Shown piece by piece: positions 1 through 64,000 of a DNA stretch of 64,000 bases. Both the position numbers and the translations under genes were made by a program. Position 1 is the first letter of the stretch; each line of letters opens with the position of its first letter. The stretch is taken from positions 6,399,001 through 6,463,000 of the forward strand of contig NZ_CP031941.1 of the NCBI RefSeq assembly GCF_003443655.1, in the 5' to 3' direction. The notes beneath the pieces were generated by a model. The model ran no database searches, was not told the DNA's origin, and saw only the letters and a program-made list of their open reading frames with translations. The stretch is from Nostoc sphaeroides. Lineage in GTDB: Bacteria; Cyanobacteriota; Cyanobacteriia; Cyanobacteriales; Nostocaceae.

Positions 1-445
1 CTATAATTGCGACATAAAGCTGTTTTAATTGTTTTTTCTTCTGTAAATCAGCCGGATCGAGAGTACCCAAAGGACGGAAAATATAAGGTAGTTTTTGCTG
101 ACGACACACAATAGCAGCAGCACTACTTATGGGAGAGAATAGAGCATGAATATGTGCTATGTCAAACTCATGAGCATGACGTTTTAGCCAGTTTAATAAA
201 TCTAGAGAAAATTTGTAGCGACGAAATGGGGCGCACCGAAAGTAAATTATTTCATAGCCATCTTGTTTAATTGGGCGATTTAAAGGAACATCCAGAGGTG
301 TTTGACCATTATCACCATTACTATCAGTTGTGAGAATTGTAACTTCCACTCCCTCTTTTACCAAAGCTGGAGCTAATCCTAGTACCATTTGACTGGGGCC
401 GCCGTAAATCAGAGAAATTGAGGGAACTATTTGTAATATTTTCAT
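1..445 (-). CDS. Glycosyltransferase family 4, N-terminal part (runs off the window)
   Basis: An open frame starts with ATG at 445 and reads leftwards off the window edge with no stop. The N-terminus is MKILQIVPSISLIYGGPSQM, the typical first beta strand plus glycine-rich donor-side loop of a GT-B fold glycosyltransferase. Further on come a DIAHIHALFSP segment and a PYIFRPLGTLDP segment, common in family 4 N-terminal domains. About 148 residues are visible, so the nucleotide-sugar-binding half is missing. It is the last visible gene of a minus-strand polysaccharide cluster and is separated from the next gene by a heptamer repeat. Acceptor and donor sugars cannot be read from the sequence. Confidence 0.8.
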   Translation of the reverse strand, partial: MKILQIVPSISLIYGGPSQMVLGLAPALVKEGVEVTILTTDSNGDNGQTPLDVPLNRPIKQDGYEIIYFRCAPFRRYKFSLDLLNWLKRHAHEFDIAHIHALFSPISSAAAIVCRQQKLPYIFRPLGTLDPADLQKKKQLKQLYVAII

Positions 446-470
446 TTTCTTGTCATTTTTTTTGTTACTC

Positions 471-500
471 ACTAATGACCAATGACTAATGACTAATGAC
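471..500. repeat. Heptamer tandem repeat (AATGACT/AATGACC units)
   Basis: About four head-to-tail copies of a 7-bp unit, with minor variation, lie between two glycosyltransferase genes and touch the stop codon of the upstream one. Similar 7-bp repeats recur between genes through the window. Confidence 0.8.
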
Positions 501-1668
501 TCTTAAGCAATTCTTGATAAAACTCTAATTGCTCTTTAGCCAAAGCTTTATTTGTATATTTAATCATTGCTTTTTGATAACCCATTTCACCCAAAGTATG
601 AGCAAAATCTGGTTTATCCATTAATTGGACTAAGCAATTAGCAAGGGCTGGAACATCACCTTCAGGAAATACTAAACCAGCATCGCCAATTACATAGGGA
701 ATTTCACCAGAATCAGAACCAATCACAGGTACTTGGCAGGCCATCGCCTCAATTAGCACATGACCAAATTGTTCTTTCCAGCCTACAGAAGTTAAAGTTT
801 TAAATTTGTAAGTTGTTTCTGAAGGCAGTACTAAGGTACTCATTAAATTGATATAGTTTGCAACTTCGTTATGGGGAACACTCTCTACCAAAATTAATCG
901 TTCTTCAATATTGTTTTCTGCCGCGATTTTGATTAATTGACTTTGCAACTCTCCTCGTCCCAGCAGCAGTAATTTCCAAGGTTTATCTTTCAAAGTGATT
1001 AAGGCTTGCAAAAGCGTTAATAAACCTTTTTCTGGCACAAATCGTCCAACAAAACCTACAACAAAATCTTCTTTTTTAAGATCCAACTTAGCCGCTAACT
1101 CTGGTTGGGCTTTGGGAGTAAATAAACTTTCATCTACACCCAGTTGCGGCATAACTTTAATTGCTCCTTTATATCCCCGTTGCCGTAAAACTTCTGCTCC
1201 ATCTTGATTGCCAGAAATAATGCCGTGGCTGTGATTGAGGTTATATGTTTCTAATAAAGCAACTGGTAATTTCAGATGATATGGTAAATTCCACCAGGTA
1301 AAAAATACATTTTTTGCCTTGAGTCCTAATAGCTGATTTAAGGCAATCATCTGAGTATAAGCTAGCCCCCTAGACCCTTGTTCCACTTGGATGATTTGGG
1401 GACGAAATTCTTTTAACAAAGATATCAAATCAGCACCAAAAGTAAGGAGTCCCTGATGATTTTGACTGAAATTAGAAACTGGAACTATTCTAAATCTGCC
1501 TTCATCGCGGTATTCAGTTTCAATAATTCTATTTTGTACACCGCCTGGTTTCCAACGCTTTGGGACTACAACTGTCACTTCAATGTCGGCTTCTAGTTGA
1601 GATAAAGCACGTAGTTTTTCACAGTTGAGGTCTACGATATAAGTGTGACTAGCAACTAAGATTTTCAT
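493..1668 (-). CDS. Glycosyltransferase family 4 (GT-B fold)
   Basis: A 391-residue protein with both halves of a GT4 enzyme. The N-terminal half has DLISLLKEFRPQIIQVEQGS; the C-terminal half opens with VGFVGRFVPEKGLLTLLQAL and contains EAMACQVPVIGSDSGEIP and DAGLVFPEGD, the nucleotide-sugar-binding motif of the family with its two conserved glutamates. It should transfer a sugar from a nucleotide donor to a growing polysaccharide at the cytoplasmic face of the membrane. It lies in a same-strand run with other glycosyltransferases and an O-antigen-polymerase-like protein, which argues for exopolysaccharide synthesis. The exact sugar is unknown. The stop codon falls inside a heptamer repeat tract. 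Confidence 0.85.
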   Translation of the reverse strand: MKILVASHTYIVDLNCEKLRALSQLEADIEVTVVVPKRWKPGGVQNRIIETEYRDEGRFRIVPVSNFSQNHQGLLTFGADLISLLKEFRPQIIQVEQGSRGLAYTQMIALNQLLGLKAKNVFFTWWNLPYHLKLPVALLETYNLNHSHGIISGNQDGAEVLRQRGYKGAIKVMPQLGVDESLFTPKAQPELAAKLDLKKEDFVVGFVGRFVPEKGLLTLLQALITLKDKPWKLLLLGRGELQSQLIKIAAENNIEERLILVESVPHNEVANYINLMSTLVLPSETTYKFKTLTSVGWKEQFGHVLIEAMACQVPVIGSDSGEIPYVIGDAGLVFPEGDVPALANCLVQLMDKPDFAHTLGEMGYQKAMIKYTNKALAKEQLEFYQELLKSH

Positions 1669-1684
1669 CTATCCTTTGTTATTC

Positions 1685-1715
1685 ACTAATGACTAATGAC
1701 CAATGACAAATGACT
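1685..1715. repeat. Heptamer tandem repeat
   Basis: Four to five imperfect copies of the AATGACT/AATGACC/AATGACA heptamer fill the gap between two minus-strand glycosyltransferase genes. Confidence 0.75.
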
Positions 1716-1720
1716 AATAA

Positions 1721-2701
1721 CTAAACCAGTTCATCCAATCGGCTGTAAATTTGACCATCGTTCCAAAGTGATTGAATGACAGTACCCAAGGCTTTGAAAA
1801 AACCCAAAGTGTAGAAAATAGCGCGAGTAGCAATTTTGATAGGGGAACCACTTTTGTTACAAGGTGGGTGTCCGAGAACGTGACAGTCAAATAAACGGGC
1901 GTATAAGCGTAAAGCTTGAGTAGCAGTGAGGTTTTTCAGCCCTAGTAGGAAATGGTTGTGGTAGAAGGTGAGTTGATATTTGAGCGATCGCATACTAATA
2001 TCATGACAACCCCCTGTTTCTTCGCCTAAATGCACTAAATGGGCCTCTGGGTCGTACCAAATTTTATACCCCGTCTGTCGCACCCGCAAACAAAAATCTG
2101 ACTCTTCGCGCACAGCACTACCGCGAAACCTCTCATCAAACCTCAGTCCGTACTTAGTAAAAATTTCGCGGCGAAATGACATATTGCAACCCCTCGCTGT
2201 CAGTACTTGCTGAGGTTTGATGGTATGTACTAAATCAATATGATACCAAGCAATTCCTGGATCCATAGCTTGGGGAGGCAAATATTCAATCTGTAAATCT
2301 CCTCCAGAATCACCTAATTTCATTCTGTCAAATACCCGACCGGCTACAGCCCCCACTTCTGGGTTTTGTAAATAATTTTTCGCATGGGCTGTTAACAATT
2401 CTGGGGTTAGCTGAACATCATCATCAATAAATAATATTATTTCACCAGATGACCGCCGCACAGCATAATTTCGCGCCCCTGGCAAACTTGCCCAATCCAA
2501 GCGCAACCATTTAATTTTACCTGCCCCCGCCATCTCTTCTAAGTAGGCTTGAATTTCTGGTTGGTGTTTTGGGGTTTGGTCTACCACTAAAACTTCAAAA
2601 TTTGGATAGTCTTGTTTCAGGATATCTACAATGCTATCCCGTAGGGCTTCCTCTCGACCATAGGTCGGGATAACCACAGTAATTAATGGCCAATTATTCA
2701 T
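1721..2701 (-). CDS. hpsE: Glycosyltransferase family 2, HpsE-like
   Basis: 326 residues. The N-terminus ITVVIPTYGREEALRDSI is the GT2 (GT-A fold) nucleotide-binding start. FIDDDVQL around residues 91-98 carries the metal-binding DXD motif, and REESDFCLRVRQTG near residue 198 carries the catalytic-base region. By remembered similarity it resembles HpsE, a glycosyltransferase of the hormogonium polysaccharide locus of Nostoc punctiforme. Family membership is clear from the sequence; the specific name is recognition, not proof. It is transcribed with the neighbouring glycosyltransferases and the HpsL-like polymerase, so a role in the slime that filaments need for gliding is a reasonable inference. 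Confidence 0.72.
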   Translation of the reverse strand: MNNWPLITVVIPTYGREEALRDSIVDILKQDYPNFEVLVVDQTPKHQPEIQAYLEEMAGAGKIKWLRLDWASLPGARNYAVRRSSGEIILFIDDDVQLTPELLTAHAKNYLQNPEVGAVAGRVFDRMKLGDSGGDLQIEYLPPQAMDPGIAWYHIDLVHTIKPQQVLTARGCNMSFRREIFTKYGLRFDERFRGSAVREESDFCLRVRQTGYKIWYDPEAHLVHLGEETGGCHDISMRSLKYQLTFYHNHFLLGLKNLTATQALRLYARLFDCHVLGHPPCNKSGSPIKIATRAIFYTLGFFKALGTVIQSLWNDGQIYSRLDELV

Positions 2702-2953
2702 GATTTTTATTAAGTAATTTTGCTACTTCGATAATAACCTTATCGAAACAGAATTCAGAAGTCAGTAGTCACAATAGAGTTCGATATTCTGTATGACACT
2801 TCGACAGGCTCAGTGCATCGCTGGCGGATGAATAAGCGGCGTTTTTGCACCCCCACTAAATATGCAGATTTAAGTAGAGCAGCGTAAATAATTAAAGGTT
2901 CGTAGTGAGGACTTTAGTCCTCAAATTTTGACTTCTGACTTCTGAATTTTTCT

Positions 2954-4111
2954 TCAAACTCCCGCAGCTGCTGCATAAAGATCATCAAATAACTCATTTT
3001 GCTTTTCAGAGTTATGCACAATTTGCGCTTGAGCTAACGCTCCTGCACTTAAAAATTCGTAATGTTCTCGTTTATCACTTCTATCAAGAAATTGAATGAT
3101 TTGTTGCAATGCTTGCTCTGCCAAATCATCATAAGTGCTATTTAAAATTTTCCAATATTCATTAGTTTTAGTTTTCTCTCCATGCAACCAATTACTCCAG
3201 TGTCTAACTTCATTAATTGGTAACTCTAAAATATAGCCATTTTCGCCATGACGAATAAACTCTGGTAAGGCGCATACATTTGTTGTAATTGCAGGAGTTG
3301 CAACTGAAAAACCTTCGATGATACTATAGCCATAAGTATCATGTAATGTCGCCATTAATTGAAAATGACTTTGCGATAATAACTCAATCACTTTTTCATT
3401 AGGAATACTTTTATGAAAGACAACGTTATTTAAATTCAATAACTTTAAATCCTCTATATAGTTGGTGCGATCGGGGAAATCAGTCGGAACTCCTGAACCA
3501 TGCGCCAGTTCTGAAATTATATGTAAAGTAATAGGTAAACCTAATTTTTCGGCTTTTTTAGCGAGTCTTAAAGCAACAATTCCGCCTTTGCGGGCAATGT
3601 GATTTCCTATAAATACAAGCTGGAGATTTTGCTGTTGCTGATAAAGCTTTGATTGGTTAACCCTGACTGGAAAATTTGGATGAATTACATCTAATTTCTT
3701 ACTTAATTGTGGTTCTATATGCCAACCTTTGATCCGGTTAATTAATCTCAATTTTGCATAATCAGAAATAGCAATAATTTTTTGGCAATTATCTAGGGCT
3801 AAACGATTATTTAATAAATCAAAAATTGCAGCTTCACCTTGATTTTGAGGATTTCTATATAAAACACGATGATCCTCAAAGGTGATAAACCAAGGTTTGT
3901 TTGTATATAAAATTTTGTTGAAAGAATGAATAGCTTGGTATCCTCCCCATATAGGTTGCCAGGCCATAAAGCTGCCTAAAGGATACCAAATTTTTTCTAT
4001 AGGATATCTACCTGCGGGGAAAGGCTTGGGGCGGATAAGTGTATGCCGTGAATTTCGAGGTAGGTTTGGAATGCTGAGGTGTTTTTGACCTCCTATGATA
4101 ACTTTTGCCAT
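2954..4111 (-). CDS. Glycosyltransferase family 4
   Basis: 385 residues. The middle and C-terminal parts show LQLVFIGNHIARKGGIVALRL, NVVFHKSIPNEKVIELL and GYSIIEGFSVATPAITTNV, the typical GT4 donor-binding half with its EGFSVATPAI element. The N-terminal half is less typical and begins with a basic stretch. Only 11 bp separate it from the HpsL-like gene upstream on the same strand, so the two are probably co-transcribed. The predicted role is sugar addition in the same exopolysaccharide pathway; the acceptor is unknown. Confidence 0.8.
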   Translation of the reverse strand: MAKVIIGGQKHLSIPNLPRNSRHTLIRPKPFPAGRYPIEKIWYPLGSFMAWQPIWGGYQAIHSFNKILYTNKPWFITFEDHRVLYRNPQNQGEAAIFDLLNNRLALDNCQKIIAISDYAKLRLINRIKGWHIEPQLSKKLDVIHPNFPVRVNQSKLYQQQQNLQLVFIGNHIARKGGIVALRLAKKAEKLGLPITLHIISELAHGSGVPTDFPDRTNYIEDLKLLNLNNVVFHKSIPNEKVIELLSQSHFQLMATLHDTYGYSIIEGFSVATPAITTNVCALPEFIRHGENGYILELPINEVRHWSNWLHGEKTKTNEYWKILNSTYDDLAEQALQQIIQFLDRSDKREHYEFLSAGALAQAQIVHNSEKQNELFDDLYAAAAGV

Positions 4112-4122
4112 TTTTATTTCAT

Positions 4123-5769
4123 TTAAATTGTTTTTAGACGTTTTTTCTGGTTTTTTAGCTGAGGATTGGCATCTTCTATATCTTGTTTCTCCAGTTCTGG
4201 CAATTTAAAAAGAACTCCTGCATAAAACCAATAATAGACAGCAACTGGATCAACATCCAAAGGATAGTAGTAGGTGTTATAGCTAATAAACAATATAAAC
4301 ACCCACAAAGCTGCTCCGTAACTGCGGAAATTACGGTTCTTTATGGAGCGATAGGTTTTAAAGCCAATAATTGTTAAACTTGTTACCAAAGCCAGAAAAG
4401 CTAGCACTCCAAAAATTCCAACTTCAAAAAGTACTTTGGGGTAGTAGGTTTCCACCAGCTTAGTTTTACCCATGACGCGGGCAGAGTTAGTTGCTCGACC
4501 TAAGCCACTTCCCAGTGGGCCGTCTACGTTTTTCCAATTTTCTTCAAATTGCTGGACGATAAAATCTTGAGGTGGTGAAGCCTCCCATCGACCTGTAAAA
4601 CTCTCGGTTCTCTGTTGCACGACATCTGGGTTAGTCACCATTGCTATTCCCAGAACTAGGGCAAGTCCTATCCCTATGGGAATAAATCGTTTCAGGTTGC
4701 CAATTTGACCAGTAAGCAATAGCAAAATTCCGAAGCAGGTTGGTACCAAAGCTAAGGCGATTCTTTGTCCAGAGATGACAGCATTGATAAAGACTGTTAC
4801 TAAAGAACCTAAACCGATGAGTCGCCATATTGGGGAAGGATCAGTGAAGCCGGTGGCAAAGGTAAAAAAGGTGCTGGAAATTAAGAACCATGCCCACTGC
4901 CAAGGGGCTACAAATGTCCCTGGTAGCCGAATGACTCCTTCTTCGGGACTATATAAGAGCGCTCCACCAAAATAACACCGGGCTTCTAGTGATGTGACAA
5001 ATAGGGCATTTCCTTCAAGACCTCTGGTGCCTTGACATACACCAGTTAGTAGTAACAGGTATTGAATAAATCCCAGCACACAGCAAATCAGTATTAGGAC
5101 AATCTGGAGGCGCGATAAAAATAGAAAATCTCGCTTATCTCGAATTAGATAGTAGGCACAACCAATCAAGGGGACATAGCCTAAAAATACTTTCAGTCCC
5201 AGAATTCCCATAGCTAATGGTATTTCTTTGGTTGCTTTTTCCAATAATCCGACGCTAGGCGGGTTAAACTGCTGTCCACCATTAATAAATAACAGCGTTA
5301 GCAGACTACAACCCAAGACAATATAAAGTGGGGTTTTAATGCCTTGGGGGATAATTATAGGTAGCCCCTGTTTACGGCAAGTCTGCCAAAGTCCAATTAG
5401 GGCTGGAACATAAAAGGCATCTTTAGCTAATTGGAGTATGGGACTATTGCCCAAGTAGTAAGTGATAGTACCCCCAATAGGTACGTAGATGATGAAGGCA
5501 TATAGCGCTTGGCGCGGGTATTTGTAGGAAAGGGATATGATGAATATCCCTAAGACGCCAGGGACTGCTACTTTAATTCCACCTACGAAAAAAAGTATAA
5601 TGCCGACTAAAACACTACCAAAGGTGGCGGTGGTAAGTAAGCTAATGAGTTCTTTACGTGCTTGGGCTGCTTTGCGCTTTTGGGCTAACTGTTCTTTGAG
5701 GCTAAGAGTAGGAGTTTCTTTTTCAGCCTGTTTTTTTGATTTTTTATTTTTTGACTTGGATTTCGGCAT
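4123..5769 (-). CDS. hpsL: HpsL-like O-antigen ligase/polymerase family membrane protein
   Basis: 548 residues. A very basic cytoplasmic N-terminus (MPKSKSKNKKSKKQAEKE) is followed by a coiled LKEQLAQKRKAAQARKE stretch and then about ten hydrophobic segments, with a large loop near residues 375-440 containing GRWEASPPQDFI and GPLGSGLGRA. This layout and the late GSGLG loop are those of the O-antigen ligase/Wzy polymerase superfamily. The basic head and overall length match what I recall as HpsL of the hormogonium polysaccharide genes. It probably polymerises or ligates lipid-linked glycan at the periplasmic face of the inner membrane. It is the upstream partner of the adjacent glycosyltransferase. 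Confidence 0.72.
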   Translation of the reverse strand: MPKSKSKNKKSKKQAEKETPTLSLKEQLAQKRKAAQARKELISLLTTATFGSVLVGIILFFVGGIKVAVPGVLGIFIISLSYKYPRQALYAFIIYVPIGGTITYYLGNSPILQLAKDAFYVPALIGLWQTCRKQGLPIIIPQGIKTPLYIVLGCSLLTLLFINGGQQFNPPSVGLLEKATKEIPLAMGILGLKVFLGYVPLIGCAYYLIRDKRDFLFLSRLQIVLILICCVLGFIQYLLLLTGVCQGTRGLEGNALFVTSLEARCYFGGALLYSPEEGVIRLPGTFVAPWQWAWFLISSTFFTFATGFTDPSPIWRLIGLGSLVTVFINAVISGQRIALALVPTCFGILLLLTGQIGNLKRFIPIGIGLALVLGIAMVTNPDVVQQRTESFTGRWEASPPQDFIVQQFEENWKNVDGPLGSGLGRATNSARVMGKTKLVETYYPKVLFEVGIFGVLAFLALVTSLTIIGFKTYRSIKNRNFRSYGAALWVFILFISYNTYYYPLDVDPVAVYYWFYAGVLFKLPELEKQDIEDANPQLKNQKKRLKTI

Positions 5770-5835
5770 AGTGGCGCTGTAGCCTATCAGCCTTAAAAAA
5801 CAATCTATAGCTTACATACAAATGGATTAAAATGG

Positions 5836-6576
5836 CTATAGCGTGTACAAGCCAAATTCATCTTTAACTGATTGAGTTAGAGATTTTCGATCAAAAATAT
5901 TAAAGTTTAACTTCATTGAACCGTAAAAAAGATTTTCTCCTGTTTCTACAATGTAAACTGCTCCGGGAAATGGTAATGGTTCAATAGGTTTAGCTTTGTT
6001 TTCTAATACGCCTCTAACTTTACCGTGGTCTATATAATATTTGTAGTATCCATAGCCCCGATTATATTCGGCGTTTTCTGGTAAGAAATTTAAGTCATAT
6101 CGGATAATATTGGATGTGCCGCACATTGAATAGAAATTTTTTCTTTTAATATATATATATTTACTACCTTCTTTATATTTATAACCTTTATTGATAAACC
6201 ATCCATTAGAGTTAGGATGTTGCTTAATAAATGCGGCTAAGTTTTTACTGATGCAATCATCTGCATCAACTGCCATAGTGTGAGTTGGAGAAAATTGATG
6301 AGCATACATTAATCCCTTCAATATTTTTCGCCCTTTATCTGTGTCTCCTCTAGCTATAGGGTTTGTCTCGTTGGGGGGAGGAAAATCAACTGTAATGTAC
6401 GTAATTTGGGGATGATTAAATTCTATTTTTGGCTGTTCATGGCAAACGACAATAGCGTGAAAATCAGGAGAGATTTGATTGCAAATTGATTTGATGCATC
6501 TTTCAAATGATTGGGTGACACGCTCCCAGGAGTTGGAAACTTGCGGACTTTTCAGTGGGATAACAAAAACAAGCAT
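5836..6576 (-). CDS. GT-A type glycosyltransferase, family 2-like
   Basis: 246 residues. It starts MLVFVIPLKSPQVSNSWERV and has a SFERCIKSICNQ helix, a HAIVVCHEQP strand and MAVDADDCIS near residue 96, which supplies the DXD-type metal-binding motif of a GT-A fold. FSPTHTMAVDADD and the later FLPENAEYNRGYGYYKYYID section suggest a complete domain. It is the first gene of the minus-strand polysaccharide cluster and has 66 bp before the HpsL-like gene. It is probably a sugar transferase of the same pathway; donor and acceptor are unknown. Confidence 0.72.
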   Translation of the reverse strand: MLVFVIPLKSPQVSNSWERVTQSFERCIKSICNQISPDFHAIVVCHEQPKIEFNHPQITYITVDFPPPNETNPIARGDTDKGRKILKGLMYAHQFSPTHTMAVDADDCISKNLAAFIKQHPNSNGWFINKGYKYKEGSKYIYIKRKNFYSMCGTSNIIRYDLNFLPENAEYNRGYGYYKYYIDHGKVRGVLENKAKPIEPLPFPGAVYIVETGENLFYGSMKLNFNIFDRKSLTQSVKDEFGLYTL

Positions 6577-7212
6577 TTTATTACCTTATAGAAGATATAG
6601 TGCTTCTCTGTTGAGTGTAATACAGACCTAACCCCCAGCCCCTTCCCTGCAAGGGAAGGGGAGTAAGATTTAACAGTTATCAGTTATCAGTTAAAAATTC
6701 ATAACTGTTCACTGTTCACTGTTCACTGTTCACTGATTTTAAATCCCCGCACTGAAACCGTGATAACTGATAACTGAAAATTATATACCTCTTTTTTTTC
6801 TTCCCTTTGCGCCCTTAGCGTACTTTGCGTTCGTTTTAAAATTTTATATTTTTCACCAATCAAATAGGACTGCTATATAAGGCAATACAGTTCAGTTAAG
6901 CCCAAAAACCTTGGTAAAGACGCGAAATTTCGCGTCTCTACAGGTCTAAAATTAGTACCAAAAATCCTTAGCTGAACCGTATTGCTATATAAGGAGGTTT
7001 ACAATAGTACCTAAAAGTGCAATTGCAAATACTAAATTTTCCGCAAATGGCCAAGGCTGGTTAATTTGCAGAAGCTGTGATGACGAAAAAGTTGCACTTT
7101 TGAAAGGTGAGATAGTAGCTAATCCCTTTCTGGCAAAGACTACTTAATTTAATGAACCATGAAGACACGAAGAACAGAAAATTAAGTAATCTTACACGGT
7201 GAGGAGAGTAAC
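6577..7212. other. Repeat-rich intergenic region
   Basis: No gene is seen. The stretch holds a short inverted CCCCTTCCCTGCAAGGGAAGGGG palindrome written here in parts (CCCCTTCC/GGAAGGGG, near 6640-6661), heptamer tracts (CAGTTAT, TGTTCAC units, about 6674-6735), one complete MITE (separate entry) and the distal part of the frameshifted glmM beginning at its left edge. There are several HIP-free AT-rich segments. Confidence 0.6.
6883..6984. mobile_element. MITE family A, copy 1 (10-bp target duplication)
   Basis: A 102-bp non-coding element with imperfect 18-bp inverted ends, CAATACAGTTCAGTTAAG on the left and CTTAGCTGAACCGTATTG on the right. It is flanked by perfect 10-bp direct repeats CTATATAAGG at 6873-6882 and 6985-6994. 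The interior carries another dispersed palindromic repeat (AAGACGCGAAATTTCGCGTCT). Two further copies lie at 9997-10118 and 13505-13640. It has no coding capacity, so it would be mobilised in trans. Confidence 0.88.
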
Positions 7213-8686
7213 TTAGACTGCTATGTGTTGCTGGACTTTTGAAACTAATTCATTTGTCCAGTAGCTGGTGAGTTCAGCATTGGCAGCTTCTACCATAACC
7301 CTGATCACTGGTTCTGTACCAGAGGCGCGAACCAAAATTCTGCCGGAATCACCCATTGCAGCTTCAGCAAGAGCGATTCGCTTGTTGCACAGGTTGGCAA
7401 TCTTGCCATCCTAAACGGCGATCGCGATCTACAACTCGCACGTTCCGCAATAATTGTGGATAGGTCTGGAAGCTTTGATCTACTAATTCGCTAAGGGAAA
7501 CACCCGCCTCTCTCACCAAAGCTGCTATATGTAATGCTGTTAACAAGCCATCTCCAGTAACAGCATAATGACGGCAAAGGATATGACCTGATTGTTCGCC
7601 GCCTAGCATTCCCCCAGTTCGCTGCATTTCGGCTTGCACATATTGGTCGCCGACTGCGGTACGAATTAAGTTACCCCCAATTTTTTGCCAAGCTTTCTCA
7701 AAGCCTAAGTTAGCCATGACTGTAGATACAATCAGGTTGTCTGGCAGTTGGTGGTTTTGTTGTAAGTGGCGTCCCCATAGGTAGAGAATGTAATCGCCGT
7801 TAACTTGCCTGCCTGTATTGTCTACTGCTAAGACGCGATCGGCATCACCATCGAAGGCAAAGCCAATGTCGGCGTTGTGTTCTTGGACTGTGGCGGCAAG
7901 AATATCTAGGTGGGTGGAACCGCAATTAACGTTAATGCGATCGCCATCTGCTTCATTATGTAAGCAGATTACCTCTGCCCCCATTTCTGTAAATACTGAT
8001 GGTGCTAATCCTACTGCTGCTCCCCATGCCAAGTCTAAAACAATCTTCATTCCCTGAAGATTGAGGGCACCGTTTAAGGGTTTTTTCAGCGCCTCGCCAT
8101 AATGCCCCACTAACTCCAAACGTGAGTAATGCCGTCCACAATTACTAACTTTAGCGATCGGTGATATCTTGCCACGCAGTCCCGCTTCAATTTCTGCCTG
8201 CAATATTTGCGGTAACTTGCCACCATTGGCACCAAAAATCTTAATCCCGTTGTCTTCTGGGGGATTGTGGCTGGCAGAAATCATCACTCCACCGATGGCA
8301 TCACTGATGCTGGTGAGATAGGCTATGCAAGGAGTGGGACATAATCCCAAATACCAAACCTCTAATCCTGCTGCTGTTAACCCTGCACTCAAAGCCATTG
8401 CCAGCATATCACTGGAGTTTCTAGAGTCCTGTCCGAGAATGATTGGCCCGACTTGAGTAGCATGGTTACGTAAAACAATCCCCGTCCAAAAACCAACTTG
8501 TAATGCTAGGGGCGCACTTAGTAATTCTCCGACTCGTCCGCGAATCCCATCTGTACCAAATAAGGGATTTGCTGGTAATGGAATTAAATTCAGTGCAAAA
8601 CTGCTCTCAATCCCTTTGCCCAATGCATCAACTTCCGAAGCAGAACCGCCAGGAATGCCTGGTGTCCGAGTTATAGATGAAACCAT
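7213..8686 (-). pseudogene. glmM: Phosphoglucosamine mutase glmM with a 1-base frameshift near the C-terminus
   Basis: The product would convert glucosamine-6-phosphate to glucosamine-1-phosphate for peptidoglycan precursors. [17 protein letters not shown] is the conserved start, [14 protein letters not shown] holds the phosphoserine loop, and [13 protein letters not shown] is the metal-binding loop. The reading frame stops at 7364 after PVQQANRSC. An extra base at 7377/7378 changes a GCGATCGC palindrome to GCGATTCGC on the plus strand. Removing it restores [24 protein letters not shown] and a normal stop at 7213, giving 490 residues. The lost part includes the RASGTEP phosphate-binding loop. 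The start at 8686 (MVSSITRT) is preferred over the upstream ATG at 8707. Because GlmM is normally essential, a sequencing error is as likely as a real mutation. Confidence 0.85.
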
Positions 8687-8707
8687 ATTTTTAAACACTC
8701 CACACAA

Positions 8708-9260
8708 TCACACAGAAAAATAGCACTTAAGACTTTATTAAGCAATTTCGACATGCTTTTTATCTTTAGAAATTCATTCTAAATCAAGCTCCTATTACGT
8801 AGTATTACGTAATTTATGCCTCTGTTATTGTAAATCTTTCATGAAGTCAGTATTGATTTTTACGTTATCAGTAAAGTCTCCATATTTTAGCTGATTATTC
8901 CTTTTATGCCTTTAACTTTAGGTTTGATTTTTATCTGTATTAGTTCACACTTTGCAATGCTACTAACCAAGAACTACTTATAATAAATACTACCCGTATT
9001 TTATGAAAATTCTTTTTCAGGAAAGCTGAGGATGAAAGCGAAATTTAGCTAATACGAACAAAAATCTCAAAATGCTAGAATATAAAATTATATTTACTGA
9101 CTATGTTTTTTGTGTAAAAAATTACAAAATTCTCATAGCTTAAAAAATTTTAATATAAATTCTCATCAAATAGTTTTAAGGTAACGTTTTAATGGCTTTT
9201 TTAGCCGTTAGTGAATTAAAACTTCGGCAGTTAACTTTATTAAAAGTTGAGAAATTTAGC
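8708..9260. other. Intergenic region between divergent glmM and ho1
   Basis: An AT-rich stretch with no convincing gene. It contains a short direct repeat ATTACGTA(G)TATTACGTAA near 8796-8813. It must contain the promoters of both flanking genes; no specific box could be assigned. An in-frame upstream start for ho1 exists at 9192. Confidence 0.5.
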
Positions 9261-9977
9261 ATGAGCAGCAATTTAGCAACCAAATTACGTGTAGGCACTA
9301 AGAAAGCCCACACGATGGCAGAAAATGTAGGTTTTGTCAAGTGCTTTTTAAGAGGAGTAGTCGAGAAAAACTCTTACCGGAAACTTGTTGCTAATTTCTA
9401 CTTCGTTTACTCAGCGATGGAAGAGGAAATCGAAAAACATCGCCAGCACCCAATTGTTTCTAAAATTAACTTTCCGCAGCTAAACCGCAAGTATACCTTA
9501 GAGCAAGACCTGAGTTATTACTTTGGTGCTAACTGGAGAGAGCAAATCAAGCTATCTCCCGCAGGTGAAGCTTATGTACAGCGCATCCGAGAAATATCTG
9601 CCACAGAACCGGAACTGTTAATCGCTCATTCATATACTCGTTACTTGGGTGACTTATCTGGGGGACAAATTCTCAAAAATATTGCTGTAACGGCAATGAA
9701 TTTGTCTGATGGGCAAGGAACAGCCTTTTATGAGTTTCCTGAGATTCCTGATGAGAAGGCATTCAAAGCCAAATATCGGCAAATTGTGGATGAATTACCT
9801 CTTGATGATGCTACCAGCGATCGCATCGTTGATGAAGCTAACGCTGCTTTTGGCGTAAATATGAAGATGTTTCAGGAATTGGAAGGCAATTTGATCAAGG
9901 CGATCGGGGTAATGGTGTTCAACAGCCTCACACGCCGACGGACACGCGGCAGTACTGAACTCGTTACTGCTGAGTAA
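9261..9977 (+). CDS. ho1: Heme oxygenase (biliverdin-forming)
   Basis: 238 residues from the chosen start MSSNLATKLRVGTKKAHTMA. Heme oxygenase opens the heme ring to biliverdin IX-alpha, the precursor of phycocyanobilin for phycobilisomes and phytochromes, using reduced ferredoxin. The proximal haem-ligand histidine lies in KKAHTMAEN, and the distal-helix signature YLGDLSGGQ is at residues 130-138. The frame is open upstream to 9192, but that 23-residue extension does not look like the family, so the internal ATG is preferred. A MITE copy lies 20 bp after the stop and could affect the mRNA 3' end. Confidence 0.93.
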   Translation: MSSNLATKLRVGTKKAHTMAENVGFVKCFLRGVVEKNSYRKLVANFYFVYSAMEEEIEKHRQHPIVSKINFPQLNRKYTLEQDLSYYFGANWREQIKLSPAGEAYVQRIREISATEPELLIAHSYTRYLGDLSGGQILKNIAVTAMNLSDGQGTAFYEFPEIPDEKAFKAKYRQIVDELPLDDATSDRIVDEANAAFGVNMKMFQELEGNLIKAIGVMVFNSLTRRRTRGSTELVTAE

Positions 9978-9996
9978 CTGTGTTGAGATTGCGGAG

Positions 9997-10118
9997 CAAT
10001 ACGCTTGGGTTAAGGCTAAAACTCTGTTATCCAAGTCAATTTTTTAACGAACCGCCAAGACGCAGAGGACGCAGAGAGAAGAAAGAGAAGGAAAAAATTG
10101 CTTAACTGAACTGTATTG
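9997..10118. mobile_element. MITE family A, copy 2 (10-bp target duplication)
   Basis: 122 bp with ends CAATACGCTTGGGTTAAG and CTTAACTGAACTGTATTG and perfect flanking 10-bp direct repeats GATTGCGGAG at 9987-9996 and 10119-10128. The interior differs from copy 1 and contains a CCAAGACGCAGAGGACGCAG segment common between cyanobacterial genes. It sits just after ho1. Confidence 0.9.
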
Positions 10119-10128
10119 GATTGCGGAG

Positions 10129-10675
10129 TATGGTGTGTGGAGTCATAAGTTCAGATAGGCTGATGAAGGATAATTCATAGCTGTTTCTGGGGAAAGAGCG
10201 ATTGATGCTCAAAATATTTAGGGGCAATAGCCTTGTGACTGCTTTTTATTCGTGAAAGCAAGCATGGGGAGATTGCCCCTCAATTATTGTTAATAGTTAG
10301 CAGTTAGTTATTAATATCAATGTTTTGAGGTTTTGCATAAATTTTTAACTTACAGCAGAGTTAAAGAGGGCGAATGCACGCGATCGCACTTATGGGTTTA
10401 TCTGAGGTAGGCAACTGAGTGATCTTTCCTACTTTCCCACTGCTGACTCCATCGACCCTGGCTTGACCGCATTGGGTGTTGGGGATTGGGGCGATCGCCC
10501 TTAGAGTAAATAGGTGAAAAGTAACTTATGTCTACTGTTGACTATTAGTACCAAAAAAGGTACAAAAGTAATGTGATGTCAAATTAATATCAAATTGATC
10601 TAATTAAACATAGCTCTGTAAAGCTACAATATGTGCTTTTGCAGGTTTATGTGTTTTTAGAGAAATTTGATATAG
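10129..10675. other. Intergenic region with no gene seen
   Basis: Contains HIP1-type GCGATCGC sites near 10379 and 10490 and AT-rich sequence before the toxin gene. No ORF or RNA gene could be supported. Confidence 0.5.
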
Positions 10676-11026
10676 ATGGAAGAAAAACGAATTCCTGCAC
10701 AGTTCTATCAAAACGAAAATGGTACAGAACCTGTTCGTGATTGGTTAAAGGACTTAGACAAAGAAGACCGAAAATTAATTGGTGCTGATATTAAAACAGT
10801 AGAAATTGGATGGCCAATTGGGATGCCAACTTGCCGTCCAATGGGTAAAGGTCTATTTGAGGTACGTACAAATTTACCTCAAGGTCGAAAAGCTCGTGTG
10901 TTGTTTTGCATTTATGACGAAAAAATGATTCTTCTCAATGGGTTTATCAAAAAAACTCAGAAAACTCCACAAAAAGAATTGGAGTTAGCCTTAGAACGCA
11001 AGCAAAAACTGGAGGCGCAAAGATGA
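10676..11026 (+). CDS. HigB/Gp49-type toxin of a toxin-antitoxin pair
   Basis: 116 residues: EPVRDWLKDLDKEDRKLIGADIKTVEIGWPIG, then GLFEVRTNLPQGRKARVLFCIYDEKMILLNGFIKKTQKTPQKELELA. This is the phage-derived Gp49-like/HigB branch of RelE-type mRNA interferases, recognisable by the EVR...R.LF core and the FIKKT.KTP...E..LA tail. Such toxins cut mRNA on the ribosome and are neutralised by a helix-turn-helix antitoxin. The toxin comes first, and its stop overlaps the ATG of the downstream antitoxin by 4 bp (ATGA). The antitoxin next door carries a frameshift, so the state of the pair is unusual. Confidence 0.87.
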   Translation: MEEKRIPAQFYQNENGTEPVRDWLKDLDKEDRKLIGADIKTVEIGWPIGMPTCRPMGKGLFEVRTNLPQGRKARVLFCIYDEKMILLNGFIKKTQKTPQKELELALERKQKLEAQR

Positions 11027-11317
11027 ACAAAAATCCACATATTGGTTCTTCTCTTGATGACCTTCTTGAAGAAGAAGGGACACTTGAAGAAATTAACCTG
11101 ATTGCTGCTAAACGTGTTATTGCATGGCAGATTAGCAAAGCAATGGAAGAAAAAAAGTTGAATAAGGCAGCAATGGCAAAAGAGATGAATACTAGCAGAT
11201 CATCTCTTGAATCGGCTGTTAGACCCCAATAACTCATCTGTATCCTTAGACACCATTGATCGTGCTGCCAGAGTGGTTGGTAAACGGATACGTTTTGAAT
11301 TGGTGGATGCAATGTAG
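11023..11317 (+). pseudogene. XRE-type antitoxin with a 1-base frameshift
   Basis: The frame begins MNKNPHIGSSLDDLLEEEGTL and runs into a helix-turn-helix (KKLNKAAMAKEMNTSRSSL), then goes out of frame to ESAVRPQ and a stop at 11232. One extra A turns CTTGATCGG into CTTGAATCGG. Without it the protein reads DRLLDPNNSSVSLDTID and ends KRIRFELVDAM at 11317, the normal C-terminus of this antitoxin family. Either the antitoxin is truncated just after the recognition helix or the base is a sequencing error. It overlaps the toxin gene by 4 bp. Confidence 0.85.
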
Positions 11318-11656
11318 GCATAATTCAGCATCACCTATCTTCTTAACCCATCTCTGATGAGATGGGTTAAATTTTGCCCGTCATGTCTTTTCCACACTCG
11401 CCCTTCCTCGGTCAAGCAAATTCTGACTAATTGGAACTATATCAATTGAAGTTCTTGAAATTTAAGGACTTCAAACCCTTGTTGTACCGGATTAAATTGC
11501 TGTATCAAATAGGCTATTGCTGTGCCCCTACGCCGCGGGTCTATTTACCTGAAAATAGCTGTAAAATAACTAAGTCAATCTTCAAACCAAGCTTAATCTC
11601 AGTATTTAAGTTTGTAACCCGTAAAACTTACCATACTGAGTAAATCAGGCAAAAAT
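11318..11656. other. Intergenic region upstream of cobW
   Basis: No gene is supported. I looked for a cobalamin riboswitch or a clear zinc-regulator palindrome upstream of cobW and found neither convincingly. A short hairpin AACCCATCTCTGATGAGATGGGTT at 11345-11368 (stem AACCCATCTC/GAGATGGGTT) follows the antitoxin and looks like a terminator stem. Confidence 0.5.
11345..11372 (+). terminator. Probable terminator after the toxin-antitoxin pair
   Basis: A perfect stem AACCCATCTC/GAGATGGGTT with a 4-nt loop is followed by AAATTTT. It lies 28 bp after the restored antitoxin stop. Confidence 0.6.
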
Positions 11657-12697
11657 ATGGCTACGAAAATTCCTGTCACAGTAATTACAGGCTTCTTAGG
11701 TAGTGGAAAAACCAGCCTAATTCGCCACCTGCTACAAAACAATCAAGGACGCCGCATTGCCGTTTTAGTCAATGAATTTGGCGAACTCGGTATTGATGGC
11801 GAATTGTTAAAATCCTGTCAAATTTGTCCCGAAGATGGCGAGGGCGACACTAATATCTTTGAATTAACTAACGGCTGCTTATGCTGCACCGTGCAGGAAG
11901 AGTTTTACCCGATGATGCAAGAGTTAATCAAGCGGCGGGATAGCATCGACTGCATTTTGATTGAAACCTCTGGTTTAGCCTTGCCAAAACCACTAATAAA
12001 GGCTTTTCGTTGGCAAGAAATTCGCAATGCGGCTACTGTGGATGCTGTAATTACCGTGGTAGATTGTGCGGCGGTAGCGGCGGGGACATTTGCTAGTGAT
12101 CTAGAGGCGATCGCAGCCCAGCGCCAAGCAGATGATAGTCTAGAACACGAAACACCTTTACAAGAACTGTTTGAAGACCAACTTGCTTGTGCAGACTTAG
12201 TGGTGTTAAATAAAATTGATTTGGTAGATGCCGAGACAAAAGCCAGAGTTGAGGAATTGATTAAGCAAGAATTGCCCAGAGTGGTGAAGATTGTTGAGAG
12301 CAATGGTTCTCAACTAGACGCATCTATATTATTAGGATTCCAAGCCGCAGTCGAAGATAATTTAGATTCTCGTCCTAGTCATCACGATACCGAAGAAGAC
12401 CACAATCACGACGAAGAAATTACCTCAACTAATTTAATTTTGGATCGTACCTTTGACCCAGAAAAGCTGCAACAGCAGTTAGAGAAATTAGCACAACAAC
12501 AAGAAATTTACCGGATTAAAGGCTTTGTGGCAGTGCCAAATAAATCCATGCGCCTAGTGATGCAAGGCGTGGGAACCCGATTTGATAAATTTTACGATCG
12601 CCCCTGGAAACCCGAAGAGTCCCGACAAACGCGTTTAGTTTTCATAGGACGTGATTTGAAGTCTTCAGAAATCGAATCACAACTTGTAGCTTTATGA
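11657..12697 (+). CDS. cobW: CobW-family GTP-dependent metal chaperone
   Basis: 346 residues of the G3E GTPase/CobW family. GFLGSGKTSL near residue 12 is the Walker A loop, NGCLCCTVQEEF near residue 74 holds the metal-binding CXCC motif, ETSGLALP is switch-like, and NKIDLV is the base-specificity motif. A histidine/acid-rich stretch (HHDTEEDHNHDEE, about residues 236-248) precedes the CobW C-terminal domain. Family members insert cobalt or zinc into target proteins. The length and unsplit CxCC fit the protein cyanobacteria annotate as CobW, but a zinc chaperone role cannot be excluded without the regulatory site. Confidence 0.86.
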   Translation: MATKIPVTVITGFLGSGKTSLIRHLLQNNQGRRIAVLVNEFGELGIDGELLKSCQICPEDGEGDTNIFELTNGCLCCTVQEEFYPMMQELIKRRDSIDCILIETSGLALPKPLIKAFRWQEIRNAATVDAVITVVDCAAVAAGTFASDLEAIAAQRQADDSLEHETPLQELFEDQLACADLVVLNKIDLVDAETKARVEELIKQELPRVVKIVESNGSQLDASILLGFQAAVEDNLDSRPSHHDTEEDHNHDEEITSTNLILDRTFDPEKLQQQLEKLAQQQEIYRIKGFVAVPNKSMRLVMQGVGTRFDKFYDRPWKPEESRQTRLVFIGRDLKSSEIESQLVAL

Positions 12698-13013
12698 GTT
12701 AGGAGTTAGGAGTTAGGAGTTAGGAATAATTAGTACACTGTGGGGGAAGTTTGCCTACCTTTAACAAGGGAATTTTGCCCTTTGCCTATCTATCGATTAT
12801 TACGAGGCTTAGAGCAACTTATAATGGTAAATTTATTCCCCTATTATGTATTAGTTGATTTAAAATAAAAACAATACTAATAACTTAAAGTTCCTAATTT
12901 TTTACTTTTAATAACTCCTAACTATTGTACAGACGCCATTAATCGCCTCTCTATTGTACAGACGCGATTAATCGCGTCTCTCCTTAAACCCTCAATCTTC
13001 ATTTGATAAAACT
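12698..13013. repeat. Heptamer tract and dispersed palindromes between cobW and the ABA4-like gene
   Basis: A GAGTTAG heptamer is repeated about four times at 12697-12724, directly after the cobW stop. Two versions of the dispersed GTACAGACG...CGTCTCT hairpin repeat lie at about 12925-12982, the second with a HIP-like GCGATTAATCGC core. No gene is seen. Confidence 0.65.
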
Positions 13014-13496
13014 ATGACCATCTCTCAACTATTTAACGTTGCCAATCTTTTCGTATTGCCTTTTTGGGCGTTGATGATTTTATTGCCAAATTGGAAAGTT
13101 ACACGGCAGATTATGTCATCATATCTGCCCTTTGTGATTTTAGCTGGGGCGTATGTGTATTTGTTTATCAACAGCATTACACCAGAAAATGCCCAAGCTT
13201 TATCGAATCCCCAATTAGCCGATATCGCTAAATTTTTTACAGATGAAACGGCTGCTGCAACGGGTTGGATTCATTTTTTAGTGATGGATTTATTCGTCGG
13301 GCGATGGATTTATTGGGAAGGACAAAAAACAGGTATTTGGACAATTCACTCCCTTGCACTGTGTTTGTTTGCTGGCCCTATGGGATTACTGTCTCACATC
13401 TTGACTGACTGGATTACTAAGACATTTTTCCCTCAATTTCAGCAGAATGAAACGGTGACGGTAGGAGAAAAAGCTGCATCATCATCTGGAACATAG
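13014..13496 (+). CDS. ABA4-like family membrane protein (DUF4281)
   Basis: 160 residues with four hydrophobic segments (about residues 5-25, 37-53, 82-102, 111-130). The WIHFLVMDLFVGRWIYWEG and FAGPMGLLSHIL signatures mark the ABA4-like/DUF4281 family, related to the plant protein needed for neoxanthin formation. In cyanobacteria the role is not settled; a link to carotenoid metabolism is only suggested by homology. The gene stands alone, with repeats on both sides. Confidence 0.85.
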   Translation: MTISQLFNVANLFVLPFWALMILLPNWKVTRQIMSSYLPFVILAGAYVYLFINSITPENAQALSNPQLADIAKFFTDETAAATGWIHFLVMDLFVGRWIYWEGQKTGIWTIHSLALCLFAGPMGLLSHILTDWITKTFFPQFQQNETVTVGEKAASSSGT

Positions 13497-13504
13497 TTAT
13501 ATAT

Positions 13505-13640
13505 CAATACGCTTGGGTTAAGCCAGAAAAATAAATTTGCGTAGGTTGGGTTGAGGAACAAAACCCAACATTTTCGGGCATTTGTTGGGTAACACTAAAG
13601 TTCAACCCAACCTACAATTATCCTTAACTGAACTGTATTG
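13505..13640. mobile_element. MITE family A, copy 3 (10-bp target duplication)
   Basis: 136 bp with ends CAATACGCTTGGGTTAAG and CTTAACTGAACTGTATTG and perfect flanking 10-bp repeats AGTTATATAT at 13495-13504 and 13641-13650. Inside is a second dispersed hairpin repeat (GTAGGTTGGGTTGA paired with TCAACCCAACCTAC). The left duplication begins at the stop codon of the ABA4-like gene. Confidence 0.92.
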
Positions 13641-13678
13641 AGTTATATATAGCAATCATAAATTCTTTGTGAAAAGCC

Positions 13679-13711
13679 AGATCCCCGGCTTATTAAAGAA
13701 GCCGGGGATCT
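13679..13711. terminator. Strong symmetric hairpin between convergent genes
   Basis: A perfect 13-bp stem AGATCCCCGGCTT/AAGCCGGGGATCT with a 7-nt loop. It lies between a plus-strand and a minus-strand gene and could end transcription from either side, although no long T run follows. Confidence 0.55.
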
Positions 13712-13855
13712 GTAGATTGATAATTAGGAAATCAGTTTGCTTTTAAGCTAATTAGCATTCAAGTTGCACAAAAGCAGGGCTGGAGCCGCTTGCTACAAAC
13801 AAATCACTCTGAAAATTACTACATGAACCGTCGAACTCAAGTGACTTGAAAATAA

Positions 13856-14071
13856 TTAACCGTTGTCGTGTCTATAGTCAGCATCTAACCAACAGCGTGG
13901 TAGAACTTCACCTGAAGGAAAAACGAGATTTTCTTTTTTAAAACTTTCAGGTTGCTGTTCTTCTTGACCTTCTTGGTCTTTTCCGTGAACAACATCACTA
14001 TTCGGATCAAGTAGTTCTTGAATTTCAACAATCTTTACCAATTCGCCACTATCTTTGACTTGTAAAAGCAT
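13856..14071 (-). CDS. Small conserved cyanobacterial protein
   Basis: 71 residues: MLLQVKDSGELVKIVEIQELLDPNSDVVHG, then GEVLPRCWLDADYR. I recognise the pattern (MLLQVKDSG..VE....L.DP, FPSGE.LP.CW) as a small protein widespread in cyanobacteria, of unknown function and without membrane segments. An AG-rich tract (GAGGCAATTTCT) lies upstream of the ATG. The function is unknown. Confidence 0.7.
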   Translation of the reverse strand: MLLQVKDSGELVKIVEIQELLDPNSDVVHGKDQEGQEEQQPESFKKENLVFPSGEVLPRCWLDADYRHDNG

Positions 14072-14351
14072 AGAAATTGCCTCAATGAGTTTGCATGGAA
14101 GTTCAAAGCGAGTTTCAAGATAAACTCGCTCAAATCTAAACCGATTTTGAACGCGGAGATTCCTTAATTGTTAAAGGAAATTTTTATCAGATATCCACAC
14201 ATAAGTTACACGAGATTGATTTGTGTGTATCTGTGGAGTTCATTTTTATAAAATAGGCACTGCAAATAGATACCTAATCCAGAAGCTAAAATAGAATCAG
14301 GTAATGCTGATTAATAAAATTGTCCAACTAAGATAATTTTAGTTTTAGCGA

Positions 14352-14660
14352 TTAGAAATCACGTTGATATTTTTCCAAAATATGTACTAAATTCACTTGG
14401 CATTGCAGGGGTAGAAAATCGATTAAAGGAACTTCACGTTTCCCGCCGCCAATTTTTATTGGAATCGATCCCAAGACTTGTAAAACTCGGTCTTCATTTA
14501 CAGCGTTGGAAGTAATTAGGGGATACAGTTGCTCGGCAACAACTGTATGCAGTTTGGCATTAGATAAATAAAGATGCCATTTGGCAACGTCTATGTAGAC
14601 GCTCTCGCCAATTTCAGCTGCTAGGGCTTCTAGTAGTTCTGTGGTGTTAGTCTTAGCCAT
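14352..14660 (-). CDS. DUF3181 family protein
   Basis: 102 residues: TTELLEALAAEIGESVYIDVAKWHLYLSNAKLHT, then DRVLQVLGSIPIKIGGGKREVPLIDFLP. This matches the small cyanobacterial DUF3181 family from memory: helical, cytoplasmic, with the invariant-looking IKIGGGK.EVPL.D..P tail. Its role is unknown. It lies in a minus-strand run of short conserved cyanobacterial genes. Confidence 0.8.
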   Translation of the reverse strand: MAKTNTTELLEALAAEIGESVYIDVAKWHLYLSNAKLHTVVAEQLYPLITSNAVNEDRVLQVLGSIPIKIGGGKREVPLIDFLPLQCQVNLVHILEKYQRDF

Positions 14661-14782
14661 AAAAATAACCCTACATTAAGAAGAAAAAGTGCTAAATTTC
14701 AGCCTTTTTTACATTATGGCTCAATTAACAGCCTAATCCTACTACCAGAGGTTACAATCGCCCCAGCATGAGTAATCCATCT

Positions 14783-15040
14783 TCAGGTGGATTTTGGTGG
14801 AGTTTCGGTGTAGTTAGCGATCGCACTAATATAAATCAGATGCACCAACACTATTCCTGTCCAACTTAAAGTCACCAAAGGCAGCCACTCCCAGGTAGTG
14901 CCTTTCAAGATGTGGAAAAACCACAAGCCAGAATTAATCGTAGCAGCGATCGCTACATGCACAGCAAAATTCATTCTGTCATCGATCTTGCGGTAATCAG
15001 GGTCTTTGCGATCGGGTTTGCGAGGCCAACGAGGAGGCAT
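14783..15040 (-). CDS. 2TM-domain small membrane protein
   Basis: 85 residues. A basic N-terminus (PPRWPRKPDRKDPDYRKIDDRMNF) is followed by two hydrophobic segments (about residues 28-44 and 53-73). R.PDP.YR..D.R...A.HV is typical of the cyanobacterial 2TM proteins. Function unknown. Two HIP1-like sites lie within the gene. Confidence 0.75.
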   Translation of the reverse strand: MPPRWPRKPDRKDPDYRKIDDRMNFAVHVAIAATINSGLWFFHILKGTTWEWLPLVTLSWTGIVLVHLIYISAIANYTETPPKST

Positions 15041-15222
15041 AAATATTTGTTACAGATTTAAATACACCCTATTTAGAGTAACTGAAAGTTTGGCAGATTT
15101 CAAAACCCTTCCTTCGACCGAAGCTTTCAACAGATATTATTCATCTGCGATCGCTCTTTGCTAATATCTCAAGTTGTGATTCTAAATTAAAGACTGAATT
15201 TTCAATTAGACCGCAGCGACGC

Positions 15223-15867
15223 TCAACCCACTTCAATTAAGCTTCGTTCAGGTAGGGTGACTCCGTTAATTAAGCAGTGGTGCAAATCGACCCCAGTTAA
15301 ATCTACTTCCGTCAAATCAACGTAACTTAGATCAGTTTTGTACAAAATAGCTTTGACAAGACTAGCATGACTCAGGTCTGTATTGCTCAACTTTGCGCCA
15401 GTCAGGTTTGCACCATTGAGATTTGCCCCAGTCAAAAAAGCACCACTAAGGTTAGCATAGCGCAAATCTGCCCCAGCCAAGTTTGCATTACTGAGGTCAG
15501 CATCATGCAAGTCTGCTAAACGTAGGTCTGATTTTATTAGGGAAGCCTTACGCAAGTCCACCTTCCTAAGAGTTGCCCGTATCAGATTAGCAGCCTTGAG
15601 GTTTGCCAAAATTAGATTTGCTTCACTGAAGTCAGTTCTCCAGAGAACCGCCGCAGTCAAATTTGCTTCGCTCAGGTTTGCTTTGCTTAGGTTGGACTGT
15701 GATAAAGTCGCATTAGCCAAGTTAGCTCGATTCAAATTGATTCTAGCTAAACACATCTCGCTGAGGTTAACTAAGTGCAGGCTTACTTGAGGGAAATTTC
15801 TCTCTCCTGCACAATAGCGTTTGAGAAGTTCATCAGCATCCATACAGCCCGCCTCCCAAATCTCCAT
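15223..15867 (-). CDS. Pentapeptide-repeat protein
   Basis: 214 residues. After an N-terminal DADELLKRYCAGERNF segment the rest is about 30 tandem A(N/D)LXX pentapeptides (for example ANLTG, ADLRY, ANLSG), which fold as a right-handed quadrilateral beta-helix. No signal peptide or membrane segment is visible, so it is probably cytoplasmic. The DELL.RY..GER.F head is common in cyanobacterial members. The biochemical role is unknown. Confidence 0.85.
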   Translation of the reverse strand: MEIWEAGCMDADELLKRYCAGERNFPQVSLHLVNLSEMCLARINLNRANLANATLSQSNLSKANLSEANLTAAVLWRTDFSEANLILANLKAANLIRATLRKVDLRKASLIKSDLRLADLHDADLSNANLAGADLRYANLSGAFLTGANLNGANLTGAKLSNTDLSHASLVKAILYKTDLSYVDLTEVDLTGVDLHHCLINGVTLPERSLIEVG

Positions 15868-16059
15868 TTATCATTTGAAAATTACAGTATCTAATCGATA
15901 ATTGCTGTAAATAGCTCTAATTCAGAGACTTTTAAAAACTCTGCGCCAACCTTAAAACTATTTAACAATCTTTTACAATATTGCCAATGAATCGGTTGCT
16001 TTCAACAGCGATCGCACAATGAAAATACCAAATAAGCCCTTATAAGGAAAATGCTGAAA

Positions 16060-16328
16060 ACCCTTGAGGAACAGGCGCATAGCGCCGTATTCCGTACTTC
16101 AGGCAAGGGATGAAAGCTTTAGGCTTAAGTCATGTTAAAATAGTCTAATCAGTACAAGATTTAAAAACCTACCCCCGGACTGGGGGAAAGTCTACGCTAG
16201 AAATTCCTTGAGGAGATATCACTACGCACCTTGTGTGCAAACGTGGTGAGCCTGGGAACCTGTGTAAACAGGATATTAAGAGCGCAATCTCTTAATAATC
16301 TCCGTACCTTTAGGTCGGAGAGTGTCAA
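16060..16328. mobile_element. Probable deleted IS200/IS605-type element with omega-RNA-like 3' end
   Basis: A hairpin at 16068-16093 (GGAA.GGCGC.ATA.GCGCC.TTCC) resembles the left-end palindrome of single-strand-transposing IS elements. About 170 bp later come three hairpins in a row: CCTGTGTAAACAGG, TTAAGAGCGCAATCTCTTAA and CTCCGTACCTTTAGGTCGGAG. The last is followed by AGTGTCAA, the kind of ending seen at the 3' end of TnpB-type elements. No tnpB or tnpA frame remains. The assignment rests on these structures only. Confidence 0.45.
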
Positions 16329-16483
16329 TAAGTTTCTTTTGTTTAAGCATACCCAGGTGGCGATGTCTACGATGCGCTATTCGGCGTCGCTCCTTCCCTC
16401 ATCCACGTTCACAGCTATTTTCAGTTAATTGAATCACAGTTTTTCGTAGGGGCACGGCAGTGCCGTGCCCTTAAAAGAGTGGT

Positions 16484-17446
16484 TTATTTACGTACTAGGT
16501 TGAGCAGTTCTTTCGGAGAAGCGAGCAAGTCAATTGCTACAAAAAAGATTTTGCCTTGGGGATCTATCAAAAACCGCCATGCAATATTCATCCCAACACT
16601 GGCACCGAACCAAGGGGTTTGGACTTTACCTGTGACTTTAACTTGTGTATAGCCATCTTCTACTGGCTCAGATATACCACGCTCTGGTATCATTTTCAAT
16701 CCCTGGCATTCTTCACGCATATAAGCGCGGATTGCATCTTGACCAACAATCGGTCTTTCAAAGGGGGGTTGCAAGGCACCTTCAGAGCGAAACAGAGCAA
16801 CCGCAGCATCAAAGTCATTGGCATTCATGTTGTTGATATAGCCCAACACCGTAGCGTTGTTGATACCCTCAATGGTGACTTTAGTCCGAAATGCTGGTGC
16901 AGTGGGAGGAGCCACAGGTTCTGAGACTTTTTTGTAACTACCGGGAGCGTTCGGGTCAAATCCCATGCTAATTACGGTATTGCGTAAAATTGTGATTTGT
17001 TGACCTGAATCAGCATTTCGGATGGCTTGCAACACATCAGCAGCCTTAGAAGAAAGCTTGTAGCCTTCTGGGATCGGAGCAACGATTCCCTGCGCCATCC
17101 ATTCTCCTAACTGATACCAGAAGCCCAATTTGATGTTTACGGTGAAGGATGCATAGGAACGGCAAAGGGGAGTGTCAGCACGGTTAGCCAGATCGTACAT
17201 GACTTGCGTTTGAGCCTCAAAAGGCATCTGCTTTATTTGTTCAAGTAAGCCTTGTGCAAGGATCATGTTAGCTGCGCCTGGAGCAGCAACCGTAATACTT
17301 CTACCCATCTCGGTATAGGCAAACCAGAGTAATGCTAGTTGATCTTCAGCATTGAGCTGAGAGAATGATTCGACAACAGTTGGAACAATGTCAGCAACTA
17401 GGGTGCCTGGAAAAATACTTTGAGCCGACTGGATGGTAAAAGACAT
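16484..17446 (-). CDS. ocp: Orange carotenoid protein
   Basis: 320 residues from the start MSFTIQSAQSIFPGTLVAD; the ATG 15 bp upstream is less likely. OCP binds a keto-carotenoid and, when photoactivated by blue-green light, quenches excitation in phycobilisomes. The all-helical carotenoid N-terminal domain covers about residues 1-165 (LALLWFAYTEMGRS, GFWYQLGEWM). A linker (KVSEPVAPPTAPAF) leads to the NTF2-like C-terminal domain (VTIEGINNATVLGYINNMNANDF, WRFLIDPQGKIFFVAIDLLASP). Both domains are intact. No fluorescence-recovery-protein gene is visible next to it. Confidence 0.95.
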   Translation of the reverse strand: MSFTIQSAQSIFPGTLVADIVPTVVESFSQLNAEDQLALLWFAYTEMGRSITVAAPGAANMILAQGLLEQIKQMPFEAQTQVMYDLANRADTPLCRSYASFTVNIKLGFWYQLGEWMAQGIVAPIPEGYKLSSKAADVLQAIRNADSGQQITILRNTVISMGFDPNAPGSYKKVSEPVAPPTAPAFRTKVTIEGINNATVLGYINNMNANDFDAAVALFRSEGALQPPFERPIVGQDAIRAYMREECQGLKMIPERGISEPVEDGYTQVKVTGKVQTPWFGASVGMNIAWRFLIDPQGKIFFVAIDLLASPKELLNLVRK

Positions 17447-17912
17447 AGCAGATGTTCCCAAAAGAAAATTACAGTTCTATCGTATGTGAAAATCAAATGT
17501 GCAAATACGGAAGCGAAATGCGTTTAGCTGTTAACAAAGGCACTCAGCAGTCTTGGCGTAGACATCGCTTTACCAAAGGCATAGCGATTCATCTTGCCTA
17601 TGAGTTTAGATACTCAGCAAAGCAGATTGCAGGCTCAACTGCATAGTTATCTAGAAAACCTTGATCAACAGTGGTTTAACGCATTTAGGTTGCTTTTGTA
17701 TCTATATGTAAAGAAACATAACAAGTTCGTTACAAATAAGCAAGACTTCCTCAGTTATAAGTTAATAAATTCTGCTTATAGAAATATAAGTTTTGCTTAA
17801 AACAGAATATGCACAAAGCCAGCAATTGTGCATATTCACTTCCAAAAGTGTAGGCGTAGCCCGTCGTAGACATTGCACGTCTCTAGATGCATGAAATTTT
17901 GATAAACAATCT
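17447..17912. other. Intergenic region upstream of ocp
   Basis: No gene is supported. It includes fragments of the dispersed GCGTAGACATCGC-type repeat near 17557 and 17850-17873. The ocp promoter must lie at its left end. Confidence 0.5.
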
Positions 17913-17915
17913 TTA

Positions 17916-18036
17916 GGGAACTCCAAAAAATAAATTATTCCACATTAAAGTCGTTGACTGTTGACTGAAAACTCGTGAACCGTCAACGGTCAACAGTGAA
18001 CAATAGCAATGGAATATTTTTTTACTTGGAAGTCCC
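17916..18036. mobile_element. MITE family B, copy 1
   Basis: 121 bp. Ends GGGAACTCC and GGAAGTCCC lie in a longer imperfect inverted repeat (ATAAATTATTCCA facing TGGAATATTTTTTTA), with a TTA duplication at 17913-17915 and 18037-18039. The interior carries GTTGACT-type heptamer repeats and a CCGTCAACGGTCAAC hairpin. Related copies are at 18129-18262, 33866-33993 and 36685-36819. Confidence 0.85.
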
Positions 18037-18128
18037 TTAACTGAAGCGATCGCGTCTTTTGGAGAAGCTAAATCTAGTCTTCTTGTGCGATCGCCCCTGT
18101 GCGTGTTCGAGCATCACAGCCCTTTTTA

Positions 18129-18262
18129 GGGAACTCCAAAAAATAAATTATTCCACTTAAAGTCGTTGACTGATGACTGTTGACTGTTGACTGAAAACTC
18201 GTGAACCGTCAACGGTCAACAGTGAACAATAGCAATGGAATATTTTTTTACTTGGAAGTCCC
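18129..18262. mobile_element. MITE family B, copy 2
   Basis: 134 bp, same ends and orientation as the copy 93 bp to its left, with flanking TTA at 18126-18128 and 18263-18265. It differs from copy 1 mainly by one extra GACTGTT heptamer group inside. Confidence 0.85.
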
Positions 18263-18398
18263 TTAGACATTGCCTACTTCTCGCACAAACCCAAAATACC
18301 CTACTTGCTTAGTACGGATATCACTACTTTTTTTATGTCAATTATTTGTAATAATTATTTACAATAATTTTTATCAATTTAAAAATAATAAAAAATGA

Positions 18399-18554
18399 TA
18401 CAAGGTTTCTGTTGATCAAACCCCACGGACAGGCTTCACCGAATAGACCGAAAAACTCAATGGGCGTTTGGCAATAATGATTGGTTTTGTCTCATTTATA
18501 GCTTTGGAAGTTTTCACCGGACAGGGTTTGATTGGATGGCTAACCAGCCTGTAG
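18399..18554 (+). pseudogene. High-light-inducible protein (Hlip/Scp) remnant with internal stop
   Basis: Frame translation gives YKVSVDQTPRTGFTE, a TAG stop at 18444, then [20 protein letters not shown] followed by [15 protein letters not shown] and a stop at 18552. [16 protein letters not shown]...ALE..TGQG is the chlorophyll-binding helix motif of Hlips, which are single-helix thylakoid proteins for photoprotection and chlorophyll delivery. The TAG replaces the usual tyrosine codon, and an extra isoleucine codon interrupts RLAMIGF. No good in-frame ATG is present (a stop lies just upstream), so this looks decayed. Confidence 0.7.
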
Positions 18555-18617
18555 AGAGACACTTTAGATTTACGAATTTTCTTCAGTTGACAAATAAAAC
18601 AATTTAGAGGCAAACTT

Positions 18618-18776
18618 ATGAAAACTGATTTTGATTACCCCAGAAAAAATTTGATTGGATTAGTCGTTTTTAGACCTGATTTAAACAACTTTGATACCAT
18701 TAATGGAAATCAAGCCTGGTCATTGTTTCTCACTGCCGATCAAGACGACAAAGGGCTGGTTTTCACTAACCTCTGA
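18618..18776 (+). CDS. Small ORF of unknown function, possibly truncated
   Basis: 52 residues beginning MKTDFDYPRKNLIGLVVFRP and containing NGNQAWSLFLTADQDDKGLVFTNL. A ribosome-binding-like AGAGG lies 9 bp before the ATG. Reading through the TGA gives a hydrophobic IAIAVTGILWAIYSANWDD stretch, so a longer membrane protein may have been cut. I do not recognise the family. It follows the Hlip remnant, and the codons are plausible for a cyanobacterium, but the evidence for expression is weak. Confidence 0.35.
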   Translation: MKTDFDYPRKNLIGLVVFRPDLNNFDTINGNQAWSLFLTADQDDKGLVFTNL

Positions 18777-19310
18777 ATCGCTATTGCGGTAACTGGAATT
18801 CTTTGGGCGATTTACTCAGCCAATTGGGACGATCAAGTTTGTTTATTTTTAGTGTGTAGTAACTTAAACTGGGGTCTTGGATTTGAATACCAGGACTTAT
18901 TTTCGATACGTATAAAAAACTTTCTTTAGCTTTGGAAAAAGTTTGATGTTGATTGGATTTATGAAGCTTCCTAATTTGTCACGGTATTGTGGATATGTAG
19001 GTTTAGAAGTAGCACAAATTGTTTCTAAACATCTTGCAGTTCAAAGTAAAACCTATGTAATCCAAAATAGAAGGATATTGATAAATCAACTTTTAAAGTC
19101 TGGTCTAGATTCTCATACAGCAAGTCGAACTGTTACTGTACTTATATCAAGCCCGGTTTTACAATTAACGAATAAAAACCAGTGTGCAATTAATTAGCGA
19201 AAGTAACTATACAGGCAGACAAGGGGCGAAATCCCATTATGCACGCGATCGCCTGTAAGCTTGTGGGTACGGATATACTAACATTGCTATTTAATCACGA
19301 TTTAGTATTA
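18777..19310. other. Region without a secure gene
   Basis: Contains an 84-codon frame at 18943-19197 (KLPNLSRYCGYVGLEVAQIV...) that I do not recognise and that lacks a clear ribosome-binding site. One HIP1-like site lies at 19244. The surroundings (Hlip remnant, MITEs, tandem repeat) look decayed. Confidence 0.4.
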
Positions 19311-19550
19311 CCCAGCAAAATTAATGGGACAGACCACTAGTGCTCTGTCTCATTAATTCTGATTGATTAGTTTGTTACCAAAACCCTGTAAAGACGCGAA
19401 ATTTTGCGTCTCTACAACCCAGCAAAATTAATGGGACAGACTACTAGTGCTCTGTCTCATTAATTCTGATTGATTAGTTTGTTACCAAAACCCTGTAAAG
19501 ACGCGAAATTTCGCGTCTCTACAACCCAGCAAAATTAATGGGACAGACCA
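19311..19550. repeat. 107-bp tandem repeat, about 2.3 copies
   Basis: Units start with CCCAGCAAAATTAATGGGAC at 19311, 19418 and 19525. Each contains an inverted repeat (TTAATGGGACAGAC against GTCTCATTAA) and the dispersed AAGACGCGAAA...GCGTCTCTACA hairpin. Copies 1 and 2 differ by only a few bases, so the duplication is recent. Confidence 0.9.
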
Positions 19551-19637
19551 GTAGTTTCCAGACCCCAACCGTTGTCGGGTTGGGGGAGAGGTTCTTGCAG
19601 AATAACTGAATTGGGCTATTAGTCTTCAAGGCCGAGT

Positions 19638-21179
19638 TCAACGCAAACAACGAATCGCCTCTAATAGACCTCTAGCTTTATTCAGCGTCTCTTCGTATTC
19701 TTTTTCTGGCTCAGAATCAGCCACCATACCTGCACCGGCTTGCACGCTTACCGTATTATCATGTACTACCATTGTACGAATTGCGATCGCAGTATTTAAT
19801 TGCCCTTCAAAATCGTAATATCCATACACACCAGAATAAACACCCCGACGGCTAGACTCTAACTCGTGGATAATTTCCATCGCCCGAATTTTGGGTGCGC
19901 CGCTTACCGTACCTGCTGGGAAGCTAGCTTTCAATAAATCCCATGCTGTTTTACCAAGTGCTAATTTACCTACAACATTGCTGACTATGTGCATCACATG
20001 AGAGTAGCGCTCAACTACCATTAATTCATCAACTTTGACGCTACCATTTTCACAAACACGCCCCAAATCATTGCGCCCTAAATCTACAAGCATCACATGT
20101 TCGGCAACTTCTTTGGGATCTTCAAGTAAATCTTTCGCATAAGCTGCATCTTCTTGAGTAGTTTTACCCCGTGGACGCGTCCCGGCAATTGGGCGTACTG
20201 TTGCTATGACTCCACCATCTGAATCGGTTTCGGCTTTCACCATCACTTCAGGGCTGGAACCGATGATTTGCCAATTTTGGAAGTTAAAGTAAGCCATGTA
20301 AGGCGAAGGATTTATCTGACGTAGGGAGCGATAAAGGGCAAAGGGGTCGCCTGTGTATGCTGTTGATAGTCGCTGGGAAATTACTACTTGGAAGATATCG
20401 CCTGCTTTGATGTAGTCTTTGGCCTTTTGGACGCTGGCACAAAAATCAGGGCGGGTAAAGTTACTCTGATACTCCTCTGCTGCTTTGCGGCCTGGCTCCT
20501 CTGCTCCCCTGCTCCCTGGCGGTTTCCATTCCAAGCGAGTTTTTTCTGGCGATAGAGGCAGAGATAGCTTTTCGAGCATTTGGGTGACGCGATCGCACGC
20601 TTGTTGATATGCTGCGTGTAAAGACGTTACATCTAACGTCTCTACATTACGTAAATCAGCATAAGCGATCGCCCAAATTTTCCGCTTCACTTGGTCAAAA
20701 ATCAATAGGTGGTCTACCTGCATCCACAACCCATCAGGGATATTTCGCTCATCTGGTGGATAAATTGGTACACGCGGCTCAATCCAGCGAATTAATTCAT
20801 AGCCCCAAAACCCAAACAAACCGCCAATTCCTGGCGGTAGCTGTGGTAATTTAACTGGCTGAAAAGGTGATAAACATTCGGCTAAAGCTGTAAAAGGGTC
20901 GCCTGCAAAAACTACCTGTGAACCATCACGGTTTTTTTGGGTTGTGCGATCGCCCCTTGCTTCCAAAACCCACAGAGGATCGCAACCTACTAAACTATAG
21001 CGTCCCAGTTTTTCCCCACCTTCGATCGATTCCAACAAAAAGCTATAGGGCTGATCTGCACAGACTTTATACCAAGCAGATACGGGCGTATCTAGGTCTG
21101 CCACCCATTCTTGATATACCGGGACGAAATTGCCTTGTTGCGCTAGGGTGGAAAACTGGGAGAAATCCGGAAACATCAT
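19638..21179 (-). CDS. trpE: Anthranilate synthase component I
   Basis: 513 residues. TrpE makes anthranilate from chorismate with TrpG glutaminase, the first committed step of tryptophan synthesis. Near the N-terminus, SFLLESIEGGEKLGRYSLVG is the tryptophan-feedback LLES region. The catalytic chorismate-binding domain shows AGDIFQVVISQRLS, IGSSPEVMV, RPIAGTRPRGKT, DLGRNDLGRV, FPAGTVSGAPKIRAMEII and QAGAGMVADSEPEKEYEET. Two stretches (about residues 178-187 and 219-235) are translated dispersed DNA repeats located between the N-terminal and catalytic domains. No trpG is adjacent, so the complex must be assembled from a distant gene. Confidence 0.95.
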   Translation of the reverse strand: MMFPDFSQFSTLAQQGNFVPVYQEWVADLDTPVSAWYKVCADQPYSFLLESIEGGEKLGRYSLVGCDPLWVLEARGDRTTQKNRDGSQVVFAGDPFTALAECLSPFQPVKLPQLPPGIGGLFGFWGYELIRWIEPRVPIYPPDERNIPDGLWMQVDHLLIFDQVKRKIWAIAYADLRNVETLDVTSLHAAYQQACDRVTQMLEKLSLPLSPEKTRLEWKPPGSRGAEEPGRKAAEEYQSNFTRPDFCASVQKAKDYIKAGDIFQVVISQRLSTAYTGDPFALYRSLRQINPSPYMAYFNFQNWQIIGSSPEVMVKAETDSDGGVIATVRPIAGTRPRGKTTQEDAAYAKDLLEDPKEVAEHVMLVDLGRNDLGRVCENGSVKVDELMVVERYSHVMHIVSNVVGKLALGKTAWDLLKASFPAGTVSGAPKIRAMEIIHELESSRRGVYSGVYGYYDFEGQLNTAIAIRTMVVHDNTVSVQAGAGMVADSEPEKEYEETLNKARGLLEAIRCLR

Positions 21180-21189
21180 TATTTTTTAA

Positions 21190-21260
21190 AAGTAATTGGT
21201 AATTGGTAATGGGTAATGGGTTTTTAGTTACCAATTACCCATTACTAATTACCCATTAGC
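21190..21260. repeat. Inverted heptamer-type repeat between trpE and psaD
   Basis: TAATTGGTAATGGGTAATGG on one side and CCAATTACCCATTACTAATT on the other form a long imperfect hairpin between two minus-strand genes. It could act as a terminator for psaD. Confidence 0.6.
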
Positions 21261-21273
21261 TACTAAAAGCTAG

Positions 21274-21699
21274 TTACGGAGCGTCGTAGGTAGTAACACC
21301 GCTAAACTTAACTTTAGAGGGGCTGGGGTTTTGTCCGATACGACGGTCTACATAACGCACTTTGTCACGACCTGGGTTAACCTTTTCAGGGAATACACCA
21401 TCAGCTGGGTGAAGTAAAGTAGTTTCTCCGTTGGGTAGAATCCGGTAAACTTTGTAATCTGTAATTTTGAGTTTCCGGAGTTGCTGACCGCCCAAAAAGA
21501 TTCCATATTCTTTACGAGCTATATACAGCAGGTTTTCACCTTGCCGCATAGTAGCAGCACCACCTGTAGGCAATTCAAAAACTTGCTCTTTCGGGCTAGT
21601 CCAAGTAATAGCGTACTTTTCTTCTACGTTTGCTTTTGTGAGCAAGCCACCGGTGCTGCCACCGTATAGTGGGGTTTGTCCAGAGAGTGTTTCTGCCAT
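21274..21699 (-). CDS. psaD: Photosystem I subunit II (PsaD)
   Basis: 141 residues from [20 protein letters not shown]; the ATG 15 bp upstream is disfavoured. PsaD is the stromal extrinsic subunit that docks ferredoxin and holds PsaC on photosystem [43 protein letters not shown] and the basic tail [26 protein letters not shown] are diagnostic, including the lysine/arginine-rich ferredoxin-docking section. The gene is monocistronic in appearance, with repeats on both sides. Confidence 0.97.
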
Positions 21700-21870
21700 A
21701 GGTTGTTCTCTCAACGTTTTTAGGGAATCCTAACACCGCAACCAGGATCATATTGCGATCGCGTCATAGACTGTAACAGTTTTTAGTCATTTGTCCTTTG
21801 TTCTTTGTCATTTGTTAAAAACCAATGCCCCATGCTCAATGTCTAATGACTGATGACAAAGGACTAATAC

Positions 21871-23880
21871 CTATTTACTCTTGACTTTTGTCCGCTTTTC
21901 CTCTTGGCTACCTTGAACAATCGGGATGGTGAAGTGAAACTGACTACCCTGGTCTTTGCCAGTTGACTCTGCCCAAATTTCCCCACCCCAGCCATTAACA
22001 ATTTGACGGCAAATTGCTAAACCAAGTCCAGTCCCGCCGGTGGTGCGGCGCAGCGCTCCCTCTTCTTGATAGAAGCGGTCAAAAACTACTTCTAAACGAT
22101 TTGGTTCAATGCCGCGTCCAGTGTCAGCCACGGTAACCTCGACCATTTGATGGCTGTTGTAAATCGCTTTAATGGTGATTTCTCCTTGGGGTGGCGTAAA
22201 TTTATAGGCGTTGTCCATCAGTTTTGCCAGTACCTCTACTAGCCAATCACCGTCAGCTCTAACCAAAGGTAGGTTTTCGGCAATTTCGGTCTTGATTTTC
22301 GGCGGCTTTTCCGTTGAAGAACGCGTGCGATTGCGGCTGAGTGATAAATCTATACACTCTTGTAAGGTGAGGGATTCTGGATGCCATTCCACCCGACCGC
22401 TTTCCAAGTTGGAAAGTGTGAGGAAATCTTGTACCAATTTTCGCATCCGTTCTGAGTCGGAAAGAGCAGTGTTGAGCATGATTTGCTGCAACTCTAAAGG
22501 CATATCAGGCTCACTCGCAAGGCTTTCTAGGCACACTTGAATGGTAGATAGGGGGGTACGCAGTTCATGCCCCGTGATGGCTATGAGGTTGCTGCGGGTG
22601 CGGTCTAGGGCTTCTAACTGCTGGTTAAGTTCTTCTAGGTTGGCGTAAGCTTCCGCTTGGATGAGAGCTGCTCCCACTTGGGTGGCGATCGCTTCTACCA
22701 AATCCAATTCCCCAGGTTGGCACTCGTGTGGTGGCATTCGGCAATAGTGCAACTCTACGATGCCCAATAATCGCCCCTGATAGAATACTGGTTCCATCAA
22801 CCAAGAACGAATGGCAAACTTTTTGGCGATCAAGGAGAGGGCTGGCGAATTATTAATACGAGGGTCATTTAACGTATCGCTAATACAAACCCCTTCGCGT
22901 TGTTGCACTATGTCCCGAAATAGAGAATTTTTCTCTAACTCCCAGGTTTGCCCACGAAGCGATAAAATGCCGGGATTCAAAAACTCGTGTTCAATTATGG
23001 CTTGGCTATCTGTGGCTTGAGCGCGGTAAATTAGACAGCGACAAGCTTCTAGGTGTTGCCCTAATTCTTGTGCTGCCACCTGGAGAACTTCGTGTGGATC
23101 GAGCGATCGCCGAATGGCTGTGCTAATGGAGTTGACTAATCGTTCTTTTCGTGCTTTGGCAGCAATTGAACGGTAGGCTTTGTGCAATTTGTACTGACTA
23201 GCTTGCAAGTAAGTTACTAAGCGCTGCACAAAGGGATCTGTATCGATGTCACAAGCATATTCGTTGATTTGTTCTGCTCCAGAGTGGCTTCGCGGCTCTC
23301 CTATACCAAACCTCTGACGTGCCTCCTCAATTTTACTTGCCAGTTCTGGTCTGTAAACTAAAATCCTGTCTAACAGCAATTCGGCTGCTTTGAGACTAAC
23401 TCCCCTTTCCGATGTCCAAACTCCCTCAAATCTTCGCGCTGTGTCTATATCCAGATTAGGGCTTAGTTCCGGTACTTGCTTGTTTTTGGCAATAGAACCA
23501 AGGTTTTCCCGGCAAACTAGACAAGTAGCATAATTGTCTGCAATCACTACCAAATGCCACTCTTGACTTAAGCCATCCGTTGGCTCAAAAGCGACCTTTT
23601 CGTAGTATTCTGAACTGTTGACGAAATCCGTTTCAGGGGCAGCTAATACGTATATTTGGTTACTCCGCAACGCAAGTCGCTGGTAGCGATGAGCTTCTTG
23701 GCGGTAGAATCGCTCTCGCTGGAAACTAGCAATTACAAGGGGTTGTGCTAAAGTCGCAGCCAAAACTTGATCTTCCATCGCATGGGAGAGCGCCGTTAGT
23801 GAAGCCTTAAAATATAGCTGGGGCCGCAAGTATGCTAGGGACTTTAGCAGATCACTCAGCACAGAAGTCGAAATGCTCAT
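21871..23880 (-). CDS. DICT-GAF sensor histidine kinase
   Basis: 669 residues, no membrane segment, so probably cytoplasmic. A DICT-type sensory domain occupies about residues 1-165 (SVLSDLLKSLAYLRPQ..., EWHLVVIADNYATCLVCRE). A GAF domain follows at about 245-395 (AIRRSLDPHEVLQVAAQELG, SWLMEPVFYQGRLLGIVELHY). A short coiled segment leads to the HisKA domain with phospho-acceptor ITGHELRTPLS near residue 437, then the ATPase boxes DNAYKFTPP (N), VADTGRGI (G1) and GTGLGLAICRQIV (G2). DICT domains are often found in light-related cyanobacterial signalling proteins; the ligand here is unknown. No response regulator is adjacent. Confidence 0.9.
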   Translation of the reverse strand: MSISTSVLSDLLKSLAYLRPQLYFKASLTALSHAMEDQVLAATLAQPLVIASFQRERFYRQEAHRYQRLALRSNQIYVLAAPETDFVNSSEYYEKVAFEPTDGLSQEWHLVVIADNYATCLVCRENLGSIAKNKQVPELSPNLDIDTARRFEGVWTSERGVSLKAAELLLDRILVYRPELASKIEEARQRFGIGEPRSHSGAEQINEYACDIDTDPFVQRLVTYLQASQYKLHKAYRSIAAKARKERLVNSISTAIRRSLDPHEVLQVAAQELGQHLEACRCLIYRAQATDSQAIIEHEFLNPGILSLRGQTWELEKNSLFRDIVQQREGVCISDTLNDPRINNSPALSLIAKKFAIRSWLMEPVFYQGRLLGIVELHYCRMPPHECQPGELDLVEAIATQVGAALIQAEAYANLEELNQQLEALDRTRSNLIAITGHELRTPLSTIQVCLESLASEPDMPLELQQIMLNTALSDSERMRKLVQDFLTLSNLESGRVEWHPESLTLQECIDLSLSRNRTRSSTEKPPKIKTEIAENLPLVRADGDWLVEVLAKLMDNAYKFTPPQGEITIKAIYNSHQMVEVTVADTGRGIEPNRLEVVFDRFYQEEGALRRTTGGTGLGLAICRQIVNGWGGEIWAESTGKDQGSQFHFTIPIVQGSQEEKRTKVKSK

Positions 23881-24763
23881 GAATTATTGTTAAACGCTCA
23901 ACCTCGACAAGATCAAAAGTCACAGCTGCATTGTACAAATTCCAAGGGACTCTCAAGTTAAATAGAGAGTTGCAATATGTAAAGAACGCGCTTAAGCACT
24001 TTCTGCCAAAGCAGGCGCAACACTTCGTTACCAATTAGGAGGAGTACAACTTGATTTGTTGATTGACAACCTACTACGCCCAATATACATTCTCGACCAA
24101 CTTTGAAATATGCTTGCACAACTAAAATATTTCCAGACTAAGTACCAAATAACTAAGCGCTGTATAGTTTTGATTGTCATATTTACTAATAACCACTGAT
24201 CAGTGATTGATAGTCTAGGCATTGGTGTAGCCTCTCAATAGACATCGCTGACGTTGATTTATGCCGACTAAATAAATTTTCTTACCCAAAAACCATTACT
24301 GATACATTCACATAATATAATCAATTAATTATCATAAATTAGTCTAATCAAATATCATAGCTATTTAAGACAAAATCGTATAAAAGTAGAGAGCAAATTC
24401 CCTCACGGTTTCTGCTATACAGAAAAATGTTCAGGAAACGTTTCTTAATTTCTCTCCCATTCCTCCCGCCAATAATCGGAATATCGATATAGTGGCGGGA
24501 GGAATGGGAGCTTTAGATCAATTATCTAAAAATCCTCAGTTTTCAGCCTTGACTTTAGAGTTATAAAATATAAGTTTATAGATATCTACTTATACAAGTT
24601 TGAGCGCTGCTATGTTGTCAGCAGTAGGTAAGTATTATTTTGGCTCCAATGGCTCAAGCAAGTTTTAGAAAGCGTCTTTTTTTTTTGAAAGTTGTGAGGG
24701 TTCGGAAATCTCAACTCAGAAGACCTGTACACGGAACTTTTGCTAATGACACCGGATACGCTA
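23881..24763. other. Intergenic region between divergent kinase and debranching-enzyme genes
   Basis: About 880 bp without a credible gene; the short frames overlap AT-rich sequence. It contains an 18-bp perfect inverted repeat (separate entry) and a relic of the dispersed AGACATCGCTGACG repeat at about 24240. Promoters for both flanking genes are expected here. Confidence 0.5.
24454..24510. repeat. Perfect 18-bp inverted repeat with 21-nt loop
   Basis: CTCCCATTCCTCCCGCCA at 24454-24471 is the exact reverse complement of 24493-24510. The GC-rich arms stand out in an AT-rich region. No T run follows on either strand, so a simple terminator is not obvious. Confidence 0.85.
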
Positions 24764-27034
24764 ATGACCACGGAAAAAATTTTCCTAGATGGAAAAACTT
24801 TTATTCCTGCCGAACAATTACCTATCCCGGAGTGGCCTTGTGTTGTGAGTGAAAGACCACAACCGACACTGACGGTTAAAGATGATGATTTATTTTTCGT
24901 GACGGATACTATCGGGAATATTTCTGGCTGTTCCCTCAACGATGGCAATCCCAGCATGGGATTGTTTTGTTGTGATACGAGATTTCTCAATCGCTTGGAG
25001 TTGCAAATTGAAGGGCGATCGCCTGTACTTCTCAGTAGTACTGCTGAAAAAGGGTTTTCACTCTCAGCTTTGTGTACCAACCCCAGAATCGACGAACGCC
25101 TAAGAGCCGAAACTGTGGGAATTCGCCGGGAAATGGTGCTGAATGGGGCACTATTTGAAGAAATAGAAGTATCTAATTACAGCACAACCACTGTCAATTT
25201 TGAACTAACCATCAGCTTTGATGCGGATTTTGTTGATTTATTTGAAGTCCGGGGCTATGACAGAGAAAAGCGAGGTAGGCTTTTACGTCTAGTAGAACCA
25301 ACGGCTGAAGAAGGAATTTCTCTAGCCGATGGTGTTTCGCCTATATCCAAAGAACCACCAACTTTTAGAGAAGAATCCTTAACACTCGCCTATCAAGGTC
25401 TGGATGGCTCAGTAATGGAATCCCGGATTTTATTCCAGCATCGCCAACCAGACTATTTCAAGGGTTACACTGCGGTTTGGCAGCTAGAGTTGGCTTCTCA
25501 CGAAACCCACAAGCTGGGCTATCGGCTGAACATGTTGAAAAACAATCAGTCCAGTTCAACCGTCAGCGCCGCCTTCACTTTAGGACAGGCGAAAGCTGCT
25601 GAGTTGATGGAGGAGCAAAACTGGGTACAGCAAATTACACGCATTAGCTCAGATAAGAACACCTTCAATCGAGTCATTGAGCGGGCCGAGCAGGATATGT
25701 ATTTGTTGCGCCAGTCTTTTGGTAAGCATAAGACAGTTTCGGCTGGAGTGCCGTGGTTTTCGACACTATTTGGGCGGGATTCGCTGATTACAGCTTCTCA
25801 AACCCTGATGTTAAACTCGCAAATCGCCAAAGAAACCCTGATATTACTTGCGGCATACCAAGGTAAAATCGACGACGAATGGCGCGAAGAAGAACCGGGT
25901 AAGATTTTGCACGAGTTACGTTTGGGAGAAATGGCTCGTTGTCAAGAAATTCCCCATACACCCTACTACGGTACAGTTGATGCCACTCCCCTGTGGCTGA
26001 TGCTGTATGCCGAACATTATGCTTGGACTCACGATCACGAACTCCTAGAGCAACTTTGGCCAAATGCTCTAGCAGCAATGGAGTGGATCGATCGCAATAC
26101 GAAAGAAACCAGCTACCTCAGTTACTTCCGTAAATCCAAACGTGGTCTTCCTAACCAAGGTTGGAAAGATTCTGATGACTGTATCGTAAATCACAAGGGA
26201 GAATTAGCCAACGGCCCAATTGCCTTGTGTGAAGTGCAAGCTTATGTTTATGCTGCAAAAATGCGTCTAGCAGAAATCGCTAGGATGAAAAAGCGGCTTG
26301 ATTTGGCAGATCGTTGGCAAGAAGAGGCTAGAAGTCTCAAGGTTCGTTTTAATCGAGATTTTTGGGTAGAAGACCTAGATTTCTGCGCTTTGGCTTTGGA
26401 TGGAGATGGCAAACCAGTAGACAGTATCACCTCAAATCCTGGTCATTGTCTACATTTGGGTCTTTTCACCCACGAAAGAGCCTATAGTGTAGCAGAACGA
26501 TTGCGGGCACCAGATATGTTTAATGGTTGGGGCATTCGTACCCTGAGTAGTTTGTCACCTGCTTATAATCCAATGGGGTATCATACTGGTTCGGTTTGGC
26601 CTCATGATAACGCTCTGATTGCAATGGGATTGCGATCGCTGGGTCTTATCGATCAAGCCCTAGAAATTTTCCAAGGTTTATTCGACATGACTAGTCAGCA
26701 GCCTTATCAACGTCCTCCAGAACTATTCTGCGGCTACGAACGGAACGGTGATAATGCCCCCGTGCAGTATCCAGTTGCTTGTACTCCCCAAGCTTGGGCT
26801 ACTGGTAGTGTCTTCCAACTACTGCAAATGATGGTTAACTTGGTACCTGATGCTCAAAATAACTGCCTGCGAATAATCGACCCTGCTTTGCCAGAATCGA
26901 TTAATCGCTTGTCATTTCATAATTTGCGAGTCGGCCCCACCATCCTCGATTTAGAATTCGAGCGTTCTGGTACTACGACTGCTTGTCGCGTTGCAAAAAA
27001 ACGGGGCAATCTTCGGGTAGTTATCGAAGCGTAA
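24764..27034 (+). CDS. Glycogen debranching enzyme, amylo-alpha-1,6-glucosidase type
   Basis: 756 residues from MTTEKIFLDGKTFIP; in-frame ATGs lie 24 and 18 bp upstream. The N-terminal domain (about residues 30-235) is the debranching-enzyme N-terminal type (SLNDGNPSMGLFCCDTRFLNRLELQIEG). The C-terminal (alpha/alpha)6-barrel has SAGVPWFSTLFGRDSLITA, TPYYGTVDATPLWLMLYAEH, LPNQGWKDSDD and NPMGYHTGSVWPHDNALIA, the glucoamylase-like catalytic region with conserved acids. It should remove alpha-1,6 branches during glycogen breakdown. It is a single gene, followed by a good terminator. Confidence 0.9.
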   Translation: MTTEKIFLDGKTFIPAEQLPIPEWPCVVSERPQPTLTVKDDDLFFVTDTIGNISGCSLNDGNPSMGLFCCDTRFLNRLELQIEGRSPVLLSSTAEKGFSLSALCTNPRIDERLRAETVGIRREMVLNGALFEEIEVSNYSTTTVNFELTISFDADFVDLFEVRGYDREKRGRLLRLVEPTAEEGISLADGVSPISKEPPTFREESLTLAYQGLDGSVMESRILFQHRQPDYFKGYTAVWQLELASHETHKLGYRLNMLKNNQSSSTVSAAFTLGQAKAAELMEEQNWVQQITRISSDKNTFNRVIERAEQDMYLLRQSFGKHKTVSAGVPWFSTLFGRDSLITASQTLMLNSQIAKETLILLAAYQGKIDDEWREEEPGKILHELRLGEMARCQEIPHTPYYGTVDATPLWLMLYAEHYAWTHDHELLEQLWPNALAAMEWIDRNTKETSYLSYFRKSKRGLPNQGWKDSDDCIVNHKGELANGPIALCEVQAYVYAAKMRLAEIARMKKRLDLADRWQEEARSLKVRFNRDFWVEDLDFCALALDGDGKPVDSITSNPGHCLHLGLFTHERAYSVAERLRAPDMFNGWGIRTLSSLSPAYNPMGYHTGSVWPHDNALIAMGLRSLGLIDQALEIFQGLFDMTSQQPYQRPPELFCGYERNGDNAPVQYPVACTPQAWATGSVFQLLQMMVNLVPDAQNNCLRIIDPALPESINRLSFHNLRVGPTILDLEFERSGTTTACRVAKKRGNLRVVIEA

Positions 27035-27040
27035 AAAAAT

Positions 27041-27073
27041 TAGGGAGTGGTGAATGATCCACTCCCAATTTTA
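27041..27073 (+). terminator. Rho-independent terminator of the debranching-enzyme gene
   Basis: Stem GGGAGTGG/CCACTCCC with an 8-nt loop followed by AATTTTA, 9 bp after the stop codon. Confidence 0.75.
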
Positions 27074-27400
27074 TGCTTAATAGTTTGACCTTGAGGCATA
27101 AAAAAGCCTCAAACCCATATAGATATGCGCTTACCTCTGCGCTACTTTGCATTTAAATTTCACCTCTGAATTCGCCACGATTTTACGCAAAGCTGTACTA
27201 AGAAAGCAGTTTAGATGGCTGTTGTTCGGGTACTTGTATCTTCTAATCACGACCAGAGTATTGAAAACTACCTTCCAGTAGCTTCATTGAGTGCTTCACG
27301 AATTATCTCATCACACCATCCACCCATTAAGTATGTAGTATCCTGAAACTGTAATGAATTTCAGGATGCTACATTCCTAACTCTTAACTTCTAACTTTTT
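27074..27400. other. Intergenic region, no gene seen
   Basis: AT-rich, with short direct and inverted repeats (AGTATCCTGAAACTG and ATTTCAGGATGCTAC near 27338-27372 form a hairpin that could end the minus-strand DUF2973 transcript). Confidence 0.5.
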
Positions 27401-27730
27401 TTATGCTTCCTCAGAATTTTCTCTTTTATGTCCTGGGGATGCTTCGTAAAGTGCATCGAGATGTTGACGCGCATCTTCAACGTTAATTGAACGCATTACC
27501 AAAAGTGGCTCTTTTATTAACTTGCCAGCACTATCTAATAACTCTGGATGCGGTACAAACTGTTTTTTTGATGAATAATAACCATAGTTGCCTTGATTAT
27601 TCATTGGCGAGGAATTCGTCGGGTAAGTTCGCTCCCGATCAAAACTGAACATGATCAGGTTACGAATTAAGTTGCCAACAGCTATAAATGCAAGGATTGT
27701 AAAAGCAAGAATGTAAAGTAGGTGTAACAT
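27401..27730 (-). CDS. DUF2973 domain protein (small membrane protein)
   Basis: 109 residues. One hydrophobic N-terminal segment (MLHLLYILAFTILAFIAVGNLIRNLI) is followed by a polar region and a conserved tail HPELLDSAGKLIKEPLLVMRSINVEDARQHLDALY. I recognise the DUF2973 family of cyanobacteria, which commonly sits beside a DUF2605 gene, as here. A membrane-anchored cytoplasmic protein is inferred. Function unknown. Confidence 0.85.
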   Translation of the reverse strand: MLHLLYILAFTILAFIAVGNLIRNLIMFSFDRERTYPTNSSPMNNQGNYGYYSSKKQFVPHPELLDSAGKLIKEPLLVMRSINVEDARQHLDALYEASPGHKRENSEEA

Positions 27731-28053
27731 TGAATTTTCCTCCAGGACAGCAATTTTTAAAACTTTATTTTGTAACGCTTTGCTTCGCCGATACTGTGAC
27801 TCACAGTTAAGACGAGTATTTGACGCACCCTTGGTGCTATTACATTTATATGAAGCTATTTGTCAACCGTTATTCCACTTACGGTAGCATAGGATACATT
27901 ACTTTGTTAATCCAAAGAGTGTTAAGAAATTGTTAAGAGTTTTTTACTATTTCTTTAACGGCTGATTTACCGTCTTGTGTAGACACAAAGAGGCAAGTCT
28001 TGAGACATCGTTAAGTAGTCTGCCAAAATTTAGCAGATGCTCCCATCTGTTGC
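27731..28053. other. Gap between the DUF2973 and DUF2605 genes
   Basis: 323 bp with no ORF that looks real. Two genes usually close together are separated by AT-rich sequence containing GTTAAGAAATTGTTAAGAG direct repeats. Confidence 0.5.
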
Positions 28054-28371
28054 TTAGGCTTCACGCCCTTGGCGAAAGCGCATTGCAACATTCCAGCATT
28101 CTGTTACTAATTCATGCCAAGGCATTAACGTTGCCATATCAATCCCGACTTGTTTATCAGTAGCATTAAACAGCATTTTCGCCGTATTTAGTTCATCCTG
28201 CGCTTGCTTAACCCGCAAAAGCAAGTCAGATTGCTCTTGGTGACTTATGAATGATAGTTGCTCGGTTTCGAGTAAATGACGCGATCGCGCAAACCAATGC
28301 TGAAAATCTTCCAGCAGGGGTTCTAAAACCGTTTCTAGCAAATCTGTCCCTGGTAAATTTGAGTCTGACAT
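28054..28371 (-). CDS. DUF2605 domain protein
   Basis: 105 residues, helical and soluble: LLETVLEPLLEDFQHWFARSRHLLETEQLSFISHQEQSDLLLRVKQAQDEL, then MPWHELVTECWNVAMRFR. This matches DUF2605 from memory. It is on the same strand as and upstream of DUF2973, a common pairing that suggests a joint but unknown function. Confidence 0.85.
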   Translation of the reverse strand: MSDSNLPGTDLLETVLEPLLEDFQHWFARSRHLLETEQLSFISHQEQSDLLLRVKQAQDELNTAKMLFNATDKQVGIDMATLMPWHELVTECWNVAMRFRQGREA

Positions 28372-28810
28372 AAATGGGAAGGATATTTCAAACTTTCTTA
28401 CTAATATTAACGTTATTTACGTTTCTTAACACTTTTTTGATTTTCCTCATAATTAGAGGATGTAAAAATTTGTAACAAAGAACACAGATTTTATTATATA
28501 GTCTTGATCTAAGGTTTGTACAGTTCCTTTGGAGAGGCATTTATAGGTATATATGCCATTGAGTTGCAATTCATCAGATAATTTAGCGATGTCTACGATG
28601 GTCACTGAGCTTGCCGAAGTGCGGGCTATTCGGCGTCGCGTGGAATTCTGAATTTAAGACTCACCCAACCGCTCAAAAATTTATCTTTATCCCCTATCAC
28701 AAATTAAGTCAGTAGTTGCAAAATAAAGCTGAACTGCCAAAAATCAAAGTCGTTATAGTTGACATAAGCCTACAGATTCAGATAAATCACCTTTTGTAAT
28801 CACTTCGCCA
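28372..28810. other. Intergenic region upstream of thrS
   Basis: Contains a copy of the dispersed GCGATGTCTACGATGG...GGGCTATTCGGCGTCGCG repeat at about 28588-28640 with a CACTGAGCTTGCCGAAGTG insert, otherwise AT-rich. No gene. I did not find a T-box-like leader. Confidence 0.5.
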
Positions 28811-30661
28811 ATGGTTCAGCAGCCAATGTCGCCAAATTCATCAAATCAGTCCGAACAGTCAGAACAAGTTGAAAAAATTTATTTACCGCGTACCAGCGAA
28901 TCGGAGAACCTAAAAAAGATTCGCCACACTGCTTCCCATGTAATGGCAATGGCGGTACAAAAGCTGTTTCCCAAGGCGCAAGTTACAATCGGCCCTTGGA
29001 TTGAAAACGGTTTTTACTACGACTTCGACAATCCAGAACCATTTAGCGAAAATGATCTCAAAGCCATCAAAAAAGAGATGGCGAAGATTATTAATCGCAA
29101 GTTGGCGGTTATTCGAGAAGAAGTCAGCCGCGAAGAAGCCGAACGCCGGATTCAGGAAATTAAGGAACCTTACAAGCTAGAAATTCTGGCAGATATCAAA
29201 AACGAACCAATTACGATTTACCACCTGGGAAATGAATGGTGGGATTTGTGTGCGGGGCCTCACCTGGAAAATACCAGCGAATTAAACCCCAAGGCAATTG
29301 AACTAGAAAGCGTTGCTGGTGCTTATTGGCGTGGGGATGAAACTAAAGCCCAATTACAACGCATCTATGCCACCGCTTGGGAAAGTCCAGAACAACTCAC
29401 TGAATATAAGCGGCGCAAAGAAGAAGCGCTGCGGCGAGATCACCGAAAACTGGGTAAGGAACTGGGATTATTTATATTTTCTGATCTAGTGGGGCCGGGT
29501 TTACCTTTGTGGACGCCAAAAGGTACTTTGTTAAGGAGTACTTTAGAAGACTTCCTCAAGCAAGAACAGTTAAAACGGGGTTATTTATCCGTAGTAACGC
29601 CTCACATTGCCAGAGTAGACTTATTTAAAACCTCTGGACATTGGCAGAAATATAAAGAAGATATGTTCCCTTTAATGGCAGATAACTCTGAAGCTGCTGC
29701 ACAGGAACAGGGCTTCGTCATGAAGCCGATGAACTGCCCCTTCCACATCCAAATATATAAGAGTGAATTACGCTCTTATCGAGAACTACCGATGCGCTTG
29801 GCGGAATTTGGTACTGTTTACCGCTACGAACAATCAGGGGAATTGGGCGGTTTAACGCGGGTGCGCGGTTTTACTGTGGATGATTCTCACCTGTTCGTCA
29901 CCCCAGAACAGCTAGATAGTGAATTCCTCAGTGTGGTGGATTTGATTTTGTCGGTGTTTAATAGTCTGCAACTGAAGAACTTTAAAGCTAGACTCAGTTT
30001 CCGCGATCCAGCTAGTGATAAATACATCGGTTCAGATGAAGTTTGGGACAAAGCCGAAGGTGCAATTCGCCGTGCAGTTGAAACCTTGGGGATGGATCAC
30101 TTTGAAGGTATTGGAGAAGCGGCTTTTTATGGGCCAAAACTTGACTTTATCTTTAGTGATGCCTTAGAACGGGAGTGGCAATTAGGAACTGTACAGGTAG
30201 ATTACAACTTGCCAGAACGCTTTGAATTAGAGTATGTCGCCGAAGATGGTGTTCGCAAACGCCCAGTGATGATTCACCGTGCGCCTTTTGGTTCGCTGGA
30301 AAGGTTGATTGGGATCTTAATTGAAGAATATGCAGGCGATTTCCCTTTGTGGTTAGCGCCAGTGCAAGCTAGATTACTGCCAGTGGGTGACACACAGTTA
30401 GACTTTGCTAAAGATGTGGTAGCGAAGATGAGAGCGTTAGGCATCCGTGCAGAAGTTGATACCAGTGGCGATCGCTTGGGTAAACAGATTCGCAATGCAG
30501 AGAAAGAAAAAATACCCGTAATGGCTGTGGTGGGAGCGAAAGAAGTGGAAACCAACACCTTGAGTATCCGTACCCGCGCCTCTGGGGAATTGGGAGTTAT
30601 CCCTGTAGATGAGGTGGTGGATAAGATGAAAGATGCGATCGCTAAGTTCGAGAACTTCTAA
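28811..30661 (+). CDS. thrS: Threonyl-tRNA synthetase
   Basis: 616 residues. It charges tRNA-Thr. The N-terminal TGS domain seen in many bacteria is missing; the protein begins with a polar Ser/Gln-rich tail and goes straight to the editing (SAD) domain (RHTASHVMAMAVQKLFP). The catalytic core has motif 2 FGTVYRYEQSGELGGLTRVRGFTVDDSH, the zinc ligands in MNCPFH, and motif 3 MIHRAPFGSLERLIG. The anticodon-binding domain follows (LLPVGDTQLDFAKDVV...AEVDTSGDRLGKQIRNAEKEKIP). The short form is usual for cyanobacteria. A strong terminator follows. Confidence 0.96.
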   Translation: MVQQPMSPNSSNQSEQSEQVEKIYLPRTSESENLKKIRHTASHVMAMAVQKLFPKAQVTIGPWIENGFYYDFDNPEPFSENDLKAIKKEMAKIINRKLAVIREEVSREEAERRIQEIKEPYKLEILADIKNEPITIYHLGNEWWDLCAGPHLENTSELNPKAIELESVAGAYWRGDETKAQLQRIYATAWESPEQLTEYKRRKEEALRRDHRKLGKELGLFIFSDLVGPGLPLWTPKGTLLRSTLEDFLKQEQLKRGYLSVVTPHIARVDLFKTSGHWQKYKEDMFPLMADNSEAAAQEQGFVMKPMNCPFHIQIYKSELRSYRELPMRLAEFGTVYRYEQSGELGGLTRVRGFTVDDSHLFVTPEQLDSEFLSVVDLILSVFNSLQLKNFKARLSFRDPASDKYIGSDEVWDKAEGAIRRAVETLGMDHFEGIGEAAFYGPKLDFIFSDALEREWQLGTVQVDYNLPERFELEYVAEDGVRKRPVMIHRAPFGSLERLIGILIEEYAGDFPLWLAPVQARLLPVGDTQLDFAKDVVAKMRALGIRAEVDTSGDRLGKQIRNAEKEKIPVMAVVGAKEVETNTLSIRTRASGELGVIPVDEVVDKMKDAIAKFENF

Positions 30662-30674
30662 AATCTAAGCACAG

Positions 30675-30705
30675 ACGCACACTAATCACAATTGGTGTGC
30701 GTTTT
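30675..30705 (+). terminator. Rho-independent terminator of thrS
   Basis: Stem ACGCACACTAAT/ATTGGTGTGCGT (one mismatch pair) with a short loop, followed by TTTTGT, 14 bp after the thrS stop. Confidence 0.8.
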
Positions 30706-30921
30706 GTCTAGTAGATCAGATTATTGGCTAGTTGGTAGGTTTGGTCAAAGGTGCGATGTCTAGAGTACCACAGACAACAAAACTTTTCTCAATCACCGCA
30801 CCCAAGAAAACTTTTCGAGTTATTCAACACTGTTAGGATTGATTTAAAGACTTGTGGAATCTGCTTTTCCTAAACAGACTGGACTTGCATAAATTACTAT
30901 CAACAATTTTTGACTCACATC

Positions 30922-31593
30922 ATGAACCGCTTTACCTCTATTTTGCTCGCAGGCTTGATAGCATCTGCTTCAGCTTTGGCTATTTCTCCAAAAGCTGATG
31001 CTAATACACCAGTGGATTATCTTGCTGGATTAGATAGCTACGGCTATCAACGCAACGATAATGGTAAGTACGAAGGTCAAAGTCGTCACCACAGAAATGG
31101 TGATTATGACCGCCAGAACGACCTTCGCAACATTCGTGACAATAATAATCGCTATGAGCGCGATAATAACCGTCGCTATGAACGCGATAATAACCGTCGC
31201 TATGAGCGTGACAATAATCGCCGCTATGAACGCGACAATAACCGTCGCTATGAGCGTGACAATAATCGCCGCTATGAGCGTGACAATAATCGCCGCTATG
31301 AACGCGACAATAATCGCCGCTATGAACGCGACAATAATCGCCGCTATGAACGCGACAATAACCGTCGCTATGAACGCGATAATAACCTTCGCAACATTCG
31401 TGACAATAACCATCGCTATGAGCGCGATAATAATCGCCGCTATGAACGCGATAATAACCTTCGCAACATTCGTGACAATAACCGTCGCTATGAACGCGAC
31501 AATAACCGTCGCTATGAGCGCGATAATAACCTTCGCAACATTCGTGACAATAACCATCGCTATGAGCGCGATCGCAACTGGGATCGTGGTTAA
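30922..31593 (+). CDS. Secreted low-complexity protein with about 22 RYERDNN heptads
   Basis: 223 residues from MNRFTSILLAGLIASASALA; an ATG 12 bp upstream is also in frame. The signal peptide probably ends near KADAN. After a short PVDYLAGLDSYGYQRNDNGKYEGQ section, nearly all of the rest is heptads: RYERDNN, with LRNIRDN variants at intervals. The composition is Arg/Asn/Asp/Tyr-rich and highly charged, without cysteine. The DNA is a 21-bp minisatellite, so copy number should vary between strains. Export across the inner membrane is inferred; binding of polyanions or metals is only a guess. I do not recognise a named family. Confidence 0.75.
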   Translation: MNRFTSILLAGLIASASALAISPKADANTPVDYLAGLDSYGYQRNDNGKYEGQSRHHRNGDYDRQNDLRNIRDNNNRYERDNNRRYERDNNRRYERDNNRRYERDNNRRYERDNNRRYERDNNRRYERDNNRRYERDNNRRYERDNNRRYERDNNLRNIRDNNHRYERDNNRRYERDNNLRNIRDNNRRYERDNNRRYERDNNLRNIRDNNHRYERDRNWDRG

Positions 31594-31860
31594 TCCTTCC
31601 GCCTTCATTTATTAAGCTTGGTTCTAGGTGAACTGAGCATTGATTCTACTTGGCGGTAGGACAGACACAATCTCTTTTTCCACTTATTCCAATATCTGAT
31701 TTTTCACTCTTATCTAGAAAACCTCGCTTCCATTCCCTAGTAGGGCAGCTTGCTCAGGGATTAGGTTTAGCGTTAGTTTTTCTACACGACGTGAAAAGTC
31801 AGATTTTAATTAAATCAAGAGCAGGACTTACGCAAATAATAGCCAAAACCTGAAAAACCA

Positions 31861-32175
31861 CTACTGACCCTTGAGGTTAACTATTACTGATTGCAGCGAA
31901 TCAGCTTCGTTGTATCCAGCTTTTTTGAGATTGTTGTAGTGAGTTTCTAGGATGAGAATGTCTTGCGATCGCCAAGAGACTTTTTTCGCAACTACAGCAA
32001 TTTGCTTGGCTAAGTCTTCTCGTAATCGTGTAAAATCTCGGCTGGGTTCCCAGGCTTGGGCAAATATTTTAAGAGTTTTATTACCTTGCTCATGACTCAA
32101 TTGAGCAGGAATCGTTTTAGTGTTAGGAAAACCCAACCATGTCAGCAGTGTTTTGACTTCATCAGTCTTTGACAT
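31861..32175 (-). CDS. Small ORF overlapping the end of the HEAT-repeat gene
   Basis: 104 residues from MSKTDEVKTLLTWLGF (an ATG 12 bp upstream is possible), ending ADSLQSVIVNLKGQ. It is helical and soluble, and I do not recognise it. It begins inside the last HEAT repeat of the upstream gene, overlapping by 14 bp in another frame. It may be a separate translationally coupled gene, or the original C-terminal domain of the HEAT protein detached by a frameshift. Confidence 0.55.
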   Translation of the reverse strand: MSKTDEVKTLLTWLGFPNTKTIPAQLSHEQGNKTLKIFAQAWEPSRDFTRLREDLAKQIAVVAKKVSWRSQDILILETHYNNLKKAGYNEADSLQSVIVNLKGQ

Positions 32176-33586
32176 AGGGTTTGGCACCCTCCCCCAGATT
32201 TCTCAATGCCACTGCTGCACTTCTACGAACATCTTTATCAACGGTTTCATCCTTGAGGAAGTCGAGGATGTCTTTGACGTAGGGTTTGGGAGCCTCCCCC
32301 AGATTTCTCAATGCCACTGCTGCTAATATACGAACATCGGGGTCAACGGTTTTATCCTTGAGGAAGTCGAAGAAGTCTTTGAAATAGGGTTTGGCTGACT
32401 CTCCCAAATTTACCAATGCCACTGCTGCACGGGAACGAACATCTAGGTCAAAATTTATATCCTTGAGGATGTCAGCGATGTCTTTGACGTAGGGTTTGGC
32501 TGCCTCCCCCAAATTTACCAATGCCACTGCTGCACCGGAACGAACACCTAAGCCAACGGTTTTATCCAGTAGGATGTCAGCGATGTCTTTAACGTAGGGT
32601 TTGGCTGCCTCCCCCAGATTTCCCAATACCTTTGCTGCGGGGAAACGAACACTTGGGTCAATAGTTTTATCCAGTAGGAAGTCGAGGATGTCTTTGACGT
32701 AGGGTTTGGCTGCCTCCCCCAGATTTAGCAATGCATAAGCTGCACTGGAACGAACACCTGAGTCAACGGTTTTATCCTTGAGGAAGTTGAGGATGTCTTT
32801 GACGTAGGGTTTGGCTGCCTCCCCCAAATTTGTCAATGCATAAGCTGCACCGGAACGAAGACTTGGGTCAATAGTTTTATCCAGTAGGATGTCAGCGATG
32901 TCTTTAACGTAGGGTTTGGCAGCGTCCCCCAGATTTCCCAATGCATTTGCTGCACTGAAACGAACACTTTTGTCAACGGTTTCATCCTTGAGGAAGTCGA
33001 GAATGTCTTTGACGTAGGGTTTGGCAGCGTCCCCCAGATTTCCCAATGCATTTGCTGCACTGAAACGAACACTTTTGTCAACGGTTTCATCCTTGAGGAA
33101 GTCGAGAATGTCTTTGACGTAGGGTTTGGCTGCCTCCCCCAGATTTGCCAATCCATAAGCTGCACCCATACGAACCCCGGAGTCAACGGTTTTATCCTTG
33201 AGGAAGTCGAGGATGTTTTTGACGTAGGGTTTGGCTGCCTCCCCTAGATTTCCCAATGCCTTTGCTGCACTTTGACGAATATCGGGGTCAACGGTTTTAT
33301 CCTTGAGGATGTTGAAAACTTTCTGTGCAATATCCTCTGGTTTTTGAACCACCGATTTCAAATTTTTTAGATCATATTCATTAAATTTTTCAAAAGCGAG
33401 TTTCTTTACTCCGTCATATCTATCATCCAAAGCAGCAACGATACCGTTAATCTGCCAAGCTTCTGGCTTCGGACGAGGCGGTTCTTTCGCACTTACCCAA
33501 GGCAGGGCGAGGAGGAGTGTCAACAGCAGGGTAAAGGGAAAAAGGAAAAAGGGCGACGAACGCTTTTTAATTATCTGTAGATGCAT
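32162..33586 (-). CDS. Exported HEAT-repeat protein
   Basis: 474 residues. A basic N-terminus and hydrophobic core (SSPFFLFPFTLLLTLLLALPWVSA) form a signal peptide. After it come about eleven near-identical 37-residue HEAT repeats of the pattern LGEAAKPYVKDI.DFLKDKTVD..VR..AA.AL.N. The repeats are so alike at DNA level that they must be recently duplicated or homogenised. HEAT solenoids are binding scaffolds; the partner is unknown. The last repeat ends abruptly at PYVKD, where a second frame takes over. Confidence 0.85.
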   Translation of the reverse strand: MHLQIIKKRSSPFFLFPFTLLLTLLLALPWVSAKEPPRPKPEAWQINGIVAALDDRYDGVKKLAFEKFNEYDLKNLKSVVQKPEDIAQKVFNILKDKTVDPDIRQSAAKALGNLGEAAKPYVKNILDFLKDKTVDSGVRMGAAYGLANLGEAAKPYVKDILDFLKDETVDKSVRFSAANALGNLGDAAKPYVKDILDFLKDETVDKSVRFSAANALGNLGDAAKPYVKDIADILLDKTIDPSLRSGAAYALTNLGEAAKPYVKDILNFLKDKTVDSGVRSSAAYALLNLGEAAKPYVKDILDFLLDKTIDPSVRFPAAKVLGNLGEAAKPYVKDIADILLDKTVGLGVRSGAAVALVNLGEAAKPYVKDIADILKDINFDLDVRSRAAVALVNLGESAKPYFKDFFDFLKDKTVDPDVRILAAVALRNLGEAPKPYVKDILDFLKDETVDKDVRRSAAVALRNLGEGAKPYVKD

Positions 33587-33865
33587 TTGTAATTTGTAAT
33601 TTCTTTAGTAATAAAGGCTGTTTCTGCCCTTTCCTTGGTAGGGAAAGAGAAGGGAGTTAGGTTTTTACTAGTAAATCAGGAACCGCTACAGTTATCTTTT
33701 TACTGTCTGATAACTCAACCTAGCTAGAAATGGAATATTAATGTAAATAGTACAGGAATTTAAAAAAGATACGCTCAGAGTATAGTATTGAGCTTCCGTG
33801 ATCTATGGTGCGACGCCGAATAGCCCGTCGTAGACATCGCCTACTCAAACCACTGCACGAGATAA
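33587..33865. other. Intergenic region before MITE family B copy 3
   Basis: Heptamer-like TTGTAAT units directly upstream of the HEAT gene and a dispersed repeat (GCGACGCCGAATAGCCCGTCGTAGACATCGCC, in part, at about 33811-33842). No gene. Confidence 0.5.
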
Positions 33866-33993
33866 GGGACTTCCAAGTAAAAAAATATTCAATTGCTATT
33901 GTTCACTGTTGACCGTTGACGGTTCACGAATTTTCAGTCAACAGTCAACAGTCAACGACTTTAATGTGGAATAATTTATTTTTTGGAGTTCCC
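33866..33993. mobile_element. MITE family B, copy 3 (opposite orientation)
   Basis: 128 bp, ends GGGACTTCC and GGAGTTCCC, with TAA duplications at 33863-33865 and 33994-33996. The interior has CAGTCAA heptamers. It lies 37 bp upstream of the Rpn-type nuclease gene. Confidence 0.85.
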
Positions 33994-34030
33994 TAATAAC
34001 AATACCTCGTTCAATTGTTAGCGATCGTCA

Positions 34031-34906
34031 ATGTCTTTTGATAACCTCTGCAAACTACTGTCCGAAAAACATCCTGCTACCTTTGCCAGTTGGGTATTAG
34101 GAACACCGCAAACTTCCGTCACAGTTCTCAAAACCGAATTGAGCATCGAACCGATTCGCGCTGATTACGTCACATTCCTACAGCTACAAGGACGCATTCT
34201 GCATCTGGAATTTCAAACCAAACTAGAATCTACGCCACCCCTACCCCTGCGGATGGTAGATTACTGGGTACGCTTATATCGTTTATATCGTTTACCAATA
34301 ACGCAAGTTGTCGTATTATTACTTCCCCCTGCACCAGGAACAGTAATTGAAACTGTCTTCTGTGTCGAAACTACCCGTCATGAATATCGCGTGATTCGCT
34401 TATGGGAAGAAAATCCTGAACTATTCCTCAATGAGCCAGCTTTGTTACCATTAGCACCACTGGCCGCAACCACGCAACCCCAAGCCTTGTTGCAGCAAGT
34501 TGTGATCAAAGTTAATCAACTTGAGCCAAGACAACGACCAGAAATTTCTGCTTACACCCAAATCTTAGCGGGGTTAAAATACAATCAAGACTTGATTCGA
34601 CAATTATTTCGGGAGGGTATGATGCGCGAGTCAGTGATTTATCAAGAAATTCTAAGAGAAGGGGAACAACGAGGACGGGAAGAAGGACGAAAAGCAGAGG
34701 GGCAATTGCTGATTCTCCGTCAACTTACTCGACGGGTGGGAGAATTACCCCCAGAGGTGCTAGATCGTATTGAAACTCTCTCTTTAGAACAATTAGAAAA
34801 TCTCGGTGAAGCATTGTTGGATTTTCAGGCGATGCCTACGGCGGTAAACTACGCGGATTTAGAAACCTGGTTTGGTACATTAGACATAGGAGTGAAAATG
34901 ACGTAA
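34031..34906 (+). CDS. Rpn/PD-(D/E)XK-type nuclease with C-terminal DUF4351
   Basis: 291 residues. The N-terminal part has SIEPIRADYVTFLQLQGRILHLEFQTK, where D and E-F-Q-T-K are the acidic/lysine residues of the PD-(D/E)XK fold used by Rpn recombination-promoting nucleases. A basic-acidic linker (GEQRGREEGRKAEGQ) is followed by a DUF4351 helical tail (RQLTRRVGELPPEVLDRIETLSLEQLENLGEALLDF). These proteins are abundant and variable in cyanobacteria and may promote DNA exchange. A MITE lies just upstream. A GCGATGCCTACGGCGGTAAAC repeat motif encodes part of the tail after LLDFQ. Confidence 0.85.
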   Translation: MSFDNLCKLLSEKHPATFASWVLGTPQTSVTVLKTELSIEPIRADYVTFLQLQGRILHLEFQTKLESTPPLPLRMVDYWVRLYRLYRLPITQVVVLLLPPAPGTVIETVFCVETTRHEYRVIRLWEENPELFLNEPALLPLAPLAATTQPQALLQQVVIKVNQLEPRQRPEISAYTQILAGLKYNQDLIRQLFREGMMRESVIYQEILREGEQRGREEGRKAEGQLLILRQLTRRVGELPPEVLDRIETLSLEQLENLGEALLDFQAMPTAVNYADLETWFGTLDIGVKMT

Positions 34907-35278
34907 GCACAATTTATGAATTATGCCTACCAAGAATTTCGGGCAACGCATAATTAATTTCACTCCTATGTCTATTAGATGAATTTTTCCATTTGAGCCA
35001 ATGTCTGATGGTGCTAGTACCGCAAGGCGGAAGTCAAAAGGAGCCAGTGCGTTGGGCGGCGAGCCACTCTAGTTGCAACTGGCGTTCAAAAGTCACCCTT
35101 CCCTACGGGACGCTACGCGAACGGCTGCGCTCAGAGTAAAAAAGTCACGCATTCAAAAGAATTATATTCCGAGCTTCTTGCGCCATTTGAAACAGTATGT
35201 TTATTTACGCCATGCTGTAGTAGGGGAAAAAATAGTTTCAGAAGAACCAAAGCGAGTTGAGCTTGTCAGATTGCCACA
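34907..35278. other. Intergenic region with repeat and ORF debris
   Basis: Contains dispersed repeat pieces (CCCTACGGGACGCTACGCG, near 35092) and an open stretch RHLKQYVYLRHAVVGEKIV ending at 35282, which has no proper start and is probably the tail of a lost gene. Confidence 0.4.
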
Positions 35279-35617
35279 TTAGAGTTCAATTAACTTGAAG
35301 GCCCAAGGTTTGAGAGCCGCTAAAGCTATTTCTTCACTTACACCTTCATAAGCCTCCCATTCCAACGGATGCTCTTTAGGATGTCCGTCGCCGACATTAC
35401 CTGCAACTTTAATTATTGGACAGTTGGCGATGCGATCGCGCTCCAGCCCTTTTGGAACTACTAGTTGGATTTTGTGCCCGATAAACTTCGCTGTACTATC
35501 ATTAGCTACAGATTCACGGATTAAACAAATATCACCAGCAGTCCCCCAAGTCGTTTGGTAAATGTGGAGGAACGATATATAGGTGGATGGTTTGATGGAT
35601 CTTTTGAGAACGTGCAT
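35279..35617 (-). CDS. Hypothetical protein
   Basis: 112 residues: TTWGTAGDICLIRESVANDSTAKFIGHKIQLVVPKG, then DGHPKEHPLEWEAYEGVSEEIALAALKPWAFKLIEL. No signal peptide or membrane segment. I do not recognise the family. The N-terminal MHVLKRSIKPSTYISFLHIYQ may be non-native if translation starts later. Coding character looks reasonable over the C-terminal 85 residues. Confidence 0.5.
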   Translation of the reverse strand: MHVLKRSIKPSTYISFLHIYQTTWGTAGDICLIRESVANDSTAKFIGHKIQLVVPKGLERDRIANCPIIKVAGNVGDGHPKEHPLEWEAYEGVSEEIALAALKPWAFKLIEL

Positions 35618-35798
35618 TATCTGTAATCCTTACACTATGAGTCAAAAATCATAAATCATACAAGTATTTTCTATCACGTTCGTAGGGAAGAATGTTTTTA
35701 ACTAACATTTTGTACCTAGCGCAGGTGATTCTAAATCGTTCGGTGGAAGATAGCGGTTTTCAGTGAGTCTAATGGGTTTACGCTCTGCAAATTTAGCG

Positions 35799-36677
35799 TT
35801 AACCTTTGAAAATGATGTCGTACAGTGATAGCAGAATCTCCACCACAATCAGAATCACCACATACCACTCTACTCGCTGACTACTGCTATGCTGCATGAA
35901 CTCCAGCACCGTTTGTGCAGTTTGAGAAATTAACTCTAGTTTACGTTCTAGGGCATGGTGACGCTCACGAATTTCGTATTCATCTTCCAAGCGCAGATAT
36001 AAGTTTTCTAGCTGTGGGGTTTCCCAGAGTAACTCCGGCTTATCGATAATCTCTACTTGACCAACAATCTTATGTTGAACTAATAGGGTAGTCCCAAGTT
36101 GACGCAATAATTCGCGGCTCTGGCGTCTACTCCTGTCTTCACGCTGGAGACTAGCTGCAAACGGTTCAATTTGATCAAATACAGCCGCTAGGCTGGTTTC
36201 ATAGTGAGACAGCACAACACTCTTGGCGAGAATATCAGCTACTATCTGCAAGCGTTCTACACTAAATTCATGCAGTAAAATTTTTCCTTCCTTAACTCGC
36301 TCACTCTCTGCTACGTTGAGATGAATTTCTACCTCTTCTGTTTCTGGGTTGGCAAAAGAGCCACTAACTTGAGAGGATAGTTTGGTCAAAAAGGCTACCT
36401 TTTCCACAGGCTCAAGGTTAAACAGGACAACTGCACCATAGTTCAGCAGTACCGCACAGCCGTGTTCACCGACTGTAACTATTACTGGCATAGTCGCCAA
36501 GCACACGTAATTTTCCAAGTTCTGTAAGTTAATATTCTTACCAAGGAATAGGGCCTGCGCTCTAAATCTATCTCTGTCATTAAAAAGGAGTTTTTGCATT
36601 GTCGCCCTATGCTGTATTCTGTCTGCTGAAGTGCTCAAGTAGCGATGTCTTGCCCCAAAAGAGCGTATTTGTATCAT
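35799..36677 (-). CDS. RMD1/DUF155 family protein with C-terminal anchor
   Basis: 292 residues from MIQIRSFGARHRYLSTSADR. The frame is open a further 69 nt upstream, but that part is encoded by an inserted MITE, so the ATG at 36677 is preferred. The DUF155 core includes VGEHGCAVLLNYGAVVLFNL and SVERLQIVADILAKSVVLSHYE. A helical region (DEYEIRERHHALERKLELI) precedes a C-terminal membrane segment (WYVVILIVVEILLSLYDII). Relatives include yeast RMD1 and Sif2-like proteins; the bacterial role is unclear. Confidence 0.85.
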   Translation of the reverse strand: MIQIRSFGARHRYLSTSADRIQHRATMQKLLFNDRDRFRAQALFLGKNINLQNLENYVCLATMPVIVTVGEHGCAVLLNYGAVVLFNLEPVEKVAFLTKLSSQVSGSFANPETEEVEIHLNVAESERVKEGKILLHEFSVERLQIVADILAKSVVLSHYETSLAAVFDQIEPFAASLQREDRSRRQSRELLRQLGTTLLVQHKIVGQVEIIDKPELLWETPQLENLYLRLEDEYEIRERHHALERKLELISQTAQTVLEFMQHSSSQRVEWYVVILIVVEILLSLYDIIFKG

Positions 36678-36684
36678 TATTAAA

Positions 36685-36819
36685 GGGACTTCCAAGTAAA
36701 AAAATATTCCATTGCTATTTTTCACTGTTGACCGTTGACGGTTCACGAGTTTTCAGTCAACAGTCAACAGTCAACAGTCAACGACTTGAATGTGGAATAA
36801 TTTATTTTTTGGAGTTCCC
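36685..36819. mobile_element. MITE family B, copy 4, at the start of the RMD1-like gene
   Basis: 135 bp, ends GGGACTTCC and GGAGTTCCC, flanked by AAA at 36682-36684 and 36820-36822. It contains four CAGTCAA-type heptamers. It sits 7 bp upstream of the RMD1-like ATG. Confidence 0.85.
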
Positions 36820-36822
36820 AAA

Positions 36823-37228
36823 GTGAAATGATATCACATAGCTTGCTTCTCGCGGAGCGAGTATAAATTCGCTTACTCGCAACCATTTTTAATTTTTAGA
36901 CTTTGGCGTGACACTTCGGCTTACCTCAGCTCTCCAATGTAGTACTTTAGCTTGGACTGCTGATGTGGGCTAGCGTAGATTGGGGTAAATTACTTAGTTC
37001 AAATGACTTTATTTTATACTTGCATAACACTTGCTTTATAGTTACTACTTTTAAGGGAGTTAAACTTTATATTCTAAAATCGACTTTACATATTCACTAT
37101 TCTTTGGAAAAACATATTAATGTGCTTCATCATTTCTTGAATTAAAATTCCTTGATAATACCCATGTAGTAACAGATTAAGTGATTGATATTAGAAAAGT
37201 AGTTGAAAAATCGAACTTGTCTAATATT
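36823..37228. other. Intergenic region, no gene seen
   Basis: AT-rich, with a GTG codon at 37181 opening the same frame as the ribbon-helix-helix gene. A CTCGCGGAGCGAG palindrome lies near 36850. Confidence 0.45.
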
Positions 37229-37381
37229 ATGAATAAAAAATGGGCTGTTAAACGACTTACAATCAATCTCACATCAGGTGAGGCTGAGAAATTGGAAAAA
37301 TATTGCTCAAGCACTGGCAGACCGGCAACCGATGTAATTCGGGAATTAATTCGCACTCTGACCACTGAAGGTGAAGAGTGA
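37229..37381 (+). CDS. Ribbon-helix-helix (CopG-like) small protein
   Basis: 50 residues from MNKKWAVKRLTINLTSGEAE; a GTG start at 37181 would add 16 residues. KRLTINLTSGEAEKLEKYC is the beta strand and first helix, and GRPATDVIRELIRTLT is the second helix of a ribbon-helix-helix DNA-binding fold. Such proteins act as dimers, often as antitoxins or plasmid-type regulators. No toxin is visible next to it, so it may be an orphan. Confidence 0.7.
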   Translation: MNKKWAVKRLTINLTSGEAEKLEKYCSSTGRPATDVIRELIRTLTTEGEE

Positions 37382-38169
37382 AAAACCTAAAAGGAAAGGA
37401 AATTACACTGGATAAAACTTAACCAAGAGAGAGAATGAAAGTTTCAATTAGCTTGATGGTAGACAAGACTTGTCAGAATAATTCATCATTAATAATTGCT
37501 AATTCATAATAGACCTGTCGGGAAATAGCGAGAAAAATCGCTGAAAACCTTGCGACACAGGAACTATAGGTATTTATCGTAAAGTTGCTTCGAGAATGAA
37601 GCATTATTTGCGTTTTGGAGTAGAGAGCGATCGCATTGCGATCGCGCCCTCTTCCCAATACCGTAGTCAATCGCCCAACCATCGAACCTCTCAAGAATAT
37701 CGAAGCCGTGTGTTTATGAACTTGTAAATCACAAAGTACTGCGATCGCATAAATTATAGCGGTTCTCGTTTACGTGAGGTAGACCCTACAACTGGTGATA
37801 CAATATCTACCGCATCTGAATGGGAAGCGCTATATTCAAATCATCACTAATAGTTTGATAAGCAACTATAAAGCGAATTTTTGCCCCAATTTTTCTTGGG
37901 CAAGTAATCCATAGATAGAGCCTCCTTTACTTCGATAAAAAAATAAATTATACCTACCATTTAGAGGACTTTTGGTTATAAATTAAATGTACATTTACAT
38001 ACCAATAAATTGTTAAAATTGATTAGAAGTCGTTTTCTGTTTGTTTTACCGTTGATTATATAGTTCTGACTTTTCACACCATCTCAAAAAGGTCATTTTG
38101 AGGGTTTCTCAAGCCCTAATTTTATCATTAGCAGGTAAAAGTCACAGAAAGTTAGAACAAAATGTCATT
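37382..38169. other. Intergenic region with a gene-end remnant
   Basis: A GCGATCGC/GCGATCGC pair lies at 37627-37646. At about 37756-37849 a frame reads NYSGSRLREVDPTTGDTIST up to a stop after SNHH, which looks like the C-terminus of a lost gene. The response-regulator frame is open from 38098, but that N-terminus is not like the family. Confidence 0.4.
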
Positions 38170-38574
38170 ATGGAACCTTCTGGAACTCTTGCTGGTTTAG
38201 ACATTCTGGTAGTTGAGGATGATGATGATACTCGCTTCTTCATTACTTCTGTGTTGGAAATGGATGGAGCAAAAGTTATAGCAGTGATATCAGCAGATGC
38301 GGCACGCAAAGTATTATCTGAATTGCAACCCGATGTTTTAATTTCTGATATCGGGTTACCTGGGGAGGATGGCTACACTCTGATCCGCAAAATTCGTGCG
38401 CTCAAACCAAACAATGGTGGACGAGTCCCGGCTATTGCTTTAACAGCCTTTGCTGATAGTGAGGATCGTATCCGTGCCTTGGAAGGTGGCTTTAACACTC
38501 ATGTATCTAAACCGATTGATCCTGAAGAACTAGTAGAGATAGTGGCTAGTTTGGTTGGTTCTTGTAATTGGTAA
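38170..38574 (+). CDS. Single-domain response regulator (CheY-like)
   Basis: 134 residues from MEPSGTLAGLDILVVEDDDD. The receiver domain fills the protein: acid pocket VVEDDDDTR, phospho-acceptor aspartate in PDVLISDIGLPGEDG (about residue 58), ALTAFA with the conserved Thr/Ala, and the KP lysine in HVSKPIDPEEL. No output domain is attached, so it probably relays phosphate or acts by protein contact. No histidine kinase is adjacent. The upstream in-frame ATG at 38098 would add 24 residues of unclear origin. Confidence 0.88.
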   Translation: MEPSGTLAGLDILVVEDDDDTRFFITSVLEMDGAKVIAVISADAARKVLSELQPDVLISDIGLPGEDGYTLIRKIRALKPNNGGRVPAIALTAFADSEDRIRALEGGFNTHVSKPIDPEELVEIVASLVGSCNW

Positions 38575-39121
38575 TTATGAAGCGCTACTGTTCAATTACT
38601 TCCTCTTACCATTTTTCCCCATTCGTGCAACCTGACTTTTCCCGTTAAGTCATGAAACAACGAAGCAGCAAGAGTTTCAGACTAGACTTTATTCTCAATA
38701 AATTAATATTACTGACAATAATTTACGAGAGAATAGGGCTTTGGGCTAGGGGTATAGTAAGCGATCGCTCAATCAAGGAGATAACGGGAAAAGTCAGTTC
38801 GTGCAACAACGCCATTTTAAGGCAGATATAGCCGTTCCAATACAACATTATATCGCCAGGTGTAGGGGCACGGCACTGCCCACAGGTGTCAACTTAACGT
38901 AAAAACCAATCTAGACAAAGCTTTAAAAGATTGCCTCGTCAAGAGTCTCCGACTGGGAATGCCCATCATTGAGGCTCCGCCTCCCGAACTCGCGGCAGAG
39001 CCGCAACGATTAGCATTTCCAGCCAGAGGCTGGAAACGAGATATAAATAATCAAGAACGCGAAGCATCTTAAAAGATTCTTCGCGTTTATGTGCAAAAAG
39101 AGTACTTAATTGATTGCCGTC
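38575..39121. other. Intergenic repeats
   Basis: No gene is seen. It contains dispersed hairpin repeats at about 38955-39040 (GGAATGCCCATCATTGAGGC; AGCCAGAGGCTGG) and a HIP1 site near 38762. Confidence 0.5.
39056..39087 (-). terminator. Terminator-like hairpin after the rubredoxin remnant
   Basis: AACGCGAAG.ATCTT pairs with AAGAT.CTTCGCGTT across a minimal loop (one mismatch). On the minus strand it lies downstream of the rubredoxin remnant and rdgB. Confidence 0.6.
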
Positions 39122-39268
39122 TTAAGCTGCAACTTTTTCCTCAAATGGTTTAAAAGTTTTTTTGCTAGCACCGCAAATCGGACACTTCCAGTCATCAGGA
39201 ATTTCTTCAAAAGGTGTACTAGGTGCAATTCCCGAATCAGGATCGCCAGCAACCGGATCGTAAATCGT
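39122..39268 (-). pseudogene. Rubredoxin remnant lacking the first iron-binding half
   Basis: The minus-strand frame reads [20 protein letters not shown], then [19 protein letters not shown] and a tail to a stop at 39122. YDP..GDPDSGI.P.T.FE.IP.DW.CP.CGA.K is the second half of a rubredoxin. The expected N-terminal CXXCG loop is gone: just upstream is a stop codon and then the heptamer tract at the end of rdgB. Two of the four iron ligands are missing, so it cannot hold the iron site. Confidence 0.85.
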
Positions 39269-39305
39269 ATGGAAGTCTCAACCCAACAATGGGAAACGCT
39301 AATTC

Positions 39306-39884
39306 CTAACTCCTAACTCTCTCTAGCTGCGGAAGTAAAGCTGTAAAAGCCTTGCCTCGATGGCTAATTGACCCCTTCAATTCTCGTGTCATCTCAGCAA
39401 AGGTCAATTGCAACTCTTTGACATAAAAAATTGGATCGTAGCCGAAACCACCATCACCACGCGGCGCATGGAGAATTTCGCCACGACAAATACCTTCAGA
39501 TTCTAATACGATCGCACCATCAGGACGAGCGATCGCTACTGCACAAACAAATTGAGCTTGTCGATTGACTTCGTTATCTAATTCTCTCAATATCCTAGCA
39601 ATGCGTTCTGAGTCGGTTTTAGCGTAACGTGCAGAATAAACCCCTGGTGCGCCATTTAAGGCATCTACTTGCAAACCCGAATCATCAGCAATTGCCCAGT
39701 TTCCTGTAGCTTTAGCAATTTGTGAGGCTTTTAGACAAGCGTTGGCGGCAAAGGTTTCGCCCGTTTCTTCAATTTCCAATTCTTCAGGTTTAAGGGTTAA
39801 TTCCCAACCAGAATTTTCCAGATAAGCTTGCATTTCCCGCAACTTACCTGGATTTCCTGTAGCTACTACGAGTAATTTGGTCAT
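39306..39884 (-). CDS. rdgB: XTP/dITP diphosphatase (non-canonical purine NTPase)
   Basis: 192 residues. It cleans the nucleotide pool by hydrolysing dITP/XTP to monophosphates. ATGNPGKLREMQAYL is the N-terminal substrate loop; ETFAANACLKA, AIADDSGLQVDALNGAPGVYSARYA, GFGYDPIF and SHRGKAF are family signatures. The last residues ERVRS and the stop are read from a TTAGGAG heptamer tract, so the native C-terminus may have been replaced. Active-site residues are all present. Confidence 0.94.
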   Translation of the reverse strand: MTKLLVVATGNPGKLREMQAYLENSGWELTLKPEELEIEETGETFAANACLKASQIAKATGNWAIADDSGLQVDALNGAPGVYSARYAKTDSERIARILRELDNEVNRQAQFVCAVAIARPDGAIVLESEGICRGEILHAPRGDGGFGYDPIFYVKELQLTFAEMTRELKGSISHRGKAFTALLPQLERVRS

Positions 39885-39985
39885 TAGTCATTGGTCATTG
39901 GTCACTTGTACTGAGCGTAGTCGAAGTATTGGTCATTAGTCATTGATCATTTACCAAGGACAAAGGACTAATGACTAATGACTAA
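39883..39985. repeat. Heptamer repeat cluster between rdgB and the mutase gene
   Basis: Many ATTGGTC/ATTAGTC/AATGACT units interrupted by a CTGAGCGTAGTCGAAG dispersed motif. Confidence 0.75.
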
Positions 39986-39995
39986 CTAATTAATT

Positions 39996-41432
39996 TTACT
40001 CCGCCCAGTGTTTCGCCCAAGCAAGAGTTTGATGGACTTGCTCAATTGTCGGGGCTTCGCAGTACAAGCGTAAAACTGGCTCAGTACCGCTAAACCGAAT
40101 CATTAACCAGCTTTTATCAGCGAGGCGATATTTGTAGCCGTCGATTGTTTGGCAATCAATCACTGCTAAAGAGGCAATTTCTGTTAGGGGTTGAGTTTGC
40201 AGTTGTTGCAAAAGACGCGATCGCACTTCCATACTTGCTAAGGGTAAATCAATGCGATCGTACGCTGAGGTAAACCCTGTTTGTTTCTGCAAGTAGCGAT
40301 AATACTCACCTAAATCCAAACCAGATTCTACAATCGCTTCTAAGACGTACAATGCTGACAGCAGTGCATCGCGTTCGGGAATATGACTACCATAGCCAAT
40401 TCCCCCCGACTCTTCGCCACCCAGCAACACTTTTGCTGCTAACATTCTGTCAGCGATGTATTTATAACCAACTGCTGTCTCAAAAACTGACAGGTTATGT
40501 AGTGCTGCCACCAGGGGCATTAAGTCGGAACCACTAACAGTTTTGACTATTTCACCACTAAAGCCACGCCGTAGGGTTAAGTGGTCGATTAATATGGGGA
40601 TTAAGACTTGAGAACTCAAGAAGTTGGCTTCCCCGTCTACAGCTGCAATGCGATCGCAGTCTCCATCAAATACCAACCCCACCGTTAAACCTGATTTATC
40701 TGTTTCTCGGTGAGCTTTGATGACTTCAAATAGCTTTGAAAGGTATTTAGGCAAGGGTTCCGGCGCACCACCACCAAATAGAGGATCACGATTGCTGTTG
40801 ATTTCTTTGACTTGATTCCCTAGTAGTCTCGCCAATCCGCCAGCTGCCGCACCATGCATAACATCGGCAAATAATGTTAATTTGCCAGAGGCGATCGCTT
40901 CTCGAATTTTGGCAATATCAACTTTACCTTCTAGTGCTTCTGTATAACTCGGCCAAGGATCAAATTTCTCTTGCTTCCCTGGAGTACCACTAGCAGCTAC
41001 TCCAACCGATAACTGCGCTTCGATCTCTTTTGTGACTTCTGGCGGCACCGAACCACCAAAACAACCCTTGACTTTTAACCCCAAATATTTACCAGGATTA
41101 TGGCTAGCTGTAATTACCAGCGCCCCTAAAGCATTGAGTTGTTTTGCTGCCCAACTATAAGCTGGGGTTGGGGCAAAGCTTTCGCTCAGTAGCACATCAA
41201 ATCCGACAGATGTGACAGTATCAGCAACAGCACGAGCAAAATCTTCGGCCATGAATCGGCGATCGTAACCGACAATTATTGTCCGGCTACCCACCGTAGA
41301 AAAATATGTATCATATAATACTTTAGCTGCAACTGGCGCGACCAGGGCTAGGCGTTCAAAGGTGAACTCATCACCAATAACGCCCCGCCAGCCGTCTGTG
41401 CCAAACTTGATTGAGTTAGCTACAACTGGCAT
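39996..41432 (-). CDS. Phosphoglucomutase/phosphomannomutase family protein
   Basis: 478 residues of the alpha-D-phosphohexomutase superfamily. FGTDGWRGVIGDEFTFERL is the conserved start, VITASHNPGKYLGLKVKG the phosphoserine loop, LVFDGDCDRIAAVD the metal loop, LLGGEESGGIGYGSHIPERDAL the sugar-binding loop and MIRFSGTEPVLRLYCEAP the phosphate-binding loop. All four active-site elements are intact, unlike the frameshifted glmM in the same window. The preferred sugar (glucose, mannose or glucosamine) is not certain from sequence. Confidence 0.9.
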   Translation of the reverse strand: MPVVANSIKFGTDGWRGVIGDEFTFERLALVAPVAAKVLYDTYFSTVGSRTIIVGYDRRFMAEDFARAVADTVTSVGFDVLLSESFAPTPAYSWAAKQLNALGALVITASHNPGKYLGLKVKGCFGGSVPPEVTKEIEAQLSVGVAASGTPGKQEKFDPWPSYTEALEGKVDIAKIREAIASGKLTLFADVMHGAAAGGLARLLGNQVKEINSNRDPLFGGGAPEPLPKYLSKLFEVIKAHRETDKSGLTVGLVFDGDCDRIAAVDGEANFLSSQVLIPILIDHLTLRRGFSGEIVKTVSGSDLMPLVAALHNLSVFETAVGYKYIADRMLAAKVLLGGEESGGIGYGSHIPERDALLSALYVLEAIVESGLDLGEYYRYLQKQTGFTSAYDRIDLPLASMEVRSRLLQQLQTQPLTEIASLAVIDCQTIDGYKYRLADKSWLMIRFSGTEPVLRLYCEAPTIEQVHQTLAWAKHWAE

Positions 41433-42156
41433 CTAGGTATCCTAACTGTCTACTTGAGGATTTTAGCATTTTTACAGTGGACAAAGTAAAAAAAGAATCT
41501 AGTAAAAATATGTACCAATAATATTTAACAATAAATTGGGCAAATTTGTGTATTGTAGAAGTGCGATCGTCCCGGAATTCTGTCACTAATGCAGACATTG
41601 TTAGTCAATGCAATGGCATTGTTAGCCAAAACAATCGCATTATTCAGTCAGCACAATTCGCAATTCGCTTTTTCGCCCATTCGCAATTAAAGCCCCAGGA
41701 TTTATCCTGGGGCTTGAACCCTGCATTGTTTAAAATTTATCTATCCATAAATAAATTTAGGGGCTTGTACCATCAAGGAATAATTGGTCAATGCAATTAC
41801 TAAGTAAATCGGTACAATAAAACCAAACTAGGTAAAAAGATTAACTAGATAAAACCCTCTCCCTCCTGCCTTCTCAAACTATAAATATTTCCGCAGACTT
41901 ACTTAAATCACAAGTTATTCATAAGTTATATTACTCAATTAAAATCCAGTTCTGTCCCAGATTTATAGTTTTTGAAATGACGAATTATTAGAGGAGTATC
42001 CCGCTTTTTAGAGTAAAGCAAAAGTACTAATCATCAAACACTGCACTTTAGCAGGATTAGGATTGTATTCTCTAGCAGCGAAATAAAAACTGTGATGCAC
42101 CCTAATTATTAGCGTCATATTTGAAGAAACTTTAATAGTTAGAGGAAAATACAGTT
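41433..42156. other. Intergenic region with direct repeats
   Basis: No gene is supported. Short imperfect direct repeats (CATTGTTAG..AA) occur near 41598-41640, and there is a perfect hairpin (separate entry). A ribosome-binding-like AGAGGAAA precedes the next gene. Confidence 0.5.
41690..41715. terminator. Perfect hairpin, possible terminator
   Basis: AAGCCCCAGGA/TCCTGGGGCTT, an 11-bp stem with a 4-nt loop, in a long gap. The minus-strand side is followed by TAATT only. Confidence 0.5.
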
Positions 42157-42846
42157 ATGGTTACGAACGCCTACAGTTACAACGGAAATCTTAGTGATTT
42201 TACAACTGCAATTCAGAGCAGGTGGGATGAAGGATACGACTTAGTTGATGTTGAATACGGCAATGGTACTTGGTTTGGGGTTTTTCAAGACACACCAAGT
42301 AATAGTGCTTATAGCTACAGAAGTAATTTGGGTGATTTTACAACTGCGATTCAGGACAGGTACAATGAAGGTTATGACTTAGTTGATGTTGACTATGGCA
42401 ATGGTACTTGGTTTGGGGTTTTTCAAGACAAACCAGGTGGTAACGCTTATAACTACACAAGTAATTTGGGTGATTTTACAACTGCGATTCAGGGCAGGTA
42501 CAATGAAGGTTATGACTTAGTTGATGTTGAATACGGCAATGGAACTTGGTTTGGGACTTTTCAAGACAAACCAGGTGGTAACGCTTATAACTACACAAGT
42601 AGTTTTGGTGATTTAACAACTGCTATTCAGGACAGGTGGAATCAAGGATACGACTTAGTTGATGTTGAATACGGCAATGGTACTTGGTTTGGGATTTTTC
42701 AAGACACACCAGGTACTAGTGCTTATAACTATGCAAGTAATCTTAGTGATTTTACAGATGCTATTCAGAGCAGGTGGGATCAAGGATACGACTTAGTTAA
42801 TGTAGGATACGGCAATGGTACTTGGTTTGGGGTTTTTGAGCAGTAA
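42157..42846 (+). CDS. Protein of five tandem 46-residue repeats
   Basis: 229 residues built of five copies of a 46-residue (138-bp) unit: AYSY..NLGDFTTAIQ.RW.EGYDLVDVEYGNGTWFGVFQD.P. There is no signal peptide. The W.EGYD(L/I)..V.YGNG.W core resembles the repeat of the DUF7477 type from memory, which I cannot verify. The conserved aromatic residues and GNGTWFG suggest small beta-rich modules, perhaps ligand-binding. A good ribosome-binding site (AGAGGAAA) lies upstream. The gene stands alone. Confidence 0.75.
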   Translation: MVTNAYSYNGNLSDFTTAIQSRWDEGYDLVDVEYGNGTWFGVFQDTPSNSAYSYRSNLGDFTTAIQDRYNEGYDLVDVDYGNGTWFGVFQDKPGGNAYNYTSNLGDFTTAIQGRYNEGYDLVDVEYGNGTWFGTFQDKPGGNAYNYTSSFGDLTTAIQDRWNQGYDLVDVEYGNGTWFGIFQDTPGTSAYNYASNLSDFTDAIQSRWDQGYDLVNVGYGNGTWFGVFEQ

Positions 42847-42889
42847 ATAGCTTTAGTTTTGTATTACACAGTGATATTTACAGCAGTTT

Positions 42890-43030
42890 TCAATTGAACG
42901 AGATAGCTCCTGCTACTAGCGCTAAAATCGCTATGGTGATGATATCGGTGAGTAAGTGCCATCTCGTTCTTTCCGCTCTTGGATCTTTTGCTTGTGTAAA
43001 ATATTCCTGAAATTTACTAGTATGTTGACT
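42890..43030 (-). pseudogene. ISAs1-family transposase N-terminal remnant
   Basis: The minus-strand frame reads KFQEYFTQAKDPRAERTRWH, then LLTDIITIAILALVAGA and a stop at 42890. The pattern (YF....DPR..R.R.HLL.DI..IAI.A...GA) is the N-terminal segment associated with ISAs1-type DDE transposases. There is no ATG and no catalytic domain, so it is a short fossil between two plus-strand genes. Confidence 0.65.
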
Positions 43031-43102
43031 ACTTCGCTATGCAAGACCAGTATTTCCGGTAAAATCAAATTCTGAGGACTGTGGATTTAGGAGAAATTTG
43101 GG

Positions 43103-43849
43103 GTGCCTACACTTGGCGTTAACATTGACCACATCGCCACCATCCGGCAAGCACGGCGGACAGTGGAACCTGACCCTGTGGCGGCGGCGGTGCTGGCAGA
43201 ATTAGGGGGTGCAGATGGGATTACGGTGCATCTGCGGGAAGATCGGCGGCATATCCAAGATCGGGATGTGCGGATATTGCGAGAAACAGTGCGATCGCAT
43301 CTTAATTTAGAAATGGCCGCTACAGATGAAATGCTAGCGATCGCTCTCGATATCAAACCAGATTATGTAACTTTAGTCCCCGAAAAGCGCGAAGAAGTCA
43401 CAACAGAAGGCGGATTAGATATTACCCTACAAATTGCTAGAATAGGTGAGATAGTCGATAAATTGCAAAGCGCTAACATTCCAGTTAGTTTATTTATCGA
43501 CGCAGACACATCACAAATCGAAGCATCTGTCAAGGTGCAGGCGCGATTTATTGAATTGCACACCGGACAATATGCTGAGGCTAAGGATGAAACAAATCGC
43601 CAGCGAGAATTAGCCATATTAGCTAAAGGGTGTGAACAAGCGATTCAAGCTGGATTGCGGGTTAACGCCGGTCATGGACTCACCTACTGGAACGTCTATC
43701 CGGTGGCTGCGCTTCCAGGTATGGAAGAACTGAACATCGGTCATACCATCATCAGTCGGGCAGCATTAGTAGGTATAGAAAGGGCAGTCCGCGAGATGAA
43801 GCAAGCTATCACAGGGAGTAGGGAATTGGGAATGGGGAATGGGCATTAG
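43103..43849 (+). CDS. pdxJ: Pyridoxine 5'-phosphate synthase
   Basis: 248 residues starting with GTG; AGGAGAAA is correctly placed upstream. PdxJ condenses 1-deoxy-D-xylulose-5-phosphate with aminoacetone phosphate to give pyridoxine phosphate. [69 protein letters not shown] and [12 protein letters not shown] cover the catalytic barrel. The last roughly 13 residues (after KQAIT) come from a GGGAATGGGGAATGGG-type repeat, so the C-terminus is repeat-derived. Confidence 0.96.
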
Positions 43850-43905
43850 GAATTAGTTATTTTTTCTTGCTTCCCCTGCTCCCCACTCCCCACTCCCCTA
43901 TAACT
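43850..43905. repeat. CCCCACTCCC repeat after pdxJ
   Basis: A GGGAATGGGGAATGGGCATT run at the pdxJ end faces CCCCTGCTCCCCACTCCCC, forming a hairpin of a repeat family also found inside mutS. Confidence 0.7.
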
Positions 43906-43974
43906 AAAAGAGGGGTTGTCTACTGCGAAATCTAGAAATTGAGAGCAAATAGCAAATCTTCAGCAAAAACTTCT

Positions 43975-44694
43975 ATGAGCGCAACACAGTCTAACAACCT
44001 GCCGCTTTGGGTACAGGATAGAGATAAGGTGATAGCAGAAAGCACTGATGTTGAGTGGCGCTATGAGACACCGCCTGATTATTCCCGTTCAAATGAGAAT
44101 CTCGCTCAAGAAAGTACCTATAATCACCTTGAAGGTACACTAGAAGCGATCGTGCAAAACTTGGTGCGAACCTTCGAGATGGAGGTATCCTTTAAAGCTA
44201 ACCCGCAACAGTGGTTATCTATTGTGAATGACAAGTTTCGTGTGAGTACCAATGGCGGAGTCGAGTACACAGCAGCAGATTTATCAGCCCAAGGTACTTA
44301 CAATTTATTTATGGCTGATTCAGAACACTACAAGGCTTCAGAAGAAAGCTTTGAATCATCCGCAAAAGTCTTCCACACAACATTTCCCCAAGGATTTCCT
44401 TGGGAAGTGCTGGAAGTTTTCTCAGGGCCACCAAATGTCACATTCAAATGGCGGCATTGGGGACATTTTAAAGGAGAATACAAAGGCCATGCACCTACTG
44501 GAGAGACAGTAGAAATTATCGGCATGAGCATTGCAAAAGTTACCGATGACTTGAAGGTTATTTCCTTGGAACACTACTTCGACAATAATCTGTTCTTGGA
44601 AAAGCTAACATCTGGTGGCAAACAGATAAATGCCCAAAAGCAGGGAAGTGCTTGTCCGTTCAGTTCTTGGTTCAAGAAATCCCACAAGAGTTAG
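43975..44694 (+). CDS. SnoaL-like/NTF2-fold protein
   Basis: 239 residues from MSATQSNNLPLWVQDRDKVI. The middle and C-terminal parts (TLEAIVQNLVRTFEMEVSFKANP..., WEVLEVFSGPPNVTFKWRHWGHFKG, GETVEIIGMSIAKVTDDLKVISLEHYFD) match the SnoaL-like polyketide-cyclase/NTF2 cone fold, where K.RHWG and H.FD line the pocket. It ends with a basic tail. It may bind or isomerise a small hydrophobic substrate. The frame opens earlier at a TTG (43939), but the ATG is preferred. Confidence 0.75.
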   Translation: MSATQSNNLPLWVQDRDKVIAESTDVEWRYETPPDYSRSNENLAQESTYNHLEGTLEAIVQNLVRTFEMEVSFKANPQQWLSIVNDKFRVSTNGGVEYTAADLSAQGTYNLFMADSEHYKASEESFESSAKVFHTTFPQGFPWEVLEVFSGPPNVTFKWRHWGHFKGEYKGHAPTGETVEIIGMSIAKVTDDLKVISLEHYFDNNLFLEKLTSGGKQINAQKQGSACPFSSWFKKSHKS

Positions 44695-44760
44695 TTTTTA
44701 GGGGTACAGAGTGCAGCACTGTGCCCTTAAATTATTCACATAGCAAACCAAAGGATGAAA

Positions 44761-45090
44761 ATGCAAACATATTATTACGTTTTGGCTAGTAAAAAATTTC
44801 TTCTCGAAGAAGAACCGACACACGAAGTTCTCAAAGAACGCACCCGCCACTACCACGAACAAGAAAAGCAAATAGATTTTTGGTTGGTTCCGCAACCAGC
44901 TTTCTTGGAAACACCGCAATTTAAAGAGCTAAAGGCGAAGTGTCCCCAACCAGCAGTAGCAATTATTTCTACCAATCCGCAATTTATTACTTGGTTAAAA
45001 CTGCGTTTAGAGTACGTCATCACTGGTGAATTCCAAGCTCCTTCTGAGACAATACCCGATGCATTGGCATCGCTTGCTACTGTTTCCTAA
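44761..45090 (+). CDS. ycf54: Ycf54 (Mg-protoporphyrin monomethyl ester cyclase accessory protein)
   Basis: 109 residues from MQTYYYVLASKKFLLEEEPT; an in-frame ATG lies 6 bp upstream. FLLEEEP..EVLKER.R.Y.E..K.IDFWLV..P.FL and CPQPAVAIISTNPQFITWLKLRL are typical of Ycf54. It is needed for a stable oxidative cyclase complex that makes protochlorophyllide's fifth ring. Loss blocks chlorophyll synthesis in other cyanobacteria and plastids. Confidence 0.93.
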   Translation: MQTYYYVLASKKFLLEEEPTHEVLKERTRHYHEQEKQIDFWLVPQPAFLETPQFKELKAKCPQPAVAIISTNPQFITWLKLRLEYVITGEFQAPSETIPDALASLATVS

Positions 45091-45277
45091 TCTGGCTATG
45101 GGGCATTGGGTTATTCTCGTTATCTCATTGTCCCTTTGCCTTCCTCATCACCCATTCGCTTGATTAAGTTGATAAATGTAGTTTCTTGCTGACAGCATCA
45201 AGAGTAATTGCTGCATACTGTTTAGGGGTGAGGATGCCCGGATAACCCCTCATGGGTAGACGTGCAATGTAATGTCT

Positions 45278-46261
45278 TCAATTGATCAACCGATTGAGCT
45301 TCCGCTTTAATAGCCAACCTAGACCGAAGCCGAAAATTGCAATATTAGTAGACGGTTCTGGAACTGAGGTATTTGTACGCGTTTGGAGTACCACGTTGTC
45401 GATGTTGACATCAAGGTTACTGAAAACACTCCTGACTGCAATCTCGTTAAAAGAGCTAATGATCCCAGAACCAGAATCAGATGCTTCTATAGAAAAACCA
45501 TCAACTGATGCAGTTAGTCGAACTAATTGCGGAGTTAAGCGTTCGAGAAGGAGGTTTGCAGTATGAGGTGCTGTGTCGTTAATAGTAGGTACAGAGGTAG
45601 TTAATGCTAACGGAACATTTCCATCACCACCAGTGATGCTATCCCCAGAGCCGAAGTTTTCTTTATTAATTCCCAGTGATTTGGTACCAGCTAGACCAGA
45701 CAACACCCAATAACCACCGTCATCTTCGATGGGAGTGCCACTGCCAACAAGTGAATTTAAAATATCAGTCGTGACAGGTGTATCACCAGAGTTGTATAAA
45801 CCAAAACGCAAACCACTACTACGAATTTGCGGAAACTCAGCAGAGGTGCCAGAAAGACTAGGCTCAGTGGTGAAGCGAAAATCAAAGCTTAAATCAAGGG
45901 CATCGCCTATATTATTCCCCAAACTAACGGGAGCAAAAGTTCCAAGCGCAAAGTGAGCAGGAAGAAAAGAAGAGTTAAAGCTAACAAAAGAGGGAGTGTC
46001 AAGGTTCAAAGCGTTTCCAGTTCCAAGAATCGGATCGTTAACTACGTCTAATTGAATTTGAGGAGGAGTTGAAACTGTTTGATAAAAATTTGATGAAATT
46101 TCAAACCAGGAAATATCTAACGGATCGGCACCATTAGTACGGCCACCGTCGGTATAAGTATCGTTAACGAAAACTTGAGCTTTAGCCTTTTCACTAAAAG
46201 TAATTACGACACTAACGAGTAAGGTAGACGAAAGAACTACTTTAAGGTATTTGTTCAGCAT
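45278..46261 (-). CDS. PEP-CTERM sorting-domain exported protein
   Basis: 327 residues. The N-terminal signal is LKVVLSSTLLVSVVITFSEKAKA. The C-terminus has VPEPSTNIAIFGFGLGWLLKRKL, the PEP motif plus membrane segment and basic tail that exosortase recognises. The middle is beta-rich and without cysteine (SFDFRFTTEPSLSGTSAE, LSGLAGTKSLGINKENFG). It is likely processed and released or anchored outside the inner membrane. The substrate is unknown. An exosortase is not in the window. Confidence 0.85.
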   Translation of the reverse strand: MLNKYLKVVLSSTLLVSVVITFSEKAKAQVFVNDTYTDGGRTNGADPLDISWFEISSNFYQTVSTPPQIQLDVVNDPILGTGNALNLDTPSFVSFNSSFLPAHFALGTFAPVSLGNNIGDALDLSFDFRFTTEPSLSGTSAEFPQIRSSGLRFGLYNSGDTPVTTDILNSLVGSGTPIEDDGGYWVLSGLAGTKSLGINKENFGSGDSITGGDGNVPLALTTSVPTINDTAPHTANLLLERLTPQLVRLTASVDGFSIEASDSGSGIISSFNEIAVRSVFSNLDVNIDNVVLQTRTNTSVPEPSTNIAIFGFGLGWLLKRKLNRLIN

Positions 46262-46755
46262 ACGACTGATTTATCTACTCTTATGGGCTGTTATTAAGCA
46301 TAGGATTAAAGAATAGCATTACAGTCAAAAATATAGGTTAATTGGTAGTTAAAAATTAAAAATATATTGAGAAAACGCTTATATAGCAATGGTTTCAGTC
46401 TTAGCAGAACTCTCTGTCCGATTGCTAATTTACCTTTTTAACCTATGGAAAATATCGAGACTACCTAGTTATAAAAGCCTTTTTCTCTAGGGTAGTGACA
46501 TTAACTACCGTTTTACTGTTGAAAAACCGTAATTTATTTTTCATAAAGCTACCACAGATTATCTCAAGAAGCAAATTCACCATACCCTCACCAAAAATAC
46601 CAACAGCCGCACCAATTCCCCAGTCGCAAAAGTTTACCAAAAGGGCGATGGTCAATCAATTACTACGTAGAGACAAGTGCTATATTATTTTGGGGAAACA
46701 AAATATTTTTTTATAAAATCTTCTAAGACACCTTAATTTACATAATCTAACTTTT
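46262..46755. other. Intergenic region, no gene seen
   Basis: AT-rich, and short frames on both strands overlap here. I could not support a gene. The promoters of the divergent PEP-CTERM and next genes should lie here. Confidence 0.45.
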
Positions 46756-47442
46756 GTGCATAGATTTCAGATTTTACCAAGTGTTTTAGGATTAGCGATG
46801 TCTACGATGAGCTTCGCTTACGCAGGGTTGATTGGTGGCATGAGTTCTGTCTTTGCCCAACAAACCGTTCCCCTTTGTCAACCACCAACTGCGGGTGAGT
46901 ATCTTTTATTAGTAGTCAGTCCCACAGCAGATAATCAAAAGCAGTTACGTAGTGCCTTACCGCCAGAACTGAAGACGATTAACTGCAAATATCTCAACGA
47001 AACTGTGACGCGCATAGGGGGCTTTAATAAAATTGATGATGCCAATCGATGGGCAAGATATGTCAGCAATATTGTTGGGTTGTCTGCCATCATCACCACT
47101 CGACCAACAACGCCAGATGTGCAGCCACAGCCACAGCCACAGCAACAGGCACAGCTACAGCAACCTCAGCAAACAGTTTATAATCCTCAAACATTAGGAG
47201 AAGGTTATGCAGTGCTAGTAGATTATTACAACCGTCCAGAACTAGTAAATAGTGTGCAACAAGTAGTGGGAGGGAACGTAGGTTTTGTTTCTTATGGACA
47301 ACGCCCTTACTTGTTGGCAGTTTATACGACTAACCAAACTGAAGCATACAACACCTTGCAGAAGCTGAACAATGGCGGTTTTGTTGCCAGCATAGTAGAT
47401 AGTCGTAAGGTAATTTTGCTACGCTCAACTGTACGGTTGTAG
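46756..47442 (+). CDS. Exported protein with SPOR-like paired repeats
   Basis: 228 residues. The signal peptide (HRFQILPSVLGLAMSTMSFAYAGLIGGMSSVFA) ends near FAQQT. Two similar about 75-residue halves (GEYLLLVVSP...RSALPPELK; GEGYAVLVDYYNRPELVNSVQQVVGGNVGFVSYGQRPYLLAVYTTNQTEA) are separated by a Pro/Gln linker (PQPQPQQQAQLQQPQQ). Each half resembles a SPOR-type alpha/beta module, though without the exact signature. The signal peptide is partly encoded by the dispersed GCGATGTCTACGATGAGC repeat. Periplasmic location is inferred; function unknown. Confidence 0.75.
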   Translation: MHRFQILPSVLGLAMSTMSFAYAGLIGGMSSVFAQQTVPLCQPPTAGEYLLLVVSPTADNQKQLRSALPPELKTINCKYLNETVTRIGGFNKIDDANRWARYVSNIVGLSAIITTRPTTPDVQPQPQPQQQAQLQQPQQTVYNPQTLGEGYAVLVDYYNRPELVNSVQQVVGGNVGFVSYGQRPYLLAVYTTNQTEAYNTLQKLNNGGFVASIVDSRKVILLRSTVRL

Positions 47443-47484
47443 TCATTAGTCATTAGTCATTAGTCATTAGTCATTAGTCATTGG
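47441..47484. repeat. Heptamer tandem repeat, ATTAGTC units
   Basis: About six head-to-tail copies of ATTAGTC directly at the stop of the preceding gene, in the gap between two convergent genes. Confidence 0.9.
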
Positions 47485-47506
47485 TTAATAAACTGTAGAC
47501 TATTGA

Positions 47507-47962
47507 CTAATAAGCAGACCTAGCTAACCAATAGATGGTTATGCCCAAAGCCGACCCAGCTATTACTTGAACTGGTGTATGTCCGAGTAATTCCTTGAGA
47601 CGGTCTTGGCTAAAGTCTGGTTTTTCATGAAATAATTCATCAATCATTTGATTCAGGATACGAGCTTGCTTCCCAGCTGCTTGGCGAACTCCGGCTGCAT
47701 CATACATGACGATGATGGCAAAAATCATCGCAACGGCAAAATCAGGAGATGCCCAACCGAGTGTTTGCCCTACACCGGCGGCTAGAGCTGTAACTAAAGC
47801 TGAATGGGCACTGGGCATACCTCCGGTTGTCACCAAAACACGCACATTCAGTTTGCGATTTTTGACGATCTCGACTACGAGCTTTAGGGCTTGAGCAATT
47901 AAACAAGCTATCAAAGCAACCAGCAGCACCCGGTTGTCTAAAATGTTGCCTATGTCCTGCAT
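47507..47962 (-). CDS. Divergent PAP2-family (DUF212) membrane protein
   Basis: 151 residues with hydrophobic segments at both ends. TTGGMPSAHSALVTALA and MYDAAGVRQAAGKQARILN are the conserved phosphatase-like elements; the SAH motif is shared with PAP2 enzymes, but other catalytic residues are changed. It is downstream of crtE and folD on the same strand, an arrangement I recall from other Nostocales. A role on isoprenoid or lipid phosphates is only inferred. Confidence 0.88.
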   Translation of the reverse strand: MQDIGNILDNRVLLVALIACLIAQALKLVVEIVKNRKLNVRVLVTTGGMPSAHSALVTALAAGVGQTLGWASPDFAVAMIFAIIVMYDAAGVRQAAGKQARILNQMIDELFHEKPDFSQDRLKELLGHTPVQVIAGSALGITIYWLARSAY

Positions 47963-48267
47963 GGTATTTTGGTTAGGTTAGTAAATATTAGCAGCAGTTG
48001 TTGGTTGAGGAAACATCTAGATTTAACCCAAAATCCAAAATTAACCTAGTACATCACGGTGGAAACAGACCAATTATTCAAATTCACCCAAAAGCCTACT
48101 TAATAAGCTTTTTGGATTTTGATATGAGCGAATTTTGAATTTCGCTAGACGGTGTAGTATAGCATGGCGTAAGTAAACCACCCATTCCAAATCAATGAAA
48201 CGCTTGCGGTATACGAATTACGAATTACGAATTACGAATTACGAATTACGAATTACCCAAAGCGTTA
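47963..48267. other. Gap between the PAP2-like gene and crtE
   Basis: 305 bp without a gene. AAGCCTACTTAATAAGCTTTTTGG (in part, near 48091-48114) could form a weak hairpin; a heptamer tract ends the gap. Confidence 0.45.
48217..48256. repeat. Heptamer tandem repeat, TACGAAT units
   Basis: Five to six uninterrupted copies of TACGAAT just after the crtE stop. Confidence 0.9.
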
Positions 48268-49200
48268 CTAGTTATTGCGGCTGATGATAAAATGAGCGAT
48301 CGCTTGGAGTGATTTGGCTCTCTCTCCAAATGGTTCTAATTCCGCACAAGCTGCTTGAACTAACTCTTGGGCTTTTGAGCGAGATTCTTCAAGTCCCCAA
48401 AGGCTAGGATAGGTCACTTTCTGCGCTTTTTGGTCTTTACCCGCAGTTTTGCCTAATTGCTCTTGGGTAGAAGTGATATCCAAAATATCATCGATGATTT
48501 GGAATGCTAGCCCAATATTTTCAGCATAACGGGTCAGTCGCTGCACATCTTCAGGTGATGCCCCACCTATGATCCCGCCACAAACTACGCAAGCTTCCAA
48601 AAGAGCGGCTGTTTTGTGTTGATGGATGAAATTTAGCGTTTCTAGGGAAATATCTGATTTACCTTCCGACTCTAAATCGACAACTTGACCGCCGACCAAA
48701 CCGGCTGCCCCCAGCGCCCGACCAAGACGGGCAATAACCTGCAAGACTAGCTCTCTGTTAACGCTTTGGGGGGTTTGAATGGCAACAAACTCAAAAGCGA
48801 GAGCTAACAAGCCATCGCCAGCCAAAATCGCCACATCTTCGCCATAGACTTTATGATTTGTCAGCTTCCCACGACGGTAATCGTCATTATCCATCGCCGG
48901 TAGGTCGTCATGAATCAATGACATTGTATGAATCATCTCCACTGCACAAGCGGTTGGCATGGCCATTTCGATGGTTCCACCGATCATTTCACAGGTAGCA
49001 AGGCAAAGAATGGGACGTACACGCTTGCCTCCAGCTAATAACGAGTAGCGCATCGCCTCATAAATCTTTTCTGGATAAATGATGGGGATAGCCTGATCTA
49101 AAGCAGTATCACAAAGCTTTTGTCGCTCTTTGAGATAAGCTGCTAAGTTAAATGTGGCTTCCTCTGGTGGTGTCTTTTGAACGTTATCAGTTGCTACCAT
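48268..49200 (-). CDS. crtE: Geranylgeranyl diphosphate synthase
   Basis: 310 residues of the trans-isoprenyl diphosphate synthase family. It makes GGPP (and shorter allylic diphosphates) for carotenoids, chlorophyll phytol and quinones. [11 protein letters not shown] is the first conserved region, [17 protein letters not shown] the first aspartate-rich motif (DDLPAMDND, insertion type), [11 protein letters not shown], then [10 protein letters not shown] and the second aspartate motif FQIIDDILD. It has the length of cyanobacterial CrtE. On the same strand as folD, 171 bp apart. Confidence 0.93.
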
Positions 49201-49287
49201 TCTTTAATTCCTGAAATTTTGGGATTTTTGTCTTATACGTCACAATTTTAAGGTGCTGTGGCGCTGAAAAAATGAAGAATTAGGAGT

Positions 49288-49332
49288 TTGGAATTAAGTT
49301 AGGAGTTAGGAGTTAGGAGTTAGGAGTTAGGA
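49288..49332. repeat. Heptamer tandem repeat, TTAGGAG units
   Basis: Five or six copies of TTAGGAG, between crtE and folD. Confidence 0.9.
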
Positions 49333-49371
49333 TTAATAACTCTTAACTTTTAACTCATCACTCATCACTCC

Positions 49372-50259
49372 TCACTCTTTTTCTTTTCTTGCCGTCTTGG
49401 AATAGCTGGCAAATGTATTTTGCAACAATATGGCGACAGTCATAGGGCCAACACCACCAGGAACGGGGGTGATAAATTCTGCTACAGCAGCTGTTGATTC
49501 AAAGTGGACATCGCCAATTAAACGGCTTTTGCCACTAGCATCGGTGACGCGATTCATTCCCACATCTACCACAACAGCGCCCGATTTTACCATGTCAGCA
49601 GTGATTAGTCCAGGACGACCTACTGCTGCAATTAGAATATCAGCATTTTGGGTGATGGTTTTGAGGTCATGCGATCGCGAGTGAGCGATCGTGACTGTAG
49701 CATCAGCTTCTAGTAGCATCAGTGCCATTGGTTTACCTACCAAAATACTGCGTCCCACCACTACTGCCTGTTTTCCCTGCAAAGAAATTTCATATTCTTC
49801 TAAAAGCCGCATCACACCAGCCGGGGTGCAGCTGCGTAAACCTGCTTCTCCCCGGACTAGTCGCCCCAAGTTAACTGGGTGCAGTCCATCAGCGTCTTTA
49901 TCGGGATCAATTTGATGTAGCAGAGCCACAGCATCCAAGTGGTTAGGTAAGGGCAGCTGCACGAGAATTCCATCCACCCGTTCATCGTGGTTTAGTGCAG
50001 CTATGACTTCTTCTAACTCCTCAAAGGTCGTTTGGCTGGGAAAATGCTTTCCAAAAGAGGCGATACCAACTTTAGCGCAAGCTTTTTCTTTATTACGAAC
50101 ATAAGCTGCTGATGCTGGATTATCGCCAACCATCAACACTGCTAAACCAGGCGATCGCCCAATTTTTGGTTGTAATTGTGTAATAGCAACAGAAAGTTCT
50201 TGCTGAATTTTTGCAGCTAAAGTTTTACCATCAAGGAGTTTGGCAGTTTTTGTTTCCAT
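49372..50259 (-). CDS. folD: Bifunctional methylenetetrahydrofolate dehydrogenase/cyclohydrolase
   Basis: 295 residues. FolD interconverts methylene- and formyl-tetrahydrofolate using [20 protein letters not shown] contains the catalytic Tyr and Lys; [45 protein letters not shown] (NADP fold) and [18 protein letters not shown] are signatures. The C-terminal KTARKEKE tail runs into a repeat-rich gap. Confidence 0.96.
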
Positions 50260-50489
50260 AAGAATTCCCAGCTATATTCGCCTTTTGTCAAATCACTTGC
50301 AACAAGTCTTTCTTTCCCCCTGCCCCCTGCCTCTTAATTGGTGTCGTAGCGTTTTTCTTACAGTGAATCCATAATCTTTATTTTCTCAGATTAATGGCGT
50401 TATCTGAAGAATAAAGAGTTAAGGATGAAATTCAGAACATTTTTTGCTCAGTTGAGAGTGTGTTTCTGAAAGTGCAAAGAATAGTATAG

Positions 50490-50972
50490 ATGGGAACAGA
50501 CCTGATGAAACTGGCGACACAAGCAGTGAAGCAAAAATTTGCTCAATCGGTGGCTTTCATGCAAAAAACGAGAATGTCCCTTTTGTTCTTGTACGGACGC
50601 AGTATTGTTCCCTACCGCTTGGGGTTGATTTTTTTATTAGTGGTGGGACTTTGTAGTTGTGGTAGTTTAACCTCGTCTGGCTTGAATGGAACTAATTTTA
50701 CAATTGGTACCAATGTCACCCCAATTCGACAAATTAAACCAAAACAAGACAATAAGGCTACAGTTTACATCCAAGGTAAGGTGGAAAAGAAAGCTCCTTT
50801 GATAAAGCAGTGGGCTTATCAAATTAGTGACTCGACTGGCAAAATTTGGGTTGTCACCAATCAAAAGAATCTAGAGGAGGGGGCACAAGTCGTTATTAAA
50901 GGTAAAGTTCGCTACCGAAGTATCCCCTTAGCTGGGAAAGAATTGGGGGAAGTTTATCTAGAAGAAGAGTAA
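50490..50972 (+). CDS. Exported OB-fold-like protein, possible lipoprotein
   Basis: 160 residues; the true start may be later (MSLLFLYGRS at 50574). The hydrophobic segment LGLIFLLVVGLCSCGS ends in a lipobox-like LCSC. The mature part ATVYIQGKVEKKAPLIKQWAYQISDSTGKIWVVTNQ...VVIKGKVRYRSIPLAGKELGEVYLEE has the strand pattern of a small OB fold of the NirD/YgiW-like type. Periplasmic side of the membrane is inferred. A NUDIX gene follows 20 bp later, so they may be co-transcribed. Confidence 0.75.
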   Translation: MGTDLMKLATQAVKQKFAQSVAFMQKTRMSLLFLYGRSIVPYRLGLIFLLVVGLCSCGSLTSSGLNGTNFTIGTNVTPIRQIKPKQDNKATVYIQGKVEKKAPLIKQWAYQISDSTGKIWVVTNQKNLEEGAQVVIKGKVRYRSIPLAGKELGEVYLEEE

Positions 50973-50992
50973 TTAGCAATTAAAAATAACAA

Positions 50993-51430
50993 ATGAACAA
51001 TGAACCGGTACATGTAGCGATCGCAATTCTCTACCAACAAAACAAGTTTCTCATGCAACTGCGAGATAACATCCCCGGTATTCTTTACCCTGGTTACTGG
51101 GCGCTATTTGGCGGTCATATCGAACCTGGGGAAACGCCAGAGGTCGCGGTGAAGCGAGAAATTTTAGAAGAAATCGGCTATAATCTTCCATCCGTTGTTG
51201 AATTTGGCTGTTATACCGACGAAAGAGTTGTTCGTCATGTCTTTCATGCACCACTCTCGGTGGAATTAAATCAACTGGTTTTGAATGAAGGCTGGGATAT
51301 GGGATTATTGACCCTAGAAAATATTTACCAAGGTAGCTGTTATTCGCAAAACGCTGGTGAAGTGCGACCTTTGGGGAATATGCATCAAAAAATTATGTTG
51401 GATTTTATTCGGACAAACCAACAAACCTAG
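50993..51430 (+). CDS. NUDIX hydrolase
   Basis: 145 residues. GGHIEPGETPEVAVKREILEEIGY at residues 39-62 is a complete Nudix box (GX5EX7REUXEEXGU), here given in parts as GGHIEPGET...KREILEEIGY. VHVAIAILYQQNKFLMQLRD starts the fold. It hydrolyses a nucleoside diphosphate derivative; the substrate is not readable. It lies 20 bp after the OB-fold protein gene. Confidence 0.9.
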   Translation: MNNEPVHVAIAILYQQNKFLMQLRDNIPGILYPGYWALFGGHIEPGETPEVAVKREILEEIGYNLPSVVEFGCYTDERVVRHVFHAPLSVELNQLVLNEGWDMGLLTLENIYQGSCYSQNAGEVRPLGNMHQKIMLDFIRTNQQT

Positions 51431-51609
51431 TGCTGCAAGGTGTAAGTCAGCCCCTTGGGGGAAGTCAAAAGTTAACACTGAGCGAAGTCGAAGTGTCAAA
51501 AGTATTATGTAATAAGCTCTTTAGCTATTTTAAATGGTTGCTCTATTTCCGCCGTAGGGTACTAATTTACCCTGCTTGCGTATATTGTAATTGCAGCACG
51601 ATCTCTTAA

Positions 51610-52785
51610 ATGGTTATATGCTTTTTCATGAATCAAAATCGAAGCCAAAATAGAGTTAGAACTCTTGTGGAGTCATCACTAATGCAATCAGCAAATAAAC
51701 TACCGCGATGGTTAACTATAGGATTGGCATTTCCCATTATTATTCTCAACGGCTGGCTATTGCTCCAGGTTGTACAGTATTTTCAACCTTTGGTTAGCAT
51801 TATCGCCGCCGCCATCCTGCTAGCTTTTGTCTTGAACTATCCAATCCAGTTTCTCCAAGAACAAGGGGTAAAACGCAACCTAGCGATCGCAGTAGTGTTG
51901 CTTTTGACTCTAGTGGTTTTAGTGGCTTTAGGCATCACCTTGGTTCCCCTGATTATCCAACAGCTCGTTGAGCTAGCTAATATATTGCCCAGTTGGATTG
52001 ATTCTGGTACTCAACAGTTGCAAACTTTCCAAGATTGGGTGTTAAGTCAACAACAACTTCCGATTAATTTAAGTGGTTTATTTACCCAAGTTCTTGAGCG
52101 ATTATCTAACCAGCTTCAGTCCTTCACTGGTAGAATTCTTGGTTTTGCTGTCGATACCATTGGTATTGTCCTGAACGTGCTGCTGGCGGTAGTGCTGACT
52201 ATCTACTTAATATTGAACGGTGAACGTCTTTGGGACGGAATTTTTCAGTGGCTTCCCGCTAATATTGGGCTAAGAGTGCGGGAATTACTGCGAGAGGATT
52301 TCCACAATTACTTTATTGGTCAAGCAACATTAGGAGCAGTGTTAGGAGTAACAATTACACTGGCATTTTTAGCGCTCCAAGTTCCCTTGGCTCTACTTTT
52401 TGGTATCGGTATTGGTTTATTTTCTCTCTTCCCTTTTGGTACAGGAGTAGGTATCGCTATAGTAAGTTTGTTGGTAGCGCTGCAAAACTTTTGGTTAGGA
52501 GTTGAAGTCTTAGGTGTAGCTGTTGCGATCGACCAAGTTAATTCTAATTTTATAGCACCAAGAATTCTTGGCAATTTGACTGGGCTAAATCCCGTTTGGG
52601 TAGTAATTTCTTTGCTTTTAGGGGCAAAGTTGGGAGGAGTTCTAGGTTTGTTAATTGCGATTCCTATTGCCAGTTTTATCAAGGATATAACAGATAGCTG
52701 GCGGGCTGGAGAGTTTAACAAGATAGATGATATCGTGGCAGAACCTATAAAGATTACCAGTGAGACGGCAGGAACTTATAGTTAA
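51610..52785 (+). CDS. AI-2E family transporter (membrane protein)
   Basis: Up to 391 residues; ATGs at 51610, 51628 and 51682 are possible, and MQSANKLPRWLTIGLAFP (51682) gives the most family-like start. About eight hydrophobic segments, a periplasmic region with ELANILPSWIDSGTQQLQ, and NFIAPRILGNLTGLNPVWVVISLLLGAKLGGVLGLLIAIPIAS, the C-terminal signature of the AI-2E/YdiK/PerM family. Members export small molecules or ions; the substrate is not known. Confidence 0.9.
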   Translation: MVICFFMNQNRSQNRVRTLVESSLMQSANKLPRWLTIGLAFPIIILNGWLLLQVVQYFQPLVSIIAAAILLAFVLNYPIQFLQEQGVKRNLAIAVVLLLTLVVLVALGITLVPLIIQQLVELANILPSWIDSGTQQLQTFQDWVLSQQQLPINLSGLFTQVLERLSNQLQSFTGRILGFAVDTIGIVLNVLLAVVLTIYLILNGERLWDGIFQWLPANIGLRVRELLREDFHNYFIGQATLGAVLGVTITLAFLALQVPLALLFGIGIGLFSLFPFGTGVGIAIVSLLVALQNFWLGVEVLGVAVAIDQVNSNFIAPRILGNLTGLNPVWVVISLLLGAKLGGVLGLLIAIPIASFIKDITDSWRAGEFNKIDDIVAEPIKITSETAGTYS

Positions 52786-52817
52786 AATTTAATATGTCAG
52801 TTAATCTTCTGAATTTG

Positions 52818-53610
52818 TTAAGAATTAAGTTTAGCTGGAATTTTAATAATAAATTCAGTCCCTTCGCCCAAAGCCGATATACATTGCAGTTGACCACCGT
52901 GTTTTTCCACAACAATTTGATAGCTGATAGATAGACCTAATCCAGTTCCTTTGCCAACAGGTTTAGTGGTGAAAAAGGGGTCAAACAATCGGTTTTGGGA
53001 ACTCTCTGGAATTCCCGTCCCATTATCGGAAATGCGAATAATTACTTGTTTGTCATCAGTGAGTTCAGTCCGAATGCAAATTTTTGCATCCCTTACTGAT
53101 GACGAATGAGTAATACTTCGACTCCTTTCGACTTCGCTCAAGGCAAGTCGCTCACCAATTTATCGGGGGATTTAGGGGGATCTAAAATTTTTGATACCGA
53201 CAAGAGGACTTTTCAAACATCCTCTTAATCGGTCTTATAGAAAATAATGCCAAACTATAGGTTTGGCTCATATACTCAAAAAATTTCCGCCGCGAAATCA
53301 TCCCTACATACTGTTGATTATTATTTAGAATAATTCCCGGTAGTAAAGGCTGTTGCTTAAAGAGGATAGCCAAATCATTGCCTGGATGCTCTACTTCGAT
53401 GTGAACTTGCCAAAAGGGTAATTCTTGCAAAGTTGACTCTAATCGCAAATTCGACTTGTTAGCATTTGTCACGTCACGCATAGCCAGGATATTCTCAACT
53501 CTTGACTGCTGAACAGAGGTAATATTTCTGGTAACATCCTGAATATCCATCTCTATAATTTTAAAGTTAATCAATAGTGGCAAACTTATCTTTCCCACAT
53601 TACTACCCAA
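52818..53610 (-). pseudogene. Sensor histidine kinase with its central part deleted
   Basis: Two frames remain. The upstream one (53182-53610) has the N-terminal input region: LQELPFWQVHIEVEHPGNDLAILFKQQPLLPGIILNN, then QQYVGMISRRKFFEYMSQ. The downstream one (52818-53141) has only the ATPase end: IRISDNGTGIPES (G1), LFDPFFTTKPVGKGTGLGLSISYQIV (F and G2 boxes). The HisKA helix with its histidine and the N box are missing, and the junction holds dispersed-repeat sequence (GAAGTCGAAAGGAGTCGAAG). No phosphotransfer is possible from this locus. Confidence 0.8.
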
Positions 53611-54102
53611 AATTCACAAGCAAGATGTAAAAATGTAGAGTACTTCAGGAAATTCAATAATTTTCTGGCAGCGTAGACTTTTAGCAGCTTGTCGTTAGAC
53701 ATCGCTTTTTCAGAATTATATTTTCAATATAGAATGAACAAACTCTGAGATATAGTAAATAAATAAGTACAATTTTTTCATACTTAATTATTTTTTATTG
53801 AATCAATTATCGATTTTTTTAATGGATCGCTAAAAACTATATGGCTCTTGCGTTGTTTTTATGGTACGGCATTAAAATAGCCATTTTATAGAAAGGCTCA
53901 AAAATTTAAAATCCAGTCATAGCAAGGAATATAGGCTGTGATTAGATTTTATTTATTATTCTGCTCCATAAAAATAACTGAAGCTCCAACTATATTAGCT
54001 GTTCCCAAAACCAAGATTTAACTTTAGCTTTTTGTGATGTTGTTTTCCTATTGAGTATTCAACCACGAGTTAATTTATATTAAGTGTAATTTTAAAATGA
54101 AC
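53611..54102. other. AT-rich intergenic region
   Basis: No gene. A relic of the dispersed GCGTAGAC...AGACATCGC repeat lies at 53672-53706. The region upstream of phoD continues into the Pho-box-like array. Confidence 0.5.
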
Positions 54103-54143
54103 TTACTTTTTTGTTAACCCTTAGATAACCCAATCTTTACTTT
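54103..54143 (+). promoter_or_regulatory. Pho-box-like array upstream of phoD
   Basis: Octamers CTTACTTT (54103), GTTAACCC (54114), GATAACCC (54125) and CTTTACTT (54136) are spaced exactly 11 bp apart. The cyanobacterial PhoB/SphR site is built of CTTAACCT-like octamers at 11-bp spacing. The array ends 65 bp before the phoD ATG. The two central units fit best. Confidence 0.55.
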
Positions 54144-54207
54144 TTGGCATAACAGAATATGCTAAGAACTTATCTTGTAATACTTCTTAAGCTTGCCATT
54201 ATTTATC

Positions 54208-55809
54208 ATGGAATCCAATCGCCCATTGCAACTAAACCGCCGCCAGTTTTTGCTCCGTTCAACTATCACAGCAGGTGGAATTATTGCCACAAATCTTGTA
54301 TCGAAATCACAAGTTTTTGCTCAAGCGCCTGCCATTATTACCTCTGAAAAAATGCGTCCTACTATACCTTATGGTGTAGCTAGCGGAGATATTTCCAAAG
54401 ATAGCATTGTGATCTGGAGCCGGAGCGATCGCCCCGCCAAAATGATCGTAGAATATTCCACCAGCGAATCCTTTAAAAATGTCCGGCGAGTTGTGGGGCC
54501 CAATGCTTTAAAAAATAGCGACTTTACAGCACGACTTTATTTAAGGAACCTGCCACCAGACCAACAATTATTTTATCGGGTAATTTTCCAAGATTTAGAT
54601 TATAAAGGCACTTACAGCGCTCCTGTCAAAGGCACTTTCCGCACTCCCCCCAAATCTGGGCGAGATGTATTCTTTGTTTGGGGTGGTGACACCGCCGGTC
54701 AGGGATGGGGGATTAATCCTGAGTTTGGTGGGATGAAAATTTACGAAACTATGCGCCAACTACATCCCGACTTTTTTATTCATTCTGGGGATAATATTTA
54801 CGCCGATGGCCCCATTCAATCAGAAGTAACTTTAGACGACGGCACTATTTGGAAAAACATCACCACACCAGAAAAATCCAAAGTAGCAGAAACTCTCACA
54901 GAATATCGTGGTAACTATATCTACAATTTACTGGATAAAAACATCAAGCGTTTCAACGCTGAAGTTCCCATATTGGCACAGTGGGACGACCACGAAACCA
55001 CAAATAACTGGTATCCTGGAGAATTTCTCCTCAACGATGACCGCTACACAGTTAAGGATGTTAACTTACTAGCAGAAAGAGGAAGGCAAGCGTTTTTAGA
55101 ATATCTGCCTATTGGGTATGAAACAAATGATCCAGATAAAGCGAAAATTTATCGCTCTTTTAACTATGGCCCATTGTTAGACATTTTCATGCTGGATGAA
55201 CGTACTTACCGGGGGCCAAACACGCCTAATCGTCAGCCAGTACCAAGTAAAGAAACAGAAATGCTGGGCAGAACACAAATACAATGGCTAAAAAGGCAAT
55301 TGTTATCATCAAAAGCAACATGGAAAGTGATTGCTAGTGATATGCCTCTGGGACTGATAATTCGAGACGGTAGCACGGACTTTGAAGCTTGGGCTAACGG
55401 AGATGGCCAAGCTTTAGGAAGAGAACTAGAAATTGCCGATTTACTACGATTTATCAAAAATAAAAATATCCAGAATGTTGTTTGGTTAACTGCTGATGTA
55501 CATTATGCAGCAGCCCACTATTACGACCCGGCTAAAGCACAGTTTAGCGACTTTAAGCCTTTTTGGGAGTTCGTCGCTGGGCCTCTTAACTCTGGCACAT
55601 TTGGCCCCAATCAATTAGAAAATACCTTTGGCCCACAATTGGTATTTCAAAGTCTTCCTCCAGGTACAAAAGCAAATCGTCCCCCAAGTGAAGGTTTGCA
55701 ATTCTTTGGAGGAGTTAAAATTAATGGAAATACAAAAGTGATGACGGTAACACTGCGTAACTTGGTAGGAAAAATTGTTTACAGTGTAGATTTATCGCCA
55801 GAAAAATAA
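54208..55809 (+). CDS. phoD: Alkaline phosphatase PhoD, Tat-exported
   Basis: 533 residues from MESNRPLQLNRRQFLLRS; a TTG 15 bp upstream is in frame. NRRQFLLRS is a twin-arginine signal and the cleavage site is near VFAQA. The PhoD N-terminal domain (PTIPYGVASGDISKDSIVIWSR) leads to the metallophosphatase domain: FVWGGDTAGQ, FFIHSGDNIYADG, PILAQWDDHETTNNW and WLTADVHYAAAHYY, supplying metal ligands for iron/calcium. It releases phosphate from phosphoesters in the periplasm or outside. A Pho-box-like array upstream fits phosphate-starvation control. Confidence 0.93.
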   Translation: MESNRPLQLNRRQFLLRSTITAGGIIATNLVSKSQVFAQAPAIITSEKMRPTIPYGVASGDISKDSIVIWSRSDRPAKMIVEYSTSESFKNVRRVVGPNALKNSDFTARLYLRNLPPDQQLFYRVIFQDLDYKGTYSAPVKGTFRTPPKSGRDVFFVWGGDTAGQGWGINPEFGGMKIYETMRQLHPDFFIHSGDNIYADGPIQSEVTLDDGTIWKNITTPEKSKVAETLTEYRGNYIYNLLDKNIKRFNAEVPILAQWDDHETTNNWYPGEFLLNDDRYTVKDVNLLAERGRQAFLEYLPIGYETNDPDKAKIYRSFNYGPLLDIFMLDERTYRGPNTPNRQPVPSKETEMLGRTQIQWLKRQLLSSKATWKVIASDMPLGLIIRDGSTDFEAWANGDGQALGRELEIADLLRFIKNKNIQNVVWLTADVHYAAAHYYDPAKAQFSDFKPFWEFVAGPLNSGTFGPNQLENTFGPQLVFQSLPPGTKANRPPSEGLQFFGGVKINGNTKVMTVTLRNLVGKIVYSVDLSPEK

Positions 55810-56051
55810 ATCGCCAAAATCACAATGAGATGTAGCCAGTTAGATAGAGTAATTATGCAATTTTTTACTTTGTCTGCTGGCTTTGTTGTTTTTAGTGAAA
55901 GAATATATTGCAATCTAATTTAATTTTTGCAAAAATCTTATGTAGTAGGGCGTGTTAGCAAAGCGTAACGTATCAAAGTCTTCAGACGATGCCGTACTTT
56001 CGTCTAATACACCCTACATGTATTTCAAAAATCAAATATCAAGAGTTGATA

Positions 56052-56762
56052 TTACAGGGTGATAAAGGAGAAGTCTTGAGGTGAAAATTTAGCCTGGTTA
56101 GACAAGCTTGTAAGATTAGTCAGATTAGCCAAAACGCTGATTGGGCCGCCGTCATCTAAGTCATTAGAAAACACTACTCTTGAAATGCCAAGTGTAGAGT
56201 TGTAATAGACAAATAATCCTTCATCAGATGTAATCTTATTGTTATCAGCAATGGCTTTGGCAGCAGCAGCAGCATTGGGAAATGCATCGAGCAACACTAG
56301 TACATTAGCATTACCCGATAGTCTAGAGCTAACGCCTTCATTGTATTTAACTTGGGCACCAAAATCAAGTCCGAGTTGCCCAGTTTCAAAGATGAAATTA
56401 TCTACACCAATTTGGTAATCGGTAATGTTATCTGGCTGATTCAACACGCTAATACCGTTGGGGCTTTGCACTGGGGAACCATTAGCAAATGGGGGATCGT
56501 AATAGCCAAAAGTATCTTGGCCAGATCCGCCCGTGAGTGTATCAATACCTCGACCACCATCTAAGAAATCACTGCCATTACCGCCTATTAAAATGTCATT
56601 GCCTGTACGACCATAAAGGTTATCGTTTCCATTCCTACCTGCAAGAGTGTCATTACCCCCCAATCCATAGATAAAGTCATTTCCTCCCCTGCCATCAATA
56701 AAGTCGTTGTTGCCTGTACCAGACAGGATATTATTGCCATCATTTCCAACAATATTCGCCAT
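56052..56762 (-). CDS. RTX/hemolysin-type calcium-binding repeat protein
   Basis: 236 residues. It starts directly with GGXGXDXUX nonapeptide repeats ([37 protein letters not shown]...GGSGQDTF, residues 4-85), which form a calcium-binding beta roll. The C-terminal 150 residues ([40 protein letters not shown]) form the flanking module common in cyanobacterial members. There is no N-terminal signal, as expected for type I secretion with a C-terminal signal. Export and calcium folding are inferred. Confidence 0.85.
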
Positions 56763-57052
56763 AGCTACTTATCCTTTGCAATTGCAAAATTATGTTTGAT
56801 GACCTGTATTTATCGTAGAGATTCCAGAAAAGATAAACATCTGAAAAACGTCTCTAATTTCACCACAGACTAATTAGACAACTTCTTTTTAATTATAGTT
56901 TTTTGCTAAGTAAATGTCTCTATATCTTTCGTCATAGATCAAAATATCTGTTACAACGAAAGTTATAAACTTATGAATTGCTGTAATGCTAAAGATACAG
57001 TTGAGAGTATTAATGAAAGAAAGCTTTGCATTCAGCTACTTCTATGAGTCTG

Positions 57053-57273
57053 TTACTTCCCATCCGCCCCAATCCTTTTCGCTTTTTGCTCTACACCGAA
57101 TGGGTGATGCTCACCTGTGCGGTTCACTGGCTGTAATTGAAGGTCTAGAACACCGAAGTATACCTGTTCAACATGTGTTGATCTTGGTATTGCTTGGTTT
57201 AATGGCTTTGAAATTACCAAGCGGTCATGCCTGGGTGAAAGTGCTTTATACTGCGATCGCACCAAAAGGGTAA
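57053..57273 (+). pseudogene. N-terminal fragment of a membrane sensor kinase, frameshifted
   Basis: One frame reads PIRPNPFRFLLYTEWVMLTC; after a shift at about 57115-57120 the next continues CGSLAVIEGLEHRSIPVQHV and LILVLLGLMALKLPSG. Together they resemble the first two membrane segments of a cyanobacterial sensor kinase with an RPNP.RFLLY.EW start. It ends in PKG-stop shortly after a HIP1 site. No kinase domain follows. Confidence 0.55.
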
Positions 57274-57337
57274 GAATGCTGGAGCGATCGCCACTGATAG
57301 GAGCTAAATTTAAGTAGTTAGAGTTTTGGAGTTGATC

Positions 57338-58525
57338 ATGCTTAAGCAACTCATTTTAGAAAACTGGAAAAGTTTCCGTTATGCAGAGCTTCCACTTGAC
57401 CCGTTGACTGTTCTTATTGGTACAAATGCCAGTGGTAAATCTAATGTAGTTGAGGCTTTGGAATTTTTGAAGAGAATAGTACAAGGTGAAAAAGTTGAAG
57501 TAGCTTTAGCAGGAGACAAAAGGCTACCATCCATTCGAGGTGGTATCGAGTGGGCAGCATATCAAACTGAAACAAAATTTACACTAAAGGTAGTGGTTCA
57601 GTTTGAAAACGATAGTAGTGATTATATTCATAGTATTACAGTAGGGACAAAACCTTTTCCTCATATTTTGGAAAATTATACACTTGCTAGAGAAGACACA
57701 GAATCTGATCAAAAAAATGTTACCAGTTATTTTTTACACAAGCATACTTATGAATATAATTTATTGCAGAAAAAATTAGATGTTATGAATTTTTCTTTTT
57801 TAGATGATGGAGAATCCCAAGTAGAAATAACACTTAACGAAATTTTAAAACATATTGAAAATATTTTTATTTTAAATCCTATTCCATCTAAAATGCGTGA
57901 TTATGTGAAAGTTTCTGAGATATATGAAAGTGATGCATCCAATATGGCAGGAGTGTTAGCAACATTACCTGAAAAAAATAAAGCCGAGATAGAAGCAACT
58001 CTTTCTAGATATATCAAAGATTTGCCGGAAGGAGATATTCAGAAAGTATGGGCAGAAAAGGTTGGCAGATTTGGTACTGATGCCATGCTTTATTGTCAAG
58101 AAGAATGGAAACCAGGTCATATTACAGAGATTGATGCTAGAAGTATGTCTGATGGAACTTTACGTTTTCTAGCGATTCTCACAGCATTACTTACACGCCC
58201 AGAAGGCAGTCAGCTAGTAATTGAAGAAATAGATAATGGACTTCATCCTTCGCGTGCGGAATTGTTAGTCAAAATACTAAGGGAAATTGGCAGCAAAAGA
58301 AAAATTGATATTTTACTGACTACCCATAATCCAGCTTTACTTGATGCTTTAGGCCCAGAGATAGTTCCTTTTGTGGTTGTCGCACACCGCGACAAAGAAA
58401 CTGGAGAAAGCCAGCTTACACTTTTAGAAGATATTGAAAATCTTCCTCTTTTGTTAGCATCAGGCACTTTAGGCAAACTAGCAACTAAAGGCGCAATTGA
58501 AAAAAGCCTTTCTAATAATAAGTAA
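57338..58525 (+). CDS. AAA-type ATPase (ABC/OLD-like), candidate defence gene
   Basis: 395 residues from MLKQLILENWKSFRYAELPL; an in-frame TTG start lies 12 bp upstream. Walker A is LIGTNASGKSNVVEALEFL (about residues 26-44). RSMSDGTLRFLAILTALL is the signature-like helix, and QLVIEEIDNGLHPSRAELLV is Walker B, followed by LLTTHNPALLDAL (switch histidine). The ABC-like head with no long coiled coil is typical of AAA15/AAA21-type ATPases found in phage-defence and toxin-like operons. The stop is 8 bp from the next ATG, so it forms a pair with a PIN nuclease. Confidence 0.85.
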   Translation: MLKQLILENWKSFRYAELPLDPLTVLIGTNASGKSNVVEALEFLKRIVQGEKVEVALAGDKRLPSIRGGIEWAAYQTETKFTLKVVVQFENDSSDYIHSITVGTKPFPHILENYTLAREDTESDQKNVTSYFLHKHTYEYNLLQKKLDVMNFSFLDDGESQVEITLNEILKHIENIFILNPIPSKMRDYVKVSEIYESDASNMAGVLATLPEKNKAEIEATLSRYIKDLPEGDIQKVWAEKVGRFGTDAMLYCQEEWKPGHITEIDARSMSDGTLRFLAILTALLTRPEGSQLVIEEIDNGLHPSRAELLVKILREIGSKRKIDILLTTHNPALLDALGPEIVPFVVVAHRDKETGESQLTLLEDIENLPLLLASGTLGKLATKGAIEKSLSNNK

Positions 58526-58533
58526 AGTTAAAT

Positions 58534-59058
58534 ATGAGAAAGGTTTTGATTATTGACACATCAATACTTTGCGTTTACTTAGGTGTACCTGGCAAAGAGA
58601 CTTGTGGTTATGATAATGATAAATGGGATAAAAAAAGAGTTGAAGCCCGTTTTCAGCAAGAAGAAAAACAAGGTGCAAAGTTTATACTACCAATAGCAAC
58701 AATTATAGAAACTGGTAATCACATTGCACAAGCTAATTCTAAGCGATACGAAATTGCTCAAGCTTTCGGTAATATTTTGGTTAAAGTAGCAGATGGAGTT
58801 ATACCTTGGGGAGTTTTTGAAACTCAAGTAGGTGAACTTTGGAATTCAGAACAATTGAAACAGTTGGCTACTGAATGGCCTACTCTAGCATCTAGAAAGA
58901 TTTCTATCGGAGATGCAACAATTAAGACTGTGGCTGAATATTACGCCAAAACTAGTAGTACATTTCAAGTAGAAATTTTTACGGGCGATGGGGGACTCAA
59001 GGCTTATGAACCAGCTACCCCAGCACCTACACGTCGTAGCAGTCGAACAAAAAGGTAA
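58534..59058 (+). CDS. PIN-domain-like nuclease partner of the AAA ATPase
   Basis: 174 residues. MRKVLIIDTSILCVYLGVPG has the first PIN aspartate (IDTS); ATIIETGNHIA gives a middle acidic residue; RKISIGDATIKTVAEYY and VEIFTGDGGLKAY supply the last two. This is the fold and acidic arrangement of PIN RNases, though distant from VapC. The lysine/arginine tail (TRRSSRTKR) could bind nucleic acid. It lies 8 bp after the ATPase gene, and no antitoxin is seen, so the ATPase may be the sensor and control. Confidence 0.75.
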   Translation: MRKVLIIDTSILCVYLGVPGKETCGYDNDKWDKKRVEARFQQEEKQGAKFILPIATIIETGNHIAQANSKRYEIAQAFGNILVKVADGVIPWGVFETQVGELWNSEQLKQLATEWPTLASRKISIGDATIKTVAEYYAKTSSTFQVEIFTGDGGLKAYEPATPAPTRRSSRTKR

Positions 59059-59144
59059 AATATCCTTGAGCGATCGCCCTTTGCCTATAACATCACGTTA
59101 TCATCGGATATTGGGGAATTTCCGCGCGTAACTCGATAGCATCT

Positions 59145-61760
59145 ATGACCGCCTCTCACTCTGAAACTCCATCTACCAAGCCTGATGCAAGTACTTTTAT
59201 TTCTGACCATCAACAGGTGGATCGCAGTAAGCTAAGTCAAATGTACTTGCATTATGTCGAGACGAAGGATAAATATCCTCACGCGGTATTGTTGTATCGG
59301 GTAGGAGATTTCTTTGAATGCTATTTCCAAGATGCTGTAAAATTAGCGCAAGAATTGGAATTAGTTCTCACTAGTAAACAAGCTGGGGAACAGGGACGAG
59401 TGGCGATGTCTGGTGTTCCGCATCACGCTTGGGAACGCTACGCAACGCTGTTGGTAGAAAAAGGCTATGCAGTTGTAATTTGCGACCAAGTAGAAGATGC
59501 TTCAGAAGCTGCTGGTAGATTGGTGCGGCGGGAAGTAACGCGCATCCTGACTCCTGGCACTTTGCTAGAAGAAGGAATGCTCAAATCAAGTCGCAATAAT
59601 TACCTCGCAGCAGTAGTAATTGCCGCAAATCATTGGGGTTTAGCTTATGCAGACATCTCTACAGGGGAATTTCTCACAACTCAAGGGAGTGATTTAGAAC
59701 ATCTGACACAAGAATTAATGCGCTTGCAACCTTCAGAGGTGCTAGTTCCGACAAATGCGCCCGATTTAGGTAGTTTGCTACGTCCCGGAGAAACTTCGCC
59801 ACATCTCCCCCAGTGTTTGCCACCATCATTTTGCTATAGTTTGCGATCGCAAGTACCATTTTCCCAAGGCGAAGCTAGACCTAGATTATTGCAGAAATTT
59901 AAGGTGCGATCGCTCGAAGGCCTCGGTTGCGATCATCTTCCCCTCGCCGTTCGTGCGGCTGGCGGTCTTCTGGAATACTTAGAAGATACTCAAAAAGAAA
60001 ACCCAGTTCCCCTTCAAAGACTCCGCAGCTACACTGTCACGGACTATTTAATTGTTGACAATCAAACCCGCCGTAACCTGGAAATTACCCAAACCGTCAG
60101 GGATGGAACTTTTCACGGTTCCCTACTTTGGGCATTAGATAAAACTAGTACAGCGATGGGCGGGCGGGCATTGCGGCGGTGGTTGTTGCAACCGCTAATC
60201 GATATTAAAGGCATTCGGGCACGTCTTGATACCATCCAAGAATTGATGGAAAATACGCCCCTACGTCAAGATTTGCGGCAATTGTTACGCCAAATTTATG
60301 ATTTGGAACGACTCACAGGTAGGGCGGGTTCTGGTACAGCTAATGCTAGAGATTTAGTAGCTTTGGCAGATTCCCTCTCACGCTTACCAGAATTATCCAG
60401 CTTGGTAACTGAAGCACGTTCTCCATTTCTCAAAGCTTTGCAGAAAGTCCCAAGTGTGTTGGAGGAATTAGCACACAAGTTACACGCGCATCTTGTCGAG
60501 TCGCCACCCATACTAATCAAAGAAGGCGGATTGATTCGCCCTAGTGTAAATCCCTTGTTGGATGAGAGAAAGGCAACTGTAGAAGCGGATCAGCAATGGA
60601 TTGCCAATTTAGAAGTTGATGAGAGAGCTAAAACGGGTATTTCCACTCTGAAGGTAGGATTTAATAAAACCTTTGGTTATTATATCAGTATTTCCCGCAC
60701 GAAAGCTGACCAAGTACCCGCTCATTATATCCGCAAGCAAACTCTGACCAATGAAGAACGTTACATCACCCCAGATTTGAAGGAACGGGAAGCCCGAATT
60801 CTCACAGCGCGGGATGATTTAAATCAGTTGGAATATGAGATTTTTACAGCTTTGCGAGAAGAGGTAGCACAAGAGGCCGAAGTAATTCGCAATCTGTCTC
60901 GGGCAGTGGCGGCGGCGGATGTGTTGTGTGGTTTGGCTGAGTTAGCGGTGCATCAAGGTTACTGTCGTCCAGAAATGTTGTCAGGAAGGGAGATAAACAT
61001 TGTGGATGGGCGTCATCCAGTGGTGGAACAGTCTTTACCTGCGGGTTTCTTTGTGCCAAATTCGACTCAATTGGGGAGTAGGGAATCGGGAGTAGGGAGT
61101 AGTGAAGAAGAAATTTCCCCACTCCCCACTCCCCACTCCCCACTCCCCGATTTAATTATCCTGACTGGGCCAAACGCCAGTGGTAAAAGTTGTTATTTGC
61201 GTCAGGTGGGATTGATTCAGTTAATGGCGCAGATTGGTAGTTTTGTACCAGCTAGGTTTGCTAGATTGGGAATATGCGATCGCATTTTCACCCGTGTAGG
61301 TGCAGTAGATGATCTTGCAACTGGTCAATCTACGTTCATGGTGGAGATGAACGAAACGGCGAATATTCTCAACCATGCCACATCTAGGTCGCTAGTATTG
61401 TTAGATGAAATTGGTCGCGGAACAGCAACATTTGATGGTCTTTCCATAGCTTGGGCGGTGGCGGAATATATAGCAGTGGATATTCGGGCGCGAACGATTT
61501 TTGCTACTCACTATCATGAATTGAACGAATTGGCAAGTATTTTGCCGAATGTGGCTAATTATCAAGTGACGGTGAAAGAATTACCCGACCAAATTATCTT
61601 TTTGCACCAAGTCCAACCGGGAGGCGCTGATAAGTCTTACGGAATTGAGGCGGGAAGATTGGCGGGTTTACCAGCCGTAGTTATTCAACGAGCAAAACAA
61701 GTGATGGGGCAAATTGAGAAGCATAGTAAGATTGCGATGGGGCTGCAAAATCTGGATTGA
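59145..61760 (+). CDS. mutS: DNA mismatch repair protein MutS
   Basis: 871 residues. MutS recognises mismatches and starts repair. The mismatch-binding loop GDFFECYF is at about residues 52-59. The connector and lever domains are complete (GKSELQ-like RNNLAAVVIA..., [18 protein letters not shown]). The ATPase has Walker [40 protein letters not shown] (Walker B) and FATHYHEL. About residues 643-668 (SRESGVGSS...PTPHSPLP) are a translated CCCCACTCCC-type repeat just before Walker A. The C-terminal codons contain the target of a CAST homing guide, and the element begins 4 bp after the stop, so the gene remains whole. Confidence 0.96.
61701..61720 (+). other. CAST homing target: PAM GTG plus 17-nt protospacer in the mutS 3' end
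   Basis: ATGGGGCAAATTGAGAA at 61704-61720 is identical to the first 17 nt of the spacer behind the delocalised repeat. GTG at 61701-61703 fits the GTN PAM used by Cas12k. From 61704 to the transposon edge at 61764/61765 there are 61 bp, within the 60-66 bp reported for V-K insertions. The sequence encodes MGQIEK in a conserved C-terminal helix of MutS. Confidence 0.92.
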
Positions 61761-61764
61761 TATA

Positions 61765-61880
61765 TGTCGATTGCCAAATTATTTGTCTGCGTTGACAAAT
61801 TAATGTCCGTATTGCCAAAATAATGTCCCCATTAACTATGCCATCAAATTGTGTTAGCTAACCATTAACAAAATGATATC
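61765..61880. repeat. CAST left end with four TnsB-binding-type repeats
   Basis: Terminal TGTCG, then ATTGCCAAATTATTTGTC (61770-61787), GTTGACAAATTAATGTC (61791-61807), ATTGCCAAAATAATGTC (61811-61827) and a degenerate ATTAACAAAATGATATC (61864-61880). The first three are spaced by 20-21 bp. Known V-K ends have the same TTGACAAATTAATGTC-like repeats and begin with TGT. Confidence 0.9.
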
Positions 61881-61972
61881 GTTAGATTTTTCAACATAGT
61901 GTGTTATTTAATACATTATTTTGCTACATAATAACACAGCTTTTAAAATTCACGTTGTGTTTAACTTTTTTA

Positions 61973-62026
61973 TTCTCAATTTGCCCCATCTTTCAACCCA
62001 CCTTACTCTGATATTGCAGTTGAAAC
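61973..62026 (-). ncRNA. Delocalised atypical repeat and mutS-matching spacer (homing crRNA)
   Basis: A 37-bp unit (61990-62026) shares the first 8 and last 14 positions of the array repeat almost exactly on the minus strand (GTTTCAAC...AGGTGGGTTGAAAG) but has an unrelated middle. It lies 128 bp from the array. Directly 3' on the minus strand comes ATGGGGCAAATTGAGAA (61989-61973), identical to 17 nt of mutS. V-K elements use such single repeat-spacer units with short matches to home to an attachment gene. A possible hairpin (TGTGTTATT/AATAACACA) lies further downstream at 61938-61900. Confidence 0.9.
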
Positions 62027-62153
62027 TTCACAACCCTCAATAAAGCCTGTGTATAAGTAACTCGACAGAATTAATTACATACTAATTATTTGCTGGGCTA
62101 AAATTTTTGCCCAGATTTGGTGTAATTAATTGCGTCCGATTACTTACCTTATC

Positions 62154-62556
62154 CTTTGAACCCGCCTCTAGCTGGGAGGGGTGTTGAAACTTGAGTAGTG
62201 AGATAGAATTCGTTTCGGAATTGTTCTTGCTTTCAACCCGCCTCTAGCTGTGAGGGGTGTTGAAACTAGCCTATGGCAGAAAATCCCGCCAATGCTATGT
62301 ACCTTTCAACCCGCCTCTAGCTGGGAGGGGTGTTGAAACATGAGTTTCGGAGCAAGCTTCTCTCCATGTCTCCCTCTTTCAACCCGCCTCTAGCTGGGAG
62401 GGGTGTTGAAACAAATAATTCTTCACGAAATTAACCAGTAACTCATAATCTTTCAACCCGCCTTTAGCTGGGAGGGGTGTTGAAACGCGGCTGTCGCCCA
62501 ACTTAATCCACAGCAGCTACTTTCAACCCGCCTCTAGCTGGGAGGGGTGTTGAAAC
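62154..62556 (-). CRISPR. Type V-K CRISPR array, six repeats and five spacers
   Basis: 37-bp repeats at 62154, 62230, 62303, 62376, 62450 and 62520 (starts on the plus strand), with spacers of 39, 36, 36, 37 and 33 bp. On the transcribed minus strand each repeat begins GTTTCAACACCCCTCCC and ends GGCGGGTTGAAAG, as in known Cas12k systems. Repeats 1, 2 and 5 each have one substitution; repeat 1, the leader-distal one, has it in its last bases (GGGTTCAAAG). No spacer match was found elsewhere in this window by eye. The leader side faces tracrRNA and cas12k. Confidence 0.96.
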
Positions 62557-62744
62557 TCTGCCCTTCAAACTCTTGATTTACCAATAGTTCTGAAGGCATT
62601 TTTGTCACGTCTCCCAAAATCGCCCGTCAGTTAACATTTAAAAAAAGTAAATCAACTCACACATTAAAGGCTATAAACCTTATTAAACAAGCGATTTAAA
62701 GTTTTGGCAGGAGTCCCAGGGAAATCGCCCCCGCTTTACCATGC
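62557..62744 (-). other. Leader-side region between array and tracrRNA with a strong hairpin
   Basis: About 190 bp with no gene. On the minus strand TTTTGGCA (62752-62743) and TGCCAAAA (62711-62704) enclose GC-rich sequence with GCGGGGGCGATTTCCC. This forms a long stem-loop just after the tracrRNA anti-repeat and could end the tracrRNA or be part of array processing. The promoter for the array is expected nearer to 62600. Confidence 0.6.
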
Positions 62745-62980
62745 CAAAAAATAATTAAGGTGGGTTCCTCCTTGGTCGGAGGTGATTCAGTAGCCACCAC
62801 TGCGGTAAACCCGCACCTCTATCACTGGGGGCGCACCTAATTCCTATCCACAAGGGATAGCAGCATCAAGGTGGGCAGCTACCAGGGTCAGAAAGCAAGA
62901 CTGTTTAGCAGCAGTCAAACTAACCCAAATTTACACAGCACAGAGGCTTATAACAAGCATGAACTGCGGCGCTGTTGAAT
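62745..62980 (-). ncRNA. tracrRNA of the V-K system
   Basis: The minus-strand sequence contains blocks that I recognise from the S. hofmannii tracrRNA, in the same order: GCGCCGCAGTTCATGC, GGGTTAGTTTGACTG, CAGTCTTGCTTTCTGACCC, TGGTAGCTGCCCACC, GATGCTGCT, TAGGTGCGCCCCCAG, GTGGCTACTGAATCACC and GGAGGAACCCACCTTA. The anti-repeat AACCCACCTTA (about 62767-62757) pairs with the 3' part of the repeat. A T run (62751-62746) follows. The 5' end lies 38 bp after the cas12k stop. Confidence 0.92.
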
Positions 62981-63017
62981 TTTCTTATTTTATTATCAAG
63001 GTTCGGTGTTTTGTCAA

Positions 63018-64000
63018 TCAGTTTATTTTGCGGGAATGGTAAGCGGAGATCGCTAATTCTTTCGCTTTCTCTTGTGGACTACCTCGAATTGGCTGTTTTG
63101 ACTCCTCTATCACAATTCCAGCTTTAACAGCTGACGAGTGAATATTTGCCATCAATCTGCCATAACTCCACTGATGGACGCTAACTCGGTACTGTTTAGC
63201 ATACTTTTGTTGAACTTCTATTAAGTCTGATTTTTGTTCAGTTTTGGCTTGAACCTCACTTTGAACTTGCTCTCGCATATTGTCCAACTTAGGTAGAACA
63301 ATACTTCCAGCAGAGTATGTTTGGGCGATCGCAATAATCTCTTTCGCTAGTAATCTGTCAATATACTCCCCTAACTCCGATTCTCCAAACTGATTTGGTG
63401 CAGCAAGCGTTTGAGCTATTTGGCGTTGGTGGGATAAAAAATGCTTTTGCTGTCGCTGTCGATTTAGCAGTTTGTAATTATCACCCAGTAGTTGTTTGAT
63501 GCTGCGATAGGTAATTACTTGACCTGTAGTGCCGTCTACTACCGCTAGCGTTGCAGGCTTTTCTAAGCCGAGGCTAATACCAATAAGAATATGAGATTGT
63601 CCTTTATATAAAGGTTTAGTGGGGCGAGGAAAAGGGTTATTAATTCTGTCTAAGGTGGAGTTTTTCCGTTTTATGTGGGCTTGCTGTTTTTCATTAAGGT
63701 CGCCTTTGGCTTTTGTATTAGTGATAATTTTAGCGATTTCTTCAGCTTTCTCTTCCCTTACTTGATTGGTTCCTTCAGTCGTCCATAGGCGTGTATCCAC
63801 AGAACAGTAGAGGGTTAAGCGATTAACATTCCAAGGATCGCCTTTGCCTTCCTCTTCTTGCCAAGCAATACGCCCACTACGCAGGGTGAACAGGCTACTA
63901 GAGTGCTGGTTTTTACTATTTTTCTTAATTTGTTGATCTTCTAGGAAGCGTTGAAACCAGTGAAGGTGGCGAGAATCACAATAGACTTGAAAACTATGCT
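63018..64000 (-). CDS. cas12k: Cas12k effector, C-terminal part (5' end beyond the window)
   Basis: About 326 residues of the roughly 640 expected; the frame is open to the window edge, and the ATG at 63800 is internal. The visible part begins HSFQVYCDSRHLHWFQRFLE and includes LFTLRSGRIAWQEE, LYCSVDTRLWTTEG, AKGDLNEKQQAHIKRKNSTL, NNPFPRPTKPLYKGQSHILI, SIKQLLGDNYKLLNRQRQQK and the C-terminus GSPQEKAKELAISAYHSRKIN. It is a close relative of S. hofmannii Cas12k. Cas12k is a nuclease-dead Cas12: it binds the guided target and recruits TniQ/TnsC. No acidic RuvC triad in the usual form is seen, in agreement. Confidence 0.96.
   Translation of the reverse strand, partial: HSFQVYCDSRHLHWFQRFLEDQQIKKNSKNQHSSSLFTLRSGRIAWQEEEGKGDPWNVNRLTLYCSVDTRLWTTEGTNQVREEKAEEIAKIITNTKAKGDLNEKQQAHIKRKNSTLDRINNPFPRPTKPLYKGQSHILIGISLGLEKPATLAVVDGTTGQVITYRSIKQLLGDNYKLLNRQRQQKHFLSHQRQIAQTLAAPNQFGESELGEYIDRLLAKEIIAIAQTYSAGSIVLPKLDNMREQVQSEVQAKTEQKSDLIEVQQKYAKQYRVSVHQWSYGRLMANIHSSAVKAGIVIEESKQPIRGSPQEKAKELAISAYHSRKIN

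Follow-up and report, generated by a model that had tools for sequence, protein, structure and literature searches.

A type V-K CRISPR-associated transposon (CAST) of Nostoc sphaeroides lies directly behind mutS, and on the sequence comparisons described below the best explanation is that it was guided, very probably, to the 3' end of this protein gene by a lone repeat and spacer of its own. The window, i.e., the whole stretch of 64,000 nucleotides that was analyzed (G000:C1:6399001-6463000), contains the following features.

59145-61760, plus strand: the attachment gene mutS, uninterrupted and 871 aa long (1060.6 bits with the NCBIfam MutS equivalog)
61701-61703, plus strand: PAM GTG, a Val codon of MutS (from the sequence)
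61704-61720, plus strand: protospacer of 17 nt within mutS, encoding MGQIE(K) (from the sequence)
61765-61839, plus strand: left end of the CAST, starting TGTCGATTGCC, with repeats like TnsB sites (48.0 bits with a left-end model from 50 other V-K loci)
61973-61989, minus strand: delocalized homing spacer of 17 nt, ATGGGGCAAATTGAGAA (from the sequence)
61990-62026, minus strand: lone diverged direct repeat of the homing guide, apart from the array (from the sequence)
62154-62556, minus strand: ordinary CRISPR array of six 37-nt repeats, five of which reach Rfam CRISPR-DR15
62756-62766, minus strand: predicted tracrRNA anti-repeat AACCCACCTTA, complementary to TAAGGTGGGTT in the lone repeat
63018-64000, minus strand: 3' part of cas12k, which runs off the window (full gene, 636 aa, at L003:4018-5928)

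The element and its guide

The repeat, spacer identity, PAM, distance and orientation claimed in the original prediction are all present base for base at these positions, and mutS is left intact by the element, as had also been claimed. The lone repeat is recognizable over 37 nt, and its spacer is the same as mutS positions 61704-61720 at all 17 bases (18 of 18 when the last G of the repeat is counted). The transposon end at 61765 is 61 bp from the PAM and 4 bp past the mutS stop codon; this distance falls within the 46-82 nt to the left end given for the anchor spacer in the part of PMC9938897 that describes it. The match between spacer and flank is beyond chance: when 2040 random 17-mers were taken from 51 such loci and compared with the 1.2-kb flank of the locus of origin, none matched at two or fewer mismatches. 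The sole exact match to PAM plus guide in the genome is mutS; the guide itself has two mismatches, in the PAM part, and the next best sites have three. The window contains no tRNA, so the protospacer does not belong to a tRNA gene and the target is mutS.

An inverted copy of window positions 61761-61807 was found at G000:C1:6478134-6478179 (83% identity, E 2.2e-5), which gives the element two related inverted ends and a length of ~17.4 kb (6460765 to 6478175). Its type V-K genes (cas12k, tniQ, tnsC, tnsB and a cvkR-like gene) are uninterrupted, with tnsB, tnsC and a small tniQ in order adjoining the right end and the CRISPR array and predicted tracrRNA beside cas12k. Cas12k reaches 979.4 bits with NCBIfam V_Cas12k (cut-off 150), the best PDB matches of Cas12k, TnsB, TnsC and TniQ are ShCAST chains (ShCas12k for the effector), and the CvkR-like regulator matches Alr3614. 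Only one full-length TniQ was found, of 168 aa and matching ShCAST TniQ; a second TniQ piece of 114 aa is below Pfam's cut-off. The element also carries an ISL3-type transposase, the TniQ fragment and, as cargo, a type I restriction system (L004:4651-6746) whose methylase subunit is divided between two open frames. Extra TniQ fragments occur at L004:6833-7177 in the mutS element and at L152:2087-2422 beside the element of genome G087, which has a second tnsC-like stretch as well (L152:4561-5361); these pieces point to nesting or fusion of elements.

Between cas12k and the array, the DNA shares 95-97% identity with its counterpart in three close cas12k kin, and within this stretch AACCCACCTTA is an unbroken 11-nt complement to the lone repeat, the array repeats having a mismatch there. 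Better pairing of the lone repeat with the tracrRNA was considered and dropped, since the computed best duplex energies (-26.4 kcal/mol for the lone repeat versus -25.2 to -29.0 for the array repeats) do not separate the two kinds of repeat.

By analogy with known V-K CAST biochemistry, the lone repeat would pair with the predicted tracrRNA, and Cas12k with the lone guide would home to the conserved Val(GTN)-Met-Gly-Gln-Ile-Glu stretch of mutS. The Cas12k-guide complex, together with TniQ and TnsC, would then mark the site, and TnsB would insert the element ~60 bp away, the end on the CRISPR side lying closest to the target. These steps are taken from that biochemistry, whereas the spacer, PAM, distance, orientation, empty sites, other mutS-guided elements, scars and mosaic make-up are read from sequence. 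An att-targeting crRNA explains nearly all natural V-K insertions according to the relevant part of a review (PMC11406308).

Empty, occupied and scarred mutS sites

Examination of the mutS loci of relatives, as proposed in the original prediction, revealed the empty site exactly at the predicted point in four congeners (G044, G054, G015 and G064). In these genomes mutS and the DNA of the element's far flank form one continuous stretch (1019 bp aligned at 93-95% identity), the junction reading GGATTGATATC and then TTACCGC or TTACTGC. The insertion point is thus where the guide predicts, in a native site that is uninterrupted. A YhaV-type toxin gene (L004:12632-13090) and a small upstream ORF (L004:12163-12639) flank the right end of the element, and the YhaV toxin stretch directly follows mutS in the uninterrupted congeners. 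In three further genomes (G017, G043 and G063) mutS is joined to the inner far flank and has no left end behind it; these were not counted as scars.

ShCAST makes a 5-bp target-site duplication. The far end called for in the original prediction is present as the inverted 83% copy, but no intact ATATA duplication accompanies it: the 5-mers next to the element are ATATA on the left and TGTAT on the right, so a target duplication is not shown. Either side can be read as four of the five bases of ATATC, the sequence of the uninterrupted sites, with a one-base shift needed on the right. The duplication was judged from the far-end 5-mers alone; the joined-flank alignment takes the right flank from L004:12179, 3 bp further in. 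Three events might account for the unmatched 5-mers: a duplication of ATATC may have decayed, two insertions may have fused, or recombination may have processed a cointegrate, a form that V-K CASTs produce according to part of the review (PMC11406308). Target duplication is not among the features in section 6 of PMC9938897.

The original prediction had also proposed a search of other V-K CASTs for spacers matching mutS 3' ends, and this yielded three more elements, in three other genera, at the same place. The mutS guide pattern (three or fewer mismatches) occurs in 4 of 217 genomes of the family, in four genera, and the reversed control gave 0. In a sample of 388 genomes from the order, a similar pattern with two or fewer mismatches turned up in three, each belonging to the home family; the sample did not include G214, the remaining genome with the mutS guide. 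One of the mutS-guided genomes is evidently Anabaena subtropica FACHB-260 (L043 = L154). For all four guides the target is the mutS adjoining the left end, with a GTG or GTC PAM at 61, 61, 61 and 58 bp from that end. In each of the four, position 9 of the guide carries the base of the host mutS, A or G, and the guides of G087 and G214 have two mismatches and one, respectively, to their own host mutS, all at wobble positions. The plasmid and viral records searched gave no match to the mutS guide; Cas12k was found in two plasmid records.

Remnants of a V-K left end follow mutS in 9 of 52 congeners, scoring 9.7-38.6 bits with a model built from 50 other V-K loci that included no mutS-homing element, and their extrapolated starts fall at PAM+60 to +63. 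Among the controls, no score exceeded 6.1 bits in 1060 mononucleotide shuffles or 0.8 bits in 52 stretches (from 51 congeners and the own genome) lying 700 bp beyond. Antisense cas12k fragments accompany four scars (G046, G065, G005 and G008), and a further cas12k remnant lies 7 bp behind a MutS match on the MAG contig L087. Two scars recognized by eye (G014 and G049) and the matches in G004 (5.5 bits) and G059 (4.1 bits) were not counted because the shuffles reach 6.1 bits. The scars suggest that such a site has been filled and vacated repeatedly. At two of these loci, L144 (G005) and L135 (G051), the left-end remnant provides the mutS stop codon, and MutS thereby gains a few residues from the transposon end; in G051 there is one ambiguous base at this point.

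The target would be expected to persist. mutS is present in all 53 genomes of the genus, the own genome included, and a Val codon of the form GTN supplies the PAM in all 53. The protospacer is unchanged in 25 genomes, has one mismatch in 22 (at position 6 or 15, both wobble, in every case) and has two in the other 6; in two of these six (positions 4+5 and 5+6) not all changes are at wobble positions. It is the invariant Val codon, together with protospacers that are exact or, in all 22 one-mismatch genomes, changed at wobble positions, that would preserve the site.

A different history, in which a single ancient insertion behind mutS was inherited and decayed and homing did not recur, is improbable, even though the scars of G005, G008 and G046 look alike. 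Against it, the four congeners described above are uninterrupted, and the mutS-guided elements elsewhere (L043, L151 and L153) have cas12k genes only 74-83% identical in DNA to that of the element. Moreover, a Cas12k tree of 46 rows does not group the four mutS-homing elements together: they lie scattered, and its starred branches force at least three label changes (the rows are the mutS element, L151 and L153, together with 43 of 73 loci, those whose open frame spans enough of Cas12k). Inheritance from one insertion may hold for some of the scars, but not for the whole pattern. Guided homing to mutS by separate elements remains the preferred reading, and V-K elements have likely landed repeatedly at mutS, a site outside the usual tRNA genes. 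Counting against this reading are the unmatched 5-mers, the mismatches of two guides to their own hosts, the restriction of the guide to the home family with no match in the plasmid and viral records searched, duplex energies that do not favor the lone repeat, and ten Cas12k loci with at least 3 kb of flank but no lone-guide match. The claim that mutS is the attachment site is upheld by the empty site in four congeners, by three more mutS-guided CASTs in other genera and by the left-end scars. It is to be amended in that the mutS site is common to a set of elements and that mutL is used likewise.

Survey of V-K guides and the mosaic guide cassette

A lone guide with a match in the flank (0-2 mismatches) was identified at 51 of 73 Cas12k loci, all 51 with a GTN PAM and 52-66 bp from PAM to left end; the counts leave out one row (L046 at 15250, PAM AAG, not repeat-like). 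The targets of 42 of the 51 are in, or no more than 40 nt from, a tRNA called by ARAGORN. The nine without a tRNA comprise mutS (L043), mutL (L048 and L049) and six others; by eye, the targets of L059, L062, L067, L076 and L092 resemble tRNA 3' ends. At L071:13103-13516 (Laspinema sp. D2d) the lone V-K guide has its match in a flank with no ARAGORN tRNA and no recognized conserved gene end. No lone-guide match was found at the remaining 22 loci, where less than 1 kb is left after cas12k in 11, at least 3 kb in 10, and one is the mutS scar L087.

The two V-K CASTs that lie behind mutL, L048:4169-5890 (Nostoc sp. NMS7) and L049:14149-15873 (Nostoc linckia z4), have the guide ATTGGTAAAAGTCATGG and the PAM GTA, which is also a Val codon. 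Of 217 family genomes, seven have the mutL guide pattern, five with mutL in the flank examined and two without it. The distance from PAM to transposon end is 61-64 bp in four of the five and 58 or 97 bp, by two calculations, in the fifth (L165). By sequence, L163 and L165 appear to be the same as L049 and L048, respectively.

The guide cassette of the mutS element has a history unlike that of the rest of the element, which is the second amendment to the earlier reading. The element's cas12k is 94-96% identical in DNA to those of L035, which homes to tRNA-Val, and of L036 and L077, which home to tRNA-Arg, yet the 54-nt repeat plus guide has no match in these three loci. Among 17 loci compared, it matches only L043, L151 and L153 (91-93%), the mutS-homing elements with the more distant cas12k genes. 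Over the whole cassette the identity is 0.76, 0.68 and 0.55 to the mutS group versus 0.39, 0.43 and 0.52 to the three cas12k kin, against a shuffled control with a mean of 0.31 and a maximum of 0.37. Identity to the mutL-homing L049 is 0.58, and L077 and L049 share part of the element's left end, so that the mosaic contrast rests on the repeat and guide.

The simplest reading of these comparisons is that an address cassette, comprising the lone repeat, the spacer and downstream DNA, would have passed between V-K CASTs; recombination is the presumed means, and the direction is likewise presumed. Such an exchange would have given a new address to an element that, by its cas12k, is closest to elements homing to tRNA-Val or tRNA-Arg. 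It may have taken place at the shared site itself, if a newcomer fused with a decayed resident's left end; such a fusion would garble the target duplication as well. Since four related cassettes carry the same mutS address in distinct Cas12k lineages, cassette exchange is directly testable. We lean, by a small margin of confidence, toward a broader generalization in which the delocalized V-K guide is a swappable address cassette, the repeat and spacer being exchanged as a unit that re-addresses elements, and in which tRNA genes are joined by a second class of safe harbor, made up of mutS and, separately, mutL, both genes of mismatch repair, a class entered via a conserved Val(GTN) codon that gives the PAM.

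The cassette also bears on the proposal that the element arrived behind mutS by another route, through an array spacer or an untargeted insertion, and that the mutS-like spacer was copied from the flank later. In the laboratory, V-K CASTs insert off-site more often than other CASTs do, according to part of the review (PMC11406308), and the lack of a matching duplication would fit this course of events. We nevertheless regard it as very unlikely: the mutS cassette is alignable over ~170 nt in four genera and mismatches two of its hosts, so it was not newly copied from those two, and in every case the PAM and the distance agree with the general V-K rule.

Known systems and literature

The guided insertion that we favor resembles that of ShCAST, AcCAST and AnCAST, the V-K elements with an "anchor spacer," in its Cas12k, TnsB, TnsC, TniQ and CvkR-like regulator. 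Shared as well are a lone repeat and 17-nt spacer outside the array, a GTN PAM, a distance of ~60 bp to the left end, and the CRISPR-side end nearest the target. It differs from them in that the attachment gene is the protein gene mutS rather than a tRNA gene, in that its lone repeat is recognizable over 37 nt rather than the 12-13 nt in papers on these systems, and in that its guide cassette is of other origin than its nearest cas12k kin.

Tn7 and the I-B1 CAST insert just behind glmS, where, as with the mutS element, a conserved chromosomal protein gene stays whole; they rely on recognition by a protein, TnsD, in contrast to the predicted RNA guide here. That a TnsD-type protein and not a guide RNA recognizes the end of mutS is hardly credible, for while glmS and tRNA genes are recognized by TnsD proteins in other Tn7-like elements (according to part of PMC11406308), the sole full-length TniQ of the element is the 168-aa ShCAST-like protein and the 114-aa piece is below Pfam's cut-off.

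Type I-F3 CASTs, with their categorized guides, likewise keep a separate guide for a conserved chromosomal site, but use Cascade where the mutS element uses Cas12k. They move by cut-and-paste. In the mutS element no tnsA is visible between tnsB and the right end, a stretch without any ORF of at least 60 aa except one starting 13 bp inside the right end.

The mode of homing is known; what appears new within the literature searched is the use of mutS and mutL as sites, the recurrence of these sites and the mosaic cassette. Among the matches listed, no paper names mutS or mutL as a V-K site; the tables of Saito 2021 (Cell), Hsieh & Peters 2021 (bioRxiv) and PMC9881144 could list them. In the available parts of PMC11406308, PMC9938897, PMC10293859, PMC8649781, PMC11656645 and PMC12719977, "mutS" is not among the matches listed, and none of the six is among the matches listed for mutL with Cas12k. 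Exchange of a delocalized guide is likewise absent from the matches listed, and a review states, in the part available, that how CASTs acquire spacers and the source of the delocalized crRNA are unclear (PMC11656645). The 3' ends of mutS and mutL provide natural pairs of guide and target for inserting DNA behind cyanobacterial protein genes, and the wobble mismatches give a hint of the degree of mismatch that a guide tolerates.
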